DNA of 64,000 nt from Loktanella sp. D2R18 (GTDB lineage Bacteria > Pseudomonadota > Alphaproteobacteria > Rhodobacterales > Rhodobacteraceae): contig NZ_QOCG01000022.1 of the NCBI RefSeq assembly GCF_003318235.1, forward strand, positions 1-64,000, written 5' to 3'. Positions 1 to 64,000 of the stretch are shown here, piece after piece (position 1 is the stretch's first letter; every line of letters begins with the position of its first letter). The notes below the pieces were generated by a model, which was given only the letters and a program-made list of their open reading frames with translations, had not been told where the DNA came from and searched no databases. The translations under genes and the position numbers were made by a program.

Positions 1-152
1 ACCACATCCGTGTCTCGGTGTGCGGTAATCCATTTGTTCAGCGTCGACATGCCGACACCCAGATCGTCGGCTACTTGTTTACGCGTTAGCCCACTGGTCA
101 ACGCGATACGCACCGCATCTTGGCGGAATTCATCCGTCCGTTTCAGTCCCAT
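1..152 (-). pseudogene. IS3-family transposase OrfA, N-terminal part cut by window edge
   Basis: Read on the minus strand from the ATG at 152, the product starts MGLKRTDEFRQDAVRIAL and continues with a helix-turn-helix (LTRKQVADDLGVGMSTLNKW) typical of the DNA-binding OrfA subunit of IS3-group transposases. Only about 50 residues lie in the window, so whether the element is intact to the left cannot be told. A GC-rich stretch upstream of the start (about 190-225) may be its terminal repeat. It differs from the OrfA at 352-651, so two different IS3 elements meet here. Confidence 0.75.
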
Positions 153-351
153 AGTCAGTATCCTTTGCTACAATAAATGCTATCAAAGGAGCGGCATCAA
201 ACCGCGACAGGTCCAAACCCCTTTTTGAGCCAGCTGTCAGGAAAGAGTTTTTCGATGTAAAAAATCTGATTTTCCACCACTTGGGATGGGTATAACATAC
301 AGGTTTTCAGCGACATGGTAGAATGGTTTTGAGCCGCGATCTGGCCCCTTT

Positions 352-651
352 TTACTCTGCGATTGACACAGACGCTATGCGAAGGATCCCGTTAGCCTGT
401 TTCAACTCGCGGTTCTCGCGTTCGAGAGCCTTCATCTTCTCGGTCATCTCGGTCGTGACACCACTCCGTTGGCGAGTATCGACCTCGACCTTCTTGACCC
501 ATTCGTTCAACGTTTGCGGCGCGCAGCCAATCTTCGCAGAAATCGACAGGATCGCTGACCATCGGCTGTCATGCTGCCCTTGATTGTCCAAAACCATTCG
601 CACGGCACGTTCGCGCACCTCTGGGGAATACTTGTTCGTTGTTTTGTTCAT
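352..651 (-). pseudogene. IS3-family transposase OrfA, 3'-truncated
   Basis: The 99-residue product has the OrfA layout: an N-terminal helix-turn-helix (YSPEVRERAVRMVLDNQG, then QTLNEWVKK) and a C-terminal leucine-zipper-like segment (ALERENRELKQANGILR). Intact homologues continue from about residue 90 into a frameshift window and OrfB. Here the reading frame departs from the family right after KQANGILR and stops, and no OrfB follows, so the element is a deletion remnant. Sequence upstream of the start (712-746) matches sequence next to the IS3 relic at 9.2-9.5 kb, so the two are probably copies of one element, in the same orientation, flanking the GTPase island. Confidence 0.85.
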
Positions 652-712
652 GATGCTCCATCCTACTCATGAGTTGGAGCCTCTGGCAAACAAGGCGCGG
701 TTCAAATGACAC

Positions 713-744
713 TATTCGGCCCCATAGGCGCTGACGTCAGACAG
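713..744 (-). repeat. IS3 end-like repeat, left copy
   Basis: This 32-bp segment matches 9444-9475 at 29 of 32 positions in the same orientation; both contain the core GCTGACGTCAGACAG. In each case it lies upstream (minus-strand sense) of IS3 coding remnants, the expected place for the left terminal region of the element. The two copies bracket the GTPase/roadblock island. Confidence 0.7.
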
Positions 745-755
745 ACTAAACTCCT

Positions 756-789
756 AAATGCTGCGGTTCGAACATGCGCCGCAGCATTT
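756..789 (-). terminator. Hairpin terminator after the GTPase-roadblock gene
   Basis: A perfect 11-bp inverted repeat (AAATGCTGCGG / CCGCAGCATTT, 12-nt loop) lies 10 bases past the stop codon at 800. It is followed on the minus strand by AGGAGTTT, a weak T-tract. It probably ends transcription of the whole minus-strand island. Confidence 0.65.
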
Positions 790-799
790 AGGCTAGGCT

Positions 800-1156
800 T
801 TAGATAGCCAGTGTCTTTTCGACGTTTTTAACTTGGACACGCGCCATGCCTAAGTTTGCGCTCTTTTTGTCTAAGGCAACATAAAGGAAGACCGTTGGTG
901 TCTTTTCTAATGGGCGGATCAAGTGAAATTGCTTACCCAAAGTGATCAAGATATCGTCGATGTGATCGTCGAGGCCGAGCATTTCGATTGCCGAGAGCTT
1001 GGCTTTGACAACTTCTGTGTTTGCTGCACCTGCGGCCTCAAGGTCCAGGTCGCCACCGCCGTCTGAGGCCATCATCAGCCCTGTTTCACTGTCAACTAAA
1101 CATGCACCGATAAAACCACCTATTTCTGCAAGTTTCGAGATGTCTACTTTTGCCAT
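800..1156 (-). CDS. Possible internally initiated free roadblock/LC7 protein (module A)
   Basis: Within the fusion ORF an ATG at 1156 begins MAKVDISKLAEIGGFIGACL, exactly where the roadblock domain starts. It is preceded by an AAAAAGGA ribosome-binding sequence with a 7-nt spacer. The paralogous roadblock gene of module B starts at the equivalent residue and is about 92% identical. The internal start is inferred; no separate product is proven. Confidence 0.5.
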   Translation of the reverse strand: MAKVDISKLAEIGGFIGACLVDSETGLMMASDGGGDLDLEAAGAANTEVVKAKLSAIEMLGLDDHIDDILITLGKQFHLIRPLEKTPTVFLYVALDKKSANLGMARVQVKNVEKTLAI

Positions 1157-2041
1157 GTCAGATTCCTTTTTTGAAGTTGGATGTCTTGTCGTTTCTTTTG
1201 GTGTGTGAAGGGGGCCTTTCTTTAGTTGCGTTTGGGAAGAGTGAGACGTCGCTTGTGAGGCATGAGTTGGTGACAACGTTGGGGTGGCAATATCGGGGCG
1301 AGCCAAGCAGGCAGCTTTGGCATCCGTAACGATCACCGTGAGGGCAGTCTGCAATGCGGAAATATTGCTTGCTTTCAAAAGATCGTCGCGGTCAGCTGCG
1401 CCTTTTGCTTGCTCTGCCTTTGAAGCAGTGTCGATCGATACTGCAAGCCGTTGAGCAAATAGTGTTTTCGTTTCATGAGTAACGCGTTTCATGACCTTTT
1501 CTACATCAGGCAGATTACGCAACTTGTCGCATTGCGTCAAAACGAGCAGGCTGCGCTGGTGCAACGGTTTCGGAAATGACCGCCACATTGATACTTCTGT
1601 CTGGCGCCACGCTTGGCTTATATTTGAACACCAGATGACTGCATCCAGAAATGGCGCAAACATGTGCAGCGATTTTTTGGTTAAACGTACATCCGAAATC
1701 CCGGGCGTGTCGATGATATCAATATCACGCAATAACGGGATCGGGAGTGCGACGCGCAAAGCTAAATATGCACTGCCGCTGTAATCGTTGATATCAATTG
1801 GATCAAAAGTTAGTGGGGGGGCATCTGCCCCAATCGCAATCCCATAGGGGGTATCGGCATAAGTCAGCCAAATCGGCGGATAATTTGTAGCTGTGATGCG
1901 AGTGGGAAACACGTTCGTACCAAGCAGATAGTTAAGCAACGTTGACTTGCCTGCACTATATTCACCCATAACAGCCAATACGGGGCGTTGACTGTGCCAA
2001 CCGGCAAAATAGTTTTCGGGTTCATCGATACCTTTTGGCAT
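800..2041 (-). CDS. Small dynamin-like GTPase fused to a C-terminal roadblock/LC7 domain (module A)
   Basis: The 413-residue protein starts at the ATG one base after the stop of the large GTPase, which indicates translational coupling. Residues 1-200 are a P-loop GTPase: Walker A GEYSAGKS at 26-33, G3 DTPG at 111-114, and TQCD at 169-172 in the G4 position. A polar linker follows (about 230-295, rich in Ser/Thr/His/Lys). The last 118 residues form a roadblock/LC7 domain, the fold of MglB-type regulators of small GTPases. The roadblock part has its own ATG and Shine-Dalgarno sequence (see 1164-1170), so a free roadblock protein may be made as well as the fusion. The paralogue at 5088-6158 lacks the in-frame fusion. 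GTPase assignment is firm; cellular role is unknown. Confidence 0.85.
   Translation of the reverse strand: MPKGIDEPENYFAGWHSQRPVLAVMGEYSAGKSTLLNYLLGTNVFPTRITATNYPPIWLTYADTPYGIAIGADAPPLTFDPIDINDYSGSAYLALRVALPIPLLRDIDIIDTPGISDVRLTKKSLHMFAPFLDAVIWCSNISQAWRQTEVSMWRSFPKPLHQRSLLVLTQCDKLRNLPDVEKVMKRVTHETKTLFAQRLAVSIDTASKAEQAKGAADRDDLLKASNISALQTALTVIVTDAKAACLARPDIATPTLSPTHASQATSHSSQTQLKKGPLHTPKETTRHPTSKKESDMAKVDISKLAEIGGFIGACLVDSETGLMMASDGGGDLDLEAAGAANTEVVKAKLSAIEMLGLDDHIDDILITLGKQFHLIRPLEKTPTVFLYVALDKKSANLGMARVQVKNVEKTLAI
1164..1170 (-). promoter_or_regulatory. Internal ribosome-binding site before the roadblock domain
   Basis: The minus strand reads AAAAGGA here, 7 bases before the internal ATG at 1156. 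A Shine-Dalgarno site inside an ORF at a domain boundary supports dual expression, as fusion and as free roadblock subunit. Confidence 0.5.
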
Positions 2042-2042
2042 A

Positions 2043-4184
2043 TTAGGTCGCCTCTGCGGTTTCGTGCAGGTCGGCGTCAATACGGGTAGCCAAGGCGTTC
2101 AAACCGTCGGATATTTCGGACAAGGTTTCGAGCCTAACCTTTATTCCATTTTCCATCCCCAAGGCATCTAATGCATGTTCGTGCTGACCTTTGTCACGTA
2201 ACAACACCAGATTTTTTAACCCGCGAATATGGTCTTCGAAAAAGCCATCAACAATCATCGTGTTCTCAGCTGCAAAGTCATCGATACAATCACTTTGAAT
2301 CTCGGCGAGGACAAGCATTGCTTCCGCTTCAACTAGCTTGTTCAACTTGCGTAGAAGTGATGTCAGCTTTACCTTTTTCGGCATCCAATTTGACAGCCAG
2401 CTCGATGAAATATCCAACGGCAAGGTTTTCATTAAGCAAAGCGGTTTAGGAGGGCAGTTTGATTGTAGTGGTTCCACATGAAATATCTTAACCGGATTGT
2501 TCAACACCTCGTCGTAGGCGCCTTGAACCTCTTGTGCGGCACCAATCAAAATTTCGCCAATTTTGATTGGTAACGTTTCTGAGAATTTCGCATACGACGC
2601 CATTAACCTGCGACGTAGCACCTCAATATTGGGCTTCCAATCTGTCAGGGGGGCACCTGTTTCGGCCGTAAGCGCTTCTTCCTCGTGATCCAAAAAATTG
2701 CTGTACGTATCTGAAATAGATGACAGCAGAACCCGCGTAGCGGCTTTCAACTCGGTTTGGCACGATTGCTGTACCTTTTCGTGGACGGCCTCAACCCGTG
2801 CAATTGCACCCGTGATGCCGACCTCGTCTGCCCTCCGTAATTCAGTAACATCCGATTGGTCAAGAAAGGCTAACGATGATGATACGATTTCTCGCGCACG
2901 TTGCGTAATGTTGGCCAGCTTTGGAAAGCCATTGTCCATACGACTTTTTGCTGCGATCAGATTGCGTAGGTCGAATAACCCCGACAGATCTTGTGCTTTT
3001 GCCAAAGTATACGCAATCGACCCAATAGGATGGGGCTCTGTTGATTTGTCGTTAGCATACTGTTTACGTGCAGCGGCAAGCGCGTCGAGCTTGTCCATTG
3101 ACACAGGGTTGCCCGTTGCGTTCATTCCGAATGACGCGATTTCACCCCATACCGCGCTACCGAAAATGATTGGGACGTCAGTTGGTAACTCTTGATCCGC
3201 CAAAATACCGCGGATATATGCGTCAATCTCGGGTATTTGTTCGTTCGGGTTACTCAGCTCGTCAATCCTATTCACGAAAAAGATGATTTGCTGCTTTTTC
3301 AGTGATCGTACAACCCGTAAAAGCCCCACATCTACGGTGCTAAACGATTGCTGTGCAGAAAGGACAAGAACGCAAATATCAGTATTGCCGAGGCTATTGA
3401 GCGTCACCGTTTCACGCATCAAGAAGGGGTCATTCACACCCGGTGTGTCTTGGATGATCGTCGGAACCCTATAGCGGTCGCTGTCTATATAGAGATCCGC
3501 CGTTTTTGTGACGTCAGCATAGCGCCCTTCCGGTGCCGATGCATCCGTTTCGTCGCCCAAACAAACGTATTTCTGAAGCATGGTGGGAGAGAAGCCCATA
3601 AAAGTATGCTGACCGCCCATCAGTAGATTGAAATTACGTCCAAGTCGCTGTTCTGTACGCTGCTGCATTTCGCGAATTTGATTTCGCATTTGATTGGCCT
3701 CAGCAGCAAATCCTGCGCGGTTTGCCGCTTCTCCCAACGTCCCGCCAGCCTCAACCATGCTGAGCCATTCCTGCGTCGTGAAAAAATTGAAAACCGCGTT
3801 TGCGCCTGCTGGTTTTGTAGTATTGATATGCACTGATGTGACGACTGAAGTCCAAGGGTTGACATCAGACGGTAACATATTTGGCTTACCGATAAGTGCA
3901 TTCGTCAAAGCGGTTTTGCCTGCCTTAACTTGCCCAATTAGCGACACATGAATCGCAAAGCTTTCAAGTTCATCGATAAGGCTCACAACGCGGTCGTGCG
4001 CCAACAAAGCGACTGCTTCACGTAAGCGGCATAGCAAAGCGAGCAACTCATCACGGTGTACATTAAAGCGAGGTACTAGCCGTGGCTTATCAACCATAGG
4101 GTTGCCTGGAGAACCATACGGCGACTCGGCAAGGCCAAAGGTCAGGAGAGGATCACCGTTGTTGCTTATATCGGCTAATGACAT
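2043..4184 (-). CDS. Large dynamin-like GTPase (module A)
   Basis: The product has 713 residues. The G-domain motifs are clear: GQVKAGKT at 84-91 (G1), a Thr-containing switch in PWTSVVTS near 110-117 (G2), DTPG at 246-249 (G3), and NRID at 305-308 (G4). The long helical C-terminal half (about 430-713) resembles the stalk of bacterial dynamin-like proteins. It carries a short Trp-rich segment (LDISSSWLSNWM) that is conserved in the paralogue and could touch membrane; no transmembrane helix is visible. It shares the same architecture with the protein at 6151-8148 and obvious blocks of identity. It is followed after one base by the small GTPase-roadblock fusion. By analogy with paired bacterial dynamins (LeoA/B/C, DynA/DynB), the large and small GTPases may work together; this is inference. 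Confidence 0.85.
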   Translation of the reverse strand: MSLADISNNGDPLLTFGLAESPYGSPGNPMVDKPRLVPRFNVHRDELLALLCRLREAVALLAHDRVVSLIDELESFAIHVSLIGQVKAGKTALTNALIGKPNMLPSDVNPWTSVVTSVHINTTKPAGANAVFNFFTTQEWLSMVEAGGTLGEAANRAGFAAEANQMRNQIREMQQRTEQRLGRNFNLLMGGQHTFMGFSPTMLQKYVCLGDETDASAPEGRYADVTKTADLYIDSDRYRVPTIIQDTPGVNDPFLMRETVTLNSLGNTDICVLVLSAQQSFSTVDVGLLRVVRSLKKQQIIFFVNRIDELSNPNEQIPEIDAYIRGILADQELPTDVPIIFGSAVWGEIASFGMNATGNPVSMDKLDALAAARKQYANDKSTEPHPIGSIAYTLAKAQDLSGLFDLRNLIAAKSRMDNGFPKLANITQRAREIVSSSLAFLDQSDVTELRRADEVGITGAIARVEAVHEKVQQSCQTELKAATRVLLSSISDTYSNFLDHEEEALTAETGAPLTDWKPNIEVLRRRLMASYAKFSETLPIKIGEILIGAAQEVQGAYDEVLNNPVKIFHVEPLQSNCPPKPLCLMKTLPLDISSSWLSNWMPKKVKLTSLLRKLNKLVEAEAMLVLAEIQSDCIDDFAAENTMIVDGFFEDHIRGLKNLVLLRDKGQHEHALDALGMENGIKVRLETLSEISDGLNALATRIDADLHETAEAT

Positions 4185-4621
4185 GCTTATACTCTATATT
4201 TTTTGTCGAGAACAGATCAATTCATTAGGGCGTGCTCGGCACAAAACTATGCTTTCCAAGCTGGAGGCTTAGTTCAAAGATTCTCGTGTTCTACCTCAAG
4301 GTTGTGTTTGAAAGTTAACAAAGTCAATCGTTTCGCTGACAGTTTTATAATCTTTCTAAATAAATATATTTATCTGGGTGATGCCAGAAATGAGGGGTGT
4401 TAATCTCAAAGGTTTCTCGGCATTGTTGCGCGATTGAATAAAAGCAAGCCGTTTTTTTTGCCGCGCGGAATACGGCCAGTTTTTGGCAGTTTAAAATCTA
4501 TTTTGAGCAAGATACGATGGCAAAGCCTGCTTTTGTATAGCCGCTTCAGCGTGTGGCGGTGCAATCGCTGGGTATGTACTGCGCCGCCCGAAGCGCCGCA
4601 GTACGCAGTTATCTTCGTTCG
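4185..4621. other. Intermodule gap, no gene recognised
   Basis: About 440 bases separate the two GTPase modules. No convincing ORF is visible on either strand. The left part is AT-rich and could hold the promoter of module A; the right part holds a hairpin after module B (4576-4604). It looks less GC-rich than the flanking coding sequence. Confidence 0.6.
4576..4604 (-). terminator. Hairpin after module B
   Basis: An 8-bp perfect stem (GTACTGCG / CGCAGTAC) extends past one mismatch by three more pairs around a TTCG-type loop, 18 bases downstream of the roadblock stop codon at 4622. There is no clear T-run, so it may be a weak terminator or a 3' stabiliser. Confidence 0.45.
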
Positions 4622-4975
4622 TTAGAGCGAAATGGTCTTTTCGACATTTTTAACCTGCACACGTGCCATGCCTAGGTTCGCGTTTTTCTTATCTAGGGCT
4701 ACGTAGAGAAAGACGGTTGGCGTCTTTTCTAGTGGGCGGATCAAGTGAAACTGTTTGCCCAACGTGATCAGGATGTCGTCGATGCTGTCTTCGAGGCCCA
4801 GCATTTCGATCGCTGAGAGTTTTGCCTTAACAACCTCTGTATTGGCTGCGCCGGCTGCTTCGAGATCCAATGCCCCACCACCTTCGGATGCCATCATCAG
4901 GCCGGTTTCGCTGTCAACGAGGCACGCCCCGATAAAGCCACCGATGGATGCGAGCGCTGAGATATCTGTAGACAT
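4622..4975 (-). CDS. Roadblock/LC7 domain protein (module B)
   Basis: The 117-residue protein begins at the ATG at 4975, which has an AAGGAAG ribosome-binding sequence. It is a single roadblock/LC7 domain (SIGGFIGACLVDSETGLMM...) about 92% identical to the domain fused to the small GTPase of module A, although synonymous sites differ widely. Its ORF is open further upstream: from 5143 it would add a 56-residue polar linker overlapping the end of the GTPase gene. Roadblock proteins such as MglB act as GTPase-activating or scaffold partners of small GTPases, so this is a likely regulator of the neighbouring dynamin-like proteins. The N-terminal extent is the main uncertainty. Confidence 0.8.
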   Translation of the reverse strand: MSTDISALASIGGFIGACLVDSETGLMMASEGGGALDLEAAGAANTEVVKAKLSAIEMLGLEDSIDDILITLGKQFHLIRPLEKTPTVFLYVALDKKNANLGMARVQVKNVEKTISL

Positions 4976-4981
4976 GTTTTC

Positions 4982-4987
4982 TTCCTT
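4982..4987 (-). promoter_or_regulatory. Ribosome-binding site that decides the roadblock B start
   Basis: The minus strand reads AAGGAA, 6 bases before the ATG at 4975. No comparable site precedes the upstream in-frame ATG at 5143, so the short 117-residue form is preferred. Confidence 0.55.
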
Positions 4988-5087
4988 ACTAGTTATAATG
5001 GCGGGGGGCATGCCCCCACTTTTTTCATGAGATCCCAAGGTTGCCTTGGGGCTCAATTCGTCAGCTGAAACCGATTTCGTTTCAGAT

Positions 5088-6158
5088 TCATTTTTGCTTG
5101 CCCAGTTGGCACCAAGGTCCTTCAGAAAAGTCTTTAAGCTCATGGTGTATTTGCCTGTTAAGGGCTGTTGAATCGGTATCATCTTGCACGCGCAGCGACA
5201 ACAATTCATGAATGACGCTCGCGTGTGAATCAGTATCCACTTCATCGCCGATAAACGTGGTTTTTAATTGATCAAATGAGGCAATAATATTTTCATTTGA
5301 GGTCATGCTTGTGACATCAGCGATTGCTGCCGCGATGCAATCTTCGATTGATTGCGTATCCGTGCCTGCCACATGCACGATTTCGACCGACGTGGGGACA
5401 GGTTCGGCAACTGCAATCTCTCCTTCACGTTCGCGGCGTTCGGCGCGGTATGAAAGCGAGGCCGCAACCCTTGCTTCTATTGCGCTAACAAGCGCCGCAG
5501 CGCCGCTGTCTTGCCAACCTTCATCGGTACCAGTCTTTGCAGTTTTGGTTGAAATGGGAATAATCGCATAAAACGACTTTCCGGCGTCACGCTGGCACCG
5601 GGTAACGACCCGATTCACATCTTTTTTTGCACCGAGCAAATCAATACGTGTGATAGCAAGCAGGCTGTTATCCTGCAGTTCGTAGGACACGCTGTTCCAA
5701 GCTGCAGTTTCAGTTTGTCGCCAGGCTTGGCTCGCAGATGTGCACCAGACCACAAAATCAACATGAGGAGTGATGAGTTCAACAATATCGTCTGCGAGGT
5801 TGGGGTCGGAAATTCCTGGCGTGTCGATGATGTCTGTGTTGCGTAAAATTTCAGAGGGCAGTGTGCACCTAATGACTAAGTTATCGCTTAAATTTGCCAA
5901 ATCAGCATCAGGATCAGGGATGGACGAAAACGTTCCGTCGTAGTCTAGAACCTCAACCTTCCGCGTTTCACCATGGGTAATCCAAACCGTGGGCAGTCGT
6001 GTTGCCGTCACACGTGCGGGTAAAAGCTGCACACCAAGCAACAAATTCAGAAGCGATGACTTTCCGACGCTGTATTCGCCCATTAATGCAAAGCAAGGGG
6101 TTTTTCTTGACCAAGCTGTCAGGATTGATTTGGCTTTCTCTGACACCATATTAGTCAT
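5088..6158 (-). CDS. Small dynamin-like GTPase (module B)
   Basis: The product has 356 residues. G motifs are GEYSVGKS at 27-34, DTPG at 112-115 and TRID at 170-173. The sequence around each motif (for instance ASQAWRQTE at 142-150) matches the module A small GTPase, so the two are paralogues. The C-terminal third is acidic and helical, with no fused roadblock domain. The start overlaps the large GTPase stop by 8 bases, and a second in-frame ATG lies at 6149. The stop (CAA AAA TGA) lies 56 bases inside the open frame that leads into the roadblock gene, in the +1 frame. This geometry is either an ancestral fusion broken by a frameshift or a natural overlap. Confidence 0.82.
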   Translation of the reverse strand: MTNMVSEKAKSILTAWSRKTPCFALMGEYSVGKSSLLNLLLGVQLLPARVTATRLPTVWITHGETRKVEVLDYDGTFSSIPDPDADLANLSDNLVIRCTLPSEILRNTDIIDTPGISDPNLADDIVELITPHVDFVVWCTSASQAWRQTETAAWNSVSYELQDNSLLAITRIDLLGAKKDVNRVVTRCQRDAGKSFYAIIPISTKTAKTGTDEGWQDSGAAALVSAIEARVAASLSYRAERREREGEIAVAEPVPTSVEIVHVAGTDTQSIEDCIAAAIADVTSMTSNENIIASFDQLKTTFIGDEVDTDSHASVIHELLSLRVQDDTDSTALNRQIHHELKDFSEGPWCQLGKQK

Positions 6159-8148
6159 TCTGTTGTTCCCCTAGGGCCAAGCCTTGCGTATCGCGCGAAA
6201 TGGACTGCAAGTCTTCCTTCAAGGCGCTCAGAGCTGTGATCCGCTGTTTTACTTCGTTCTCAAGCCCAAAAGATTGGCGCGTTTGCGCAAATTCGGGGGC
6301 ACCCTCCGTTATAGTGATATTGCGAATTGTTGCGATGTGGGCGTCGATGAAATCCTGCAACTTGGCCCGTGACTGGACCGCAAATTCGTAAATGTAGACG
6401 CGTTTTAGCTCCGAGACAGTCGATAACATTTCTTCCGTGGCAAGTTTTTCAAACTGTGCAACATAGCTTGTTGCTTTGCGTTGTTTTGACGTTAGGCGCC
6501 CTAGCCAGCCAGCGCTCAGATCTATGCTCATTGTTTTCATTAGAAAAACGGGAGTCTTCGGCTGCTCGAACGCCGGCCCTACGACAGGGAAAAGACTCTC
6601 ACTGCTACCCACTATGTCAGCATAAAGCGCTGATATACTGTTTGCCGCATTTTGGATAACTTCGCCTAATTTCGCAGTAGCCCTATTTGAAAATTCATTA
6701 TAGCCATGAAATAACTCTTTGCGTAACCCTTCGGTTTGCGGCGCCCAGTTTTTAAGGCCTTTGCCCTTTGTGACGGCACTGCTGAGTTCACGGGATTCTT
6801 TGACTATGAATGAACGATATGCATCTGACATTGCAAATGATGCCATTTCGATTACGTCGTTTATCAACGCGTCCAAATCCGCATTCATGGTATTGTAAAT
6901 TTCTGAGGTGCGTAATGAAATAGCGTCCGCATCATTTCCGATGCCCGCCACGTTTCGTTCGCTTAACGCATTGTCTAAGACAAGGACGGACCGGTTCACC
7001 AAGTCCGTGCATTCGTCACGCAAAGCCTCAATTGCTGGCCAACTTACATCATTCGTAGATTTCTCGTCCAAAACCCGCATTAATTCGCTGATACCGGACA
7101 GATCAGCCTTGTCGCCATCATCACCATCAGGCGCCAAACCCAATTCGGCACCCCACTTCGCACTGCCGAAAACAATCGGAATGTCTTGCGACATGTTGCG
7201 ATCTTTAAGCGTGCGCTGAATGTATTTTTTTATCTCAACCGTTTGCTCTTTGGGGTCTTCTAGCTCATCAATTCGGTTTACAAACAAGACGACTTGTTCG
7301 TGGTGCAGCCCCATAATGATGTTGATCAATCCAATATCCACGGTGCTAAGCGCCTGATGCGCGCTCAATACAATGACGCAGATGTTTGAACTCGCGAGAT
7401 TATCGAGCGTGACCGCTTCGCGAACAAGAAACGGGTCATTTACTCCGGGTGTATCGGCCAAAATCACTGGCATGGGGAACGATGAATCTTCAAAGTATAA
7501 ATCTGCGGACTTTGTCAGATCGGCGAAACGACCACTCGGGTCCACGTCCGCATCGTCATCGTCACCAAGGCAGACGTACTTTTTGATCAATGCTGAATCG
7601 AATTCAGAAAAACTATGCTTGTTACCAAGAAGCAAGGTGAAGTTTACCCCCAATCGGTTTTGGGCGTGCGATTGCAGCGCGCGCACCTGTTCGCGCATTT
7701 CATCGGCTTCTCGTTCGAAATTGGTGCGTCCTGCGAACTCTCCAAGTCTGCCGCCAGCAGCGGTCATGTTCGCCCATTCATCTTTATCAAAAAATTGAAA
7801 TACGGCACCTTTTTTTGGGGGGGTGGACGGATTCATATGCAGGGATGTGATGACCGATGTCCAAGGGTTTACATCTGAAGGCAGCAACCCAGGGCGTCCG
7901 ATTAACGCGTTTGTCAATGCGGTCTTACCTGCTTTGACCTGACCAACGATTGAAATGCGGGCCTTAATTTCAGGAATGTTCTGTTGTATCTCTAGCGCAC
8001 GTCCCAATGCATCGGGTACAACGAGGCGCTGCATATCCTGTGCGATTGCCTCCAAGCGTTCCACTGCAATCCTTGCAGCCTGCGCGTGCTTCATGGAAGC
8101 GGGAAATAGCTTTTTTTGCTGATCATGATCAGCCGTAGATAAAGACAT
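6151..8148 (-). CDS. Large dynamin-like GTPase (module B)
   Basis: The protein has 665 residues from the ATG at 8148; the frame is open to a TTG at 8160. It has GQVKAGKT at 69-76, SDVNPWTSVITS around the G2 threonine, DTPGVNDPF (G3) and NRIDEL (G4), all nearly identical to the module A large GTPase. The C-terminal half is helical, and it shares the segment MKTMSIDLSAGWLG with the paralogue. The motif blocks are strongly conserved between modules while the stalk region has diverged. The gene heads module B and overlaps the small GTPase by 8 bases. Dynamin-family assignment rests on motifs, size and gene pairing; membrane activity is not demonstrated. Confidence 0.85.
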   Translation of the reverse strand: MSLSTADHDQQKKLFPASMKHAQAARIAVERLEAIAQDMQRLVVPDALGRALEIQQNIPEIKARISIVGQVKAGKTALTNALIGRPGLLPSDVNPWTSVITSLHMNPSTPPKKGAVFQFFDKDEWANMTAAGGRLGEFAGRTNFEREADEMREQVRALQSHAQNRLGVNFTLLLGNKHSFSEFDSALIKKYVCLGDDDDADVDPSGRFADLTKSADLYFEDSSFPMPVILADTPGVNDPFLVREAVTLDNLASSNICVIVLSAHQALSTVDIGLINIIMGLHHEQVVLFVNRIDELEDPKEQTVEIKKYIQRTLKDRNMSQDIPIVFGSAKWGAELGLAPDGDDGDKADLSGISELMRVLDEKSTNDVSWPAIEALRDECTDLVNRSVLVLDNALSERNVAGIGNDADAISLRTSEIYNTMNADLDALINDVIEMASFAMSDAYRSFIVKESRELSSAVTKGKGLKNWAPQTEGLRKELFHGYNEFSNRATAKLGEVIQNAANSISALYADIVGSSESLFPVVGPAFEQPKTPVFLMKTMSIDLSAGWLGRLTSKQRKATSYVAQFEKLATEEMLSTVSELKRVYIYEFAVQSRAKLQDFIDAHIATIRNITITEGAPEFAQTRQSFGLENEVKQRITALSALKEDLQSISRDTQGLALGEQQND

Positions 8149-8298
8149 GTGGTAATCCAACAGATTAGGAACGCAAACAGTCGTCAGGCAGACGCTCAGT
8201 ATAGGCTACAATACCCAGATCAAACACTGGTTAACCGCAAGGGTGCCAGAAATGTGAGTGATAGTGTAGCTCTGCTTTAAGTGGTATTGACAGACAAA

Positions 8299-9120
8299 TT
8301 ACGAAACGAATCGCAATGTCCCAATTATTGTTCCATCTGCGCGTCGAACTTCGATTGAAGATATTTCTTCGCTTGAACTTAGCTCGCAAGCAATCTCTTG
8401 TAGGTGTAACATTCCGGAAATGATTTCACTCGATGCGGTGATCGGCGCAGATAAGAAATCGCCATTTACATCTATATCCCACGCATGCGTTGATTTGTCG
8501 TTATTTGGGGCAAGCAAACTACTAATCGGGTAGGTGTACCGTACCGCTAGTTCTGAATTGTCCCCGAGTGAATAAGCGGCCTCTTTGCCGTCCTCGGCTG
8601 CATTTTGGATGGCCTTGGCGATTTCTATCGGTGATGTGGCGCCGTTTAAGATATTAAAGTAGCCGCGATGGGCTTGCAGCACGATTTCATTCTGACCAGC
8701 GCGAAGAACAAACACACGTGTTGCTTCGCTGCGTGCAATACGTGCGCAAAGTGCCAAGAGTATTTGGCGTTGGGCTGTACCTGCGCGAATATTTTCGGGT
8801 TTCAGCTCTGCCGCATGAGAATCCAGAGCCCGTAACTTTGGAAGTAGAAGACCGATGTTTAGCGATTGAGTGCCTTCGCAAATCAAGGAACCTTGAAGCG
8901 ACGCAACGGAGGTACGGTCGTTAGAGCGGACGATCAACGTGCATGCGTCAGGAATGTGCAGCGCGCCTTGCAACAGTGCGCGGCTTTGCGCTGCATAAGC
9001 GCCAAGTGTTGCAACATCGGCATGCGCCGCGACATTTGTAGGGAGCACATCCCTACCTGCAAAACTGTAAAGAGCAAGAAATCCGCGGCTGTTAAAAACG
9101 GGCCAATCGAAAGTTACCAT
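8299..9120 (-). CDS. Unknown protein at the head of the GTPase/roadblock island
   Basis: This 273-residue soluble protein is not recognised as a named family. It is in the same orientation as the two GTPase modules and separated from module B by 150 bases. The N-terminal 80 residues contain a pattern (hydrophobic strand, Gly-containing turn, helix ATLGAYAAQSRALLQGAL, then a strand TLIVRS) that resembles a divergent roadblock/longin-type fold; this is only an impression. The C-terminal end (SSIEVRRADGTIIGTLRFVS) looks like a beta-hairpin. It has no signal peptide or membrane segment. Its place between an IS relic and the modules marks it as a likely component of the same system. Confidence 0.6.
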   Translation of the reverse strand: MVTFDWPVFNSRGFLALYSFAGRDVLPTNVAAHADVATLGAYAAQSRALLQGALHIPDACTLIVRSNDRTSVASLQGSLICEGTQSLNIGLLLPKLRALDSHAAELKPENIRAGTAQRQILLALCARIARSEATRVFVLRAGQNEIVLQAHRGYFNILNGATSPIEIAKAIQNAAEDGKEAAYSLGDNSELAVRYTYPISSLLAPNNDKSTHAWDIDVNGDFLSAPITASSEIISGMLHLQEIACELSSSEEISSIEVRRADGTIIGTLRFVS

Positions 9121-9220
9121 AACTTTTTGCCTCTACACTACAAAAACCTGTGTCAGTTATCTCAGTGTTCGAAACCCGCAGTGCCTAAGAGTGCACGGAA
9201 GTTTGGTTCACTTGATGGAG

Positions 9221-9436
9221 TTAAGTATGTAGCACGTCACCAGTTATGCAAGCGGCATGTTGTTTGAGCAGCCCCACTTGAGTGGTCCAATTTGAAAGTG
9301 AGTGCATGATCGGCCTTTGGTCCATCGGGATGATGGCTTCGGGCGCTGGTGGGCGGTAGCCCAATGCACTGTGTGGCCGCTTGGTGCTGTAGTGTTTCCT
9401 CCAGCTTTCGATGAGCCAAGAACACTCTCTTATCAA
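9221..9436 (-). pseudogene. IS3-family transposase OrfB, C-terminal fragment
   Basis: Residues such as LIESWRKHYSTKRPHSALGYR followed by PPAPEAIIP and MDQRPIMH are the standard C-terminus of OrfB (integrase-core) of IS3-family transposases in Rhodobacteraceae. The catalytic DDE region is missing. Normal stop sequence is lost, so the frame runs through the terminal repeat (TTGGACCACTCAAGTGG on the minus strand) into flanking DNA. It is a relic. Confidence 0.85.
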
Positions 9437-9476
9437 ATACGGCTATTTGGACCCATAAGCGCTGACGTCAGACAGG
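9242..9476 (-). mobile_element. IS3-family element relic, internal deletion
   Basis: The relic consists of a left terminal region (9444-9475, repeat of 713-744) joined directly to the 3' end of OrfB and a right terminal sequence near 9260-9295. OrfA and most of OrfB are gone. With the OrfA relic at 352-651 it brackets the GTPase island in direct orientation. Confidence 0.7.
9444..9475 (-). repeat. IS3 end-like repeat, right copy
   Basis: Direct repeat of 713-744 (29 of 32 identical). See that entry. Confidence 0.7.
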
Positions 9477-9529
9477 CTCCCTGCATTTGCAATGCGGCCA
9501 TTGAAGCCTTGAGCCGCAAAAGACCGCTG

Positions 9530-9589
9530 TGAGCCCATTTTTGACCGAATCTGTTGCATCAACAAATGTCGACTTTGATGACCTTCGCT
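9530..9589. repeat. 60-bp dispersed repeat, copy 1
   Basis: The segment beginning TGAGCCCATTTTTGACCGAA and ending GATGACCTTCGCT recurs at 35893-35952 in the same orientation with two mismatches. Both copies lie in non-coding DNA beside gene relics. No coding potential is seen. It may be the end of a transposable element or a short interspersed repeat. Confidence 0.8.
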
Positions 9590-9592
9590 TTA

Positions 9593-10336
9593 CTATACGC
9601 CTGCCGCCACCTCCCGTGATGCGCTTTTCGCCGTGATTTGGAGTTTACTGAGCTCTCCCTCTAGCACCTTGCGCGCATCATCCATCAATGCATCGCGTCG
9701 CGCGCCGAGTAGATCGTCTTCGCGGCGTGTTCCGGGCAGCATTGTCCCGACCAGCAACCCAAACCCAAGTGCCACAGCCCCGACGGCAAGTGGTTGCTCT
9801 TGCATCGCGCCTTTGGTCTTGTGCGCCGTCCGACGGGCCTGCAATTCGACCGCTTCTTGCGCCGCTGATGCTGCCTTGCGGGCTTGAATGACCCGCTTGC
9901 GTGCTTTGGGTGGCAAGTGATCAAGACCCTTATCAAGGGTTGCACGCAATTTTGACGCTTTGGGGCGATGCGACATTTGTCCTGTCATATCCTTTCTTAT
10001 TTCATGATCGGCTTGTGCGACGCGGGCATCAAAACCGATCAACGCCTCCTCAGGGTCAACAGCTACTGGACCCTTTGCGCGTTCAGGCGCTGGTCGGCTA
10101 AGCGGGCCGGACGCCATGAGGCCGAGACCGATTAACGTCATCAAACTGCCTGCCGGGTTTTGACGCACACTTTCCCAAGCCTTGTGTGCGAGGTCTCCCC
10201 CAATTTGCCCGGTCGCATCGGACACCTGATCTGCGATGCGTTGTGGCGCCACGGCATCCGAGAGCGCGTCAAGCGTTGCTGCAAGGTCTGCGCGGTCCTG
10301 TTCGACACGTTCGGTCATTGTGTTCAGATTAGGCAT
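9593..10336 (-). CDS. DUF3618 domain protein
   Basis: The product has 247 residues. The N-terminus (VEQDRADLAATLDALSDAV) is the DUF3618 signature, a short helical region found in proteins next to holin-like and YqjD-like genes. Two hydrophobic segments follow, near 60-75 (SLMTLIGLGLMASG) and 185-205 (AVGAVALGFGLLVGTML). The start has a good AAGGAGG site and overlaps the preceding gene by 8 bases. It is the third gene of a minus-strand operon with a predicted EcfG promoter at 11265-11289, so it is probably stress-induced. A structural role at the inner membrane is inferred; no enzymatic motif is present. Confidence 0.8.
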   Translation of the reverse strand: MPNLNTMTERVEQDRADLAATLDALSDAVAPQRIADQVSDATGQIGGDLAHKAWESVRQNPAGSLMTLIGLGLMASGPLSRPAPERAKGPVAVDPEEALIGFDARVAQADHEIRKDMTGQMSHRPKASKLRATLDKGLDHLPPKARKRVIQARKAASAAQEAVELQARRTAHKTKGAMQEQPLAVGAVALGFGLLVGTMLPGTRREDDLLGARRDALMDDARKVLEGELSKLQITAKSASREVAAGV

Positions 10337-10724
10337 TGGTTGCCTCCTTTATTGCGTGAACATCACGGCGGATGTTTTCGTTCGTTTTGTTTGGCGACAG
10401 CGCTTCTGTGTTCAGCCGGGATTTCCCCATAAGCACAAACACCAGTGCGATCAGTAGCAAGGCACCGCCAACGATCAGCGCGGCAAGCGCAACAGACATG
10501 CCATTTGCAGCGATGTAGGCCACGGCAGCAGATGCCAGCACATTCAAGGCAACAAGTCCCATCAAGAAGGCAATCGCCAAAAATACCAACCCCATGGCAG
10601 CACGGCTGAGAATGGCTTTCAGTTCTGTGCGTGCGAGCTTCAGTTCGCCTTGCACGAGGGATGTAAACTGCCGGATCGTATCAACAAAAAGCACAGGAGT
10701 GTCGCGTAATGTATTCTTATGCAT
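10329..10724 (-). CDS. Holin-X/YqjE-like membrane protein
   Basis: Taking the ATG at 10724 gives 131 residues. The pattern is that of the Actinobacteria holin-X / YqjE (DUF1469) family: an amphipathic N-terminal helix (LFVDTIRQFTSLVQGELKLA) followed by two transmembrane helices (about 45-70 and 75-100). The longer upstream frame overlaps the previous gene and is unlikely. It lies between a YqjD/ElaB-like gene and a DUF3618 gene, the same trio seen as yqjD-yqjE-yqjK in enterobacteria, where the products are stationary-phase membrane proteins. The predicted EcfG promoter upstream fits that role. Confidence 0.75.
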   Translation of the reverse strand: MHKNTLRDTPVLFVDTIRQFTSLVQGELKLARTELKAILSRAAMGLVFLAIAFLMGLVALNVLASAAVAYIAANGMSVALAALIVGGALLLIALVFVLMGKSRLNTEALSPNKTNENIRRDVHAIKEATNA

Positions 10725-11229
10725 GGCCGCGCTCCCCGTTGATTTGTGCAAGCACAGAGCTATCATTGCCGACAATTTCTTCTTCGCTTCCGCGTGAACC
10801 TGCATATGGCGCCGCCCAAGGATCGGATTCCGCGACGTCGTCAGAGCGCTCAGGGTTGCGCGCCTTTAAAAAACGCGCGACCGCAAAGCCCGCAACTGCA
10901 GCACCACCGATAAACAACAGCGGATTCGCCCGCGCAATATCAGCCGTTTGTCGACTTAGCGTTGCGATGTCAGTGGTCCGTAGCTTCGTGGCGAGCCCTT
11001 CAACTTGATCGGCAAACTGTGCGACGGCCTGCGCTTGGGGCGTTTGGGCATCCAGTTGATCGACTGCGGCGTGCGCCGCTTCTGCCGTGTTTTGCACCCT
11101 GTCCGCCGCAGCATGTTTGACGTCTGTTGCCCTTGCGACGGTTTCGTTTTCAATGTCTGATTTCACTTTACGCCCAAGACTACCTGCGTAGTCGCGCGCT
11201 GTTTGGTTGAGATCGGATGTCGTTGTCAT
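10717..11229 (-). CDS. YqjD/ElaB-like membrane-anchored helical protein
   Basis: From the ATG at 11229 (site AAGGAGA, 8 bases before) the product has 170 residues. It is a long charged helix in the first 100 residues with many Ala, Gln and Thr, then a single transmembrane helix (PLLFIGGAAVAGFAVARFL) and an acidic tail. This is the layout of tail-anchored YqjD/ElaB-type proteins (DUF883-like), which bind ribosomes at the membrane in stationary phase in E. coli. Whether this one does so is unknown. It is first in the operon behind the EcfG-type promoter at 11265-11289. Confidence 0.7.
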   Translation of the reverse strand: MTTTSDLNQTARDYAGSLGRKVKSDIENETVARATDVKHAAADRVQNTAEAAHAAVDQLDAQTPQAQAVAQFADQVEGLATKLRTTDIATLSRQTADIARANPLLFIGGAAVAGFAVARFLKARNPERSDDVAESDPWAAPYAGSRGSEEEIVGNDSSVLAQINGERGHA

Positions 11230-11264
11230 CGTTTCATCTCCTTGTGTTGTTCCGTTGGAAAACC

Positions 11265-11289
11265 AACACAAAGGGCTCGCAATGGTTCC
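11265..11289 (-). promoter_or_regulatory. Predicted EcfG (general stress sigma) promoter
   Basis: On the minus strand the sequence is GGAAC, a 16-base spacer, then TGTT, matching the alphaproteobacterial EcfG consensus GGAAC-N16/17-CGTT except for one base. It lies 36 bases before the ATG at 11229. Confidence 0.7.
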
Positions 11290-11360
11290 ATAATAAACCA
11301 CAAAAGGTGCTGCGGGTGCGTCGCATAAATGGCAATTCAGGCATGTATCAAAAAATTAAA

Positions 11361-11384
11361 GCCGCAGCGGTTTCCCGCTGCGGC
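11361..11384 (-). terminator. Intrinsic terminator
   Basis: A perfect 10-bp stem (GCCGCAGCGG / CCGCTGCGGC, GAAA loop on the minus strand) is followed by TTTAATTTTTTG. It lies 24 bases past the stop codon at 11409 and should end the two-gene transcript from 12011. Confidence 0.85.
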
Positions 11385-11408
11385 CATTAAAAAATCTGGA
11401 TGTAGCTT

Positions 11409-11687
11409 CTAGTCGCGCCCGCGCAGCGCAATCCCTAACAAGACGCCGACACCCAATGCACCCGCTACGGCAAGCCCCGGGTTTTCACGCACGAATGCAG
11501 TACCTTGTTCATTGATTTTGCGCAGTTCTTTTGCCGTTTGCTCTGCTGCCTGGTTGACCGTCTCTTGCGCAGCTTCGAGACCTTTTTCGATTTGCGCACT
11601 TGCTTGTTCAGCCATAGCCGCAGTATCATGCTTGGCCTTTTCCAGGCCATTCTTGATAGTTTTTTCTGTCTCTTGCGTCTGTGTCAT
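11409..11687 (-). CDS. YqjD/ElaB (DUF883)-like protein
   Basis: The 92-residue protein has a charged, Ala/Gln/Glu-rich helix over the first 65 residues and one C-terminal transmembrane segment (GLAVAGALGVGVLLGIAL) ending RGRD, the classic tail-anchored ElaB/YqjD form. It is a second, shorter paralogue of the gene at 10717-11229. It follows the small gene at 11760-12011 by about 70 bases and shares its EcfG-type promoter and a terminator. Probable stationary-phase or stress role. Confidence 0.75.
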   Translation of the reverse strand: MTQTQETEKTIKNGLEKAKHDTAAMAEQASAQIEKGLEAAQETVNQAAEQTAKELRKINEQGTAFVRENPGLAVAGALGVGVLLGIALRGRD

Positions 11688-11759
11688 TTTTATATCTCCT
11701 GTTTGTGAAGGGCATTGCGATCACTCATTGATCTCAACGTCTCGGCTTCGGGTTTGCTG

Positions 11760-12011
11760 TTAGCGATCTTCTGCGACATCTTCTTCTGGGCTCTGGATAT
11801 CAATTGTTGGTACGTCCAACGTGATCTCCTCGGTTCCCAGTTCAACATCACCGAGCTCAGTTTCGTATTGAGGCAAATTACCACCCTCGATTGTGACATC
11901 AACGTCTGGCAGGCTTGCCTCTTGGGTTTGTTCGACATCGACCATGTAGATGCCGAAGCCGATAGCAAGCGCAGCAACAATAATGGCCGCTGAGGCAGTG
12001 ATCGTTTTCAT
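11760..12011 (-). CDS. Small anchored acidic protein
   Basis: The 83-residue protein has an N-terminal membrane anchor or signal (MKTITASAAIIVAALAIGFG) and a short, very acidic outside portion with no cysteines or recognisable domain. It has a GGGAGAT ribosome-binding site. A perfect EcfG-type promoter lies 33 bases upstream, so it is probably part of the general stress regulon. Function unknown. Confidence 0.7.
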   Translation of the reverse strand: MKTITASAAIIVAALAIGFGIYMVDVEQTQEASLPDVDVTIEGGNLPQYETELGDVELGTEEITLDVPTIDIQSPEEDVAEDR

Positions 12012-12043
12012 CGCTATATCTCCCGTTTCGGTTACATAGAGTA

Positions 12044-12068
12044 AACGAGCAGATGCGATCAGAGTTCC
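12044..12068 (-). promoter_or_regulatory. Predicted EcfG promoter
   Basis: The minus strand reads GGAAC-N16-CGTT, an exact match to the consensus, 33 bases before the ATG at 12011. Confidence 0.8.
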
Positions 12069-12158
12069 AATTTCATTTAGATTTTTGTTGCTGCCACTTC
12101 GCTAAATACGATTTTCTGTATGAAAAGATGATATCTTGACGATACATTGAGGGGCTTT

Positions 12159-12887
12159 TCAAAGAATAGGCCGCTTCATCACATGCGCATCGTAGAGCAA
12201 GCCAACCTCTGCAAGCGTCACGATATCTGGGATGCGTAGCGTGCCATCGGTCCAATTAGCAAGTTGTCGTTTACGCAGCGCGGCGAGCGTCTTATTTGTG
12301 TGCACAAGAGATAGACCCAAAGCATCTGCAAGATCCTGCTGCTTATACGGCAGCTTCATCTGCCCATCCTTCACCAAACCAAGCGCTTCGCCACGTTGAA
12401 ATATCCGCGCCAACGCCCATGCGACGGCCTGCACCGCATTGCGCTGCCCCAGTGTTGCAAGTGCATCGCCCAAAAAGTGTTCTTCAACAGCAGCATGCCA
12501 TGTGAGCGCATAGGCGCGTTCTGGCATATCTTTGAATAAAGACCACATCGCAGAGCGATCAAAAACACAAAGGGTCATTTTTGATGTCGCTTCGACGGAA
12601 TGTCCCATCTCTCCCATCATCGCGGCTTGCAAGCCGATAAAGTCGCCTGGAAATATCAGGTTCACGACTTGCCGCTTTCCGTCCGGCAAAATCTTATACC
12701 GCACCCCCAACCCGTGTAATGCCGTGAAAAGCTGTGGACTATTAGACCCTTCAATTAAAATTGGTGTCCCAGGGTCAATGACGATCTCTCCGACCTTAAA
12801 CCGCTGCATGTAGCGAACTTCTTCTTGGGTCATAGACGCAAAAATGCCACGCCGTCGTAATGGGCAATATTCACATTTAGTTGCCAA
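12159..12887 (-). CDS. Crp/Fnr-family transcription regulator
   Basis: The 242-residue protein has a cyclic-nucleotide-binding-type beta barrel (about 20-135), a dimerisation helix, and a winged HTH near 180-225 (YKQQDLADALGLSLVHTNKTL). The N-terminus has CEYC at residues 5-8, but the additional cysteines needed for a canonical FNR 4Fe-4S cluster are not all there, so oxygen sensing through such a cluster is unlikely. Many alphaproteobacterial proteins of this subgroup sit beside stress genes. It is divergent from the pseudo-receiver gene at 12975. Effector unknown. Confidence 0.85.
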   Translation of the reverse strand: MATKCEYCPLRRRGIFASMTQEEVRYMQRFKVGEIVIDPGTPILIEGSNSPQLFTALHGLGVRYKILPDGKRQVVNLIFPGDFIGLQAAMMGEMGHSVEATSKMTLCVFDRSAMWSLFKDMPERAYALTWHAAVEEHFLGDALATLGQRNAVQAVAWALARIFQRGEALGLVKDGQMKLPYKQQDLADALGLSLVHTNKTLAALRKRQLANWTDGTLRIPDIVTLAEVGLLYDAHVMKRPIL

Positions 12888-12974
12888 GTTTCTTACTCCT
12901 GCTATGTCATATGCTTATTCGGCGATGCAGCATTTTGCCTAAGATGTATCGACACATTTCTAAGGATACCCTCA

Positions 12975-13328
12975 GTGTTTAACGCATTCATCATCATTGA
13001 AACTGACCCTATCGTCATTATGGATTTAACAGGGCTACTTTCTGCCGATTATCCTAGCAGCCGCATCGACGCACCTGCAAATAACCAAGACATCGCCAGT
13101 ACCATCGCGCAAAGTGGCCCGAACACTGTTATTATTATCAAAGATGCGTTGCTGCGTGATTACCTCGACCCAATCAAATCCGCGGCGACGCGCGGCAACC
13201 GGATCGCTATTCTTGGCAACACGACCGATATTGACCTGCCTGCCATCACAATTGAAATGCCATTTACACAAGAAACCATTATCGGTGCACTTTGTTCTGA
13301 TGTGCAAGAGGCATCGCGCAGCACGTAA
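12975..13328 (+). CDS. Degenerate response-regulator receiver-like protein
   Basis: A GTG start with an AAGGA site gives 117 residues. The order of strands and helices follows a CheY-like receiver: [17 protein letters not shown] matches the acidic pocket and helix 1, [10 protein letters not shown] the beta-3 end, RIAILGNTT beta-4, and IEMPF the usual KPF turn. The conserved Lys before Pro-Phe is replaced by Met and the acidic pair is weakened, so phosphorylation is doubtful. Similar pseudo-receivers lie beside stress genes in related bacteria. It might bind a partner protein without phosphorylation. A moderately supported assignment. Confidence 0.6.
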
Positions 13329-13372
13329 CGCGCTACACGCTGCCCATTCACGGCGTCCCAATCGGATTGTTT

Positions 13373-13397
13373 GGAACGGTTTGCAGGTTCATGCGTT
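13373..13397 (+). promoter_or_regulatory. Predicted EcfG promoter
   Basis: GGAAC-N16-CGTT, an exact match, 46 bases before the DUF1328 start at 13444. It probably also drives dps. Confidence 0.8.
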
Positions 13398-13443
13398 TTA
13401 TCTCCAGAAGACACCATCGTGTCAGAATAAAAGGAGTGAAACA

Positions 13444-13605
13444 ATGTTATCTTACGCACTCGCGTTCTTAGTTGTCGCAATCATCGCGGCTGTTTTTGGA
13501 TTTGGCGGAATCGCCTCTGCTTCGGCTGGGATTGCCCAAATCCTATTCTTTGTTTTCCTGGTCTTGTTCGTCGTCACGCTGATCGTGCGTGCCGTTCGAA
13601 GCTAG
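13444..13605 (+). CDS. DUF1328 (UPF0391) small membrane protein
   Basis: The 53-residue protein ([20 protein letters not shown]...) is two transmembrane helices joined by a Gly/Ala-rich turn ([11 protein letters not shown]), the DUF1328 family pattern. The start chosen is the ATG at 13444 with an AAAGGAG site; longer in-frame extensions are not family-like. Members are stress-induced in alphaproteobacteria; the biochemical role is unknown. The upstream EcfG promoter agrees. Confidence 0.85.
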
Positions 13606-13635
13606 ATACAACGAAGAATAAGACAGGAGAAGATC

Positions 13636-14133
13636 ATGACAGACGCACTGAAAGTTGTTGCAACCCCGCATGAGACATCATCGGGGTTGCGCGAACCTGA
13701 AACTGTTGCAAAGGGGTTGGCCAGCGTATTGGCCGACACATATATGTTAACGTTCAAGACCCATGCGTATCACTGGAATGTGGAAGGCCCACTTTTCTAC
13801 GCGATCCACAACCTTACCGAAGGGCAGTACGAAGACATGTTCGCTGCGACTGATGTTTTGGCAGAGCGTATGCGCGCCATGGGCCAACTTGCACCGATGA
13901 CCATGACTGAAATTCAAAAACTATCGGTCATTGCGGACAGTGAGCCAGCACCAACAACGGGCGAAATGTGTGCAACGCTCGCCCAAGATCACGAGCGGAT
14001 ATCGCACCGTTTGCACGCGCTTATTAAACTCGCGGGCAAGCAAAACGACCCCGTGACAGAGGATCTGGCCACCGCAAGATCGGCGTTCCACCAACAAGCG
14101 GCATGGATGCTCAAAGCGCTTGTTGCAAAATGA
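13636..14133 (+). CDS. dps: Dps-family DNA-protection ferritin
   Basis: The 165-residue protein is a four-helix ferritin-like Dps subunit. Dodecameric Dps oxidises Fe(II) with hydrogen peroxide, stores iron and shields DNA. Ferroxidase residues at the subunit interface are present: His46 (in HAYHWNVEG), His58, Asp73 and Glu77, with the usual spacing. It has an AGGAGA ribosome-binding site, follows the DUF1328 gene by 30 bases and probably shares its EcfG promoter. A strong terminator follows. Confidence 0.92.
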   Translation: MTDALKVVATPHETSSGLREPETVAKGLASVLADTYMLTFKTHAYHWNVEGPLFYAIHNLTEGQYEDMFAATDVLAERMRAMGQLAPMTMTEIQKLSVIADSEPAPTTGEMCATLAQDHERISHRLHALIKLAGKQNDPVTEDLATARSAFHQQAAWMLKALVAK

Positions 14134-14135
14134 AC

Positions 14136-14171
14136 TGCGAAAATGGCCCCGCACGCGGGGCCATTTTCGCA
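14136..14171. terminator. Bidirectional terminator between dps and exoD-like gene
   Basis: A 16-bp perfect stem (TGCGAAAATGGCCCCG with its complement) around a short loop spans the gap between two convergent genes, with A/T-rich arms on both sides. Confidence 0.85.
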
Positions 14172-14792
14172 TCAAAAAGTACGCACCATCAAGGTAACGA
14201 CTGCAGCGTAAGGAACCAAGGCCAAACCCAATACCACACCATCACGTGTCAACATCGCGAGCGCCAAAAAAACCACTCCCACGCCCATGATCGACGATGA
14301 AAACGGTACGAATTCTAGCAACGGCATCATTAGCCCTGACAGCACGCACAACAATTGCGGCAAGTATATAAGCGGCCTGTGAAACATGACTCGAGCCCGC
14401 TTATTTGTGCGTCGATCAATCCAACACGCGACGGGATGTGCTTTCTTAAATGCGCCCTGCACTTTCGCGCCAGAAATCTGCCGGCTCAGCACCCAGTTTG
14501 GCAACCAAAGGTGAGTGCGTCCCATCATCATCTGCACTGACACCAAGAAAATCACGGCCCCCATTACAGCCGAAAACAGTGGCACACCGCTGAGCGGGGT
14601 CGCGACGGCCATAGCCGCAAGCAAAAGCATCGGCGCAAAACTATCGTCACCAACAGAGCTGATGACATCACGCAGGTTCACCGTATCTTCCTGAGCTGCA
14701 TCAATGACCCTGTCGATGACATCTGGCAAAGTTTGGTTTTGATATGACATGGCGATTGACGCGCGTTGATCGATCATGATCACCGCGCGCAT
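14172..14792 (-). CDS. ExoD-family exopolysaccharide synthesis protein
   Basis: The 206-residue membrane protein matches the ExoD family: an N-terminal amphipathic helix, the motif FAPMLLLAAMAVATPLSGVP, and four to five transmembrane helices. ExoD affects exopolysaccharide production and alkali tolerance in Sinorhizobium, with unknown mechanism. The ATG at 14792 has an AAGGAG site 3 bases away; an alternative ATG at 14750 lacks one. It follows phyR by 17 bases and is probably co-transcribed, which links it to the stress response. Confidence 0.82.
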   Translation of the reverse strand: MRAVIMIDQRASIAMSYQNQTLPDVIDRVIDAAQEDTVNLRDVISSVGDDSFAPMLLLAAMAVATPLSGVPLFSAVMGAVIFLVSVQMMMGRTHLWLPNWVLSRQISGAKVQGAFKKAHPVACWIDRRTNKRARVMFHRPLIYLPQLLCVLSGLMMPLLEFVPFSSSIMGVGVVFLALAMLTRDGVVLGLALVPYAAVVTLMVRTF

Positions 14793-14809
14793 TGGCTCCT
14801 TAGGAAACG

Positions 14810-15619
14810 CTATGCTTTCAGCGTCGCCGTGGACGCAAAGAACATCGCTTGGCTTACCGCTGACTGCACTTGGGTTTCTTGGAATGGCTTGGAAATCAAG
14901 AAAGCGGGTTCAGGACGATCGCCGGTCAACAAGCGCTCTGGGAAGGCCGTGATAAAGATCACCGGGACATCCATCTGCTTCAGCAAATCATTCACGGCAT
15001 CAATGCCAGACGAATTATCCGCCAATTGGATATCCGCAAGGATCAAATCAACCTCATGTTCGCCGCCAAGCGCCAATGCCTCTGTATGGGTGCGGGCAAC
15101 GCCAGTGACATCGTGACCAAGCGCCGTGACAATCGCGGTTAGATCTGCGGCAATGATGGGCTCATCTTCGATGATCATCACTTTGCCCGTCACGCTCTCG
15201 GCCAGTTCAGAATTTGCGGCCCCAATCAAATCACGAACTTCATCTGTGCTAATTTGCATGATCTTTCCGACACTATCGAGGCTGAACCCCTCAATCGTGC
15301 GCAAGAGCAACGCCTCGCGTGAATTTACGGTCAGTTTTGATAGTAAGCCGTGCGCGCGACCGCGAATGCTGTCTTCTGGATCAGCAAACAACTGACCAGA
15401 ACTTGACCATATCGCGTGAAAGCACTTGAATAGATTGACCTTTACCGACTCTTCGTTTTCAAAATCGCTACGATCTTTTAAAATAGCCTCGAGCGTAGCG
15501 ATTGTGTACTTGTCACCACGGGACTGCGACCCGGTCAGGGCACGCGTATAGCGACGGAGGTATGGCATCTCAGCCGCGATCAGATCGGAAAAACTTGCTT
15601 CCTGACCATTATCTTGCAT
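14810..15619 (-). CDS. phyR: PhyR, general stress response anti-anti-sigma regulator
   Basis: The 269-residue protein has a sigma-factor-like N-terminal domain (residues 1-140, with sigma2-like LRRYTRALTG and sigma4-like EGFSLDSVGKIMQI) and a C-terminal receiver (145-262) with phospho-acceptor Asp196 in LILADIQL, acidic pocket EDE at 151-153 and Lys in SKPF. Phosphorylated PhyR binds NepR through its sigma-like domain and releases EcfG. The gene is divergent from nepR-ecfG, the usual arrangement, and has an exact EcfG-type promoter, so it is probably autoregulated. Confidence 0.96.
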   Translation of the reverse strand: MQDNGQEASFSDLIAAEMPYLRRYTRALTGSQSRGDKYTIATLEAILKDRSDFENEESVKVNLFKCFHAIWSSSGQLFADPEDSIRGRAHGLLSKLTVNSREALLLRTIEGFSLDSVGKIMQISTDEVRDLIGAANSELAESVTGKVMIIEDEPIIAADLTAIVTALGHDVTGVARTHTEALALGGEHEVDLILADIQLADNSSGIDAVNDLLKQMDVPVIFITAFPERLLTGDRPEPAFLISKPFQETQVQSAVSQAMFFASTATLKA

Positions 15620-15652
15620 TTTTTTGTCCCTTTTTTACTTTTTCTTGGAACC

Positions 15653-15678
15653 AAACGTTTCGGTTGGCAGTTGGTTCC
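15653..15678 (-). promoter_or_regulatory. Predicted EcfG promoter of phyR
   Basis: The minus strand reads GGAAC-N16-CGTTT ending 34 bases before the phyR ATG. It lies inside an inverted repeat, GGAACCAA (15647-15654) and TTGGTTCC (15671-15678), so a plus-strand GGAAC faces nepR too. The nepR-directed -10 (CAGTT) is a poor match. Confidence 0.8.
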
Positions 15679-15721
15679 CAGATGGTGCAAATTTTTTTTT
15701 GATACAAGGCGGTGACCCAAG

Positions 15722-15886
15722 ATGAGCAGTGTAAACGATCCTAAAAAACAACGGATCGAAAAATATATAGATGAAAACCTCAAAAAGGTGTTCTCCGATC
15801 TTGAAGATGACCAGATGCCTGATCAGATTATTGATCTGCTCTCCGTGCTGCGCGCGCAAGATGAGAGGCTAAAACAAGAAAAATGA
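15722..15886 (+). CDS. nepR: NepR, anti-sigma factor of the general stress response
   Basis: This 54-residue ORF runs from the ATG at 15722 to the TGA at 15884-15886. The product has the NepR core: a basic N-terminus and the helical pair IEKYIDENLKKVFSDLEDDQ followed by MPDQIIDLLSVLRAQ. NepR binds EcfG in unstressed cells and PhyR-P in stressed cells. Its stop overlaps the ecfG start by four bases. Position between phyR and ecfG and the conserved core make the call secure despite the size. Confidence 0.93.
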   Translation: MSSVNDPKKQRIEKYIDENLKKVFSDLEDDQMPDQIIDLLSVLRAQDERLKQEK

Positions 15887-16437
15887 GTCACCCTGATCCA
15901 AAGGATGAAATCGTAACGCATCTCCCCGCGTTACGCGCTTTCGCACTGAGCCTGACGCGCAACCGCGCGACCGCCGACGACATGATGCAAGACACCGTAT
16001 TGAAGGCCTGGACAAATATAGAAAAATTTCAGCCGGGCACCAACATGCGTGCATGGTTATTTACCATCCTGCGCAACAATTATTACACGTCCCGCCGCAA
16101 ATTGAACCGCGAAGTTGCAGATATCGATAATGCGTTTTCTGACACGCTGTCGGTAAAACCCGATCACGACGGGCGTCTGCAAATGATGGACTTCAAGGTT
16201 GCTTTTGATCAGCTTGCCGATGAACACCGCGAGGCATTGATCCTTGTTGGTGGGTCAGGTTTTTCCTACGAAGATGCGGCGAAAATGTGTAGCGTTGCAA
16301 CGGGTACGATGAAAAGTCGCGTGAACCGGGCACGCGCAAAGCTAACAGAATTATTGAGCCTCGAAGATGATGCGGTGCTTGAACTGACCGATGCCGCAAC
16401 AATGGCGGTAGTCGGCAGTCCCCGTATTCCGTCATGA
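15883..16437 (+). CDS. ecfG: EcfG-type ECF sigma factor (general stress sigma)
   Basis: The 184-residue protein has sigma70 region 2 (LRAFALSLTRNRATADDMMQ, then DTVLKAWTNIEKF) and region 4 (HREALILVGGSGFSYEDAAK). It recognises GGAAC-N16/17-CGTT promoters, of which nine candidates lie within 10 kb. It is translationally coupled to nepR (ATGA overlap) and to the kinase gene downstream (ATGA overlap at 16434). Confidence 0.95.
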   Translation: MSHPDPKDEIVTHLPALRAFALSLTRNRATADDMMQDTVLKAWTNIEKFQPGTNMRAWLFTILRNNYYTSRRKLNREVADIDNAFSDTLSVKPDHDGRLQMMDFKVAFDQLADEHREALILVGGSGFSYEDAAKMCSVATGTMKSRVNRARAKLTELLSLEDDAVLELTDAATMAVVGSPRIPS

Positions 16438-18140
16438 TCAAAGGACCTTGGTACAAAAGCCTTCGCGCGCAGATTGCGGCTTTGATGACACTTGCGCTTT
16501 TGCCGCTGGGGTCGGTCGCCGTGTTTCAGACGAACCAAGTCGCAGAAAAGGCACGCGAAGACGCGGAACTGGCGTTGCTGGCTTTGACTGAACATACGGC
16601 ACGCACCGAGCAATTGGTTATCGAACGTGCCTTTGGTGCTGCGCAGTTCCTAAGCGCTGTTGCCCCCAAAGTGCTTGCCGATCCGGAAACATGCCAGGAA
16701 ACATTGACACCGTTTCTTGCGCGCAATGATGATTTCAGTTTTGTTGGCTTGCTGCCTGTTTCTGGCGTGATCACTTGCTCTACGCTGGACCGCGCACTGG
16801 ATCTTAGCAATGCCCCCGGTTTCGACGAAGACATGGCCGCCCAAAAGCGCACGATCATCGTCAGTTCCAAAGGCCCGGCAAGCCAAGAATCGGTTTTTGT
16901 CGTGTCCGAACCATATTACCTAGAGAGCGGCTTCGCAGGCTTTGTATCTGTTTCAATCCGCCACAGTGAGCTACGCGGTGCGACCGACAGCTTTGAACAA
17001 CCCGGCCTAATTGAACTGATTACATTTAACGATGACGGCGAAATACTCACGGCGCGCACATCGCGCGAAGGCGCTGCGATGGAACTGCCAAAGGACCGCG
17101 CCTTGGCCGCCTTGCGAACAGACAGTAGCATCGGATTTCACGCACCGAATACGAACGGAATTGATCGCCGCTACACCGTCGTGCCGATCTCTGGCAGCCC
17201 GGCAACTGTTATGGCTATCTGGGCGCAAGAAGGTGAGTTTGAGGGCGAGGCGCCAAAGTTTGCAAAGCCCGCGCTATTTCCGATCCTGATGTGGTTCGCA
17301 AGTATGGGCGTCGCTTTGCTTGCAATGCACACGCTTGTTTTGCGGCACCTCAAAACAATTCGCAAGAACATGTTGGCCTTTGCTGACAGTCGGCACCTTG
17401 GCGAACGCAGTGCCGTCGCCAACATGCCAACCGAACTGCAGGCCGTGAATGAGAATTTTTTACGGATGGCCGATACGGTTATGCATGATGAAGCGTTACT
17501 CGAAGATGCGCTGCGTGAAAAAGGTGTTTTGGTGAAAGAAATCCACCACCGCGTTAAGAATAATCTGCAATTGATTTCGTCTATCATGAACATGCAAATC
17601 CGCGCGGCTGAACACGAAGAAACAAAATCCGTGATCGCACGACTGCAGGACCGGGTACTCAGCTTGGCAACGATCCACCGTGATCTGTATCAATCGCAGC
17701 ACGCGGGAATGGTTAACGTCGGCGGCCTCATCACCGAGGTTGTTGAGAAAACGTTCGAAATGGCCCGCGCCGAAGACACAAAACTGTCTTTAGAGACAGC
17801 GATTGATCAGGTTCTGCTCTATCCAGATCAGGCCGTCCCCCTTTCGCTCTTGGCTACCGAAGCGACAACAAATGCGCTTAAATATGTCGGGGCGAATGAT
17901 GGCAGTACACCGTGGATTAAGGTGCGCCTGACGCAAGATGGTGATGACTGTACTCTCACTTTATCCAATTCTTTGGGTGATAGGCAAACGCGCGAAAGCA
18001 CGGGGCTCGGTAGCCAATTGATGGGCGCGTTTGCAATCCAATTGGGCGCAAAAATGGACACCGAAGAAACCTACAATTCCTACACGACAACACTCCGCTT
18101 TCAGGTTCAAGAATTTGAACCCGAAGCACGAGACTTTTGA
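16434..18140 (+). CDS. HWE/HisKA_2-type sensor histidine kinase (PhyK-like)
   Basis: The 568-residue membrane protein has a transmembrane helix near 12-32, a periplasmic sensor domain (about 35-275), a second transmembrane helix near 280-300, and a HisKA_2 dimerisation domain with the phospho-accepting His near residue 370 in EIHHRVKNNLQLI. An HATPase domain follows at about 455-560. This class phosphorylates PhyR in alphaproteobacteria. Coupling to ecfG makes PhyR the expected partner. The signal sensed by the periplasmic domain is unknown. Confidence 0.9.
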   Translation: MIKGPWYKSLRAQIAALMTLALLPLGSVAVFQTNQVAEKAREDAELALLALTEHTARTEQLVIERAFGAAQFLSAVAPKVLADPETCQETLTPFLARNDDFSFVGLLPVSGVITCSTLDRALDLSNAPGFDEDMAAQKRTIIVSSKGPASQESVFVVSEPYYLESGFAGFVSVSIRHSELRGATDSFEQPGLIELITFNDDGEILTARTSREGAAMELPKDRALAALRTDSSIGFHAPNTNGIDRRYTVVPISGSPATVMAIWAQEGEFEGEAPKFAKPALFPILMWFASMGVALLAMHTLVLRHLKTIRKNMLAFADSRHLGERSAVANMPTELQAVNENFLRMADTVMHDEALLEDALREKGVLVKEIHHRVKNNLQLISSIMNMQIRAAEHEETKSVIARLQDRVLSLATIHRDLYQSQHAGMVNVGGLITEVVEKTFEMARAEDTKLSLETAIDQVLLYPDQAVPLSLLATEATTNALKYVGANDGSTPWIKVRLTQDGDDCTLTLSNSLGDRQTRESTGLGSQLMGAFAIQLGAKMDTEETYNSYTTTLRFQVQEFEPEARDF

Positions 18141-19651
18141 CCGTGAAAAATCGCAACAGGCATTTTGAGGTGCTTCTCACCGCGCAGGAGGCTTATCCTG
18201 CGCTTGAGAAGCAGTTCTTGGACGCACAGAACGAAATTATCGCTGGGTTTCGAATTTTTGACGCCAGGACAAAACTACGCTTGCCCGCGGCCCAAGAGAT
18301 CGGCGAGACTTGGATTGATCTGATTTGTCATACGCTTAAGCGCGGTGTTCGCATCACGCTTACGATTTCAGATTTTGATCCGATCGCCCGTGCAAGCCTG
18401 CATCAATACGCTTGGGACTGCTATTGGGTTTTGCTTAACGCGGCTGAAAAAGACGGGTGCCGTGATAATCTAACACTGCGTATCGCAACCCACCCTGCAC
18501 GGGTCGGTATTTTACCGCGCATCTTGCTTTGGCCGCGCTTGATCAGCGAAATTTCAAAGTGCATTAATGACATCGATAATGTCGAACATACCCCAAACCT
18601 AAAGCCGTTGGTCAAACGTAAAGGCGCAAAACTATCGCCACGGCTGTTCCCGATACCGCCGCTGGCGCCCGTCAGTCACCATCAAAAGCTCGCGGTTTTT
18701 GACGGACAGCGGCTGTTTATTGGTGGCTTAGACCTTAATGAACGTCGCTACGATACGCCCGCACATAATCAAGAAAGCGATGAAACATGGCACGACGTGC
18801 AAGTGCTCACTGACGGACCCGTCGCGGTAGAGGCACGCCAGCACTTACTTGAAATGGACGATGTCTTTGAGGGCAAGGCTACCAAGCCCAAAACTCACCT
18901 GTTGCGTACCATATCTGCAAAGCGGCGGGTTTCATTTCCATATATGTCGCCGCGGCGTATGGTGACTGAAATCGCTGACACACACGCAGCCCAGATCGCC
19001 CTGTCCGAAAATTTGATCTACTTTGAAACACAGTTCTTTCGGGATGAAACACTCGCCCGACACCTTGCAAAACGGGCGCAAGAAAACCCCGATCTATCGC
19101 TCATTATTATTCTTCCCGCAGCGCCCGAAGATGTCGCTTTCTCAAGCGATTGGGGCGTGGATGCCGCCTATGGAGAACACTTGCAGGTGAAATGCATTGA
19201 TATCGTGCGTCAGGCCTTTGGCGACCGTGCATTCTTTGGATCACCCGCGCAGCGCAAGCTGTCGGCTGACGACGGGCGCGCAGTTCATTTTGACGCACCA
19301 ATTGTCTATCTTCATGCGAAAGTTTCAATCTTTGACGATCGCATGGGTATTGTATCCTCGGCCAATCTTAATGGGCGCAGCATGAATTGGGATACGGAAG
19401 CCGGCATAAAGACCGCGCACCCGCAAGAGGTGCTGCAGCTGAAAACAAAGTGCTTCACGCATTGGCTCGGTGCCGACGCAAGCGAGGCATTTTTCAATCG
19501 GCAAACCGCACGCAAAGCTTGGTCAGACTTGGCCACATCGAACACGCAACGCGCCCCGGACCAACGTCGTGGGTTCATCCTGCCGTATCTATCGGCCCCA
19601 GCAGAGAAGATTGCTCAGGCTCTGCCCGGCGTACCGGCCGAAATGGCCTGA
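18137..19651 (+). CDS. Phospholipase D-family protein
   Basis: The 504-residue protein has two HKD motifs: HHQKLAVFDGQRLFIGGLD near residue 181 and LHAKVSIFDDRMGIVSSANL near 395, the double-HKD arrangement of PLD/cardiolipin-synthase-like enzymes. No transmembrane segment is evident. It starts at TTG 18137 or GTG 18143, overlapping the kinase gene stop, so it belongs to the nepR-ecfG transcript. Substrate could be phospholipid head groups; it lacks the membrane anchors of typical cardiolipin synthases. Its 3' end overlaps the convergent AI-2E gene by 37 bases. Confidence 0.87.
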   Translation: MTVKNRNRHFEVLLTAQEAYPALEKQFLDAQNEIIAGFRIFDARTKLRLPAAQEIGETWIDLICHTLKRGVRITLTISDFDPIARASLHQYAWDCYWVLLNAAEKDGCRDNLTLRIATHPARVGILPRILLWPRLISEISKCINDIDNVEHTPNLKPLVKRKGAKLSPRLFPIPPLAPVSHHQKLAVFDGQRLFIGGLDLNERRYDTPAHNQESDETWHDVQVLTDGPVAVEARQHLLEMDDVFEGKATKPKTHLLRTISAKRRVSFPYMSPRRMVTEIADTHAAQIALSENLIYFETQFFRDETLARHLAKRAQENPDLSLIIILPAAPEDVAFSSDWGVDAAYGEHLQVKCIDIVRQAFGDRAFFGSPAQRKLSADDGRAVHFDAPIVYLHAKVSIFDDRMGIVSSANLNGRSMNWDTEAGIKTAHPQEVLQLKTKCFTHWLGADASEAFFNRQTARKAWSDLATSNTQRAPDQRRGFILPYLSAPAEKIAQALPGVPAEMA

Positions 19652-20640
19652 GCCGGAAGACCCTGCGCGACCGTTAACGTCCAGATCAACATCGGGATTG
19701 CAATGATGCCGCCAACAGGACCCCAAAGCCACAGCCAAAACACCAACGATAAGAACACCAGCAGTGGGTTTACTGATAGGCTTCTGCCCACAAGCGTTGG
19801 GGTCACAAATTGCGCTTCTGTCGCGTTCATCGCAATATAAATGGCTGCCGGCAAAAAGCTTGCCGCGCCTTCAAACACAACGATCCCAGTAATTAACAAC
19901 GTCACAAAAAGAAAGACGGGGCCCAAATACAAGATAAAGTTCAAGACAAACGCAAGTAGCCCCCAAATTACCGGGGATGGCATGCCAATGATTTGCATCA
20001 CGATTGATACCAAGACACCAAATGTGAAATTGATGGCAGAAATTGTGAGCACATAGCGCGACACCTGCCCCGCAGCGCGGCGCAAATCAGCTTCTTGTAG
20101 CCATGTAAACGTGCGGTTCAGCCAGCCATAGACAGAACTTCGTGTAAGCAAGAAAAAGTACAGTGTACCGGCGAATATTAACAATTGAGCCAATACTTGC
20201 GGCGCATAAAACAGCGCATCGGTGATGGAAGGGACCGCCATCGCAGCATCTTCGGCGGTCGCGGCAGGGTCAGCGTCGATTGCGGCGGCAACATCAGCAG
20301 ATATTTCTTCAAGCCCACGCAAAAGGCGGCGCGCTTCGTCCACGGTTTCGCGTACTTCGTCACGAATGAGCGGGGCTTGGTTAATCACATGGGTAACATA
20401 TGGTTCGATCAGAAGGATCAGAACAAACAATATCGCCAAAGCAAGTGCCACGGACAACAGCGAGGCAAGCGCCGTGGGAACGCGCAGCCTGTCCCAAAAG
20501 TCGGACAATGGCGTCATCACGATGCCGAGCAGAAACGCGCTCACAATTGGCACCAGCACATCCTGTCCAAAATAGAGCACCGCAATGCCTGAAAAGGCCG
20601 ACAATAAGACCAGGCACCACGTGTTTATCGAAATTGGCAT
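19615..20640 (-). CDS. AI-2E family transporter (PerM-like)
   Basis: The 341-residue protein has paired N-terminal transmembrane helices, a soluble helical region (about 70-150) and a cluster of hydrophobic helices at the C-terminus, with the family motif near PLLVFLSLVFWLWLWGPVGG. AI-2E proteins export autoinducer-2 (TqsA) or act as Na+/H+ antiporters or perforins of uncertain substrate; which applies here is unknown. An exact EcfG promoter lies just upstream, so osmotic or envelope stress is the plausible context. Confidence 0.88.
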   Translation of the reverse strand: MPISINTWCLVLLSAFSGIAVLYFGQDVLVPIVSAFLLGIVMTPLSDFWDRLRVPTALASLLSVALALAILFVLILLIEPYVTHVINQAPLIRDEVRETVDEARRLLRGLEEISADVAAAIDADPAATAEDAAMAVPSITDALFYAPQVLAQLLIFAGTLYFFLLTRSSVYGWLNRTFTWLQEADLRRAAGQVSRYVLTISAINFTFGVLVSIVMQIIGMPSPVIWGLLAFVLNFILYLGPVFLFVTLLITGIVVFEGAASFLPAAIYIAMNATEAQFVTPTLVGRSLSVNPLLVFLSLVFWLWLWGPVGGIIAIPMLIWTLTVAQGLPAQAISAGTPGRA

Positions 20641-20660
20641 AAAAGAACTCCTTCACTGAC

Positions 20661-20685
20661 AACGCACAATGCGCCCCGAGGTTCC
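20661..20685 (-). promoter_or_regulatory. Predicted EcfG promoter
   Basis: The minus strand reads GGAAC-N16-CGTT, exact match, 21 bases before the AI-2E ATG at 20640. Confidence 0.8.
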
Positions 20686-20810
20686 ACAATAAATTTTCAA
20701 AACTCTGCGCCCGGAGCGACCGTTCCATAAAAAAGGAGAGCATAGTTGCATGCCCCCCTCCTTCGTTGCGGTCGTTCATATGAACCTATGCAACCGCGGT
20801 CTTACTTGCG

Positions 20811-20999
20811 TTAGATCGACGCCGCCTTGCCCCGTGGTCCAGCCACAAACCAAATAATAAAGCCAATTACTGGCAAGATCAGCACGAGAAGCGTCCAAAG
20901 CACTTTACTGCCTGTTGTCGCGCCTGAACCCAAGATTGAGATGATCGCCCAGATATTTAGGGCGAGGACCAATAGACCACCAATACCAGCATATTCCAT
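20811..20999 (-). CDS. PLD nuclease N-terminal-like (PLDc_N) small membrane protein
   Basis: The 62-residue protein has two transmembrane helices (GLLVLALNIWAIISIL and KVLWTLLVLILPVIGFIIWF) followed by a basic tail (GPRGKAA), the PLDc_N pattern. In larger proteins this precedes PLD catalytic domains; alone, its function is unknown. An EcfG-like promoter precedes it, and a PLD gene is nearby. Confidence 0.8.
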   Translation of the reverse strand: MEYAGIGGLLVLALNIWAIISILGSGATTGSKVLWTLLVLILPVIGFIIWFVAGPRGKAASI

Positions 21000-21038
21000 T
21001 TTATTTTCCTCCGTTGCAGGGTTTCATTGGTGAATAAA

Positions 21039-21063
21039 CACACCACTGCGCTAATGGTTCCAT
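21039..21063 (-). promoter_or_regulatory. Predicted EcfG promoter
   Basis: The minus strand reads GGAAC-N16-TGTT, one base off consensus, 40 bases before the ATG at 20999. Confidence 0.68.
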
Positions 21064-21148
21064 GACGATGCTCTGTCAGAGCGCTTCCCGGCTGTGCTAG
21101 CACGACAAATACCTTGACCCACGGCAACTTAGTTGATTGGTCTTGGGT

Positions 21149-22363
21149 ATGGGAAAACGTGCACAGCTGCTAAAAATTCTGCAAGACATTCGTGCTAGCT
21201 ACTGGTTTTTGCCAACCGTTTTGGTCTTTTTAGGGCTGTTTCTTGCGGCGGTCATGGCTTGGGTGGATCGGCATGCGGGGTCCTTGCCCATTTCACTGCC
21301 TAAGACATTCATTGATACCCAAGCCGAGGGCGCGCGCACGACGCTGGCGGTGATCGCCCAAGCTATTATTGGGGTGACTGGTGTTACTTTCTCAATGACG
21401 CTTGTGGCTGTATCCTTTGCATCAGGCAATTATGGGCCCCGGCTCGTCGGGAATTTCATGCGTGATCGCGGCAATCAGCTTTGCTTGGGTGTTTTAATCG
21501 CGACCTTTGTCTATACAGTCATTGTCTTGCGGTCTGTCCAAGACAGTATTGATGGCGGCGTCGCACAATATGTGCCGCAATACTCGATTATTATGGCGCT
21601 TGTGCTAACGCTGTGCTGCGTCTTTACGCTCATCTATTTTATCCACCATGTCCCAGAGACGATCAACGTATCACGCATATCCGCCACAGTTGGTCTGGCG
21701 CTTGATCGGCAACTGCGTGACCTTATTGATCGGCAACCAAAGGCCGCACCTGTTACCGCATGGCCCAATGGTCGGGCAAACACCACGCTTACCGCAAGCA
21801 CCTCTGGCTACATTCAAACCTGCAATTTTGAACGGCTCACTAATTTGGCCACGGACAATGATTGGTTCATCCGGATGCGGCCCTCGATCGGCGATTTTCT
21901 AACCCAATCAACTGTTGTCTTTGAGATTTGGTCTGACGGTGACCTAACCGGCAACGAAAAAAACTGCATTATGGACTGCTATGCTGTCGGGTTCACACGT
22001 ACCGAAAACCAAAACCCAACCTTCTTGGCTGAACAATTGGTCGAAATGATTGCGCGTGCACTCTCGCCAGGGGTGAACGACCCCTACACTGCGATGGATT
22101 GCTTGAACCGCCTAAGCGCTGCGCTAACCCTAGCTTGCGGCTATCATGGCGGGCTTTCACCCGCGGCCGTCGATCGGGTCGACTATCCTCGATTGTCATT
22201 TTACGCGCTATTTGCGGCGTCGTTTCCGCAGTGCCGACAGTACGTGACACCCGATGCAATTACCCGCAAACACGCGATTTCTTTGCTGGATCACTTGCAC
22301 GACACGGCACGCCCACAAGACCAATCCGTGATCAAAGCAGAACGCGACGCGCTCAAGCCTTAA
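21149..22363 (+). CDS. DUF2254 membrane protein
   Basis: The 404-residue protein has four transmembrane helices in the first 170 residues (for instance FLPTVLVFLGLFLAAVMAWV) and a long soluble C-terminal part, matching DUF2254. The motif ARALSPGVNDPYTAMDCL is typical. The ATG at 21149 is preferred over a TTG at 21137. Function is unknown; family members are often near stress and ion-homeostasis genes. No EcfG site was seen directly upstream. Confidence 0.85.
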   Translation: MGKRAQLLKILQDIRASYWFLPTVLVFLGLFLAAVMAWVDRHAGSLPISLPKTFIDTQAEGARTTLAVIAQAIIGVTGVTFSMTLVAVSFASGNYGPRLVGNFMRDRGNQLCLGVLIATFVYTVIVLRSVQDSIDGGVAQYVPQYSIIMALVLTLCCVFTLIYFIHHVPETINVSRISATVGLALDRQLRDLIDRQPKAAPVTAWPNGRANTTLTASTSGYIQTCNFERLTNLATDNDWFIRMRPSIGDFLTQSTVVFEIWSDGDLTGNEKNCIMDCYAVGFTRTENQNPTFLAEQLVEMIARALSPGVNDPYTAMDCLNRLSAALTLACGYHGGLSPAAVDRVDYPRLSFYALFAASFPQCRQYVTPDAITRKHAISLLDHLHDTARPQDQSVIKAERDALKP

Positions 22364-22385
22364 AGCTGCCATCACCACCCAATCG

Positions 22386-22410
22386 GGAACTATTTGAACA
22401 TCCAAACGTT
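22386..22410 (+). promoter_or_regulatory. Predicted EcfG promoter
   Basis: GGAAC-N16-CGTT, exact match, 38 bases before the ATG at 22449. Confidence 0.8.
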
Positions 22411-22448
22411 GGATCGCTGAATTTGAGTGACAACAGCGGAGCAAAACA

Positions 22449-22652
22449 ATGGAAGTTCAGGTTAAAAAAGTTTGGTACAACCCCGCACAAGCCGCCTTCG
22501 AAGGCCGCGTCGATATTGTACGTCAAGGACGGCAATTTCGTTATCCTTGTTTGGTCAAAGGCCCGGTGGATATGCCGGCCAATGACGTTCTTGCACAGAT
22601 GAAAAGCCAAGCGGCAAGCATGACGGACAGTCGGCCTGCGGCCTCCTCATAG
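22449..22652 (+). CDS. Small unknown protein with an EcfG promoter
   Basis: The 67-residue soluble protein begins MEVQVKKVWYNPAQAAFEGR; it has a beta-strand-rich first half and a polar tail. No family is recognised. A GGAGC ribosome-binding site and an exact EcfG promoter support that it is real. It precedes the MscS gene by 50 bases and may be in its transcript. Confidence 0.7.
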   Translation: MEVQVKKVWYNPAQAAFEGRVDIVRQGRQFRYPCLVKGPVDMPANDVLAQMKSQAASMTDSRPAASS

Positions 22653-22702
22653 TGCTGACTGCAACCACCCCAAAACGAACCTAAACTTACGGATATCTCA
22701 AC

Positions 22703-23608
22703 ATGGACGCTTTCATTGAGTGGAGCAAAAACCTTTTCACGACAGAAATTTACGGCGGAAAGTCCTTCGCTGACTATCTGACACTTGAAACATTAATCGC
22801 ATTGGTCGGGAACACGCTTGCCGCCGCGCTGATCATCTTCTTGGGTTTTGTCATCGCCGGCTTTGTGAGGCGCCGCATCCACAAGATTGGCGAAAATCAC
22901 GCCAGTCTAGATGATACGTTGTTCAGCTTTCTCGCAAACATGGCGCGCTATGTGGTGCTAGCTTTTACGTTTCTTTTCGTGCTGAATACCTTTGGAGTGC
23001 AGACGACGTCAGTTGTCGCTGTCATTGGTGCCGCCGGGCTGGCCATTGGTCTGGCCTTACAAGGAACACTTTCCAATGTTGCAGCAGGGATCATGCTAAT
23101 CCTTTTCCGCCCCATCAAGATCGGCGACTTTGTTGAGGTGAACGGCGTCCTTGGCACAGTGAAAGAAATCACACTCAATTTCACCGAGATTGCGGATCTT
23201 GGGAACGTTAAAGTCGTGGTGCCAAATTCTGAAGTTTGGGGCAGTACAATCAAGAATTACTCTGAATATCCGACGCGACGTGCGCAATGGACGTTTGGTG
23301 TCGGATATGGTGCAAATCTCGGAGACGCTGAAAAAACTATCCGCGATACAATTATGGCCGATGAACGGTCCCACAGTGATCCCGCGCCGTTTATTCAAGT
23401 TAACAACCTTAACAGCAGCAGCGTCGATTTTCTGGTGCGCGTCTGGTGTGATGGTGATGACTATTTTCAGTATCAAGCCGACATGAAGCGCAAGGTCAAA
23501 GAGGCGCTTGATCAGGCCGGAATTGACATTCCATTTCCGACACGGACGCTCAACGCCGCGAAACCAGTGCTTAGCGTGCTCGAAGGTGGTAAACAGCCCG
23601 CCGAATAA
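22703..23608 (+). CDS. MscS-family mechanosensitive channel
   Basis: The 301-residue protein has three transmembrane helices, the Gly/Ala-rich pore helix (AAGLAIGLALQGTLSNVAAG), the beta domain (RPIKIGDFVEVNGVLGTV) and the alpha/beta C-terminal domain, with small-channel length. It releases solutes at high membrane tension during hypo-osmotic shock. Probable co-transcription with 22449-22652 from an EcfG promoter would tie it to the stress regulon. Confidence 0.93.
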   Translation: MDAFIEWSKNLFTTEIYGGKSFADYLTLETLIALVGNTLAAALIIFLGFVIAGFVRRRIHKIGENHASLDDTLFSFLANMARYVVLAFTFLFVLNTFGVQTTSVVAVIGAAGLAIGLALQGTLSNVAAGIMLILFRPIKIGDFVEVNGVLGTVKEITLNFTEIADLGNVKVVVPNSEVWGSTIKNYSEYPTRRAQWTFGVGYGANLGDAEKTIRDTIMADERSHSDPAPFIQVNNLNSSSVDFLVRVWCDGDDYFQYQADMKRKVKEALDQAGIDIPFPTRTLNAAKPVLSVLEGGKQPAE

Positions 23609-23730
23609 GGAGCTATAGATGCCTTCGGAGTAATATCCATACCCGCGGGCACTCTTCGCTGGGCTGCCGCAATGGCGTCCAGCCATCGCCCAATTCGCGG
23701 CCAGAAATTTTAGATTAATTTAAAAACCAA

Positions 23731-23755
23731 GGAACGAACTTGGCTACGGCGCGTT
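23731..23755 (+). promoter_or_regulatory. Predicted EcfG promoter
   Basis: GGAAC-N16-CGTT, exact match, 58 bases before the csbD-like ATG at 23814. Confidence 0.8.
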
Positions 23756-23813
23756 GTCTTTGTGTAACCCGTGGCGACCTACCCGCCGCAATCAAGAACG
23801 AAAGGAACGACAG

Positions 23814-24011
23814 ATGAATTGGGATCAAGTCCAAGGTAAATGGAAAGAAATGAAAGGCAACGTCCAATCAAAATGGGGCGAATTGTCTGACGATGAAGTT
23901 GATGAAGTGCAGGGCGATCGCACAGCGCTCGAAGGCAAAATTCAACACAAGTACGGCAAGACAAAAGAACAGGCCAAACGCGAAGTCGACGAGTTCATCG
24001 ACTCTTTGTAA
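23814..24011 (+). CDS. CsbD-family stress protein
   Basis: The 65-residue protein MNWDQVQGKWKEMKGNVQSK... has the CsbD pattern of charged amphipathic helices (WGELSDDEVDEVQGDRTALE, GKIQHKYGKTKEQAKREVD). Members are abundant general stress proteins of unknown mechanism. The ATG at 23814 has an AAGGAACG site; a longer frame to 23754 overlaps the promoter and is rejected. EcfG promoter before it, strong terminator after. Confidence 0.92.
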   Translation: MNWDQVQGKWKEMKGNVQSKWGELSDDEVDEVQGDRTALEGKIQHKYGKTKEQAKREVDEFIDSL

Positions 24012-24033
24012 GCCCATAAAAAAAATTGCCATT

Positions 24034-24070
24034 ATACAGCGCGCCAACCATGGCGCGCTGTATCTTTTTA
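24034..24070 (+). terminator. Intrinsic terminator after csbD-like gene
   Basis: A 13-bp perfect stem (ATACAGCGCGCCA / TGGCGCGCTGTAT, ACCA loop) is followed by CTTTTTA. Confidence 0.9.
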
Positions 24071-24138
24071 TCCCCACCGCGAATAACTGCTGTGCGCAAA
24101 TTTACCCTAATGCATTAAAAATAAATAATAAAACACAT

Positions 24139-24163
24139 GGAACCATCGTATCAGCCAGTCGTT
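24139..24163 (+). promoter_or_regulatory. Predicted EcfG promoter
   Basis: GGAAC-N16-CGTT, exact match, 49 bases before the PRC-barrel ATG at 24213. Confidence 0.8.
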
Positions 24164-24212
24164 TTGTAAGTAATGTTGGATCATCCAACGCAACAACGAA
24201 CGGAGAAAAATT

Positions 24213-25004
24213 ATGAAGACTTTTCTGACAACTACCGCTGCTGCACTTGTTCTTGGCACATCTGCTTTTGCCGAAACGCACACAGGCGCATTCGCCGACC
24301 TTACGTTCGATAGCGCCTCAAACATACACGCTTCTGAAATGATTGGCATGCGCGTCTATGCATCTGAAGCAGCTATTGACCCGAACACGCCCGTCGCTCT
24401 GGATGGCGCCGTCGACTGGAACGATATCGGTGAGATTAATGAAATTGTTCTGACGCGGTCGGGCGACGTTCAGGCCGTAATCGTTGGTGTCGGTGGCTTC
24501 CTTGGATTGGGTGAAAAAGACGTCGCCGTTGACATGTCGCAAATTCGTTTCCTGTCCGAAGACGAAAACCCTGACGACTATTTCCTTGTGATCAAAGCGG
24601 ACACTGCTGGCGTCCAAGACGCGCCCAGCTATGAATATAGCATGACCTCTGGTGCCCCATACGTCGTCGGCGAACGCGTTCCGCTGACTGCCCCGGAAAT
24701 CAACCGCGACGGCTACAGCGCTGCGGCAACACAGGATTTGACCACTGAGGACCTGACTGGCGCACGCGTTTACGGTCCGAACGACGAAGATGTCGGCGAA
24801 ATCTCTGAACTTCTGTTGACAAATAACGGAAACCTAGACCGTGCCATTATCGACGTTGGTGGTTTTCTTGGTCTCGGGGAGCATCCTGTTGCGGTAACAC
24901 TGGAAGAGCTGACAATCCTACGGACTGAAGATGGCAACGATTTCCGCGTCTACATCGACAGTTCGCAAGACACGTTAGAAGCACAGCCTAAATTCGAAAG
25001 CTAA
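24213..25004 (+). CDS. Exported tandem PRC-barrel protein
   Basis: The 263-residue protein has a Sec signal peptide (MKTFLTTTAAALVLGTSAFA) and two PRC-barrel repeats, each with an IGEINEIVL / VGEISELLL strand followed by VGGFLGLGEKDVAV / VGGFLGLGEHPVAV. PRC-barrels bind proteins or RNA; exported double PRC-barrel proteins are common in alphaproteobacterial stress regulons with unknown roles. The repeats, about 145 residues apart, look like an internal duplication. Stress regulation is indicated by the promoter. Confidence 0.88.
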   Translation: MKTFLTTTAAALVLGTSAFAETHTGAFADLTFDSASNIHASEMIGMRVYASEAAIDPNTPVALDGAVDWNDIGEINEIVLTRSGDVQAVIVGVGGFLGLGEKDVAVDMSQIRFLSEDENPDDYFLVIKADTAGVQDAPSYEYSMTSGAPYVVGERVPLTAPEINRDGYSAAATQDLTTEDLTGARVYGPNDEDVGEISELLLTNNGNLDRAIIDVGGFLGLGEHPVAVTLEELTILRTEDGNDFRVYIDSSQDTLEAQPKFES

Positions 25005-25010
25005 ATTCCA

Positions 25011-25039
25011 GCTGGGCTGGGGCATTGTCCCAGCCCAGC
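25011..25039 (+). terminator. Hairpin after the PRC-barrel gene
   Basis: An 11-bp perfect stem (GCTGGGCTGGG / CCCAGCCCAGC) lies 6 bases after the stop. No T-run follows. Confidence 0.6.
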
Positions 25040-25052
25040 CGAGTATACGGAT

Positions 25053-25319
25053 TTAATCGGGTAGGCGCGGCGAACCTCGTTTTTTTTCAACATGGGCCAA
25101 CGCGCGTTCGATTGCATCGGGGTTCCATAAGCCACTTTCGTTGGCCAGCGTCGAGAATGATGCTCTGAAACCATGGGCGGTCATTTCGTCGCCAGAGTAA
25201 CCCATACGGCGCAATGCCGCGTTCAGGGTGTTTTTAGACATAGGGCGCGTCCATGTTCGCAAAGACGGAAACAGGTAAGCGATGACGTCAGACACTGAAC
25301 AAGTACGCATCCCCAGCAC
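25053..25319 (-). pseudogene. Tyrosine integrase catalytic-domain fragment
   Basis: The 88-residue frame matches the middle of the P4/DUF4102-type integrase catalytic domain: SKNTLNAALRRMGYSGDEMT, then AHGFRASFSTLANESGLW with the active-site His-x-x-Arg, then PDAIERALAHVE. The N-terminal arm-binding domain, first catalytic Arg and C-terminal Tyr are absent, so it is a relic. No tRNA adjoins it. An integrase N-terminus of a compatible type survives at 43.5-44.0 kb; common origin cannot be shown. Confidence 0.8.
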
Positions 25320-25447
25320 AGATTTCAGTTTTTAGTTGTTGGTCGGCCATCCCTTGCACCTACGTATTAATTACCAAACCTCATCCAAATGAGTGACGGT
25401 ACACTAGTCCTTTTTGCGGTATGTTTCCTGACGATAGGAGACGATGA

Positions 25448-26032
25448 ATGCAAAAAAACAAACCCACCAGGCTGGCAGTTGCAGCAATGGCCATAATCGC
25501 AGTGATAGCTTTGATATTTATCATGACGATGGGGCGAACTGCCGACGAACCGTTTGTTGAATTAGAAGAAACCGTCCCATCTGGCCCTGTGATGATCGTC
25601 GAACAAAGCGCGGTTGGTCCTTGGACTGTCGCAACTTATGAGATTGTACAAACGCCGGACGGTGCTTTGAGCGGAATGCTGACGTTTGATACTGCCAACT
25701 CCGAAGAATGCGCCAATTTTGTGAAACAGGCACAACCATGGCTGACGATGTGTAATATTGCAGCTACGCAGGGTCATCCGGTCATCATGGAAGGGTCTCT
25801 TGTTCAATCATATCAGGACACTACCGTTTATGATGGGATGCTGGTGCGCAGTGATACAACAGATGAGTATCGCGCCGCCTTTATCGAGGCACCCTTTGAT
25901 AGCTATAACATGCGCATGAGCCCGATTCCCGGCAATAACCTTGATCAAGCCCAAAGCTTTTTCTTTGATGCCGACACCAGCGCGGCACGTTCGGAAATCC
26001 TGAGGATCGAAGAAATGCGAGAGAAAGGATAA
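25448..26032 (+). CDS. Membrane-anchored unknown protein
   Basis: The 194-residue protein has one N-terminal transmembrane helix (AVAAMAIIAVIALIFIMTM) and an outside domain with two cysteines (CANFV..., MCNIA) that could pair. No known domain is recognised. It has a good AGGAGACG site and is followed 6 bases later by another exported protein gene, so the two form an operon. Confidence 0.7.
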   Translation: MQKNKPTRLAVAAMAIIAVIALIFIMTMGRTADEPFVELEETVPSGPVMIVEQSAVGPWTVATYEIVQTPDGALSGMLTFDTANSEECANFVKQAQPWLTMCNIAATQGHPVIMEGSLVQSYQDTTVYDGMLVRSDTTDEYRAAFIEAPFDSYNMRMSPIPGNNLDQAQSFFFDADTSAARSEILRIEEMREKG

Positions 26033-26038
26033 CGGCTG

Positions 26039-26611
26039 ATGACACGCTTATTTCAGGTACTCATCGCCACATCGTGCATAGCAATTGGGCAGACGGTGGC
26101 TGCACAAGACATCAATGTTTGTGGGATGCGCGATGCAAGATTTAACGCTCAATTGGAGGCGGTTCTTGAACAAGATTGGCTTTTACAAATTGGCCCCAGT
26201 GTTGCCGAGGTTTCGGGTGCTGCCATCCCAGACGGTTTTGTCTCTCCGCTGCTGAATGTCACTCTGTCGCTCGACAATGGAACGCTTGTGATCCAAGGCG
26301 AAGGTCTGCGCCGCGAATTTGTATTGGATTGGGAACACGAAAAAACTGCTAATTTTGATGCCCCCGACCCCACAAACCCCGCATACAGCAACTTCCCAGA
26401 CACGGGGGAGGTAGATACTCTATTTGAGTGCGGTCTCGCCGGAACTCCGTTTTTGAGTGGATATGGCGTCTCTACAAATGCAAACGCGCCGCAATTGTCG
26501 ATCTATCTTTGGATTCAGTCTAACACCAGCATGATGGGCATGTCTGTTGCAAAGGTTAGAAATGGCGCAGCACGCAGTATGCTGAGGTTGTGGAAAGTGG
26601 AAATAGAGTGA
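26039..26611 (+). CDS. Exported unknown protein
   Basis: The 190-residue protein has a signal peptide (MTRLFQVLIATSCIAIGQTVAAQ) and a mature domain with two cysteines. No family is recognised. It is the second gene of a two-gene operon with 25448-26032; both products probably sit at the periplasmic face. Confidence 0.7.
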   Translation: MTRLFQVLIATSCIAIGQTVAAQDINVCGMRDARFNAQLEAVLEQDWLLQIGPSVAEVSGAAIPDGFVSPLLNVTLSLDNGTLVIQGEGLRREFVLDWEHEKTANFDAPDPTNPAYSNFPDTGEVDTLFECGLAGTPFLSGYGVSTNANAPQLSIYLWIQSNTSMMGMSVAKVRNGAARSMLRLWKVEIE

Positions 26612-27246
26612 AATCGCCCTTAGATGGTTAGTCTATCAGCTCTCACCTATAGCTGTCGCGCTAGGCTCAAACACATAATAGCTTATGCTGGCCACCATAA
26701 ATCCAACAATAGTGACAAAATCCTGTGCGAAAAAATTGACGCAAAGTGCGCTGAAGAGACCGATGGACATGGAAACGAAAGCAGCCCTTGCGGTGGGCGC
26801 TTCTCGAAACAAGCTGCCCTAAGCCACAGGAAGAAAAACAGAGAGCGTATTAAAAGCCGTGGTGACCTGATTGACAAGACTTCACATCAAGATCGTGACG
26901 GCAGCCGTTATTGTTAGCAATGCGACGGAAATGAAATGTATGTGTTCGCTGCTCAGATTGGGGCCAAGCCTGTAGGTAAAAGGGATGATGAACGTGTCGA
27001 CCAGTGACATGGAGCAGGCTGTGAGCATTGCAATGACGACCCGCGACATCCCCGCGACCACATAGCGTTGTCGCGCGATTTGCGGAGTTTGTGCAATGGT
27101 GATGTGTTGCCAGTTATCCAACGCAAATTGTTCAGCGTCTACAATGCACCCCGTTGCAGGTGAGTCCAAGCGCAGATCACAAGCGGAACCAACAACACGC
27201 CAAGAACGAGAAGGGTTTGCGTGTTGCTTACATTGAACATAATGTG
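26612..27246. other. Region with no convincing gene; hydrophobic ORF remnants on minus strand
   Basis: About 635 bases lie between the exported protein gene and the hydrolase-LuxR gene. On the minus strand a 33-codon frame at 27139-27240 (MFNVSNTQTLLVLGVLLVPL...) and the end of a 122-codon frame at 26882-27250 encode hydrophobic segments. Neither has a recognisable family, and they lie in different frames. They could be the decayed remains of a membrane protein gene downstream of the LuxR gene or a small membrane peptide gene. Confidence 0.4.
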
Positions 27247-29094
27247 TCAACGCCGCGCGATCAGGCCAAGCGGCCCCTTCAAAAGCCGCGCCACGAGGTC
27301 GGTTTGCCCCTTTACCCCCACTTTCTCGTAAATATGCTTAAGGTGCGTCCGGATGGTGTGGATCGACACGCCAAGCAGCGTTGAAATCGCATCGGGTGAC
27401 AGCCCGTCAAGAATACCCACGGCGGCCAGCGATTCTTTGCGTGTTAGTCCATAGGCAAGTTGCAACAATTCCGCACGATTGCTGTTATCCATGTCATGCC
27501 CCGACGGCCGCAAGATCAGCACCGCAGCAGGCCCACCACGTTCAAGAGCAGCTTGCCGCAATGCGGCTGGCCGAAAATGAAACCCAACGGCCTCTGCGTC
27601 AACAACAAGAAGTTGCTCACCGGACCCTTTGCGACAGGCCGCGCGGAATGATGCATCACAATACGTCTGTGCAATGCGTGTCAGTGCATTGAGATCGTCC
27701 GGCGCAGGGCGCGGATTGCCCAATTCTACAAGCGCATCAAAGAAACTTTCATTGGCATAAGACACTTCGAAATTTGCCGACACGACGGCGATCCCGATTT
27801 GAAATCGATCAATCACATTCTGAAAAATCGCTCCAAGGGCTGCGGACGACATCAGTTTCTTATTCAGCGCATATGACCGTTCCATATGCGGCATCAATAC
27901 CTTTAGAACGCTATCAAATTGCGCAGCACTTAGGGGGGTGTCAGCGGCCATTGCGTAGGTCCAGCGATACAGCATTTCAACCCAGCGGTCATCGTCTTCA
28001 ATATGCGTATAGCAAAATGCGACAAGTTCTTCTGGTGTGAAAGTGCGATCAAGGTCCTCATGTCCAAGCCGCCGTAAGATGTCAGAGCTCACATCTACCA
28101 TGTCAAGTGACGTGTCCGCGGAAATCGCCGCATTTCTTTCGTTTGTTTTCCCACACCAATCGCTGATCAAAGTAGATATATTCAAACGCTTTTCGTCGAT
28201 TACCATGCCTGCGCGGCCGCCTTCGACGCACAAGCTATCGACCTGCGTTGCGCCCATTTTTGCAAAGTGTTTTTTCATCGGCACAACAAAGGCGCCGCTA
28301 GCCGTCATCGGATCGTCGCTGCCATACATGATAAGAAAGGCAGTCCCTTTTGCCAATTGCACCGTCTTGTCACGTTTCCACGCGTTATCAATGCCACGAA
28401 ACATTTCATAGAAATACCCAGTGGTTGGCGTCGGCCAAGCCAAGGGATCGGCCAGCAAAGCATCCGTAATTGCACGGTCCGAGGACATGACATCAATCAA
28501 ATGATCACGATCCTTTAAATGCGCCCCAAGAAAGCTGTAAAGCTGATGCATGGTCAGATCGTCAGGGCTATCCTCAGGATTAAACTGAGCCCTCGCACGT
28601 GAAATCCCACGCGCCAATTTCATGATCACAGGTTGATTTGGCGGCGGAGCTATCATCACGATTTTGCTGGCTAGGTCAGGCCATGTTTTCAGCACTTCCA
28701 GCACAAGTGGGCTGCCGATGTTGGGCGCAACGATCAAACGGTCTTCCCACGGCACACCTTCAAATGCGACCTTCATCGAGAGGATGAGATCCGCCACGAG
28801 TTTCTCCCAGCCCGCCCCAATTTCCATATGTCCCAAAGGTGCGCGCGGTCCCGATGAATGCCCATGCCCGCGCAAATCCGTTGCGCAGACGTTCCAGCCA
28901 TGTTTGGCCAGCCCACGCATTGTTTCTGCCAGATTAAGCGAATGTTGCGCCGTTCCGTGGATCAAAAAAGCAGTGCCACGCGCAGGCCCTACCGCCGCGA
29001 TTTTCCTGCGTGCCAAGGCCACCCCGTCAAGTGCGAATATCTGGTCTTCTATTATTGGCATTTGCGTATTTTGCACATGACGAACGTATGGCAT
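27247..29094 (-). CDS. Alpha/beta-hydrolase-like sensor fused to PAS-like and LuxR HTH domains
   Basis: The 615-residue protein has an alpha/beta-hydrolase (monoacylglycerol lipase-like) domain at about 18-320, a middle helical and PAS-like region (about 330-540, with GIAVVSANFEVSYANESFF), and a C-terminal LuxR HTH (about 550-605, LTRKESLAAVGILDGLSPDA then STLLGVSIHTIRTHLKHIYE). The expected nucleophile elbow GxSxG is replaced by APNIG (123-127) with Asn for Ser, and the catalytic His position in GGRAG (292-296) is Ala, while an Asp (260-261) remains. The domain is therefore probably a ligand-binding sensor, not an enzyme. A start at residue 12 is possible. Target genes unknown. Confidence 0.85.
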   Translation of the reverse strand: MPYVRHVQNTQMPIIEDQIFALDGVALARRKIAAVGPARGTAFLIHGTAQHSLNLAETMRGLAKHGWNVCATDLRGHGHSSGPRAPLGHMEIGAGWEKLVADLILSMKVAFEGVPWEDRLIVAPNIGSPLVLEVLKTWPDLASKIVMIAPPPNQPVIMKLARGISRARAQFNPEDSPDDLTMHQLYSFLGAHLKDRDHLIDVMSSDRAITDALLADPLAWPTPTTGYFYEMFRGIDNAWKRDKTVQLAKGTAFLIMYGSDDPMTASGAFVVPMKKHFAKMGATQVDSLCVEGGRAGMVIDEKRLNISTLISDWCGKTNERNAAISADTSLDMVDVSSDILRRLGHEDLDRTFTPEELVAFCYTHIEDDDRWVEMLYRWTYAMAADTPLSAAQFDSVLKVLMPHMERSYALNKKLMSSAALGAIFQNVIDRFQIGIAVVSANFEVSYANESFFDALVELGNPRPAPDDLNALTRIAQTYCDASFRAACRKGSGEQLLVVDAEAVGFHFRPAALRQAALERGGPAAVLILRPSGHDMDNSNRAELLQLAYGLTRKESLAAVGILDGLSPDAISTLLGVSIHTIRTHLKHIYEKVGVKGQTDLVARLLKGPLGLIARR

Positions 29095-29323
29095 TCTGGT
29101 TTTTGCTCCAGTTTGGTGTGCGCAGGTAGGTAGTCAATCGCAAAGAGCACCTGTCATTGTGCCATCAATCGGAAAAACGAATGTATCAATAATCTGAGTG
29201 CATTATGGCGTGGTTTGCTTTGCGGTTCAATGCAGCCAACTGTGGTCAGGTCATCCATTTGAGTGAGGGCAAGCCAATACGAACATGATAGGTTTCGCAA
29301 ATTACACCATAAGGATTGAACGG

Positions 29324-30961
29324 ATGCGCGTTGCAAAATTGAAGACTATATTATTTGCAGGCGCTTTAGGGATGATCGGCAGCAATTTAGCATATGCCCA
29401 AGATGGCGCCCAACAAAGTGATTTAATGATCGTTTTGGATGGGTCAGGGTCGATGTGGGGCCAGATTGACGGGCGCACCAAGATTGAAATTGCGCGTGAA
29501 ACACTGTCGCAAGTGTTGGAAGAAACGACCACCGAAATGAATATTGGCATGATCGCCTACGGCCACCGTGAACGCGGCGCGTGCGGCGATATTGAACTGC
29601 TTGTGCCTGTAATCCCTGCGGCGCAATCGGTGTCGCAAATCATCAGCGCCGCATCAAACCTGCAGCCCAAAGGTAAAACACCCTTGTCTGATGCCGTCCG
29701 GATGGCTGCTGAAACAATGCGTTACACGGAAAATGCGGCGACCGTTGTGCTGGTTACAGATGGCATTGAAACCTGCAATGCGGATCCTTGCGCGCTGGCG
29801 TCCGAACTTGAGGCTGCGGGTATTGATTTCACCGCACATGTCGTGGGTTTTGGCCTGAGCGCCGATGAGGGTCAACAGGTCCAATGCTTAGCTGACATAA
29901 CCGGAGGTGCCTATTTTTCGGCATCAGATGCCGGCGGGCTTCAAGATGCTTTGACACGCGCACTCAATCGTCCCGAGATCGCCATGGACGACAGTGATTT
30001 CACCCCCGTCGGGCCTGAACCACGCAATGTGGAGTTCTTTATCCGCGATACCGCAAATGATCCAATTTTGGGCATACGAGAATTGACCATCGCCATCACA
30101 CGCGCGGATGGAACGCCCGTCGCGCGCGATGACTACAGTCTCAATTATCCAGAGGCATCCGACCTTTCGGCAACCGCAAGCCTTCCACCGGGCCAATATA
30201 CTGCAGCAATCACCCGGATTGGGATATACGAGGCTTCTGTGACCTTCGACGTGCCAGCGGGCACGGGTACACATTTGGTTGATTTGTCCCTTTCGGCGCG
30301 GCTTGTGATCAACACATTTTTGAACCCTGCTTTGCCACTTGATACAGGGAATCCACCGGCCTCATCGGTGAAATCTGACGCATGGTCCTATTATGAAATC
30401 TATGCCATTAATGACGGAGATATCGCTGAAACGCCATTATTTGAAGCCTACCAAGACTTAGACTTTGCCCTGCCAGCAGGCGTCTATTTGATACGCGCCA
30501 ATTTGGACCGCACGACATCCGCAGAGAAAATTGTGGCGGTCGCGCCCGATGGAATCACTGAGGTCGATTTTTCCTTCGATGTGACCCGTGTTTTTGTCGA
30601 AGCCATGCAGACAAATGGACAACGTGTTGAGCGTCAGACCACCTACTTCTATGACGAACCCCCCTCGGGTCGGAATTATTTTGCAAGCGGCGGGGGAGTT
30701 GCCAGCAATGGGGACGTCACCCCGTTTTATCTACCGACGGGTCGTTTTGTTATGAATGTTGGTGGCGAAGGTTATGGTGCGCGGCGTAGCGAATTGATCG
30801 TCGACGTGACGGGCGACTATGCCGACATCCGCTTAGTCGTCGGTGAAGGTGCGACACTCAGCACTGATGAAATCGCATTCCTGACTTCGCCCGACCATCG
30901 CCCCTGTGCGACATTTCTACGTGTAAAATATGTCGGTTGTTTGATGAATCCTGTGCCATGA
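29324..30961 (+). CDS. Exported von Willebrand factor A domain protein
   Basis: From the ATG at 29324 (AAGGATTG site) the product has 545 residues. After a signal peptide (to about residue 26, AYAQD) comes a VWA domain with an intact MIDAS metal site: DGSGS at 39-43, a conserved Thr in KGKTPLSDA and Asp in VTDGIETC. Beta-rich repeats follow to the C-terminus. Its stop overlaps the next gene (ATGA). It heads a four-gene operon of exported proteins and may bind a protein ligand in the periplasm or outside the cell. Confidence 0.83.
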   Translation: MRVAKLKTILFAGALGMIGSNLAYAQDGAQQSDLMIVLDGSGSMWGQIDGRTKIEIARETLSQVLEETTTEMNIGMIAYGHRERGACGDIELLVPVIPAAQSVSQIISAASNLQPKGKTPLSDAVRMAAETMRYTENAATVVLVTDGIETCNADPCALASELEAAGIDFTAHVVGFGLSADEGQQVQCLADITGGAYFSASDAGGLQDALTRALNRPEIAMDDSDFTPVGPEPRNVEFFIRDTANDPILGIRELTIAITRADGTPVARDDYSLNYPEASDLSATASLPPGQYTAAITRIGIYEASVTFDVPAGTGTHLVDLSLSARLVINTFLNPALPLDTGNPPASSVKSDAWSYYEIYAINDGDIAETPLFEAYQDLDFALPAGVYLIRANLDRTTSAEKIVAVAPDGITEVDFSFDVTRVFVEAMQTNGQRVERQTTYFYDEPPSGRNYFASGGGVASNGDVTPFYLPTGRFVMNVGGEGYGARRSELIVDVTGDYADIRLVVGEGATLSTDEIAFLTSPDHRPCATFLRVKYVGCLMNPVP

Positions 30962-32136
30962 TGTTCCGTATATGCGCCATTATCTGCCTCTTCTGCGGCA
31001 ATAGCCTCGCGGCCCAAGATGTACGCGACGGATTAAGTAATTGGTACGCCCGATTTGAGGCCCTGGAAGCCTTAGGCGGCTTTGAAATAGTCGCCGACAT
31101 TATCCATTATACGGGGCAATCACAGGTCACGGCAGATTTGCAGATATATGACGTAGGTGCCCCCTGCGCGGCCACGTTAGAGAACATGTTTTGCCCGGCG
31201 TTACGGCTTGCGAGCAATGCATATGGTGCGGCTGAAGTTCACGTGCTTCAGAGCCAATTTCTTTCCAATGGCCCCGGTAACGACGCTATAGAAATTTCGT
31301 TTCGCATTGGGCGCGCGCCCGAGGTATACCGTTTGGCTCTGTCAACGGGGCCGCGCCGCGAGATCGCATCGCTTTTCACCGGCGCAGACACTGCCCCCAT
31401 CTGGCAGGGCATTGCCTTTCGTGGCCCACATGTGTGCGAAGACATGATGTGTTCAGCGGATATTTTTGCCCAAGCCAAACAAACGCAGCCCGCCGGATTA
31501 CCGCAGGGCATGCATTTTTTACGGGATGACACCGGGCGGGATCTTGGGAATATCTCGTTCTCGGATAGTCCGACAGGCCCTTCGGCGACGGGTGCGTTAT
31601 TTGGGCTTTTTGGCAGCCCTGTCGCGCATGAAACACAGTTTACTTTTGATCGTCAGACCGCCGAAGCGCTATCGTTGAAAGTGACAACCCGTGACGCCAA
31701 TAGTATCGCGCAATGGTCGGGGCATTTGCTGATCGACACGCGCAGCCATCCGCCGCGGGGCACACTGTTCATCGGTAACGACATTTTTCTAGTGACATTG
31801 AGCCCCGCGGAAACGGCGCAGGACACACCCGAAGACGAATACGACACGCCCGGTTTTGGGATCTATAAATACACCTACGGATTGCGTGACATCCCCGCCA
31901 ACAGCAGCTTAAATCTACGCAGTGCGGCAGACCGATCATCGGCCATTGTCGGCACATTGGCGAGGAATGCGCAGGATTTGCAAGTGATTGCCTGCCTCCC
32001 CGAGATCGACAATATCATGTTCGAAGAATTCACGCCCGCCCAGCAAGCGGCAACATTGGCCCGTGTCTGGTGCAATATCACCACCGGAACCGTTCAAGGC
32101 TGGATGCCGGGGCGATACCTTGTGATCAATCGATAA
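30958..32136 (+). CDS. Exported protein with C-terminal SH3-like domain
   Basis: The 392-residue protein has a signal peptide (MMFRICAIICLFCGNSLAAQ), a central region of unknown fold, and a bacterial SH3-like domain in the last 90 residues (SSLNLRSAADRSSAIVGTLA ... WCNITTGTVQGWMPGRYLV). SH3b domains commonly bind peptidoglycan peptides or proteins. Translationally coupled to the VWA gene; six cysteines in pairs suggest disulfides. Confidence 0.75.
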   Translation: MMFRICAIICLFCGNSLAAQDVRDGLSNWYARFEALEALGGFEIVADIIHYTGQSQVTADLQIYDVGAPCAATLENMFCPALRLASNAYGAAEVHVLQSQFLSNGPGNDAIEISFRIGRAPEVYRLALSTGPRREIASLFTGADTAPIWQGIAFRGPHVCEDMMCSADIFAQAKQTQPAGLPQGMHFLRDDTGRDLGNISFSDSPTGPSATGALFGLFGSPVAHETQFTFDRQTAEALSLKVTTRDANSIAQWSGHLLIDTRSHPPRGTLFIGNDIFLVTLSPAETAQDTPEDEYDTPGFGIYKYTYGLRDIPANSSLNLRSAADRSSAIVGTLARNAQDLQVIACLPEIDNIMFEEFTPAQQAATLARVWCNITTGTVQGWMPGRYLVINR

Positions 32137-32148
32137 GAAGGGGCACAC

Positions 32149-32760
32149 ATGTTTCAACGCGTAAGAATATGGACGTTTGGGATGCTTTGCGCCGCGATAG
32201 GCACAGCGCATGCCGACACCTTGACCTATTCCCACAACGGATCTGATATGGCGGTCGAGGTGGAAGGTGCGCGTGTCACGATCCGATACCTGACACCGCG
32301 ACAAGGGTTGCAGGACATTGGGGTCAATGCAGGCACCGTGCTTTTTAGTGGGCAACAGGGTGACGGCTATCTTGACGGCATGGCCCAAATGTTCAGCGCG
32401 CGTTGCGAAACCATAGACTACTTTGTCTTCGGAGATTTCATCCAAGGGTCTGATTTTACGTTGCGCGGGGTCGCCCCGGTTTTGGCCACGGATAGCTGCC
32501 GCGTGGTAGATAATGTGAGCGGTACAGGAAACGGGGTGCTTGTTTTCAATGTGGCACCACAAACGCAGGCGGGGTGTTTGCAAGGCGTCAACACGACCCT
32601 CAATGTCCGTGTAGGCCCTGGTTCAGATTACGGCGTGATTGCCGAATTGCCTGCTGGAACCTGCAATCTGCGCATGATGGGCCGGTGTGACAGCGCATGG
32701 TGCAGCATCAAGGTCGGCGGCATCGTGGGATGGGTCGATCAAACATATCTAGCCCGATAG
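32149..32760 (+). CDS. Small exported SH3-like protein
   Basis: The 203-residue protein has a signal peptide ending AHA-D at about residue 22, a unique N-terminal domain (about 25-130), and an SH3-like domain at 140-203 (TTLNVRVGPGSDYGVIAELP ... GWVDQTYLAR). It is third in the operon, 12 bases after the previous gene, and has the same end-domain as its neighbour. Confidence 0.78.
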   Translation: MFQRVRIWTFGMLCAAIGTAHADTLTYSHNGSDMAVEVEGARVTIRYLTPRQGLQDIGVNAGTVLFSGQQGDGYLDGMAQMFSARCETIDYFVFGDFIQGSDFTLRGVAPVLATDSCRVVDNVSGTGNGVLVFNVAPQTQAGCLQGVNTTLNVRVGPGSDYGVIAELPAGTCNLRMMGRCDSAWCSIKVGGIVGWVDQTYLAR

Positions 32761-32773
32761 CGCGGAACGATTT

Positions 32774-35299
32774 ATGAACCTATTCACGACAATTTTTGTA
32801 TTCAGTGCCGCGATCCTTTTCGCGACACATGCGCATGCAGACCAAGCCGCAGACGTGGCCTGTGACGCTGTGGGGCTACCGGTACAAGTGAGCAGTTTTC
32901 AGACGGCGGCTCTCAATTTGCCATTTGATAAAGTGGACACACCTGTCGTCTGGCAAGCCGTTCTTTTAACTCCCCAAGATGACCGTCTGCTCTGGCTCCA
33001 AAACCCCGAACCCGCATCAGACACAAGGCTGATCATTCCCCTGATTGAATGGGCAAGTTCAGGTGTCGATACCCATGTATTGTTAATGGCCAAAGATCAA
33101 AACGAAGATGTGGTTTTTGAATGCCCACCGCATCCGTTGCGGATTTTGCCCCCCGCAATTCGACCAAGCGCCTACCTTGAACTGATCGTGCACAACAGAG
33201 AACTGGCTGTTCGTACGCAACGATTGATCGACGTGATTACGCCAGAAGCTGCCCCGTTGATGACCCGCCAAGAGCAAAACGCACTTCATCTCGAAGACCT
33301 TGATAATGCGGAACACTATCTGAATGCGGATGCGCAAACGCAACGTGTTCAAGATGCCATTGCGACATATGTTCTGGACCTGCCCAATACGGCAGCCGTG
33401 CAAACACTGGATATGGTCTTGGCACCGCCCCAACAAGCACCTGTTGTCGATAAAATTAGTTTCAATACATCAGATTTTTCGGCGCAAACCCTTGCATTTC
33501 GTCCTGATATTGATCGTTTCGCGTTACATAACGCTCAAGACTTTATCGCAAGTGGTCTGCGCACATGTCCGCAGACAGAGGATGAATTACAACAAATGGT
33601 AGCGGCACTTTATCAGGCCAACCAAGACACAGGCGGAACCATATACGCCAAAGAAAAGGCGACTTTGAAATCAGTCGAAGTCGTTTTGATTGCGTCCGGT
33701 GTCGGTTTGATAAGTGGAAGCACCAAAGCTGCCACGACAACAGCGAACACGCTCAACACTTATCTGGCATTTCAAACATTGCTAGATGACGTCATACGCG
33801 GCACCTATCCATCTAAATTTACCAACCTATTCGCAACAGCGACCCCACACGCGATCTATGCGGACAGTTTGCAAGAAGACCGTATCTTTCGCGTCGAAAC
33901 AGTCGAATTAACAACACTAAGCGCTGGATGGTCGATGTCGAAATCAGCCTTTGATTTCACGATGGCAGCCATAGGCGGCAAATCTGTACCGGGCGACCTT
34001 AAACAATTGCTTGTCGCTGCCCCCAGAAACCGCGCAGCCCTTGTATCACGGGTGCAAGCAGCACATCAGAGCTTTCGCACAACAAGCCATGCTACCACCC
34101 GCAATGCACAACTAGATATTTATCTGTCCGGCGCAGAAGGTGTCAGAGACGGGGAGATCCTTAACAACGCTTACAGCCACATAACCAGGTACCTTGGCGA
34201 GACCTCGGAAATTAGAACGCCGCCAGAGATATGCCGCTTGGACCTGAACGCATCAACCTTGATCGCCGCAAATACGGTAGACCTCCCGCTTGGCAATGCC
34301 CTGCGCGCCGTCAATATCGGAATTGAGAACCGGGAATTTACAGCCGTAAACACAGGTCAAGGGGCTGTTGGGATCGCTTTTGAAAACTTACCACCAGAAT
34401 TCAAAATCATTCCTGAGCTGCCAACAACAACCGTGCGGATTGATATCCCGCAAATTGCTATAACGATCGATGGTCCTAGTGGCATTTCACCCTATGGGAC
34501 CGGGAATTACGAATTCACCATAGAAAATAGCGCCCCCACCGCGTCACCGATTGTGCAATGGGACCATCTTCCGACAAATTTGGTCGCCGCAGGTCCGCAT
34601 AACGTGGATGGGTACGCAATGACGCCCTTGGACGTCACCTGCCAGGCCCGCACCATGCTTTTGACAGCGACCTACGACGCGGACTTTCTAGAGCAGATCG
34701 ACGTGGCACCGTTTGCTTCACGTCAGGTGACATTACTTGCAGATCAAGATGAATGTGAAGACGTCGAAGACCAGCCCGATGTCGACGCTCCAACATGGGA
34801 CGCCGTGGGCGGACAATGGCTAGAGACACCATTAAGTGATCCATTTGTCTGTACATTTATTGGGTCGGCAATCGGTTCCGGACACGGACCCGGTCAGACT
34901 GTCGTTGCGCGTGGGTGCAAACAAATTGGCGAAGCGACTTTTGACTTTGTCGACAACAACGCCCTCTTGATCGTCAATGCACTGGGCATGGAGTTTAGAT
35001 TTCAAAAGTCTGAACAACGCTACATGGATATACGTGATCAGATCCTATTTTACGGTGGCCGTTCAATTACAGCCTACCCGCCCATGGACCTGTTTCGAAT
35101 CGAGGTCGACGTTGAAGATCTACAAGCTCAAAATCCATTTATTTATGAAAGCGAGAACTACGGCTTCAATGATTTTGCAACTTATACGTTTGCGTATCGC
35201 AACACGCTATACGCGATGGGCGGGTTTTCACAAACTGACGCAGGCTTTGAAACCATATACCGTATTCCCGATCCCACATGGCTTAAGCTCGAGCCATAA
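32774..35299 (+). CDS. Large exported unknown protein (841 residues)
   Basis: A signal peptide (MNLFTTIFVFSAAILFATHAHA) leads to a long mature protein. The first 130 residues are beta-rich; about 130-430 is helical, with a Gly/Ser/Thr-rich stretch near 310-330 (VVLIASGVGLISGSTKAAT) that might insert in a membrane; about 490-660 has Ig-like sequence. No domain is recognised with confidence. It is the last gene of the VWA-SH3-SH3 operon, starting 13 bases after the previous stop, and may be the effector or scaffold of that system. Confidence 0.72.
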   Translation: MNLFTTIFVFSAAILFATHAHADQAADVACDAVGLPVQVSSFQTAALNLPFDKVDTPVVWQAVLLTPQDDRLLWLQNPEPASDTRLIIPLIEWASSGVDTHVLLMAKDQNEDVVFECPPHPLRILPPAIRPSAYLELIVHNRELAVRTQRLIDVITPEAAPLMTRQEQNALHLEDLDNAEHYLNADAQTQRVQDAIATYVLDLPNTAAVQTLDMVLAPPQQAPVVDKISFNTSDFSAQTLAFRPDIDRFALHNAQDFIASGLRTCPQTEDELQQMVAALYQANQDTGGTIYAKEKATLKSVEVVLIASGVGLISGSTKAATTTANTLNTYLAFQTLLDDVIRGTYPSKFTNLFATATPHAIYADSLQEDRIFRVETVELTTLSAGWSMSKSAFDFTMAAIGGKSVPGDLKQLLVAAPRNRAALVSRVQAAHQSFRTTSHATTRNAQLDIYLSGAEGVRDGEILNNAYSHITRYLGETSEIRTPPEICRLDLNASTLIAANTVDLPLGNALRAVNIGIENREFTAVNTGQGAVGIAFENLPPEFKIIPELPTTTVRIDIPQIAITIDGPSGISPYGTGNYEFTIENSAPTASPIVQWDHLPTNLVAAGPHNVDGYAMTPLDVTCQARTMLLTATYDADFLEQIDVAPFASRQVTLLADQDECEDVEDQPDVDAPTWDAVGGQWLETPLSDPFVCTFIGSAIGSGHGPGQTVVARGCKQIGEATFDFVDNNALLIVNALGMEFRFQKSEQRYMDIRDQILFYGGRSITAYPPMDLFRIEVDVEDLQAQNPFIYESENYGFNDFATYTFAYRNTLYAMGGFSQTDAGFETIYRIPDPTWLKLEP

Positions 35300-35374
35300 C
35301 TGGGCGGCAGCGCGGGCTGATCAGCCGGATCAGAACGGAAGAAGGGCGAGGCTTGCGCGTCGCCCCGTGTCAAA

Positions 35375-35830
35375 TCACCCCTGGATGCTTTTGGCGGAGG
35401 CCATGCCCGGCGCGTCGGATTTCCCGCCAAGCTTCTCGCGTACACCGTCTTCGATCTTTTGACCGATAGCGGCGTCAATGTTACGCCAATATTCAGACGC
35501 CCGCACGAGGACCTTTTCGCTGACGCCATCACATAGATGGCCGACCACGTTGCCCACCAAGCGAACGCTCAATGCGTCCGCAAACGCGCTCCAAGCGATT
35601 CTGTTGGTTGCGCCCCTGCGCCCCAGCCATTCGCTCCTTGCGGTACACCTCTTTGGCGTCCAGCATTGTGACCACTGGTTCATCCGCATCAGGTGCGACT
35701 ACGGCACAATAAATAATGGGGTCAACACCGCGATGCCTAAGTTCATCAGCAAGCACCTCCCTTGCCTCATCTTCATTCCGCACACCGGATATATCAACCG
35801 CTTTGAGATAACGCTTCTTAGATGTACCAG
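35375..35830 (-). pseudogene. Degraded gene fragments; the end resembles a catalase C-terminus
   Basis: On the minus strand, sequence from about 35600 down to the stop at 35375 encodes ALSVRLVGNVVGHLCDGVSE, then KVLVRASEYWRNIDAAIG, which resembles the C-terminal helices of catalases. Upstream, in another frame, a fragment with YLKAVDISGVRNEDEAREVL and GVDPIIYCAVVAPDADEP (about 35660-35825) reads well but has no recognised family. The two frames overlap near 35530-35690. This is best read as one or two genes broken by frameshifts and deletions. The catalase link is tentative. Confidence 0.4.
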
Positions 35831-35892
35831 ATCAAATGGATATGGCAGCAACAGATAGCTGACTTTCCAATGAATATAATGAACGGCAGGTT

Positions 35893-35952
35893 TGAGCCCA
35901 TTTTTGACCGAAGCTGTTGCATCAACAAATGTCGGCTTTGATGACCTTCGCT
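35893..35952. repeat. 60-bp dispersed repeat, copy 2
   Basis: Same orientation as 9530-9589, two mismatches (T/G and A/G). It lies in about 360 bases of non-coding DNA (35790-36146) between the degraded fragments and the pxp operon; nothing else recognisable was seen in that stretch. Confidence 0.8.
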
Positions 35953-36146
35953 GTTTGGAAAGTGCATTTTGCAGAATAACTGTGGGCAGGTCTAAGCCTT
36001 TGCCTTTAACCGGGCTAAACCTCTAAGGTCGCCCCTCTGGAATTCCAACCTCTCTCAAGTAAGGCGAAAGACATCATAGCAGTCCTGCAAGAGACCGCTA
36101 GGTCTTTGGCACAGCTGGGGGCGACGGCGATAGAGATACCACAGGC

Positions 36147-36920
36147 CTAAACGGGTTGCCCTTCAAACTGCGCAAGGGTGACGCCACCCTCTTGCAATGC
36201 ACGGCGAACCTCCGAAGCAATGCGGACGGCCGTCGGGGTGTCACCGTGTAGGCAGATCGTATCGATGCGCGTTTTAATGCGTTTGCCGCTTTCGGTGATG
36301 ATGGCGCCCTCGCGGACCATTTCGGCCATGCGGCGGCCTGCTTCGTCAGGGTCATGGACCACCGCACCAGGCAGGGCGCGATCGACGAGGGTTGCGTCGT
36401 CATTATAAGCCCGATCCGCAAAAATTTCGCAGGCAACCTTGCAGCCCAGAGCAGAAGCGGCGCGTTGCTGGGCGGTGCCTGCCAGAACCATGATGGTGAT
36501 ATCCGGCGCGATATTGAGTGCGGCTTCGTAACAGGCCTTGGCCATCGCCTCGTTTTCGGATGACATGTTCGCCAAGGCGCCATGTAGCTTCAGGTGCCGG
36601 ATTGTGCCGCCTGAGGATTTTGCCATCGCTTGCGCCGCCCCCAGTTGATACCGCACCAGATTTTGCAGGGAGTCAGAGGCAATGTTCATTCGTTGCCGCC
36701 CGAAACCGTGCAGATCAGGAAAGCCTGGATGTGCGCCGATGCCAACGCCCTTTTGCGTGGCCACCTTCATGGTTGCGGCCATCACGTCCCAATCGCCCGC
36801 ATGAAACCCGCAGGCGACATTGGCAGAGGTCACGATATCCAGAAGGGCCGCGTCGTCGCCCATTTCCCAGGCCCCATAACTTTCGCCCATGTCAGCGTTC
36901 AGATCGACTGTTTGTGTCAT
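36147..36920 (-). CDS. pxpA: 5-oxoprolinase subunit PxpA (LamB/YcsF family)
   Basis: The 257-residue protein has the YcsF signature VDLNADMGESYG at its N-terminus and SANVACGFHAGDW at about 32-44. With PxpB and PxpC it forms the prokaryotic ATP-dependent 5-oxoprolinase, which opens 5-oxo-L-proline (pyroglutamate) to L-glutamate; PxpA is thought to act on the activated lactam. It is last in the operon, 10 bases after pxpC. The operon looks more GC-rich than its left neighbours. Confidence 0.93.
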   Translation of the reverse strand: MTQTVDLNADMGESYGAWEMGDDAALLDIVTSANVACGFHAGDWDVMAATMKVATQKGVGIGAHPGFPDLHGFGRQRMNIASDSLQNLVRYQLGAAQAMAKSSGGTIRHLKLHGALANMSSENEAMAKACYEAALNIAPDITIMVLAGTAQQRAASALGCKVACEIFADRAYNDDATLVDRALPGAVVHDPDEAGRRMAEMVREGAIITESGKRIKTRIDTICLHGDTPTAVRIASEVRRALQEGGVTLAQFEGQPV

Positions 36921-36930
36921 TCTATTTTCC

Positions 36931-37944
36931 TTAAATATCTTCGTTTCCGGCGATCATTCCGCCGATAAGATTGTATGACAGCAGATCGCGCATAAGGCGC
37001 GGATCGCGGATCAACGGGCGGCAGTGCTTGCCCAACTCTGCGCGGCGTTTGGCCTCGGCACGTTCCAGCTCTACGGCCTCGTTCAGATCAACAAAACGGA
37101 ACCGGAACTCTGCCCCCGCGGGCGCCTGCGCCACACGCGGCAGATCGCAGGGTAGAACCGTACCGATCCGAGGGTAGCCGCCAGTTGTTTGGCATTCGAC
37201 CATCAGTACAAAGGGCGTGCCATCGCCAGTGACCTGAATGTCGCCGGGCAGCACGATTTCTGACACGACGTTGCGCCCGCCTTCGATGTGATACCCACCG
37301 CCATGGGGGGTCAACGCCAAACCCATTCTGTTTGCGCGCGCCGCGCGGTGCAGCGGTTCTAATTGCAGGCGATCCAATTCGGTCTTGCCAAAAAGATGGG
37401 TCTGAAAACTGGGGGTAAGACGAACCTCACCGCCTTGAAAACGGTCTTCGACGTCGATCACCCTGTTTGTTTCGCGCCCTTTATCGGTGCCAATGGCCAG
37501 AACTTCGCCATCCTGCAGCAAGGCGCCAATTCCGGCAGAGAGATGCGCGGACCTCGCCCCCAAGAACGGATCAGAAGCAAACCCGCCGCCAACATGTAGA
37601 TAGCCGTAGCACCCCGACATGGCCGCGCCGATGGACAATCGCGCGCTAGCAGGCAGGCAATGCGACGCGTTCCACACCACCGCATCGCCGTCGATGGTGA
37701 CGCGCATGGGCGCGCCTGTAAGCGCGATGCGGGTGTCTTGGCTTGCCTGAAATTCCCCACCCAGCGCGGCCATTTCCAGCGCAAGCGTATCGGCAGGCTG
37801 ACCAAGCAACGCCGCGCCCTCGGCCAGCGCCAGCCTGTCCGCTGCCCCACCACGCGACAGGCCCAACGCCAGATGGCCGGGGCGCCCCATGTCCTGCAAT
37901 GTCATACTGGGACCGGCGCGTAAGATCGTCAGTTGTGCGCTCAT
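36931..37944 (-). CDS. pxpC: 5-oxoprolinase subunit PxpC (biotin-dependent carboxyltransferase-like, KipA)
   Basis: The 337-residue protein shows the family N-terminus ILRAGPSMTLQDMGRPGHLA with GLSRGGAADRLAL, and later FVLMVECQTTGGYPRIGTVL, typical of the KipA/AHS2 domain. It pairs with PxpB (AHS1); the genes overlap by 4 bases. The complex phosphorylates 5-oxoproline with ATP before hydrolysis. Confidence 0.93.
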   Translation of the reverse strand: MSAQLTILRAGPSMTLQDMGRPGHLALGLSRGGAADRLALAEGAALLGQPADTLALEMAALGGEFQASQDTRIALTGAPMRVTIDGDAVVWNASHCLPASARLSIGAAMSGCYGYLHVGGGFASDPFLGARSAHLSAGIGALLQDGEVLAIGTDKGRETNRVIDVEDRFQGGEVRLTPSFQTHLFGKTELDRLQLEPLHRAARANRMGLALTPHGGGYHIEGGRNVVSEIVLPGDIQVTGDGTPFVLMVECQTTGGYPRIGTVLPCDLPRVAQAPAGAEFRFRFVDLNEAVELERAEAKRRAELGKHCRPLIRDPRLMRDLLSYNLIGGMIAGNEDI

Positions 37945-38681
37945 TTGAGTGTCTCGTACGTCGCGCCGCCGTTCGGATCGCTGCGCATGTTGTTCAATGA
38001 CGCGGCATCCGTGGCGATGAATTGCACTTCGTCACCGGGGCGCAAAAGGATTGGTTCGTCGGCTTCGGGTTGGAAAAGGTTGATTGCCGTCTGACCAACA
38101 TGTTGCCAGCCAGTTGGCGCAGAAACGCCAAACAATACAAATTGTCGGATCGCCACGACCAGCGCACCTTTCGAGACGCGGTCCGTCAATTGGCTTTGGC
38201 GGGGAATGTCCCAGGCTTCGGGCAATTCACCCAAATAGGGCTGACCGGGCGAAAATCCGAGCGCTTGCACACGCACGCGCGCGTTTGAAAGAGAGGTCTC
38301 CGCCTCGGCTTCACTCATTCCCGCTGCCGTGGCGGCCTGTGCCAATTGCGGGGCCAGATCGCTGCCATAAACGGTCGGAATGCGCCAAAAACGCCGCCCT
38401 TCGGGCAAGGCGGCATCAAACCAGTTGCGGCGTTTCAGAAGGGTATCGACCTTGGATCGCAATACATCGTGGGCTAGGTGCAAAGGATCAAAGCGAACGA
38501 AACAGGATACGAGAGTCGATGATGTTTCCTCGACACCCTCCCAACCTTCGGCCTCGACAGCTGCACGAAAAGCCAATGCCGCACGATTAGCTGGTTCGCT
38601 TAGCTTGTCACCAAAGCTGACAAGAAGACCGTCCACACCTCCGGTGCGGATCATGGGAAATGCAGGGGAGGATTGAGTCAC
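37941..38681 (-). CDS. pxpB: 5-oxoprolinase subunit PxpB (KipI/AHS1)
   Basis: The 246-residue protein carries the KipI/AHS1 domain: GVDGLLVSFGDKLSEPANRA at the start, then LGFSPGQPYLGELP and GWQHVGQT near the active region. It overlaps the TRAP large permease gene by 4 bases and pxpC by 4 bases, tying uptake and hydrolysis of 5-oxoproline into one operon. Confidence 0.92.
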   Translation of the reverse strand: MTQSSPAFPMIRTGGVDGLLVSFGDKLSEPANRAALAFRAAVEAEGWEGVEETSSTLVSCFVRFDPLHLAHDVLRSKVDTLLKRRNWFDAALPEGRRFWRIPTVYGSDLAPQLAQAATAAGMSEAEAETSLSNARVRVQALGFSPGQPYLGELPEAWDIPRQSQLTDRVSKGALVVAIRQFVLFGVSAPTGWQHVGQTAINLFQPEADEPILLRPGDEVQFIATDAASLNNMRSDPNGGATYETLK

Positions 38682-39973
38682 ATCTGCTCCGGCAGGTAGG
38701 TTACGATGGATGGGAAGATCACGATTAGAGCCAACGCGACGACCATCAAAAAGAAGAAAGGAAGTGCGGCATAGGCGACCGTCAGAATATCGCGCCCGGT
38801 CAGGGATTGTAGCACAAAGAGGTTGAAACCAACTGGCGGGGTGATCTGGCTCATCTCAACAACGATCACCAGAAAGATGCCAAACCACAGCGGATCAATT
38901 CCGGCCTGTTGCACCATCGGCATGATGACCGAGGCCGTCAACACCACGACCGAAATTCCGTCAAGAAAACAGCCAAGGATCACGAAGAACACGGTCAGCG
39001 CAGCCAACAGGGTATATGTCGACAGACCAAGCCCACCAATCCATTCGGCAAGGATACGCGGGATACCGGTAAAGCCCATAGCAACGGTCAGGAAAGATGC
39101 CCCCGCAAGGATGAAACCGATCATGCAAGAGGTCACAGTTGCGCCCATCAACCCCTCAACAAAGCTCGCGCGGCTTAGCGTGCCGGAACTCCATGACAGG
39201 ATCAGCGCCAGCACAACCCCGACAGCGGCAGCGTCCGTCGGCGATGCGATACCGGCATAAATCGAGCCGATCACTCCGCCGATCAGCATCATCACCGGCA
39301 GCAACCGACGGGAGCGGCGCAGCTTTTCGCGAAAGTTTACAGAGATGTCTTCCATAGGAAGTGAAGCGCGGTTCATTACGGCCCAGATGGCGACATAGCC
39401 CACGAACAAGGTCACAAGCAGCAGCCCGGGCAGGACGCCCGCAACAAACAACCGCGCGATGGATTGCTCGGTCGCCACGCCATAAACGATCAGGATGATG
39501 GATGGCGGGATCAACAGCCCCAGCGTCGCCGATCCGGCCAGCGTCCCGATTACCATCTTTTCAGGATAGCCCCGTCGCGACAGTTCGGGGATCGAGAGCT
39601 TGCCAATGGTGGCCGCCGTTGCCGCCGATGATCCGGATACCGCAGCAAAGATCCCGCAGGCAAAGACATTAACGTGTAAAAGCTGGCCTGGCAGGCGGTT
39701 CATCCACGGCGAGAGACCTGTGAACATATCGTCGCTCAGCCGAGAGCGAAACAGGATTTCACCCATCCAGATGAACAGCGGCAGCGCGGCCAAGGCCCAA
39801 GAATTCGAATGGCCCCACATGGTCGTCGCCATAACAAGACCCAAGGGCGCATTGCTGAACAATGCCATGGCGGCAATTCCGACACCCAACAGCGAAAAAG
39901 CAACCCAAAGGCCGGCCCCAAGGAAGGCAAAAAGAAGGACAATCAGAATGACGGAAAGGACGGCAACGGACAT
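38678..39973 (-). CDS. TRAP transporter large permease (DctM-like)
   Basis: The 431-residue protein has about 12-13 transmembrane helices and the DctM signatures GSSAATAATIGKLSIPELSR and TLGLLIPPSIILIVYG. It is the Na+-driven membrane subunit of a TRAP importer. The substrate is most likely 5-oxoproline, given the downstream pxp genes; this is inferred from the operon. Confidence 0.93.
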   Translation of the reverse strand: MSVAVLSVILIVLLFAFLGAGLWVAFSLLGVGIAAMALFSNAPLGLVMATTMWGHSNSWALAALPLFIWMGEILFRSRLSDDMFTGLSPWMNRLPGQLLHVNVFACGIFAAVSGSSAATAATIGKLSIPELSRRGYPEKMVIGTLAGSATLGLLIPPSIILIVYGVATEQSIARLFVAGVLPGLLLVTLFVGYVAIWAVMNRASLPMEDISVNFREKLRRSRRLLPVMMLIGGVIGSIYAGIASPTDAAAVGVVLALILSWSSGTLSRASFVEGLMGATVTSCMIGFILAGASFLTVAMGFTGIPRILAEWIGGLGLSTYTLLAALTVFFVILGCFLDGISVVVLTASVIMPMVQQAGIDPLWFGIFLVIVVEMSQITPPVGFNLFVLQSLTGRDILTVAYAALPFFFLMVVALALIVIFPSIVTYLPEQM

Positions 39974-39984
39974 GGTTCAGTCTC

Positions 39985-40533
39985 CTATTCGCTCAGCAGG
40001 TTTTCGCCCTTGCCATCCCAAGACGCGGGACGACCGCGCAAAAGGCCGACAAGTTCGTCAAGCAGAGCAATGGTGAGAATAGTAAGCCCAAACGCGATGG
40101 GCAGTTGCGGCAACCAAAGCGGAACGGAGACCATACCAGAGGACCGGTCACCATATTCAAAAGATTCATAAACAAGCTGGAAGACAAACCAACTTGCATA
40201 GGCGCTCATCGTCAGGGCAACCGCGACGACGACAATTTCGAAGCCACGCTGAGCGCGGGCCGGCAGGCGGTTCAGCAACAGCGTGACGCGGATGTGCCCG
40301 CCTTCGCGCAGCGCATAAGCCAGCGCAAGAAAGATAGAGGCCGCCAGAAAGAAACCTGTGAAATCCGCATAGGACGGGATCGTCAGCCCAAGGCCGGTTC
40401 CCGTTATGGCGGCGGCGATCTTGTCTGCAAGGTTCAGGCAGACCTGAACAAAAACGACGGCGACGATGGCGACAATGAAGGCCGCAGCCAGCCCGCCAGA
40501 TATTCGATAGAGATTGTCCAAGGCTCGCCGCAT
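39985..40533 (-). CDS. TRAP transporter small permease (DctQ-like)
   Basis: The 182-residue protein has four transmembrane helices, with the DctQ-type features ALREGGHIRVTLLLNRLP in the loop after helix 2. It partners DctM, whose gene begins 11 bases after its stop. Confidence 0.9.
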   Translation of the reverse strand: MRRALDNLYRISGGLAAAFIVAIVAVVFVQVCLNLADKIAAAITGTGLGLTIPSYADFTGFFLAASIFLALAYALREGGHIRVTLLLNRLPARAQRGFEIVVVAVALTMSAYASWFVFQLVYESFEYGDRSSGMVSVPLWLPQLPIAFGLTILTIALLDELVGLLRGRPASWDGKGENLLSE

Positions 40534-40560
40534 GATCGCTTCCTCTGTGTTAGGGGGTAA

Positions 40561-40586
40561 GGCCGGACGCGCTGGAGCGTCCGGCC
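40561..40586 (-). terminator. Intercistronic hairpin after the TRAP binding-protein gene
   Basis: A perfect 10-bp GC-rich stem (GGCCGGACGC / GCGTCCGGCC) with a 6-base loop lies 8 bases past the dctP-like stop (40594) and 28 before the dctQ-like start. No T-run. It probably stabilises the upstream mRNA or attenuates readthrough, giving more binding protein than membrane subunits. Confidence 0.7.
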
Positions 40587-40593
40587 CGTTAGG

Positions 40594-41565
40594 TTATTGG
40601 CCGTAGGCGCTTAGCAATGCGGCACCGGCGTCGCCTGCTTCAGCGCTCCAGTTTTCCAGCATTTGCGTACCAATCTCGCGCAATCCGGTCATCAGTTCCT
40701 CTGATGGCTCCACAACGATGATGCCGTTTTCAGCCAGAACCGCTGTTTGTGCTTCGGTTTCCGCACGGCTCATCTCCCAGCCGCGGGCTTCTGCGGCGGC
40801 GGCGGCTTCAAGAACAGCGGTCTGTGTGGCGTCGTCCAGACGGCGGAAAGAACGGGTGTTGACCACCACGACGTTCTTGGGAATCCATGCCTGAATGTCG
40901 GTGTAATGTGTCAGGAAGTCCCACGCCTTGGAATTCACACCAGTCGAGGATGAGGTGATCATCGCCTCGACACGTCCGGTGCTGAAGGCCTGCGGAATAT
41001 CCGGGTTTTCGACCTGTGTGGGCGCCGCACCTGCAAGGTTGGCGAACTCTTCAAGGGTGGCGTTATATGTGCGGAACTTCAGCCCTGCGAGGTCTTCGAC
41101 TGAATTGATCTCCCCCGTGGTATAAAGTCCCTGCGGCGGCCATGGCACCGAATAAAGAACCATCATGCCTTGTTCGTCCAGAAGCTCGGAAATGACGTCT
41201 TTCTGGGCAGCCCAAAGGCGCTCTGCATCTTCGTAGTTGGTGGCGAGGAAAGGCAGTGAGTCCGCACCAAAGGCCGGATCTTCATTGGCCAAGAGCGACA
41301 GGAAAAATTCGCCAATGGGCACCTGACCGCTGCGCACAGCCCTGCTGATTTCGGGGTGCTTAAAGAGTGATGCCGCAGAATGGACGTTGATTTCGAGTGC
41401 GCCATCCGTGGCCGCAGCCACATCAGCGGCAAACTCGGTGATATTGACGGTGTGGAAGGTCGCATCTGGGTAAGGCGTCGGCATATCCCAAGTTTCAGCC
41501 TGCGCACTGATCGTTAGACCCGTTAGAGCGGCGGCTGCCCCGCCAAGAATTCGTGAAATGAGCAT
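40594..41565 (-). CDS. TRAP transporter substrate-binding protein (DctP-like)
   Basis: The 323-residue protein has a signal peptide (MLISRILGGAAAALTGLTISAQA) and the DctP fold. The conserved Arg of TRAP ligand sites is plausibly in GLKFRTYNATLEEFANL, with VENPDIPQAFSTGRVEAM further on. First gene of the operon; the probable ligand is 5-oxoproline. Confidence 0.92.
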   Translation of the reverse strand: MLISRILGGAAAALTGLTISAQAETWDMPTPYPDATFHTVNITEFAADVAAATDGALEINVHSAASLFKHPEISRAVRSGQVPIGEFFLSLLANEDPAFGADSLPFLATNYEDAERLWAAQKDVISELLDEQGMMVLYSVPWPPQGLYTTGEINSVEDLAGLKFRTYNATLEEFANLAGAAPTQVENPDIPQAFSTGRVEAMITSSSTGVNSKAWDFLTHYTDIQAWIPKNVVVVNTRSFRRLDDATQTAVLEAAAAAEARGWEMSRAETEAQTAVLAENGIIVVEPSEELMTGLREIGTQMLENWSAEAGDAGAALLSAYGQ

Positions 41566-41603
41566 TGTGCTCTCCCTGCTTTGTTGGATGGAAACAGGCT
41601 TGC

Positions 41604-41641
41604 ACTACACTTACATTTCGTCAACGTTTTATAAGTATAGT
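41604..41641. promoter_or_regulatory. Candidate operator between dctP-like gene and regulator
   Basis: Inverted repeat ACTACACTTA-N18-TAAGTATAGT (9 of 10 pairs) lies 39 bases before the dctP-like start in the divergent promoter region. It is a reasonable binding site for the regulator encoded at 41735. Confidence 0.5.
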
Positions 41642-41734
41642 TCACCAAATTCAGCTCCGGCTGTTGAAATGCTAGGGAAATATTGACATTATATGCGGAA
41701 ATTATCAGCGAATTGAGCATAAAGAGAGCTATAA

Positions 41735-42256
41735 ATGACTGACACCCCCCCCGCTGACCGCCGAATCGTCTCCTCTCGCCATCTCGCCCAAGGCGACGGC
41801 TGGGAACTGTCAGAGCTTGAGTTTGGATTGATCGTCGGGTTCAACGCCTTTTCGCGATGGGTCACGCGCTGCATGGCCGCTGCAGGCCAGCCCGACCTGA
41901 GCCCTCTCGAAATTCTGATCCTGCATAACGTCAATCATCGTGACAGGGACAAGCGGCTTTCCGACATCAGCTTTCTGCTGAACATCGAAGACAGCCATAC
42001 AGTGAATTACGCTCTGCGCAAATTGTTAAAGGCCGGATTGCTGGTTTCGGAAAAGAGAGGCAAGGAAGTGTTTTATCGCACTTCGCCCGAAGGCGTCGCC
42101 CTGTGCGAGGCCTACCGGGATGTGCGGCGACAATGCTTGCTGAACGGCCTCTCGCCTGCGGAAATGAGCGGCGCAGAACTGCGGGAACTGGCCCGGATGC
42201 TACGCGCTCTGTCCGGCCATTACGACCAAGCCAGCCGCGCCGCCGCTACACTTTGA
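41735..42256 (+). CDS. MarR-type winged-helix regulator
   Basis: The 173-residue protein has a winged-HTH of MarR type: LSPLEILILHNVNHRDRDKR, LSDISFLLNIEDSHTVNYAL, RKLLKAGLLVSEKRGKEVFY. It is divergent from the TRAP/pxp operon, so it probably controls it, with 5-oxoproline or a related compound as a possible effector (inference). Confidence 0.82.
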   Translation: MTDTPPADRRIVSSRHLAQGDGWELSELEFGLIVGFNAFSRWVTRCMAAAGQPDLSPLEILILHNVNHRDRDKRLSDISFLLNIEDSHTVNYALRKLLKAGLLVSEKRGKEVFYRTSPEGVALCEAYRDVRRQCLLNGLSPAEMSGAELRELARMLRALSGHYDQASRAAATL

Positions 42257-42527
42257 AACCGCTGCGCGCTCTAGCAAAGAAACCGGACCGGCTTATGACT
42301 TTGACGGGTACTCATCCCGTGTTTCCATCATTCGTTGACGTCTCGCGCCCCCAAACCGCAGCCATTTTGAAATCTGCGTAACGACGCTGCACTGAACGGC
42401 CCCACCTTTGCGCCAAAAAGTAATTTGGACCAGTCGCTTTTTCGTGCCGTCCTAAGTGCACATTTAGGCCACTTTCTGTTCGCAAGTGGCACTCTGGAAG
42501 GAGTGAGTGTTCAGCTCTGAGCTGATT

Positions 42528-43979
42528 TCAGGAAATCGAGTGCAGCAGCAAGGCACGAGCGTACTTGAAGCCGTTTTCCAAAGCTTGGTCGATTTCCTTC
42601 AGCAGTTCCGCATCTCCCTTGTTCTTACCTCCGTGAACGATTGCATTGCGGGTTCTGTAAAAGCTATCGATGTCCTCACCAATCTGAACATTCTCTTCGT
42701 TGCTCGCACCCAAGAGGCTAGAAACGTTGCGGCTCAACTCCTTCTTGTATGTCTTCTCTTTTGGAAAGTAGCGTTCGAAGATGATTGCAAGATCAAGGAT
42801 GCGATCTTCCTTAGCAAACCTGCCAAATGTCCTTTGGGCCTCAGCAAGTCGGTGAATCAATGGAGCTACCGTCGCGTAGTTTGTCGTGCTTTTTTTTGAG
42901 AACAGTTCCACCGCATGTCGAACACGATCTGGGCTTGCGGGACTTTGCTTCCGGAACGGGTCGTGGAAATTGCCAACAAACTCACCAGCTCTTGCCGAAC
43001 CAGAGCCATAGTGTTGTCCCAAGAGTTGAAGGCTTGTTTTTGAGACAACACACGGAAAGTCATACACCCACGTTATTGGGCATTCCAGCACGACTGACAA
43101 GAGCTCGGCGAACTCTGCTGCGACACGGTGAAACAACAAAGGCACGTCTTTCGGGCGTCTGTCCCGCAGACGGGCATTCACTTGGTGGAATTCTGGCTTC
43201 CAACGGAACGGGGCCGCGATCCCAAAAAACAACTCTAGATCACGCGCCTTCACTTGATCTGGCGCCCGATCTTTAAACCAACTTGGATCAATGTAATCGC
43301 GAAATTCGTCGAATGGAGCAATGAAGTAGCCATCTCCCAGATCGTATTTTTCGGCGACTCTAATTCCATAAAAGAGATCGACGTCGTACCCAAGATCCAA
43401 GTCGTTCGTCAGGGGTGAAACCCTAAGCTCTGAAGAGAGCATCAGCAACGAGTTCAACTCACCTGCTGTCCTGCCAAACTTCTTTTCCAACCGGTAGTAT
43501 TCTCGGGCCATTAAACCCGAAATTATTTGCGCAATGCCTGTAAAGGTCTTGCCGTTAATTATTCCTACTTGAACAAAGTCACTGTTCGCGAGTTTCAGGT
43601 GATACTCTGTCTTCGACAGTGTGGCCGCTGACTTCCCCTCTTTGCGTTGTTTAGCTAGAAATGCGGCACCGATTTTTTCAAAGGTCTGGCCTTTGGCCTC
43701 AAGCCTAATACGTTTCTCTTCCTGCTTGGCTTCGCTAGGGTCAATACCGTCCGCCAATTGGGCCTTGGCAATATCGCGCGCTTGACGCGCCTTCGCTAAC
43801 GTCACTGCTGGATAGTCCCCGATCACCAACAAACGCTCTTTGCCATCGATACGGTACTTAAAGCGCCACGACTTTGATCCGCTGACCTTCACAAGCACAA
43901 ACAGCCCTTCAAAGTCGCTGACTTTATAAGCCTTCTCGCGTGGTTTTAGATTTCGAATCTTGATGTCACTTAAGGGCAT
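42528..43979 (-). CDS. Chimera: integrase N-terminus joined in frame to a HEPN-type (ApeA-like) protein
   Basis: From the ATG at 43979 the ORF has 483 residues (residue numbers below include 8 codons of a longer TTG-start frame). Residues 9-143 are the arm-binding (DUF4102) and start of the core-binding domain of a P4-type tyrosine integrase (GSKSWRFKYRIDGKERLLVI, TFEKIGAAFLAKQRKEGKSA). At LANSDF-VQVGI the sequence leaves the integrase family. The remaining 345 residues end in a HEPN-like helical domain with Arg452-x4-His457 (RNAIVHG), the catalytic motif of HEPN ribonucleases, as in ApeA-like antiphage proteins. No catalytic integrase domain remains. It lies just downstream of tRNA-Thr, the normal integrase position. 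Most likely a deletion scar of a lost island. Confidence 0.75.
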   Translation of the reverse strand: MPLSDIKIRNLKPREKAYKVSDFEGLFVLVKVSGSKSWRFKYRIDGKERLLVIGDYPAVTLAKARQARDIAKAQLADGIDPSEAKQEEKRIRLEAKGQTFEKIGAAFLAKQRKEGKSAATLSKTEYHLKLANSDFVQVGIINGKTFTGIAQIISGLMAREYYRLEKKFGRTAGELNSLLMLSSELRVSPLTNDLDLGYDVDLFYGIRVAEKYDLGDGYFIAPFDEFRDYIDPSWFKDRAPDQVKARDLELFFGIAAPFRWKPEFHQVNARLRDRRPKDVPLLFHRVAAEFAELLSVVLECPITWVYDFPCVVSKTSLQLLGQHYGSGSARAGEFVGNFHDPFRKQSPASPDRVRHAVELFSKKSTTNYATVAPLIHRLAEAQRTFGRFAKEDRILDLAIIFERYFPKEKTYKKELSRNVSSLLGASNEENVQIGEDIDSFYRTRNAIVHGGKNKGDAELLKEIDQALENGFKYARALLLHSIS

Positions 43980-44011
43980 GGTGGGGGTAGGCAGTTTTTC
44001 CAATTTTTATC

Positions 44012-44044
44012 GTACCCCCAATAATACCCCTTTTCTGGGGGTAC
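44012..44044. promoter_or_regulatory. Inverted repeat upstream of the integrase start
   Basis: GTACCCCCA (44012-44020) and TGGGGGTAC (44036-44044) form a perfect 9-bp inverted repeat 33 bases before the ATG. It may be an integrase-arm or regulator site, or part of the attachment region. Confidence 0.5.
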
Positions 44045-44144
44045 GCTGCTGGACGTTATAAAGCAGCATTGGACAAACGATCTCGACAAATCCCTTATAA
44101 ACAAGGATCATTCGGATGTCATTGGATAAATCTGGATGATAAAA

Positions 44145-44220
44145 TGGTGCCCCCACACGGACTCGAACCGCGGACCTACTGATTACAAATCAGTTGCTCT
44201 ACCAGCTGAGCTATAGGGGC
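44145..44220 (-). tRNA. tRNA-Thr (anticodon TGT)
   Basis: The minus strand from 44220 folds as a cloverleaf: acceptor GCCCCTA/TGGGGGC, D arm with GCTC-AGCTGGTA-GAGC, anticodon arm ACTGA-TTTGTAA-TCAGT with anticodon TGT, T arm GGTTCGAGTCC, encoded CCA. It is the probable integration site of the element whose integrase remnant follows. Confidence 0.97.
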
Positions 44221-44333
44221 ACTGGTGTGCAGTTTCCTGCGTCGTCTCATCGACTGAGCGGCATATAGCAGGGAGAAACTTGGCAATGCAATGGGGTTTT
44301 TGCTTCATTTGCAGAAAAATTCTTACAACCCTG

Positions 44334-45989
44334 TTACCGGTTTGTCCGCGCCAGTAATGCAACGGCTCCCAGCCCGACCAAAGTAATCATCAACGCGGCA
44401 GGAGCGGCTTGGGAAATATTTTCGAGCGAGGCTTTCGCGTGCACGCGGGTGGCCAATGTTTCATAGCTAAACGGGCGCAAAAGCAGGGTCGCGGGTAGTT
44501 CTTTAACGCAATCTACAAAGACCAAAAGCAGCGCCGATCCGATGGAGGCTTTGACCAGCGGCAAATGCACAGCCTTCAAGGTTCCGCCTGCGCTCCGCCC
44601 AAGCGAGCGCGCGGCCATGGGTAAACTAGGGGATACGCGGCCCAATGCGGCGTCTGCCGTGCCCTGCCCAATCGCAAAGAATCGCACGACATAGGCCAGC
44701 ACAAGCGCGGCCGCGGAGCCGGTAAAGATCAGCCCCGGATCGCCGAACCCAAAGCGCACAAAAGTATCTGCAACAACATTATCAAATTTCGCCAAAGGCA
44801 CGAGAATCCCAAGCCCCAAGACGGCCCCAGGTGCAGCGTAGCCAATCGCTGTGACCGGCATCAGCAGCGCAGGCAAGCGCTTGTGCGACAAGCGCACGCC
44901 GTAGACCATGAACACCCCGCCTAATACGGTCAAAACAGCGGCAATCCCGCCGACGGTAATTGTATGGAACAGGGCACGGCGCAGACCCGGAGCGACCCAT
45001 TGCCCAGCGTCAAACGCATGTGTCATCAGAACGCCAACAGGCAAGATAAAACCGCCAATGACAGGGATAAGACAGCATAATGTCACCGCCCAAGCCCGCC
45101 AACCGTGCAGCGCCACCGCAGTGACAGGGCGTTGCCCACGTGCAGAGCCAAAAAATTTGCTTTTGCGGCGGCTCAGTTTTTCCAGCGTCACCAACAGAAT
45201 AATCAACCCCAAAACGCAGGTCGCCAGTTGCGCGGCCCCTCCAAGATTCCCCCCCTGCAACCAGACCGAAAAAATGCCGGTGGTCAGCGTTTGCACCGCG
45301 AAATAATCAACTGTGCCAAAATCATTCACCGTCTCCATCATCACGACAGCAACCCCGGCCGCAATTGCGGGTCGCGCCAGCGGCAAGCCAACCCGGTAGA
45401 ACCGCCCAAAGGTCCCTGCCCCAAGCGCTTGGGCAACCTCGTAGGCCGCGCCAGATTGTTCGCGAAATGCGGCCCGCGCCAAAAGATAGACATAGGGGTA
45501 GAGCGCCATGCTGAGCACCAAGATGGCAGCACCACGCGTCCGAATACCGGGGAACCAATAATCGCGGGCGGTTTGCCAACCCATCACCTCACGCAGGGTG
45601 GTCTGAACGGGGCCTGCGTACTCCAAAAAATCGACCAACGCATAGGCCCCGACATAGGCAGGGACGGCCAGTGGCATCAACAATGCCCATTGCAAAACCC
45701 GCCGCCCCGGAAATTTATACATCACGACCATCCACGCCGCCCCAGTGCCGATCATCGCCGTAAGCGCCCCGACAGAAAACATCAGCACCGCCGTGTTTGT
45801 CAGGTAGCGTGGCAAAGTCGTGCGTAACAAATGGGGCCAGATATTTTCGGTCGGGGTCAAGGCGAACCAAATCACCGCGACAATCGGGATCAACACCATC
45901 ACAGCGATGCAAACCGCACCAATAGACCATGGCGATACGCGTAGGCGCTTGGGCTGGACGAGAGGTAACTGACGTATTTGATCGGACAT
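44334..45989 (-). CDS. Fe(III)-type ABC transporter permease (FbpB/AfuB family)
   Basis: The 551-residue protein is a double-length permease of two homologous halves, each with about six transmembrane helices and an EAA loop (EVAQALGAGTFGRFYRVGLP in half one; ARSLGRSAGGTLKAVHLPLV in half two). This form is typical of iron(III) (AfuB/FbpB/SfuB) importers. No binding protein or ATPase gene adjoins it in the window, so partners are encoded elsewhere. Confidence 0.88.
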   Translation of the reverse strand: MSDQIRQLPLVQPKRLRVSPWSIGAVCIAVMVLIPIVAVIWFALTPTENIWPHLLRTTLPRYLTNTAVLMFSVGALTAMIGTGAAWMVVMYKFPGRRVLQWALLMPLAVPAYVGAYALVDFLEYAGPVQTTLREVMGWQTARDYWFPGIRTRGAAILVLSMALYPYVYLLARAAFREQSGAAYEVAQALGAGTFGRFYRVGLPLARPAIAAGVAVVMMETVNDFGTVDYFAVQTLTTGIFSVWLQGGNLGGAAQLATCVLGLIILLVTLEKLSRRKSKFFGSARGQRPVTAVALHGWRAWAVTLCCLIPVIGGFILPVGVLMTHAFDAGQWVAPGLRRALFHTITVGGIAAVLTVLGGVFMVYGVRLSHKRLPALLMPVTAIGYAAPGAVLGLGILVPLAKFDNVVADTFVRFGFGDPGLIFTGSAAALVLAYVVRFFAIGQGTADAALGRVSPSLPMAARSLGRSAGGTLKAVHLPLVKASIGSALLLVFVDCVKELPATLLLRPFSYETLATRVHAKASLENISQAAPAALMITLVGLGAVALLARTNR

Positions 45990-46069
45990 AAATTTGCACT
46001 ATCCGAAAGCAGTTTAACTGTCCAGAAATCCCCCTATGATACCGGCAGTCAGACTAAAAGGGTGAGCCC

Positions 46070-46951
46070 ATGCAAATTGCACATCACATCGGCGCGCATG
46101 GCATCGATGAGGACCGGTTGCTGAAATCGACCCTGCGCAATGCGGATGCATTGGTAAAAAACGGTATCGCCGCGCCCGGTCCGGGGAAATACCGCAGCCT
46201 TATTCGCACAACGATTCAAGGGCTTGATGGCGCACAACCTGCGCCCGGCACTCGTGACGTGCTGCTTGATAGTATCGTCGAAGACGATCGTGCGCGCCGC
46301 CTGCTATTGGCCAACGGCAATTTCATCTGCGTGCCCAACCGGGTTTTCGAGCACGGGGCGTTTTATCCGCAGGCTGAGCCAAAGGTACGGGCCCTGCTCA
46401 ACCTCTTTCCCGATGATGATCTCAGCCTATTTTTCGCGATCCGGCATCCGGCTACTTTTTTGCAAGACCTGCTGCGGCGACCCAAAGCGACAACATTTGC
46501 GTCCATTCTGGGCATCACCCACCCCGCAGACATCCGCTGGGCTGATGTCGTGCGGCGCATACAGGCCGGCGCTCCGAACGCACAGATCACCGTCTGGTGC
46601 GAAGAAGATACGCCGCTGCTTTGGCCTCAACTGATCCGGCGGTATACTGGCATCCCAGCCACCGCACCGATATTGGGCGGCTTGGATGCGCTCGATGGGC
46701 TGATGCAGCGCGAAGGCTTTAATGAGCTACGCGATCAGTTAAACGCGAACCCCGGTGCCTCAGAAATTGCGCGCCAAAACATGATCGCGGATTGTTGGGA
46801 AGCCCATGCAATTCCCGGCGCGGATGACGTCGAAATCGACCTGCCAGAGCTTGATGCCGCACTCGTTCAGGCGATGACAGAAACCTATGAGGCCGATATC
46901 GCGGAAATTTCCGCGATGGAGGGTGTCACACTGGTTTTGCCATTCACCTAA
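46070..46951 (+). CDS. Unknown conserved-looking cytoplasmic protein
   Basis: The 293-residue protein starts MQIAHHIGAHGIDEDRLLKS; the opening strand and the later LSLFFAIRHPATFLQDLLR are reminiscent of sulfotransferase-like Rossmann proteins, but no 5'-PSB loop (a P-loop-like motif) is present. No signal peptide or membrane helix. It is convergent with gapR, 3 bases apart. Function unknown. Confidence 0.65.
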   Translation: MQIAHHIGAHGIDEDRLLKSTLRNADALVKNGIAAPGPGKYRSLIRTTIQGLDGAQPAPGTRDVLLDSIVEDDRARRLLLANGNFICVPNRVFEHGAFYPQAEPKVRALLNLFPDDDLSLFFAIRHPATFLQDLLRRPKATTFASILGITHPADIRWADVVRRIQAGAPNAQITVWCEEDTPLLWPQLIRRYTGIPATAPILGGLDALDGLMQREGFNELRDQLNANPGASEIARQNMIADCWEAHAIPGADDVEIDLPELDAALVQAMTETYEADIAEISAMEGVTLVLPFT

Positions 46952-46954
46952 AGC

Positions 46955-47212
46955 CTACATGCCCATCGCAGCCATATACATATCCATCACGGCTTCTTCT
47001 TCAGCGATGTCATTTGCGTCGCGTTTGCGGATCGCGACAATCTTGCGCAACACCTTGGTGTCATACCCGCGCCCTTTGGCTTCTGCCATGACTTCTTTTT
47101 GGGCTTCGGCGATGTCCTTTTTTTCCGCCTCAAGACGCTCATAACGCTCGATAAATTGGCGCAGCTCGTCGCCTGCGACATTGGACACTGACTCGGTGAC
47201 TTGATCGTTCAT
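46955..47212 (-). CDS. gapR: GapR-like DUF2312 nucleoid protein
   Basis: The 85-residue protein matches DUF2312: DELRQFIERYERLEAEKKDI, AEAQKEVMAEAKGRGYDTKV, LRKIVAIRKRD. In Caulobacter, GapR binds overtwisted AT-rich DNA and supports chromosome replication. Near-universal in alphaproteobacteria. Confidence 0.92.
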   Translation of the reverse strand: MNDQVTESVSNVAGDELRQFIERYERLEAEKKDIAEAQKEVMAEAKGRGYDTKVLRKIVAIRKRDANDIAEEEAVMDMYMAAMGM

Positions 47213-47323
47213 GTCTGCTCTCCTGAAAGGTTTTTCATGTCCTAGCCCCTGCCCCGCAGCGCTGCAACCCTTGCATGGCGCAGCTGAGCGCGTTAGGCGG
47301 ACAGAAATACAAGGAGGCAGGTC

Positions 47324-47539
47324 ATGGAAATCGTTGTTTGGATCGGGGCGGTCTTGTCGGTCGTCGGGCTTGTTGGGATTGTTTACAGCATCGTCGCAGT
47401 GACCAAAGCGAAACGCGCGAACCTGTCCGACGACGACTTGCGCGCCCGCGTTTCAAAAATTCTGCCAATCAATTTGGGCGCGATGTTTGTCTCGATGATT
47501 GGGCTGATGGCTGTCGTGGTCGGGGTTATGCTCGGCTAG
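47324..47539 (+). CDS. Small two-helix membrane protein
   Basis: The 71-residue protein has two transmembrane helices (VVWIGAVLSVVGLVGIVYSI, NLGAMFVSMIGLMAVVVGVM) around a charged loop (KAKRANLSDDDLRARVSK). It has an AAGGAGG site. No known function; its stop overlaps that of the convergent ArsR gene by 4 bases. Confidence 0.78.
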   Translation: MEIVVWIGAVLSVVGLVGIVYSIVAVTKAKRANLSDDDLRARVSKILPINLGAMFVSMIGLMAVVVGVMLG

Positions 47540-47850
47540 ATCGGGCAAAAGACCTCGTACACACGTTCTAAAATCGGACGCACACGCGGATCCGCCAGAC
47601 GGTAGCGCATGCTGCGCCCGTCACGTTCACAAGCAACAAGCCCTTCACCGCGCAAACGCAATAGTTGCCCTGACACATAGGATTGGCTTGCGCCCAATTG
47701 TTCTTCGAGCGCGCCGACACTTTGTTCGCCCGGAACCAGTGCGCAAAGAATACGCAAACGCCCCGGGTTTGAGAGCGCCTTGAGCAAATCGGCCGCATCT
47801 GCTGCAGCTGCGTCCATTTGATCTACAATCATTTCATTCGCTTCGGTCAT
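47536..47850 (-). CDS. ArsR-family repressor, BigR/SqrR-like
   Basis: The 104-residue winged-helix protein (LSNPGRLRILCALVPGEQSV, GASQSYVSGQLLRLRGEGLV) has two cysteines, in ILCAL (near residue 41) and the tail FCPI, well placed to form the di- or tetrasulfide switch of BigR/SqrR, plus one in VACER. It is divergent from YeeE/YedE genes and a DUF442 gene, the usual BigR target set, so it probably derepresses them in response to reactive sulfur. Confidence 0.82.
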   Translation of the reverse strand: MTEANEMIVDQMDAAAADAADLLKALSNPGRLRILCALVPGEQSVGALEEQLGASQSYVSGQLLRLRGEGLVACERDGRSMRYRLADPRVRPILERVYEVFCPI

Positions 47851-47878
47851 GCAATCAGTACTACCATAAAAATTTTAA

Positions 47879-47896
47879 CATTCCAATATTGAAATG
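47879..47896. promoter_or_regulatory. Candidate operator of the ArsR/BigR-like repressor
   Basis: An 18-bp near-perfect palindrome, CATTCCAATATTGAAATG (16 of 18), lies 29 bases before the repressor ATG within the divergent promoter region, and matches the AT-rich dyads bound by BigR-type proteins. Confidence 0.65.
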
Positions 47897-48039
47897 CATC
47901 AGAAAGCCGATATATTGGCCGGGACTAGAAAATGTGAATACCCCCTGATGTAAAGACATATTTGTTGTTGGCGTGTGAAAATCAAGCCGATGTCAATCAC
48001 TGTTCAGTGCGTTTGGGGCTAACCTGACAGGAAAACGAT

Positions 48040-48465
48040 ATGCATATTGACTGGATTTATGGGCTGATTGGGGGCGCAATCATTGGGATTGCGGGCGCCA
48101 TTTTTCTTTTATTTAACGCGCGGATCATGGGGGCCTCGGGGATCATCGGGGGCCTTGTTGACGGCAGCGGCAAAAGCGATTGGCAAGAACGCGCAGCCAT
48201 GGTGGCCGGATTGTTCATTGTGCCGGGCATCGTCGCGCTCTTGATGGGCGGCGCACAAACCAATGTAACGGGCAACCTTGCCGTGCTTGTCGCCGCTGGT
48301 CTGCTAGTCGGCGTTGGGACGCGGCTGGCGAATGGCTGCACATCTGGCCACGGAGTTTGCGGAATTTCGCGGTTATCGCTGCGCGGGATCGTTGCGACCG
48401 GGTTTTATATCGGCGCGGGCGGGCTCAGCGTTGTGATCTTTAAACATGTCTTGGGGGTTATCTAA
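48040..48465 (+). CDS. YeeE/YedE-family transporter, first half
   Basis: The 141-residue membrane protein has four transmembrane helices and the motif RLANGCTSGHGVCGISRLS, whose cysteine is in the family pore site. YeeE/YedE (DUF395) proteins import thiosulfate or related sulfur species. The next gene encodes the second half (stop and start overlap by one base), so together they equal a full-length transporter. Confidence 0.88.
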   Translation: MHIDWIYGLIGGAIIGIAGAIFLLFNARIMGASGIIGGLVDGSGKSDWQERAAMVAGLFIVPGIVALLMGGAQTNVTGNLAVLVAAGLLVGVGTRLANGCTSGHGVCGISRLSLRGIVATGFYIGAGGLSVVIFKHVLGVI

Positions 48466-48896
48466 TGCGGGTTTTGGTTTCATTTATTGTCGGCGCGACC
48501 TTTGGGGTTGGATTGCTGATTTCGGGCATGACGAACACAAATAAGGTGCAGGGCTGGCTGGATATTTTCGGCGCTTGGGATCCAACGCTGGCCTTTGTGA
48601 TGGGGGGTGCGATTGTGCCAATGGCGATCGCATGGCAGCTCACAAAGACGCGCAAACCCGTTTTCGCCGACAGTTTTCCTGCGGCACCAGACCCACGGAT
48701 CGGGCGCAATTTGGTGATCGGGTCAACGTTGTTTGGCGCAGGCTGGGGGCTGGCTGGTCTTTGCCCCGGCCCTGCGGTTGCATCGCTCAGCTATGGTGGG
48801 ATCGGTGGGCTAACATTCATAGTCGCGATGCTGTTGGGCATGTTGATCGCGCCACGCGTGCGGACGCGTCTGGACCAAATGGCAACGGCAAGCTAA
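48465..48896 (+). CDS. YeeE/YedE-family transporter, second half
   Basis: The 143-residue protein has the matching half-motif GAGWGLAGLCPGPAVASLSY and four transmembrane helices. It forms an operon with the preceding half and the DUF442 gene, under probable control of the ArsR-type repressor. Confidence 0.88.
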   Translation: MRVLVSFIVGATFGVGLLISGMTNTNKVQGWLDIFGAWDPTLAFVMGGAIVPMAIAWQLTKTRKPVFADSFPAAPDPRIGRNLVIGSTLFGAGWGLAGLCPGPAVASLSYGGIGGLTFIVAMLLGMLIAPRVRTRLDQMATAS

Positions 48897-48906
48897 AAGG
48901 CACCCC

Positions 48907-49332
48907 ATGGATATTAGACAGATCAGCCAGACCTACGCGGTTTCACCACAAATTGATGTCGCGGACATCCCGGCCATTGCGGCGGCCGGGTTCACAACCA
49001 TCATCTGCAACCGCCCCGATGCCGAGGTGCCGCCGAGCCATCAGGCAAACGCAATCGAAGCCGCGGCCCTCGCGGCCGGGCTGACGTTTATTGTCAACCC
49101 GGTCACCCATCAAGGGTTGAACATGGATATGGTGCACAGCCAAAATGCGGCAATGGCGGCCTCTGACGGGCCGACGCTGGCCTATTGCGCCTCTGGCACC
49201 CGGTCGTCGATCGTTTGGTCATTGGGTCAAGCAGGGACAATGGCGACCGATGATATCATCGCGGCTACCGCTGCCGCGGGCTATGATTTGGCCGGGATGC
49301 GCGCGCAGCTGAACACGCTCGCCGCTGGCTAA
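48907..49332 (+). CDS. DUF442 (Blh-like) sulfur transferase/phosphatase-fold protein
   Basis: The 141-residue protein matches TIGR01244/DUF442: start with YAVSPQIDVADIPAIAAAGF, NRPDAE, and the catalytic loop CASGTRSS with the reactive Cys and Arg. These proteins act with persulfide dioxygenases in sulfide oxidation. Last gene of the operon; its end overlaps the convergent gene by 4 bases. Confidence 0.87.
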   Translation: MDIRQISQTYAVSPQIDVADIPAIAAAGFTTIICNRPDAEVPPSHQANAIEAAALAAGLTFIVNPVTHQGLNMDMVHSQNAAMAASDGPTLAYCASGTRSSIVWSLGQAGTMATDDIIAATAAAGYDLAGMRAQLNTLAAG

Positions 49333-50393
49333 TTTTCCTCAAGCGCTGGAAACCCTTCTGCTGGGGCCATCGGGAAATCCAAATCGAGGTCTGGCGTATC
49401 ATCTGACATGGGCGGCACCGGTTCCTCTGCAACATCATCCGGTGCTGCATCCATCAGCCCCCCCACGCCTAAAGCTGTTGGGGGAGCCATCGGTGCCCCG
49501 TCAAGCTCTGCTAACTCGGGCGTCATTTCCTCTTCGATCCGCAATGCACGCATCCCCCCGACTTGGCCCAACTTGGCTTGCGCAACCGTCTTTCCATCGG
49601 GTGCGAGCAAGCGCACGGAGTTCACAGTGCACCCCGGCAAAGGCACAACCTGCCCGACGGTCAATGCCTGCGCAGCACCTATAGGTATCTGAAACCGATG
49701 CAAATGCGCGTCCAGACGTGTTGGTGCGGCGTTAATACTGGCCTGAAACGCCGTGGACCAATTGACGCAAGCAGGCGGCGCGAGCTCTGGTTCTTGGGTC
49801 ACCGTAATGACGGGCAGCGCGATGACAATATCCGCCTTGCGTTCTGCAACACCTAGATCAGTGGTCATGCGCACCACGCGGTAGGGACAATCGCGCAGGT
49901 TCAACCCTGCCCAACGTTTGCTATCAATCTGATCATCCAGTTGAATGTCATCCACCCAACCTCCAAACGATGTTCCCGCCAACGCCTGCGGCAATGCCGC
50001 AAGAAGCGCGGCCAACATAGGGTCACACATGGTTTTATCGGTGCCAGTTGGCGCGCGGTCTTCCGGCTTTTGCGCGCTGAGCCGCCCCATTGTTTGCATT
50101 TCAACCACTGCGGCACATAATTCCATATCAAGTGCTGCCAGGCCAACCAGCTGGCCGTCGCGCGTCAACCCGATGAGCAGTAAACCATCTTCCAAATCAG
50201 CCAACATTTCATCAAGCGGCAAGATTTGATCCGCGACACCACCAACCGTCAGCACCAATCCGACGGTATCATTCGCAGCCTTTATCAACGCCAATCGCAC
50301 CGCGCGCGACGACGTGACGGGGCTGTTGCCCTTTGCTTGTTCATTTTGCCCCGCCATGCGCCGCAAAATCGATGAATGTGTGCTTTCAGTCAT
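49329..50393 (-). CDS. FliM/FliN (SpoA) C-terminal domain protein
   Basis: The 354-residue protein has a SpoA (FliM/FliN C-terminal) domain at about 220-290 (LDAHLHRFQIPIGAAQALTV, LPGCTVNSVRLLAPDGKTVA) preceded by a FliM-like middle and followed by an acidic Pro-rich tail. Such proteins occur in Rhodobacteraceae as flagellar motor switch components. No flagellar genes are near, so the role here is uncertain. Confidence 0.78.
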   Translation of the reverse strand: MTESTHSSILRRMAGQNEQAKGNSPVTSSRAVRLALIKAANDTVGLVLTVGGVADQILPLDEMLADLEDGLLLIGLTRDGQLVGLAALDMELCAAVVEMQTMGRLSAQKPEDRAPTGTDKTMCDPMLAALLAALPQALAGTSFGGWVDDIQLDDQIDSKRWAGLNLRDCPYRVVRMTTDLGVAERKADIVIALPVITVTQEPELAPPACVNWSTAFQASINAAPTRLDAHLHRFQIPIGAAQALTVGQVVPLPGCTVNSVRLLAPDGKTVAQAKLGQVGGMRALRIEEEMTPELAELDGAPMAPPTALGVGGLMDAAPDDVAEEPVPPMSDDTPDLDLDFPMAPAEGFPALEEN

Positions 50394-50465
50394 ACGCCTG
50401 CCACAAAATACCCGGTGCCAGATTAACCAACCATTGGTTACAGTAGCCCTAACACGCTGCAGTTT

Positions 50466-53132
50466 TTATTTGGGCAGTGTGATCCGGAAGGCAGTGCCAT
50501 ATTGCCCGGGCAGATAGGCGATATCACCGCCCAAACGGCGCATTATTTCGCGACAAATCGCGAGCCCTAGCCCTGCCCCACCGGCCTTTGATCCATCTGC
50601 AACCCGGGAAAATTTTTCAAAGATAAGCTGTTGATTTTCCGGCGCAATTCCGCAACCATTATCAACAAAATCAATAAGATACATTCCATCCCGCTTCAGC
50701 ACAGATATCTTCAGCCGCTGCTGTTCTGCATCGCAATATTTACGCGTATTCGCGATCAGGTTAATGAAGACTTGCACCAAACGGTCAAGATCCGTGGTGA
50801 CAGCAATTTGGGCCAGTTCCGGTGCGCAGACAATTTCGAGCGTGTCTTCCAACCCACCTGCCGCGCCGATCGCTCGTTCGATGAGCACGCCCAGATTGCC
50901 AGTATTCACGTGCAGCATGACCTGACCGTTCTCAAGCACCGAAAGATCAAGCAGATCATCGAGCAATCCCGTCAAACGGATCGCCTCATCATGGATAATC
51001 CCGGAATATCGTTTCTGGTCGGACAGTGGGATATCACCATCACGCAAAATATCTGAAAATGACCGGATCGACGTCATAGGGGTGCGCAATTCATGGCTGA
51101 TTTGGCTAAGAAACGCGTCCTTTTGGATGGAAAGTGCCGTCAATTTGTCGTTGGCATCGCGCAGCGCGCGGGCGGTCTGTTCTTGCTCTGATGATTTGGC
51201 TTCAAGCCGGTTGGAATACTCCAAAATCTGAGCGGCCTCGTCCGCAACGGCGATCAAGTCTTCAACAGACACGCCGCTGCCACCGATAAGTTGGCCTACC
51301 ATCGCATGGGAGGTCGCAGCGCCGACGCTCCCCGCAAGCTCTCTCTCGAGCAGCTCCACGAAATTAGGGGTCACCTCTGGCAGGAATCCGTTTTTTCCTT
51401 GCCGCGCGGCTTCACGTTCAAAGATCGCCTGCGCCTGTTCGCTGCCCATAATACGCTGCGCCATAATCAGCAGGTCTTCGGCACCGGCGGCAGCGGTGGT
51501 CCAGGCGGGCGCAGCTGCCGAATGTTCAAAGACATTCACGAATTGCGCGCCTTGCAGGCGTTCAAGCGGGGTTGGAAATGTCACAAGCGACACAAGGATA
51601 AACATTCCCGTATTCAACAGCATCGACCAGAGCAACCCATGTACAAGCGGATCGAGCCCCACGATCCCAAACATAGCCTGCGGACGCAACCAAGACAGCC
51701 CGTATGGCCCCTGCTCTATCACTGTTTGACTGATCAGTGCCTCAACCCCGAAACTCGGCAAAAACAGCGTCCATAGCCAGAACGCAAGCCCGGTCAAAAG
51801 CCCTGCCGCGGCCCCCAACCGACTGGCCCCACGCCAAAATACGCCGCCCAGCATGGCAGGCAGGATTTGTACTGCCCCCGAGAAGGAAACCAGACCGATT
51901 GCGGCAAGCGCCGTGCCACCACCCGACACGCGGTAATAGACCAACCCCAAGAACAGTACGCCCGCGATCGACAGCCGCCGCGCGAGTAAGATAACATGAC
52001 GGACATCCCCCGACATCACCGCCTGTTCGTTAGGGCGCAACGAAAGCCACATCGGCACAACGATGTGGTTAGACACCATTGTCGCGAGTGCAATTGTGGC
52101 GACCATCACCATCGAGGTCGCCGACGAAAACCCACCCAAAAATGAAAGCATTGCAAGCCCTTGTTTGCCCTCATGCAGGGGCACTGTCAGTACAAAAAGA
52201 TCGGGGTTGCTGCCTGCAGGCAAAAGATCCAATCCGACCACTGCGATTGGGACGACAAACAGGCTCATTAGCATCAGGTAGGTCGGAAACGCCCAGCTCG
52301 CGATGGCAAGATGACGTTCGTCTGCGTTTTCAACCACCAAGACCTGGAACATGCGCGGCAGACACAATAGCGCCGCGCCCGACAAGAAAAGCAGGCTGAC
52401 CCAACGCCCCCCATTTTGATCCCAGAGAACAACGTCAGAGCTATCAATCCGCGTCATCATTTCGGCAGGTCCGCCCGCGACCCCCCAAACAACAAAGACC
52501 CCGACAGCCAACAGCGCGATAAGCTTCACCACCGCTTCGACCGCGATTGCCATGACAATCCCATGGTGGCGTTCGTTGGCATCAAGGTTACGCGTGCCAA
52601 AGATCACCGTGAATATAAACAGGCCAACGGCCACCCACATCGCTGTCGCATTGAGATCAGCATCTTGCCAAAGCTGCCCGCCTGTCTGGGCGAAAACGGC
52701 GAACGCAAGGGTCACCGATTGTAACTGAAGTGCAATGTAAGGCGTTGCTGCGACAACAGATATGACGGTAACGATCACCCCAAGACTAGTAGATTTGCCA
52801 AAGCGCGACGACACAAGGTCCGCAATAGACGTGATCCGCTGGGCGCGGCCAATACGGACGAGCTTGCGCAAAATCCACCACCAGCCGATCATCATCAGCG
52901 TTGGTCCAAGATAGATCGTGACGAATTCCAAACCGGACCGCGCTGCATAGCCTACCGCGCCATAAAAGGTCCACGCCGTACAATAAATACTGAGCGAAAG
53001 CGTGTAGATCAGCGGCGAATGCAGCCAAGTCGCATTGCCCTGCGTTGCCCGTCGTTCGGCTAAGAAGGCAACCATAAACAAGATTGCCACATAGCACAGT
53101 GATATTGCGATGACGGTGTTAAACCCTAGCAT
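50466..53132 (-). CDS. Sodium:solute symporter-histidine kinase hybrid (CbrA-like)
   Basis: The 888-residue protein has a sodium:solute symporter domain (about 1-540, 13 predicted helices), a linker with coiled-coil (about 610-665), a HisKA domain with His near 680 in SQISHELRTPMTSIRSF, and an HATPase domain (FINLIANTRKYCDA; DNGCGIAPENQ). CbrA-type kinases use the transporter as a sensor or transport-coupled input. It is in one operon with a small membrane protein and a receiver protein. The ligand is unknown, perhaps a carboxylate or amino acid. Confidence 0.9.
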   Translation of the reverse strand: MLGFNTVIAISLCYVAILFMVAFLAERRATQGNATWLHSPLIYTLSLSIYCTAWTFYGAVGYAARSGLEFVTIYLGPTLMMIGWWWILRKLVRIGRAQRITSIADLVSSRFGKSTSLGVIVTVISVVAATPYIALQLQSVTLAFAVFAQTGGQLWQDADLNATAMWVAVGLFIFTVIFGTRNLDANERHHGIVMAIAVEAVVKLIALLAVGVFVVWGVAGGPAEMMTRIDSSDVVLWDQNGGRWVSLLFLSGAALLCLPRMFQVLVVENADERHLAIASWAFPTYLMLMSLFVVPIAVVGLDLLPAGSNPDLFVLTVPLHEGKQGLAMLSFLGGFSSATSMVMVATIALATMVSNHIVVPMWLSLRPNEQAVMSGDVRHVILLARRLSIAGVLFLGLVYYRVSGGGTALAAIGLVSFSGAVQILPAMLGGVFWRGASRLGAAAGLLTGLAFWLWTLFLPSFGVEALISQTVIEQGPYGLSWLRPQAMFGIVGLDPLVHGLLWSMLLNTGMFILVSLVTFPTPLERLQGAQFVNVFEHSAAAPAWTTAAAGAEDLLIMAQRIMGSEQAQAIFEREAARQGKNGFLPEVTPNFVELLERELAGSVGAATSHAMVGQLIGGSGVSVEDLIAVADEAAQILEYSNRLEAKSSEQEQTARALRDANDKLTALSIQKDAFLSQISHELRTPMTSIRSFSDILRDGDIPLSDQKRYSGIIHDEAIRLTGLLDDLLDLSVLENGQVMLHVNTGNLGVLIERAIGAAGGLEDTLEIVCAPELAQIAVTTDLDRLVQVFINLIANTRKYCDAEQQRLKISVLKRDGMYLIDFVDNGCGIAPENQQLIFEKFSRVADGSKAGGAGLGLAICREIMRRLGGDIAYLPGQYGTAFRITLPK

Positions 53133-53140
53133 CTGCGCGC

Positions 53141-53410
53141 TCAGGGTTTCGGGGTGGGATCAGGTACATCGTCAACGCGCAGCCCGCGTGCCATGATCGC
53201 GGTCACTGCAATCAATAGCGCCCAAACGCCAAACACATAGATTAGCGCACGCGCGTCCAGCGCATGATCAGTTGCGTCAGGCTTCCATAACAATGGGATG
53301 ACCAACAAAATGCAACCAAATATCGGCCAAAACCGCAGCGCATCGCGCAATCGCCGTTGACGGTAGCCCGCTTGTTCAAGAAATATCTTGGACTTGAGGC
53401 CGTTGCTCAT
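53141..53410 (-). CDS. Small two-helix membrane protein in the kinase operon
   Basis: The 89-residue protein has two transmembrane helices (FWPIFGCILLVIPLLW, ALIYVFGVWALLIAVTAIMA). Small helical proteins of this type regularly precede symporter-kinase hybrids. It overlaps the receiver gene by 4 bases and is 8 bases from the kinase gene. Confidence 0.78.
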   Translation of the reverse strand: MSNGLKSKIFLEQAGYRQRRLRDALRFWPIFGCILLVIPLLWKPDATDHALDARALIYVFGVWALLIAVTAIMARGLRVDDVPDPTPKP

Positions 53411-53775
53411 GCGTCAATCAAACTACGCACATGGTCGCGCACATCTGCGTTTGAAAACGGTTTGGTCATGAAATGATTGGCACCAAGGCGCATTGCCAAA
53501 TCGCGGTCCTTTTCTTGTCCACGTGCCGTCAACATCATGACAGGAATGTCTTTTGTGGTTTCAGTCTCGCGCAGCTCACGCAGGATATCAAACCCGCTGC
53601 GTCCCGGCAGCATCACATCAAGAATAATCATATCGGGCGGAAACCCAATGACCTTTTGGATTGCCGTTTCCCCATCTTCATGGGTGTGCACTGTCCAGCC
53701 ATCGCGGGACAAAATAAAACTGATCGCCTCAAGAATATTCGGCTCATCCTCGATCAGAAGGACACGTTTGCCCAT
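53407..53775 (-). CDS. Stand-alone response-regulator receiver
   Basis: The 122-residue protein is a single receiver domain: EDE at 9-11, phospho-acceptor Asp53 in IILDVMLPG, and Lys in TKPFSNAD. No output domain, so it acts through protein contacts. It is first in the operon with the symporter-kinase hybrid, its likely phosphodonor. Confidence 0.9.
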   Translation of the reverse strand: MGKRVLLIEDEPNILEAISFILSRDGWTVHTHEDGETAIQKVIGFPPDMIILDVMLPGRSGFDILRELRETETTKDIPVMMLTARGQEKDRDLAMRLGANHFMTKPFSNADVRDHVRSLIDA

Positions 53776-53856
53776 CTCATCAACTCCCCAATTGTCTTAC
53801 TCCCCCCGAAAAGGCAGCCTCCCTAGTACCGAGTATCGGGGGATTATGGGGCGAAG

Positions 53857-55161
53857 TCAAAGCCCTGCTGCTGTATTGATACCAATTATCGCAGGCTCAC
53901 GGCGGCTTGTACAATCAGGACGCGGACAAATGCGACACGAACCACCGACTGCGATTGGGTCGGACTTGCTTTCGGGCGGGTCGGAAACCACCAACATCGT
54001 ACTTTGCAAGACCGGGGTGACATCAAACTGCTGCGCGCCTTGGGGCGTCGCAATCGCATAGCACATAAAGCGTGTTTGTGCTGCATCGGGCAAGGATACT
54101 TCGGCACGGACGGGTTGGTTTGGCCGGCTCAGCGCGCCAAAAATCGGCCATAGCGGGCAGGCCCCGTTGCGGCGTGAATAGTTGAACCCCGGCACCGGCT
54201 TAAGGAAGGTCAGCGCGCCGGACACATCCGCGATGGCTAGCCCCATTGCAGGATGCCCGGCATCGGCAGGCAGACTCGCCAACCGGCGCAGGACCGCGGC
54301 AAAATCAACATTGAACTTTCGCGCCAATTGCGCCGGATCGTAATCAAGTGCATGATACGCATCAACAAAAACGGTCAGGGGCAAGGCACGCGCATCCGCC
54401 ATATATTGCGCCGCGTAATCGACAAATATCTGCCCCGCAGGGCCAATCAGCCCCATGTTACGGGCGACCTCAAGGGTATCAGCTGTCCCAGCCTCGAGAG
54501 CAGAAACATGGAAACCCATCCGCGCTAAGGCGCTTTCAACCTGTTCAAAGGGCGATTGCGCGACATCGACTTCAGTTTCTGGCGCCTCGAGATAGGCGAC
54601 CAATGCTTCGCTACTCGTCGCAAGCCGCAAGCTATCTTTGTGAATGTTCTCGTGAAATCGGCGCTGCCAATCCGCGTCGAGCTCGTCTTGGGTCACCAAG
54701 ATCGACGCTGATGATCGGATCGACGTCACCGCCGAAATTACTTCGTGCAGAGAATTGGCAAGCTGAGGATCATGGGCGATGCGATCGGTAAGCGCAGCCA
54801 TATGTTCATCAAGTGCGGCGATCCGGCGGGCTTGGGCTACGATCAAAGCGCTCCACCCAGGAAAGCGAGCCGCAAACTCATCGGTGCGTGCGATCTCGGC
54901 TTCGGTTTCAAATGTGGCAGCTGCGCTGCGCATCTGGTCCAGCAAGTTCCTGTCGGCCCCATCTGTCAACAATGACGCATCGACGCCCAAAAGACGGGCG
55001 ATATCCGTTAACAACTTACCGCCGATTCTGCGGCGATTGTGTTCAATCAGGTTCAAATAAGAGGGAGAAATTCCAACGGCTTCGGCGACGGCGGCTTGGC
55101 GCAAACCTTGTTCAAGCCGCTTTTCGCGGATGCGGGCTCCGGTCAGTCGTTGGGTAGGCAT
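53857..55161 (-). CDS. ScfR/RamB-type XRE-family regulator with DUF2083
   Basis: The 434-residue protein has an N-terminal XRE HTH (REKRLEQGLRQAAVAEAVGI), an IrrE-like/ligand-binding middle and a C-terminal DUF2083-type domain with cysteines SCRICPRPDC. Short-chain fatty acyl-type regulators of this family (ScfR, RamB) control acetate, propionate and 2-methylcitrate pathways, apparently sensing acyl-CoA. It sits next to a liv-type ABC operon and the symporter-kinase genes, possibly controlling one of them. Confidence 0.85.
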   Translation of the reverse strand: MPTQRLTGARIREKRLEQGLRQAAVAEAVGISPSYLNLIEHNRRRIGGKLLTDIARLLGVDASLLTDGADRNLLDQMRSAAATFETEAEIARTDEFAARFPGWSALIVAQARRIAALDEHMAALTDRIAHDPQLANSLHEVISAVTSIRSSASILVTQDELDADWQRRFHENIHKDSLRLATSSEALVAYLEAPETEVDVAQSPFEQVESALARMGFHVSALEAGTADTLEVARNMGLIGPAGQIFVDYAAQYMADARALPLTVFVDAYHALDYDPAQLARKFNVDFAAVLRRLASLPADAGHPAMGLAIADVSGALTFLKPVPGFNYSRRNGACPLWPIFGALSRPNQPVRAEVSLPDAAQTRFMCYAIATPQGAQQFDVTPVLQSTMLVVSDPPESKSDPIAVGGSCRICPRPDCTSRREPAIIGINTAAGL

Positions 55162-55310
55162 GGGAAATTACCTTAATGCTTTCAAATGCTTTCTGCACCT
55201 GCGGGATAACGGGTTTACAGCCTCGCAAAAAAGCTTGTACAGAATTTTACAAATTAAGCAAGTCGCCCCAATGGTTTGTTGATTGAACACCCCCTGCCCC
55301 CAACAATGGT

Positions 55311-55324
55311 CGTGTACGTACACG
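55311..55324 (+). promoter_or_regulatory. Perfect palindrome in the liv-type operon promoter region
   Basis: CGTGTACGTACACG is a perfect 14-bp palindrome, 58 bases upstream of the binding-protein gene and in the divergent space with the ScfR-type gene. It is a candidate operator, though which regulator binds it cannot be told. Confidence 0.45.
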
Positions 55325-55382
55325 TACAAGCTGTAGGGTCCCTCGTGGATCAAGCGGCACAAAACCTTTAGGGAGGAAACTA

Positions 55383-56729
55383 ATGTCAAAATCGAATTTC
55401 TCACGTCGCGGCGTGCTGAAAACCGGTGCAATTGCCGGTGCTGGTCTTGCGCTTCCGACGTATCTACGCGCGGATTCACATGCTGGCTTTACAAACGCGC
55501 CAGGCGACAGCGAAGTCGTCCTTGGCTTCAACGTGCCACAAACAGGCCCATACGCGGACGAGGGCGCAGACGAACTGCGTGCGTATGAGCTTGCTGTTGA
55601 GCACCTGAACGGCGGCGGTGACGGCGGCATGCTGCCAACATTCTCATCACAAGTTCTGGACGGCACAGGTATCTTGGGCCGCGAAGTGAAGTACGTCACT
55701 GGTGACACACAGACAAAGTCTGACGCTGCGCGTGCATCTGCCCGTTCGATGATCGAAAAAGACGGCGCCATCATGATTACTGGAGGGTCTTCATCTGGTG
55801 TGGCTGTTGCTGTTCAAGCACTATGCCAAGAAGCTGGTGTGATCTTCATGGCGGGTCTGACCCACTCGAACGACACAACAGGTAAAGATAAGCGGGCCAA
55901 CGGTTTCCGTCACTTCTTTAACTCTTATATGACTGGTGCGGCACTTGCGCCTGTTTTGGCTGCGAACTACGGCAATGACCGTAAAGCATACCACCTGACA
56001 GCTGACTATAACTGGGGCTACACCACTGAAGAAGCGATCCGCTCTTCAACGGAAGCAATCGGTTGGGAAACTGTGAACGCTGTGAAAACACCGCTGACAC
56101 AGACTGACTTCTCATCTTATATCGCGCCAGTTCTGAACTCTGGTGCCGACGTTCTGGTTCTGAACCACTACGGCGGAAACATGGTGAACTCACTGACCAA
56201 CGCTGTTCAGTTTGGTCTGCGTGAAGCACAAGCCAACGGCCAGAACTTTGAAATCGTTGTTCCACTGTACTCTCGCCTTATGGCGCGTGGTGCGGGTGCT
56301 AACGTGAAAGGCATCTTTGGTTCAACCAACTGGCACTGGTCGCTGCAAGACGAAGGCTCTAAAGCATTCGTTCAGTCATTCGGCACAAAATACGGCTTCC
56401 CACCATCGCAGGCTGCACACACAACTTACGTGCAAACGCTGCTGTATGCGGATGCGGTTACACGGGCTGGCTCGTTCAACCCATGTGCGGTTGCAGAAGC
56501 TCTCGAAGACTATGAATTCGATGGCTTGGGCAACGGCAAGACACTTTATCGTGGCGACGACCACCAGTGCTTCAAAGACGTGCTGGTCGTGAAGGGTAAA
56601 GAAAACCCTGAAAACGAATTCGATTTGCTCGAGATCGTTGAAGTCACCCCTGCGGATCAGGTCACATATGACCCGAACCACCCGCAGTTCCAAGGCGGCG
56701 CATTGGGTACATGTAACCCAGGCGCGTAA
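55383..56729 (+). CDS. Branched-chain amino acid-type ABC transporter binding protein
   Basis: The 448-residue protein has a twin-arginine signal (RRGVLKTGAIAGAGLALP) and a type I periplasmic-binding (LivK-like) fold. It is longer than classic LivK and resembles the substrate-binding proteins of amide/urea/BCAA-type transporters. It heads a five-gene ABC operon. Codon use appears distinct from neighbours, with frequent TCA, ACA and CCA, typical of a highly expressed gene. Substrate not determined. Confidence 0.88.
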   Translation: MSKSNFSRRGVLKTGAIAGAGLALPTYLRADSHAGFTNAPGDSEVVLGFNVPQTGPYADEGADELRAYELAVEHLNGGGDGGMLPTFSSQVLDGTGILGREVKYVTGDTQTKSDAARASARSMIEKDGAIMITGGSSSGVAVAVQALCQEAGVIFMAGLTHSNDTTGKDKRANGFRHFFNSYMTGAALAPVLAANYGNDRKAYHLTADYNWGYTTEEAIRSSTEAIGWETVNAVKTPLTQTDFSSYIAPVLNSGADVLVLNHYGGNMVNSLTNAVQFGLREAQANGQNFEIVVPLYSRLMARGAGANVKGIFGSTNWHWSLQDEGSKAFVQSFGTKYGFPPSQAAHTTYVQTLLYADAVTRAGSFNPCAVAEALEDYEFDGLGNGKTLYRGDDHQCFKDVLVVKGKENPENEFDLLEIVEVTPADQVTYDPNHPQFQGGALGTCNPGA

Positions 56730-56745
56730 ACCACCAAAAAATTTC

Positions 56746-56770
56746 AGGTCACCACATCACGTGGTGGCCT
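56746..56770 (+). terminator. Intercistronic hairpin after the binding-protein gene
   Basis: A 10-bp stem with one G-T pair (AGGTCACCAC / GTGGTGGCCT) lies 17 bases after the stop and before the permease genes. It probably gives differential expression, with excess binding protein over permeases. Confidence 0.65.
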
Positions 56771-56856
56771 GTCACATCGACAGGAAACTGCGCCCTTAGG
56801 GGCAGCGGTATGTCTTTTGGTATCCCGCCAACATTTAACCGATCAGAGGTCACCTC

Positions 56857-57888
56857 ATGGACCAGTTCATACTGCAAATCCTTAACGGGCTCGATAAAGG
56901 GTCAGCTTATGCACTTATTGCGCTCGGGCTTACGCTTATTTTTGGGACGCTTGGCGTTGTAAACTTCGCGCATGGCGCGCTCTTCATGCTCGGCTCATTT
57001 TGTGCCGTTACTCTTAGTAAATTCTTAAGCCTCAGCCACAAAGTTGTGGATGAGACGCGGACTGACTTTTTGGGGAACCCCCTGCAAGTCGACGTTCCCT
57101 ACGTCCATGATTGGTTCGGTGTCGCCACAGGCGATGCGATCATTGACTGGGCTGTGCCGCTGTCGCTTCTCTTTGCCACACCTGTGATGATCGGTATCGG
57201 CTTCATCATGGAACGCGGGCTGATCAAGCACTTCTATAAGCGCCCACATGCGGACCAGATCCTTGTGACCTTTGGCCTTGCCATCGTGATCCAAGAGGTC
57301 GTCAAATATTACTACGGTGCGAACCCAATCCCAACACCTGCGCCAAGCGCCTTTAAGGGCAGCTATGACTTCGGGTTGTTGCTTGGATTTGACGCGAACG
57401 CGATCATCTATCCTTACTGGCGCCTCGTGTACTTCTTCTTCTCACTCGTGATCATCGGCGCTGTCTTTGCCTTCTTGCGGTTCACCACCTTCGGGATGGT
57501 TGTGCGTGCGGGCATGGCTGACCGTGAAACAGTTGGGCTGTTGGGCATCGACATCGATAAGCGGTTTACCATCATGTTTGGTATTGCGGCGGCCGTCGCA
57601 GGCCTCGCGGGGGTCATGTACGTACCGATTAACCCACCAAACTACCACATGGGCATGGACTTCCTCGTGCTGAGTTTCGTGGTTGTTGTTGTGGGCGGTA
57701 TGGGGTCGCTCCCCGGTGCGGTCGCGGCTGGGTTCCTTTTGGGTATCCTCGAAAGCTTCGCCTCAACTGCTTGGGCGGTCAGCAACCTGCCAGGAATCAA
57801 CCAGGTTATCATCTACCTGGTCGCAATTATCATTCTATTAACACGTCCGCGTGGCCTGATGGGTCGCAAAGGCGTGATGGAGGAATAA
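56857..57888 (+). CDS. Branched-chain amino acid-type ABC permease, LivH-like
   Basis: The 343-residue integral membrane protein has the LivH start ([20 protein letters not shown]), [16 protein letters not shown], and about eight transmembrane helices. An insert of about 60 residues between helices 2 and 3 (near 60-100) is not seen in short LivH proteins. Partner of the LivM-like protein downstream. Confidence 0.9.
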
Positions 57889-57892
57889 GCCA

Positions 57893-59092
57893 ATGCTTGG
57901 TCTCGAAAAGAAAGACTTTCGGCTGCTTCTTATTGTCATTGGCCTGACACTATTTGCACCCATCATCCTGAACCCGTTCCCTGCGGGGTCAGAGATGGCC
58001 CAGTTTAACGCGGGCTATCCTGATCTGATGCAACGCTTTGTGATCTTTGGTATCTTTGCGATCGGGTTTAACATCCTGTTCGGCCTGACCGGATACCTCT
58101 CATTTGGGCACGCTGCTTTCTTGGGTGTGGGTTCATACTCTGCGGTCTGGATGTTCAAGCTTCTCAGCATGAACGTGCTTCCAGCGATCGTCCTTAGCGT
58201 CATCATCGCGGGCCTGTTTTCATTCGTCATCGGATATATCTCGCTACGTCGCTCTGGGATTTACTTCTCGATCCTGACGTTGGCCTTTGCGCAGATGTCA
58301 TTTGCGTTGGCCTATTCGGTTCTGACACCAATCACCGGTGGTGAAACGGGTCTGCAACTGGCGCTTGATGATCCGCGGATCTTGGGTGCAGCACAAACGG
58401 CCAGCGGGAACATCCCAGTCCCAGCCTTGTTCGGACTTGAAATGCGCGCATCCTATGAGATGACAGTCGGTGCTTGGGCATTCACATTCAACGTTGGCTA
58501 CTATCTTGCCGCTTTGATCCTCGTGTTGTCTTTCTACATGGCGATCCGGATCTTCCGGTCACCGTTTGGGCTAATGCTGCGCGCGATTAAGTCAAACCAA
58601 ACCCGGATGAGCTATACCGGGCTGAACTCACGGCCCTATACGCTTGCTGCCTTCGTGATCTCTGGCATGTATGCTGGGCTTGCGGGTGGTCTGATGGCCT
58701 CTATGGATCCGCTGGCTGGTGCGGAACGGATGCAGTGGACCGCGTCTGGTGAGGTTGTTTTGATGACAATCCTTGGCGGTGCGGGCACGTTGATTGGTCC
58801 AGTTCTTGGCGCAGGTATGATCAAATACTTTGAAAACATCTTCTCAAAGATCAACAGCCAAGTGCTGCACGAATGGTTCGGTTTCTTGCCAGATGGGCTG
58901 GAAAACTTTGTGGTCACCATCATTTACCCATTCGTGGGCAAAGGCTGGCACCTGACCCTTGGGATCGTGTTCATGCTTGTTGTGATCTTCCTGCCTGGTG
59001 GGCTTGTCCAAGGTGGACAGAAAATCGCCGCTGCCTTGAAGCGCAAGAAAACCGATGACGCCAATCCTGGCGCCAGCAAACCTGCCGAATAA
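57893..59092 (+). CDS. Branched-chain amino acid-type ABC permease, LivM-like
   Basis: The 399-residue protein has about nine helices, including [20 protein letters not shown], typical of LivM. Starts 4 bases after the LivH-like stop. The C-terminal tail is basic and polar. Confidence 0.9.
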
Positions 59093-59104
59093 GGAGAAAC
59101 GGAT

Positions 59105-59863
59105 ATGGGAATCCTTGAAGTCAAAGGCATCAACAAACGGTTTGGTGGCCTGCAAGCGCTGGGTGACGTGAACCTAAGCGTTGAAGAAAACACGGTGCAC
59201 GCAATCATCGGGCCAAACGGGGCGGGCAAGTCAACCTTGCTGAACGTCTTGGTCGGCAAACTGATCCCCGACAGTGGGTCAGTGATGTTTGACGGGCAGT
59301 CAGTCTTGGGGCGCAAGCCACACGAGATTAACCAGATGGGGATAAGCCGGGTGTTCCAAACACCCGAAATCTTCACCGATCTGACCGTGTTTGAAAACGT
59401 GATGATCCCCTGCTTTGCCAAACGAGATGGCGCATTCCGGATGCACGCGGTGGAAAGCATTTTTGCGGAAAAAGGCATTCGTGCCCAAGCCGAAGAAATG
59501 TTGGCAGACGTGAACATGTTAGAAAAACGCGACATGGTTACGTCTAGCCTGTCGCGCGGCGACAAACGGCGTCTGGAAATGGCAATGTGTCTGGTTCAAG
59601 ACCCCAAGCTGTTGCTTCTTGATGAGCCAACAGCCGGGATGGCGCGGGCTGACACGGAAAACACGATCGCTTTGCTCAAAGAAATCCGGGCGAAACGTGG
59701 GATCACCATGGCCATTATTGAACACGATATGAACGTTGTGTTCTCTTTGGCCGAACGGATCACTGTTTTGGCGCAGGGCACCCCCCTTGTCGAAGACACG
59801 CCTGAAAACATCAAAGGCCACCCAAAAGTGCGCGAAGCCTATCTTGGCGAAGCTCAGGTCTAA
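59105..59863 (+). CDS. Branched-chain amino acid-type ABC ATPase, LivG-like
   Basis: The 252-residue ATPase has Walker A GPNGAGKS, Walker B LLLLDEPTAGM, and the H-loop IEHDM. The signature motif is LSRGDKRRLE instead of LSGGQ, a variant of the LivG-type LSHGQ form. With LivF-like ATPase it energises transport. Confidence 0.9.
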   Translation: MGILEVKGINKRFGGLQALGDVNLSVEENTVHAIIGPNGAGKSTLLNVLVGKLIPDSGSVMFDGQSVLGRKPHEINQMGISRVFQTPEIFTDLTVFENVMIPCFAKRDGAFRMHAVESIFAEKGIRAQAEEMLADVNMLEKRDMVTSSLSRGDKRRLEMAMCLVQDPKLLLLDEPTAGMARADTENTIALLKEIRAKRGITMAIIEHDMNVVFSLAERITVLAQGTPLVEDTPENIKGHPKVREAYLGEAQV

Positions 59864-59941
59864 TCCTTCATCCAGCGGCCAATTTCGTTCACCGGAATTG
59901 GCCACAGGCTTTCACGAAAGCTTGGCACCCCGGAGAATACC

Positions 59942-60691
59942 ATGAACAAACCTTTCAATAAACATGCGAACAACGCCGCGACGCACCCAGCATTCCTCAG
60001 CGTTTGGGAAATCGAAGCTTACTACGGTGAAAGTTACATCGTACAAAACGTCAGCTTCAACATCCACGAGGGTGAAATCCTCGCGCTGCTGGGACGTAAC
60101 GGAGCTGGCAAGACATCAACGCTGCGCACCATCGCGCGGCTTGATGACCCTGCCCTCACCCACGGCGAAATCTGGCTTGACCATCAGCCGCTGCACGAAA
60201 TGAAAAGCCACCAAGCAGCGGCAGCAGGCATTTCGCTCGTACCCGAAGATCGTCGCATCATTCCCGGCCTGACCGTGGAAGAAAACCTGCAACTTGCGCA
60301 AATCGCACCCCCGCACGGCTGGTCGTTGGAACGTCTTTACGAATTGTTCCCGCGTCTTGGTGAACGCCGCAAGCAAGAAGGCGTGACGCTTTCTGGTGGT
60401 GAACAGCAAATGCTGGCAATCGCCCGCGCCCTTGCCCGCGACATTAAGGTGTTGTTGCTTGACGAGCCATACGAGGGTCTGGCCCCCGTCATCGTGCAAG
60501 AAATTGCCAAGACATTGGGCATCATTCGTGATCAGGGCATCACAACCGTGATTGTTGAACAAAACGCTGTTGCTGCCCTGAAGCTCGCGGACCGCGCGGT
60601 GATCTTGGACACCGGTACCGTTGTGTTTGACGGCTCTGCCGAAGAAGTTCTTGAGAACGACGAATTGCGGGCACAATACCTCGCAATCTAA
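59942..60691 (+). CDS. Branched-chain amino acid-type ABC ATPase, LivF-like
   Basis: The 249-residue ATPase has Walker A GRNGAGKT, signature LSGGEQQMLAIARAL, and Walker B VLLLDEPYEGLAP, a typical LivF. Last gene of the operon; a hairpin follows. A short gap of 78 bases separates it from the LivG-like gene. Confidence 0.9.
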   Translation: MNKPFNKHANNAATHPAFLSVWEIEAYYGESYIVQNVSFNIHEGEILALLGRNGAGKTSTLRTIARLDDPALTHGEIWLDHQPLHEMKSHQAAAAGISLVPEDRRIIPGLTVEENLQLAQIAPPHGWSLERLYELFPRLGERRKQEGVTLSGGEQQMLAIARALARDIKVLLLDEPYEGLAPVIVQEIAKTLGIIRDQGITTVIVEQNAVAALKLADRAVILDTGTVVFDGSAEEVLENDELRAQYLAI

Positions 60692-60698
60692 GAAAATT

Positions 60699-60734
60699 CG
60701 TCAGATGTTTGAACCAGTTTTCAAACATCTGACG
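60699..60734 (+). terminator. Hairpin after the ABC operon
   Basis: A 14-bp perfect stem (CGTCAGATGTTTGA / TCAAACATCTGACG) lies 8 bases after the LivF-like stop. T-tract is weak. Confidence 0.7.
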
Positions 60735-60811
60735 CGCCTTTGTTAAGGCTTTGGTAATCTCCAAGCGCGATTCTATGCGCAAGCCGTTTTGGCAAATGCG
60801 AGGTCACCACT

Positions 60812-61171
60812 ATGGAAATTACCCCACTCACCACTCCAAAAGCTGTCGCGACAGTTGCCCCTGTCACACCCATCCCGCAGACTGTCGACACGAAGGTGCC
60901 AACGATAGCGGCGCTTGATCGGTCGGCCACTGCGCTCGCTCAGAAACCGTTTATCGCACCAATTGTGAATGCCAAGTTAGCGGGTACCAGTTTTTCAGAA
61001 AAAGACTCTTCTATGCAGGCGCCAGAACGGGTTCTACGCCCTTACAGTGTCCCGATGCTCCCTTACGATGACGACGATGCGCCGACAAAGCCCGCATCCG
61101 AATTATCATCTTTGGAGACTGCCGCCAACGACAGCCCACAGACAGTTGAGGGCCTACCAAAAACGGCATAA
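60812..61171 (+). CDS. Low-complexity Pro/Thr/Ala-rich unknown protein
   Basis: The 119-residue ORF starts MEITPLTTPKAVATVAPVTP and has no signal peptide or known domain; it looks intrinsically disordered. It lies between the ABC operon and accB. Whether it is translated is uncertain; no strong ribosome-binding site is seen. Confidence 0.45.
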   Translation: MEITPLTTPKAVATVAPVTPIPQTVDTKVPTIAALDRSATALAQKPFIAPIVNAKLAGTSFSEKDSSMQAPERVLRPYSVPMLPYDDDDAPTKPASELSSLETAANDSPQTVEGLPKTA

Positions 61172-61290
61172 CGCAGCATTTTCATATTGCTGCGCTTCCC
61201 CCTCCGGCTGGCTTGCCCTATAAGAACTCTTACGCATTGTGACGTTACGTCGCAAAACCCAGCGAATTCAGGGCAACGGCCGAGGATATA

Positions 61291-61782
61291 ATGAGCAAAC
61301 AAACCTCTCACGACAGCGATGTCAGCTTTATTCAGGCTCTTGCAGAGCTATTACGCGACAACGATTTGACCGAATTGCAGGTCAAACGCGATTACGGCGA
61401 AAACGATAGTTTGAATGTGCGCGTCAGCCGTCAAACGCAGACAGTTGTACAAGCCGCTGTCGCCGCTCCTGCGGTTCCCGCAGCAGTACCGATGGCCCCT
61501 GCCGCCGCCGCAGCGGCCCCAGAAGCATCATCAGATCCGGCGAGCCACCCCGGCGCAGTCACATCACCTATGGTGGGCACGGTCTATATGGCCGCCGAAC
61601 CCGGTGCGACCCCATTCGTGGCTGTTGGCGCAACCGTCAACGAAGGCGACACATTGCTCATCATCGAGGCGATGAAAACAATGAATCACATTCCCGCGCC
61701 ACGGTCTGGCACGATCAAACGCATCTTGGTCGAAGACGGCGGCGCCGTTGAATTTGGCGCCCCTCTTGTGATCATCGAATAG
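61291..61782 (+). CDS. accB: Biotin carboxyl carrier protein of acetyl-CoA carboxylase
   Basis: The 163-residue protein has an N-terminal helical domain, an Ala/Pro-rich linker (55-90) and a C-terminal biotinyl domain with the biotinylated Lys129 in EAMKTM. It carries the carboxyl group between AccC and the AccAD transferase in malonyl-CoA synthesis. accC follows 9 bases later. Confidence 0.95.
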
Positions 61783-61791
61783 GGGCTGCCC

Positions 61792-63141
61792 ATGTTCGAC
61801 AAAATTCTTATTGCCAACCGCGGTGAAATTGCGCTGCGCGTCGTACGTGCATGCCGCGAAATGGGTGTCAAATCTGTTGCGGTGCATTCCACAGCCGATT
61901 CCGACGCGATGCATGTGCGCATGGCGGATGAGGCCATCTGCATCGGCCCCCCATCATCAGCACAAAGCTATCTATCGTTCCCAGCGATCATTTCCGCCTG
62001 TGAAATCACGGGCGCACAAGCGATTCACCCCGGGTACGGATTTTTATCGGAAAACGCAGGCTTTGTGCAGGCGCTTGAAGACCACGGGTTGACGTTCATC
62101 GGCCCCACAGCCGAACACATCCGCACCATGGGTGACAAAATCACCGCCAAGGACACTATGAAAGCCCTTGGCGTGCCTTGTGTCCCCGGGTCGGACGGCG
62201 GCGTGCCGACGTTGAAAGACGCGCAGCGTATCGGTGCTGAAATTGGCTACCCTGTCATCATCAAGGCGACAGCAGGTGGCGGCGGACGCGGCATGAAAGT
62301 GGCGCAAACAGCCGCTGATATGGAACAAGCGTTTCATTCGGCACGTGCCGAAGGCAAAGCCGCCTTTGGCAATGATGAAGTCTACATTGAAAAATACCTG
62401 ACCACACCGCGCCACATCGAAATCCAAGTTTTTGGTGATGGCAAAGGCAACGCTGTACATCTTGGCGAACGCGATTGTTCACTGCAACGGCGTCACCAAA
62501 AGGTGCTCGAAGAGGCACCCGGCCCCTGCATCACCCAAGAGCTACGCGACCGTATCGGTAAGGTCTGTGCGGATGCGGTTGCAAAAATCAACTATATCGG
62601 CGCGGGTACCATCGAATTCCTGTTTGAGAACGATGAATTCTATTTCATCGAAATGAACACGCGTTTGCAAGTCGAACACCCGGTCACAGAAGCCATCTTT
62701 GGCGTCGATTTGGTGCGCGAACAGCTGCGTGTGGCATCCGGCATGCCAATGTCGTTCACGCAAGATGATTTGCAAATCGGTGGGCATTCCATCGAGGTGC
62801 GGATCAACGCAGAAAAACTACCCAACTTTGCGCCCTGCCCCGGCACCATCACGCAATACCATGCCCCCGGTGGGCTTGGTGTGCGGATGGATAGTGCGCT
62901 TTATGACGGCTACCGTATCCCGCCATATTACGACAGTTTGATCGGGAAGTTAATTGTTCATGGTCGTGATCGCCCCGAGGCATTGGCGCGCCTTGCCCGT
63001 GCGTTGGACGAGCTAATCGTGGACGGGGTCGATACGACGATTCCACTGTTCCACGCGCTGCTGAACGAGAATGCCGTGCAAACTGGCGAATACAACATTC
63101 ACTGGCTAGAGCATTGGCTCGAAGAAAACCTGAACGGCTAG
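61792..63141 (+). CDS. accC: Biotin carboxylase of acetyl-CoA carboxylase
   Basis: The 449-residue protein starts [20 protein letters not shown] and has the ATP-grasp features [13 protein letters not shown] and [16 protein letters not shown]. It carboxylates biotin on AccB with ATP and bicarbonate. Normal length for AccC; a terminator follows. Confidence 0.97.
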
Positions 63142-63150
63142 ACTAGAAAC

Positions 63151-63178
63151 GCGGTCCGAAATTTCGGACCGCGTTTTT
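63151..63178 (+). terminator. Intrinsic terminator after accC
   Basis: An 11-bp perfect stem (GCGGTCCGAAA / TTTCGGACCGC) is followed by GTTTTTC, 10 bases past the accC stop. Confidence 0.88.
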
Positions 63179-63192
63179 CTTGGTGCAACTTT

Positions 63193-63834
63193 ATGCAAGA
63201 TTTATCCGCAGAATTACTGCTATCAGCCTACGCGCAAGGGGTGTTCCCCATGTCCGAAGGCCGTGACGACCCGGCGCTGTTTTGGGTCGACCCAAAGATG
63301 CGCGGCGTACTGCCGCTCGATGGGTTTCGTATTTCACGCAGCCTCGCAAAGACCTTACGCCGCGGGCATTTTAAAATCAGCTTTAACACCGCATTTACCA
63401 AGGTTGTCCAAGGCTGCGCTGACCGCGATGAAACATGGATCAACGGCACCATTTTCGACCTTTATGCGACCCTGCACGCGCGGGGCGACGCGCATTCGGT
63501 CGAAGTCTGGGAGGACCGTCGTCTTGTAGGCGGCGCATATGGCGTCGCTCTTGGGGCTGCATTTTTTGGCGAAAGCATGTTCAGTCAGGCAACGGATGCG
63601 TCCAAGGTTGCATTGGCCTACTTGGTGGATCGTTTGCATATCGGTGGGTTCACGCTTTGCGACACCCAATTCATCACGGATCATCTTGCGAGCCTTGGCG
63701 CGATTGAAGTCACGCGCGCGACTTATCACATGCTGCTTGCTGATGCTTTGAAACGCCCTGCATCGTTCAACCTGTCGGGTGATGCCGTTCCGTCCGCTCA
63801 GGACGTGATACAGCGCAACGCCCAGACGTCGTAG
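63193..63834 (+). CDS. aat: Leucyl/phenylalanyl-tRNA-protein transferase
   Basis: The 213-residue protein has the Aat features: LLSAYAQGVFPMSEGRDDPA, FWVDPKMRGVLPLDGFRISR, SVEVWEDRRLVGGAYGVALG and GESMFSQATDASKVAL. It adds Leu or Phe to N-terminal Arg/Lys of proteins, marking them for ClpAP degradation (N-end rule). Its 3' end overlaps the convergent DUF2155 gene by 37 bases. Confidence 0.95.
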   Translation: MQDLSAELLLSAYAQGVFPMSEGRDDPALFWVDPKMRGVLPLDGFRISRSLAKTLRRGHFKISFNTAFTKVVQGCADRDETWINGTIFDLYATLHARGDAHSVEVWEDRRLVGGAYGVALGAAFFGESMFSQATDASKVALAYLVDRLHIGGFTLCDTQFITDHLASLGAIEVTRATYHMLLADALKRPASFNLSGDAVPSAQDVIQRNAQTS

Positions 63835-64000
63835 CGTTGATGGTCCATCGCGTTCAGCGCCGGCGATGATGCAATCATCCAGCCTGAGAAAACGGGTTCC
63901 GCGTCACTGCGGTAGCGAATGACAAGACTGATATAGGCATCACCCGATGGGTTATCGACAGGATAGCGGCATTCATTCAAGGTAACTTGCAAAAACCCCA
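63798..64000 (-). CDS. DUF2155 domain protein, C-terminal part
   Basis: The frame is open to the window edge and encodes the DUF2155 end: VTLNECRYPVDNPSGDAYIS, then PVFSGWMIASSPALNAMDHQ and RYDVWALRC. In Rhodobacteraceae the full protein is exported and lies near aat and accC. The N-terminus is outside the window. Confidence 0.85.
   Translation of the reverse strand, partial: GFLQVTLNECRYPVDNPSGDAYISLVIRYRSDAEPVFSGWMIASSPALNAMDHQRYDVWALRCITS

Follow-up and report, generated by a model that had tools for sequence, protein, structure and literature searches.

We found that a pair of dynamin-like GTPases together with a roadblock-like partner constitutes a conserved combination, of which the analyzed window, a 64,000-nucleotide stretch of a Loktanella sp. 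D2R18 contig, carries a form with two pairs. The association of the GTPases with roadblock genes, proposed in a preliminary description of this DNA, was confirmed, and the grouping is found again in many genomes of the Rhodobacteraceae. A roadblock-like gene accompanies the large GTPase in 66 of 75 loci, and the large GTPase lies within 9 kb of the roadblock-like gene in 48 of 68 loci judged Rhodobacterales-like (the named roadblock loci being the best 80 of 536). Roadblock genes are thus kept beside the GTPases, and the concern that they might not be conserved there in other genomes falls away. The features of the window are listed below, with A standing for the large GTPase, B for the small GTPase, R for the roadblock-like protein, and S, found in other loci, for a divergent R.

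8299-9120, minus strand: T, 273-aa protein of unknown function, the first gene of the set (phmmer relatives)
6151-8148, minus strand: A1, large dynamin-like GTPase, 665 aa (Dynamin_N, E 1.3e-10; G1, G3, and G4; family alignment)
5088-6158, minus strand: B1, 356-aa small dynamin-like GTPase whose gene overlaps the A1 end (Dynamin_N, E 1.6e-12)
4622-4975, minus strand: R1, free roadblock-like protein, 117 aa (ATG and stop read; homologues)
2043-4184, minus strand: A2, large dynamin-like GTPase, 713 aa (Dynamin_N, E 1.3e-10; a paralogue other than A1)
800-2041, minus strand: B2-R2, 413-aa in-frame fusion of a small dynamin-like GTPase with a roadblock-like domain (Dynamin_N, E 2.6e-13)
800-1156, minus strand: R2 part of B2-R2 with its own possible ATG start, 118 aa (internal ATG; model)
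1164-1168, minus strand: AAGGA, Shine-Dalgarno-like motif within the B2-R2 frame (read from the sequence)
702-747, no strand: downstream copy of a 46-nt repeat (83% identical to 9433-9478, same orientation)
9433-9478, no strand: upstream copy of the 46-nt repeat (comparison with 702-747)
352-651, minus strand: transposase open reading frame beside the downstream repeat (Pfam HTH_Tnp_1, E 1.2e-9)

Along the minus strand, from position 8148 down to 800, the genes follow the order A1, B1, R1, A2, and B2-R2. All four GTPases matched the Pfam family Dynamin_N above its curated cut-off (E values from 2.6e-13 to 1.3e-10), and the G1 and G3 motifs were, as previously claimed, retained in each of them when read by eye. 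G1 is represented by GQVKAGKT in A1 and A2 and by GEYSVGKS or GEYSAGKS in B1 and B2, and G3 by DTPGVND in the large and DTPGISD in the small proteins; a G4-like motif (NRID, NRID, TRID, and TQCD) was also found by eye in the four GTPases. The suggested grouping of two dynamin-like pairs with roadblock partners is real, but the supposedly separate B2 and R2 genes form a single uninterrupted 413-aa frame, in which the in-frame ATG of R2 has AAGGA seven bases ahead. The T protein had no Pfam match at E ≤ 1, and its phmmer relatives occur in 13 other loci, where they are placed ahead of the large GTPase. Kinase and LOV genes are both absent from the set in the window.

The name roadblock is backed by the predicted topology of R2 and by the database names of homologues, but not by Pfam, in which neither R1 nor the R2 part of B2-R2 had any match at E ≤ 1, Robl_LC7 included. 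Likewise, S had no Pfam roadblock match, and R had no sequence match in PDB. A total of 1068 homologues of R1 were detected at E ≤ 1e-3, and several among the 120 matches listed are named roadblock/LC7. The canonical roadblock order of elements is helix, two strands, helix, three strands, helix. The same succession was observed for R2 in the B2-R2 model (mean pLDDT 88, with a disordered linker at 265-296 below 50) and in five models of S (mean pLDDT 67-84), the comparison being one of element order alone. Profile comparison matched S to R weakly (E 0.017, probability 2.7%), and the best E value for T, or for the protein U introduced below, against R or S was 0.036. Based on the models, R and S are predicted to have the roadblock fold. 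We further propose that the domain forms dimers and serves to dock regulators on the GTPases.

Duplication had been put forward as a defining feature of the system, and this was not supported: tandems exist, yet many loci have a single large GTPase. The A1 and A2 proteins are 37% identical (244/656), and the N-terminal parts of B1 and B2 are 38.5% identical (87/226). R1 and R2 share 90% of their protein sequence (105/117) and 77% of their DNA, with the same codon at only 42 of 100 identical residues. On a tree of 71 A proteins, from loci chosen from a larger set, A1 and A2 each cluster with a different Yoonia/Loktanella paralogue. A recent tandem duplication of the modules was ruled out by this tree together with the codon comparison.

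The gene set of the preliminary description proved to be a reduced form, since 40 of the 75 A loci hold a complete eight-gene set that adds a Ser/Thr kinase (K), an FHA protein (F), a PP2C phosphatase (P), a degenerate GTPase (G), and a ~265-aa protein of unknown function (U). Gene content was defined by profile matches on stop-to-stop frames, with family profiles built from the same neighbourhoods that were later used for counting; on this basis the 75 loci, a count that leaves out G113, G133, and G142 with their weak A matches, contain B in 74 cases, K in 47, F, P, and G in 49 each, and U in 53. The B2 profile includes roadblock-like tails, so its S matches are not independent and were left out as evidence. 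Both S and R are missing from nine A loci, of which L075, L096, and L114 stop near a contig end, and the two occur together only in L083, a locus with two operons. The genome of the window carries a full eight-gene operon at another site, in which Pfam recognized the kinase (Pkinase family), FHA, PP2C, and Dynamin_N. The 246 genomes of the family gave 22 R matches, 15 of them with an A match no more than 10 kb away. The R domain is also present in other phyla and in viral contigs, and no roadblock relative of L231 was found among annotated phages. Around R loci lacking A, 117 neighbours fell into 102 Pfam families, the commonest of the 25 shown having four members, and no shared partner was found. 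Given that R occurs without A, in other phyla and in viral contigs, it may well have partners other than dynamins.

Fusions of the roadblock-like domain were searched for by scoring the 7997 candidates sharing most words, and B-R fusions homologous to B2-R2 were found among related proteins. An in-frame Met stands at the start of R in 41 of the 47 B-R fusions analyzed, a class assigned by list position in which P0162, P0163, P0166, and P0168 have no precomputed Dynamin_N; its absence from the boundary in the other six argues for a real fused product. Among 33 analyzed fusions to Ser/Thr kinases, the Met is present in 32, and the R part is 57-78% identical to that of the window in local alignments. 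Fusions of R to response regulators also exist, and in L124 a single frame comprises B, a phosphatase-like part, and S. A search with P0184 at E ≤ 1e-60 against 385 genomes of the class returned kinase-domain matches alone, in two genomes of the window's genus, which leaves L167 as the one strong fusion of a kinase to R for which DNA is at hand. From the fused genes, R may also be translated separately.

In seven genomes with the locus type of the window, a gene resembling LOV photoreceptors stands immediately behind R. The best PDB match of the encoded proteins was a LOV protein (E 2.4e-27), PAS_9 was detected in all four proteins tested, and the LOV/PAS domain is accompanied by NCRFLQ, which we take to be the photoactive-cysteine motif. 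This accessory gene lies outside the window, and the genome of the window gave no LOV match at E ≤ 1e-15. In the LOV form, the dynamin pair may be controlled by light. Among the proteins flanking R-type loci (see below), the PAS/LOV proteins equal in number the matches to the PADLOC family mad3, seven in both cases.

Gene content, gene order, co-occurrence, fusions, and motifs are established at the level of sequence. We consider it about an even call that roadblock-like domains couple signalling proteins to the two dynamin-like pairs, which would remodel the membrane when signalled. Weighing against this reading are the missing roadblock matches of R and S in Pfam and of R in PDB, the weak profile match of S to R, the disordered linker of the fused model, the A loci that lack S and R, the R loci that lack A, and the absence of a kinase or LOV gene from the window's own set. 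In this mechanism the A and B GTPases would be the output of the system. A is predicted to touch the membrane, perhaps by a C-terminal patch rich in Trp and Arg, which the family alignment showed to be strong in most A relatives and weaker in A1 and A2. A dimer of R or S would bring regulators to the GTPases and thereby set their nucleotide state. Where the full operon is present, its Ser/Thr kinase, FHA protein, and PP2C phosphatase would be the likely input, with control by phosphorylation; in the window type the input may be T, a LOV-like light sensor (some genomes), or R-bearing kinases encoded elsewhere. A more elaborate version, which we regard as possible but rather doubtful, treats the roadblock-like domain as a bus, that is, a portable, highly conserved dimerising domain through which inputs that can replace one another (Ser/Thr kinase, response regulator, or LOV light sensor) connect to dynamin outputs to give kinase- or light-gated dynamins; an internal ribosome-binding site in the fused genes would supply free roadblock subunits, and these would join the fused ones in pairs that bridge kinase and GTPase.

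One alternative is defence against phages, an option already raised in the preliminary description, or against plasmids; here LeoABC-like dynamins would act at the membrane of the infected cell and the roadblock and kinase genes would serve in sensing. Such a role would suit the patchy spread (R in 7 of 36 genomes of the genus, and A in 66 of 246 family genomes with at most four candidates scored per genome), the carriage of loci by plasmids or large replicons in Leisingera, Ruegeria, and Rhodobacter, the partial matches to the LeoA/LeoBC profiles (best E 8.6e-9, 33 bits; none full-length), and the insertion-element pieces adjoining the window's copy, to which the 46-nt repeat pair is probably related. 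However, 118 proteins flanking 27 R-type loci, a set to which the window's own flanks do not belong, matched four PADLOC families (mad3 seven times, mad8 six, AriA two, and C3a186 one), none of them convincingly, and rod-shape genes adjoin seven loci. The flanks gave defence no clear support, and we judge it unlikely.

Slightly less credible than defence is the view that the roadblock-like domain has some other general purpose and merely shares operons with GTPases that work without it. The lack of A in 20 of the 68 Rhodobacterales-like R loci, the response-regulator fusions, the presence of R in other phyla, and the at least seven label changes needed on the A tree for R-linked single A genes all speak for this view, whereas the adjacency of R or S to A-B in 66 of 75 loci and the many in-frame fusions to B, including the six of 47 without a boundary Met, speak against it. 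We rate marginally lower still a regulator of cell polarity or shape similar to MglA/MglB, in which the dynamin-like proteins would act as polar switches and would not remodel membrane. Roadblock proteins are known as GAPs for polarity GTPases (PMC4316618), and a distance of 103-333 bases separates mreB from the operon in six loci, with mreC adjoining a seventh; however, this link was found in seven examined loci, where it could reflect inherited synteny, and the GTPases are of the dynamin-like rather than the Ras-like kind. Coupling of signalling proteins to dynamins by the roadblock-like domain is the reading we prefer.

To our knowledge, little is known about how bacterial dynamins are switched on. 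The natural GTPase-roadblock and kinase-roadblock fusions make the proposed link directly testable with purified proteins. The LOV form, if it works as proposed, would be a light-gated dynamin, and the conserved internal start of the fused genes would provide a further example of a single gene giving rise to a fused and a free subunit.

In agreement with the preliminary description, no described system of dynamin pairs with a roadblock protein was found among the top-ranked matches of the literature searched. Bacterial dynamin-like genes mostly occur as side-by-side pairs, and in Cj-DLP1/2, LeoABC, and DynA/DynB, as here, two different dynamin-like GTPases are adjacent in an operon (PMC6104087). 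Unlike these pairs, the family of the window includes a roadblock-like partner and has kinase, PP2C, and FHA genes or a LOV gene nearby; its scores with the NCBIfam DynA model (18-31 bits) are far under the cut-off of 1600. The conservons, actinobacterial G-protein systems, similarly unite a sensor kinase, a roadblock protein, a small unknown protein, and a GTPase in one operon, and their roadblock protein is thought to connect sensor and GTPase, according to PMC13343842. In contrast to their histidine kinase and Ras-like GTPase, the present loci, from another phylum, encode a Ser/Thr kinase, PP2C, FHA, and dynamin-like GTPases, and the conservon order (histidine kinase, MglB-type, CvnC-type, Ras-like GTPase) was not found in them. 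In MglA/MglB, as here, a GTPase gene stands beside a roadblock gene whose product is predicted to act on the GTPase (PMC4316618), whereas the partners in our loci are Dynamin_N rather than Ras-like proteins and R did not match Robl_LC7 in Pfam. The same source counts 328 MglB homologues that are uncoupled from MglA, and for many roadblock proteins of bacteria no GTPase partner is known; for one roadblock group, the family described here offers dynamin partners, along with a circuit of kinase, phosphatase, and FHA protein encoded by the same operon.

The dynamin-like GTPase pair and its roadblock-like partner form a conserved gene set, laid out in the window as follows.

9433-9478 and 702-747: 46-nt repeat pair bracketing the module, copies 83% alike
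9120 to 800, minus strand: the whole gene set, beginning with T, a protein of 273 aa
after T, minus strand: A1 and B1, a large and a small dynamin-like GTPase
after B1, minus strand: R1, a roadblock-like protein of 117 aa
from 437 bases past R1 to 800, minus strand: A2, a large dynamin-like GTPase, and the B2-R2 frame

All four GTPases matched Dynamin_N in Pfam, and neither R1 nor T had a Pfam match at E≤1. The preliminary description had proposed two tandem modules, each with a large GTPase, a small GTPase, and a roadblock-like domain. This arrangement was confirmed, except that the second roadblock is not a separate gene, as B2 and R2 are joined in a 413-aa frame. Many homologous B-R proteins exist, and 47 of them, with more than 60 residues ahead of R, were analyzed.

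A third A gene of the same genome lies on contig C33 in a fuller operon encoding the kinase K (719 aa), the FHA protein F (270 aa), the PP2C phosphatase P (393 aa), the degenerate GTPase G (443 aa), A (694 aa), B (288 aa), the divergent roadblock-like protein S (120 aa), and U (259 aa). In Pfam, K, F, P, and B matched Pkinase, FHA, PP2C_2, and Dynamin_N, respectively, G matched Dynamin_N below the cut-off only (E 8.6e-4), and S and U had no match at E≤1. The G family's majority sequence retains a P-loop and a TKAD-like G4 motif, and a DTPG-like G3 motif was not seen in it. Two more Ser/Thr kinases of this genome (C4:70451-71326 and C32:82707-83588) are 51% identical to the kinase-R fusion P0184, and no dynamin gene was seen in the short stretches read around them.

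Among 75 A loci (73 of 80 fetched neighbourhoods and two from the window's genome), the small GTPase was found in 74 and S or R in 66; the pair and a roadblock-like partner are kept together across genomes. K was present in 47 of these loci, F, P, and G in 49 each, and U in 53; all eight genes of the full operon occurred in 40 and the A-B-R arrangement in 11, and S and R were found together only in L083, a locus with two operons. Within the window's family (assumed to be Rhodobacteraceae), A was detected in 66 and close R in 16 of 246 genomes, with an A match within 10 kb of 15 of the 22 R matches, as read from match tables; R is patchy in the window's genus (7 of 36 genomes), which is Yoonia/Loktanella-like judging by what its closest relatives are called. 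From the best 80 named of 536 R loci, 68 were taken as Rhodobacterales-like (including L189, though titled Oceanobacillus), and in 48 of these A lies no more than 9 kb away, in an A-B-R or R-A-B-A-B arrangement; in the remaining 20, some on short contigs, it does not. At E≤1e-20, close A relatives are rare outside the family. The class sample (318 genomes) yielded two carriers, each from the window's genus, and the phylum sample (398 genomes) yielded nine, of which eight belong to the family and the ninth to a different family in that class. Twenty plasmid records matched A, 18 from Leisingera, Ruegeria, and Rhodobacter and two, with weak matches, from Photobacterium and Moraxella. R relatives also occur with no dynamin nearby, both close ones (54-59%) in Lysobacter, Minicystis, Acinetobacter, and Pseudoxanthomonas (L222, L223, L226-L229) and those 50-56% identical on four IMG/VR viral contigs (L230-L233), where the surrounding stretches lack a dynamin-family match.

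R and S are predicted to be roadblock domains. Their AlphaFold2 models (R2 and S) share the element order helix, two strands, helix, three strands, helix, with block pLDDT of at least 86 for the R part and the best S model averaging 84 (67 to 84 across five models). Some R homologues carry roadblock/LC7 names and one S homologue the name Roadblock/LAMTOR2. The S-R profile alignment is collinear and weak (E 0.017, probability 2.7%), and no PDB sequence was related to R at E≤10.

A1 and A2 are 37% identical, and in a tree of 71 chosen proteins each groups with different Yoonia/Loktanella proteins (support 100). The 11 full-operon A genes fall on one side of a single branch (support 100), whereas the R-linked single A genes require at least seven label changes, so that R has apparently shifted between A lineages. 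R1 and R2 share 105 of 117 residues (90%), but their DNA is 77% identical, so that their likeness is explained by constraint and not by recent copying.

The R domain also forms the C-terminal end of Ser/Thr kinases (33 analyzed), where its local alignments with the window's R show 57-78% identity; the kinase part of P0184 is 54% identical to K of the full operon. R likewise ends response-regulator/DUF4388 proteins, another input tied to this domain; several lie among P0215-P0229, one from a Sandaracinaceae MAG. In seven genomes (L152, L154, L156, L157, L158, L160, and L176), the gene immediately behind R is LOV-like, and its product has LOV proteins as top PDB matches and a Pfam match to PAS_9; the LOV match in genome G015 shares its contig position with L154. 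The window's gene set lacks a LOV gene, and no LOV match at E≤1e-15 was obtained in its genome. T relatives precede A in 13 further loci (weakest E 4.4e-8), two of which, L151 and L153, represent one species. At L124 (4750-6630), a single frame joins a B-type GTPase, a segment with an HCHAGHGRTG motif that appears phosphatase-like by eye, and an S-type domain.

Within the B2-R2 frame, R2 begins with an ATG preceded by AAGGA. A Met at the R boundary was found in 41 of 47 B-R and 32 of 33 kinase-R (K-R) fusions (6.3 and 6.4 would be expected if Met were as frequent there as in the linkers). Just ahead of it, 26 and 28 have KE, KG, or KD, dipeptides whose coding sequence may contain AAGGA or AAGGG (2.1 and 0.8 expected). 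These counts are not independent, as the proteins are related. The corresponding numbers were 10 and 2 of 11 response-regulator fusions and 6 and 2 of 11 other R fusions. At the DNA level, eight frames in which R follows a GTPase or kinase could be judged. The boundary ATG has at least five Shine-Dalgarno core bases in three (L006, L170, and L167), lacks such a match in two (L077 and L081, the latter with an in-frame ATG behind AAAGGA six codons upstream), and is absent in three divergent frames (L136, L148, and L140, the same as L189). For comparison, a match of this length precedes 178 of 3777 internal ATGs (4.7%) of A, B, G, K, and P genes and 37 of 76 ATG starts of free R genes. Instead of reflecting selection, the boundary start could be a mere leftover of a once free R gene. 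The six B-R proteins without a boundary Met indicate that a fused-only form exists.

The window begins with the first base of the contig. A transposase ORF flanks the module on one side; the opposite flank has a short translated piece, presumably the end of an IS3-type transposase. The 46-nt repeat is possibly an insertion-element end, and two more copies of its core occur elsewhere in the genome, close to where contigs C4 and C14 begin. Matches among 118 proteins flanking 27 R-type loci were limited to four PADLOC families, none of them convincing, and gave no clear sign of a defence context. Rod-shape genes adjoin the kinase-dynamin operon in seven loci (L079, L080, L086, L087, L089, L090, and L093; the Pfam search covered three of the mreB genes, an mreC, and a transpeptidase), with mreB 103-333 bases away in six and mreC adjoining L089, reflecting either inherited synteny or a functional hint.

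Among the matches listed from the open PMC literature, no paper combined a bacterial dynamin with a roadblock, kinase, PP2C, or FHA protein. LeoA and DynA are among the partial or sub-threshold relatives of the window's GTPases (PADLOC and NCBIfam). Going by the protein families to which they belong, the A/B dynamins would remodel membrane and R or S would gate them.
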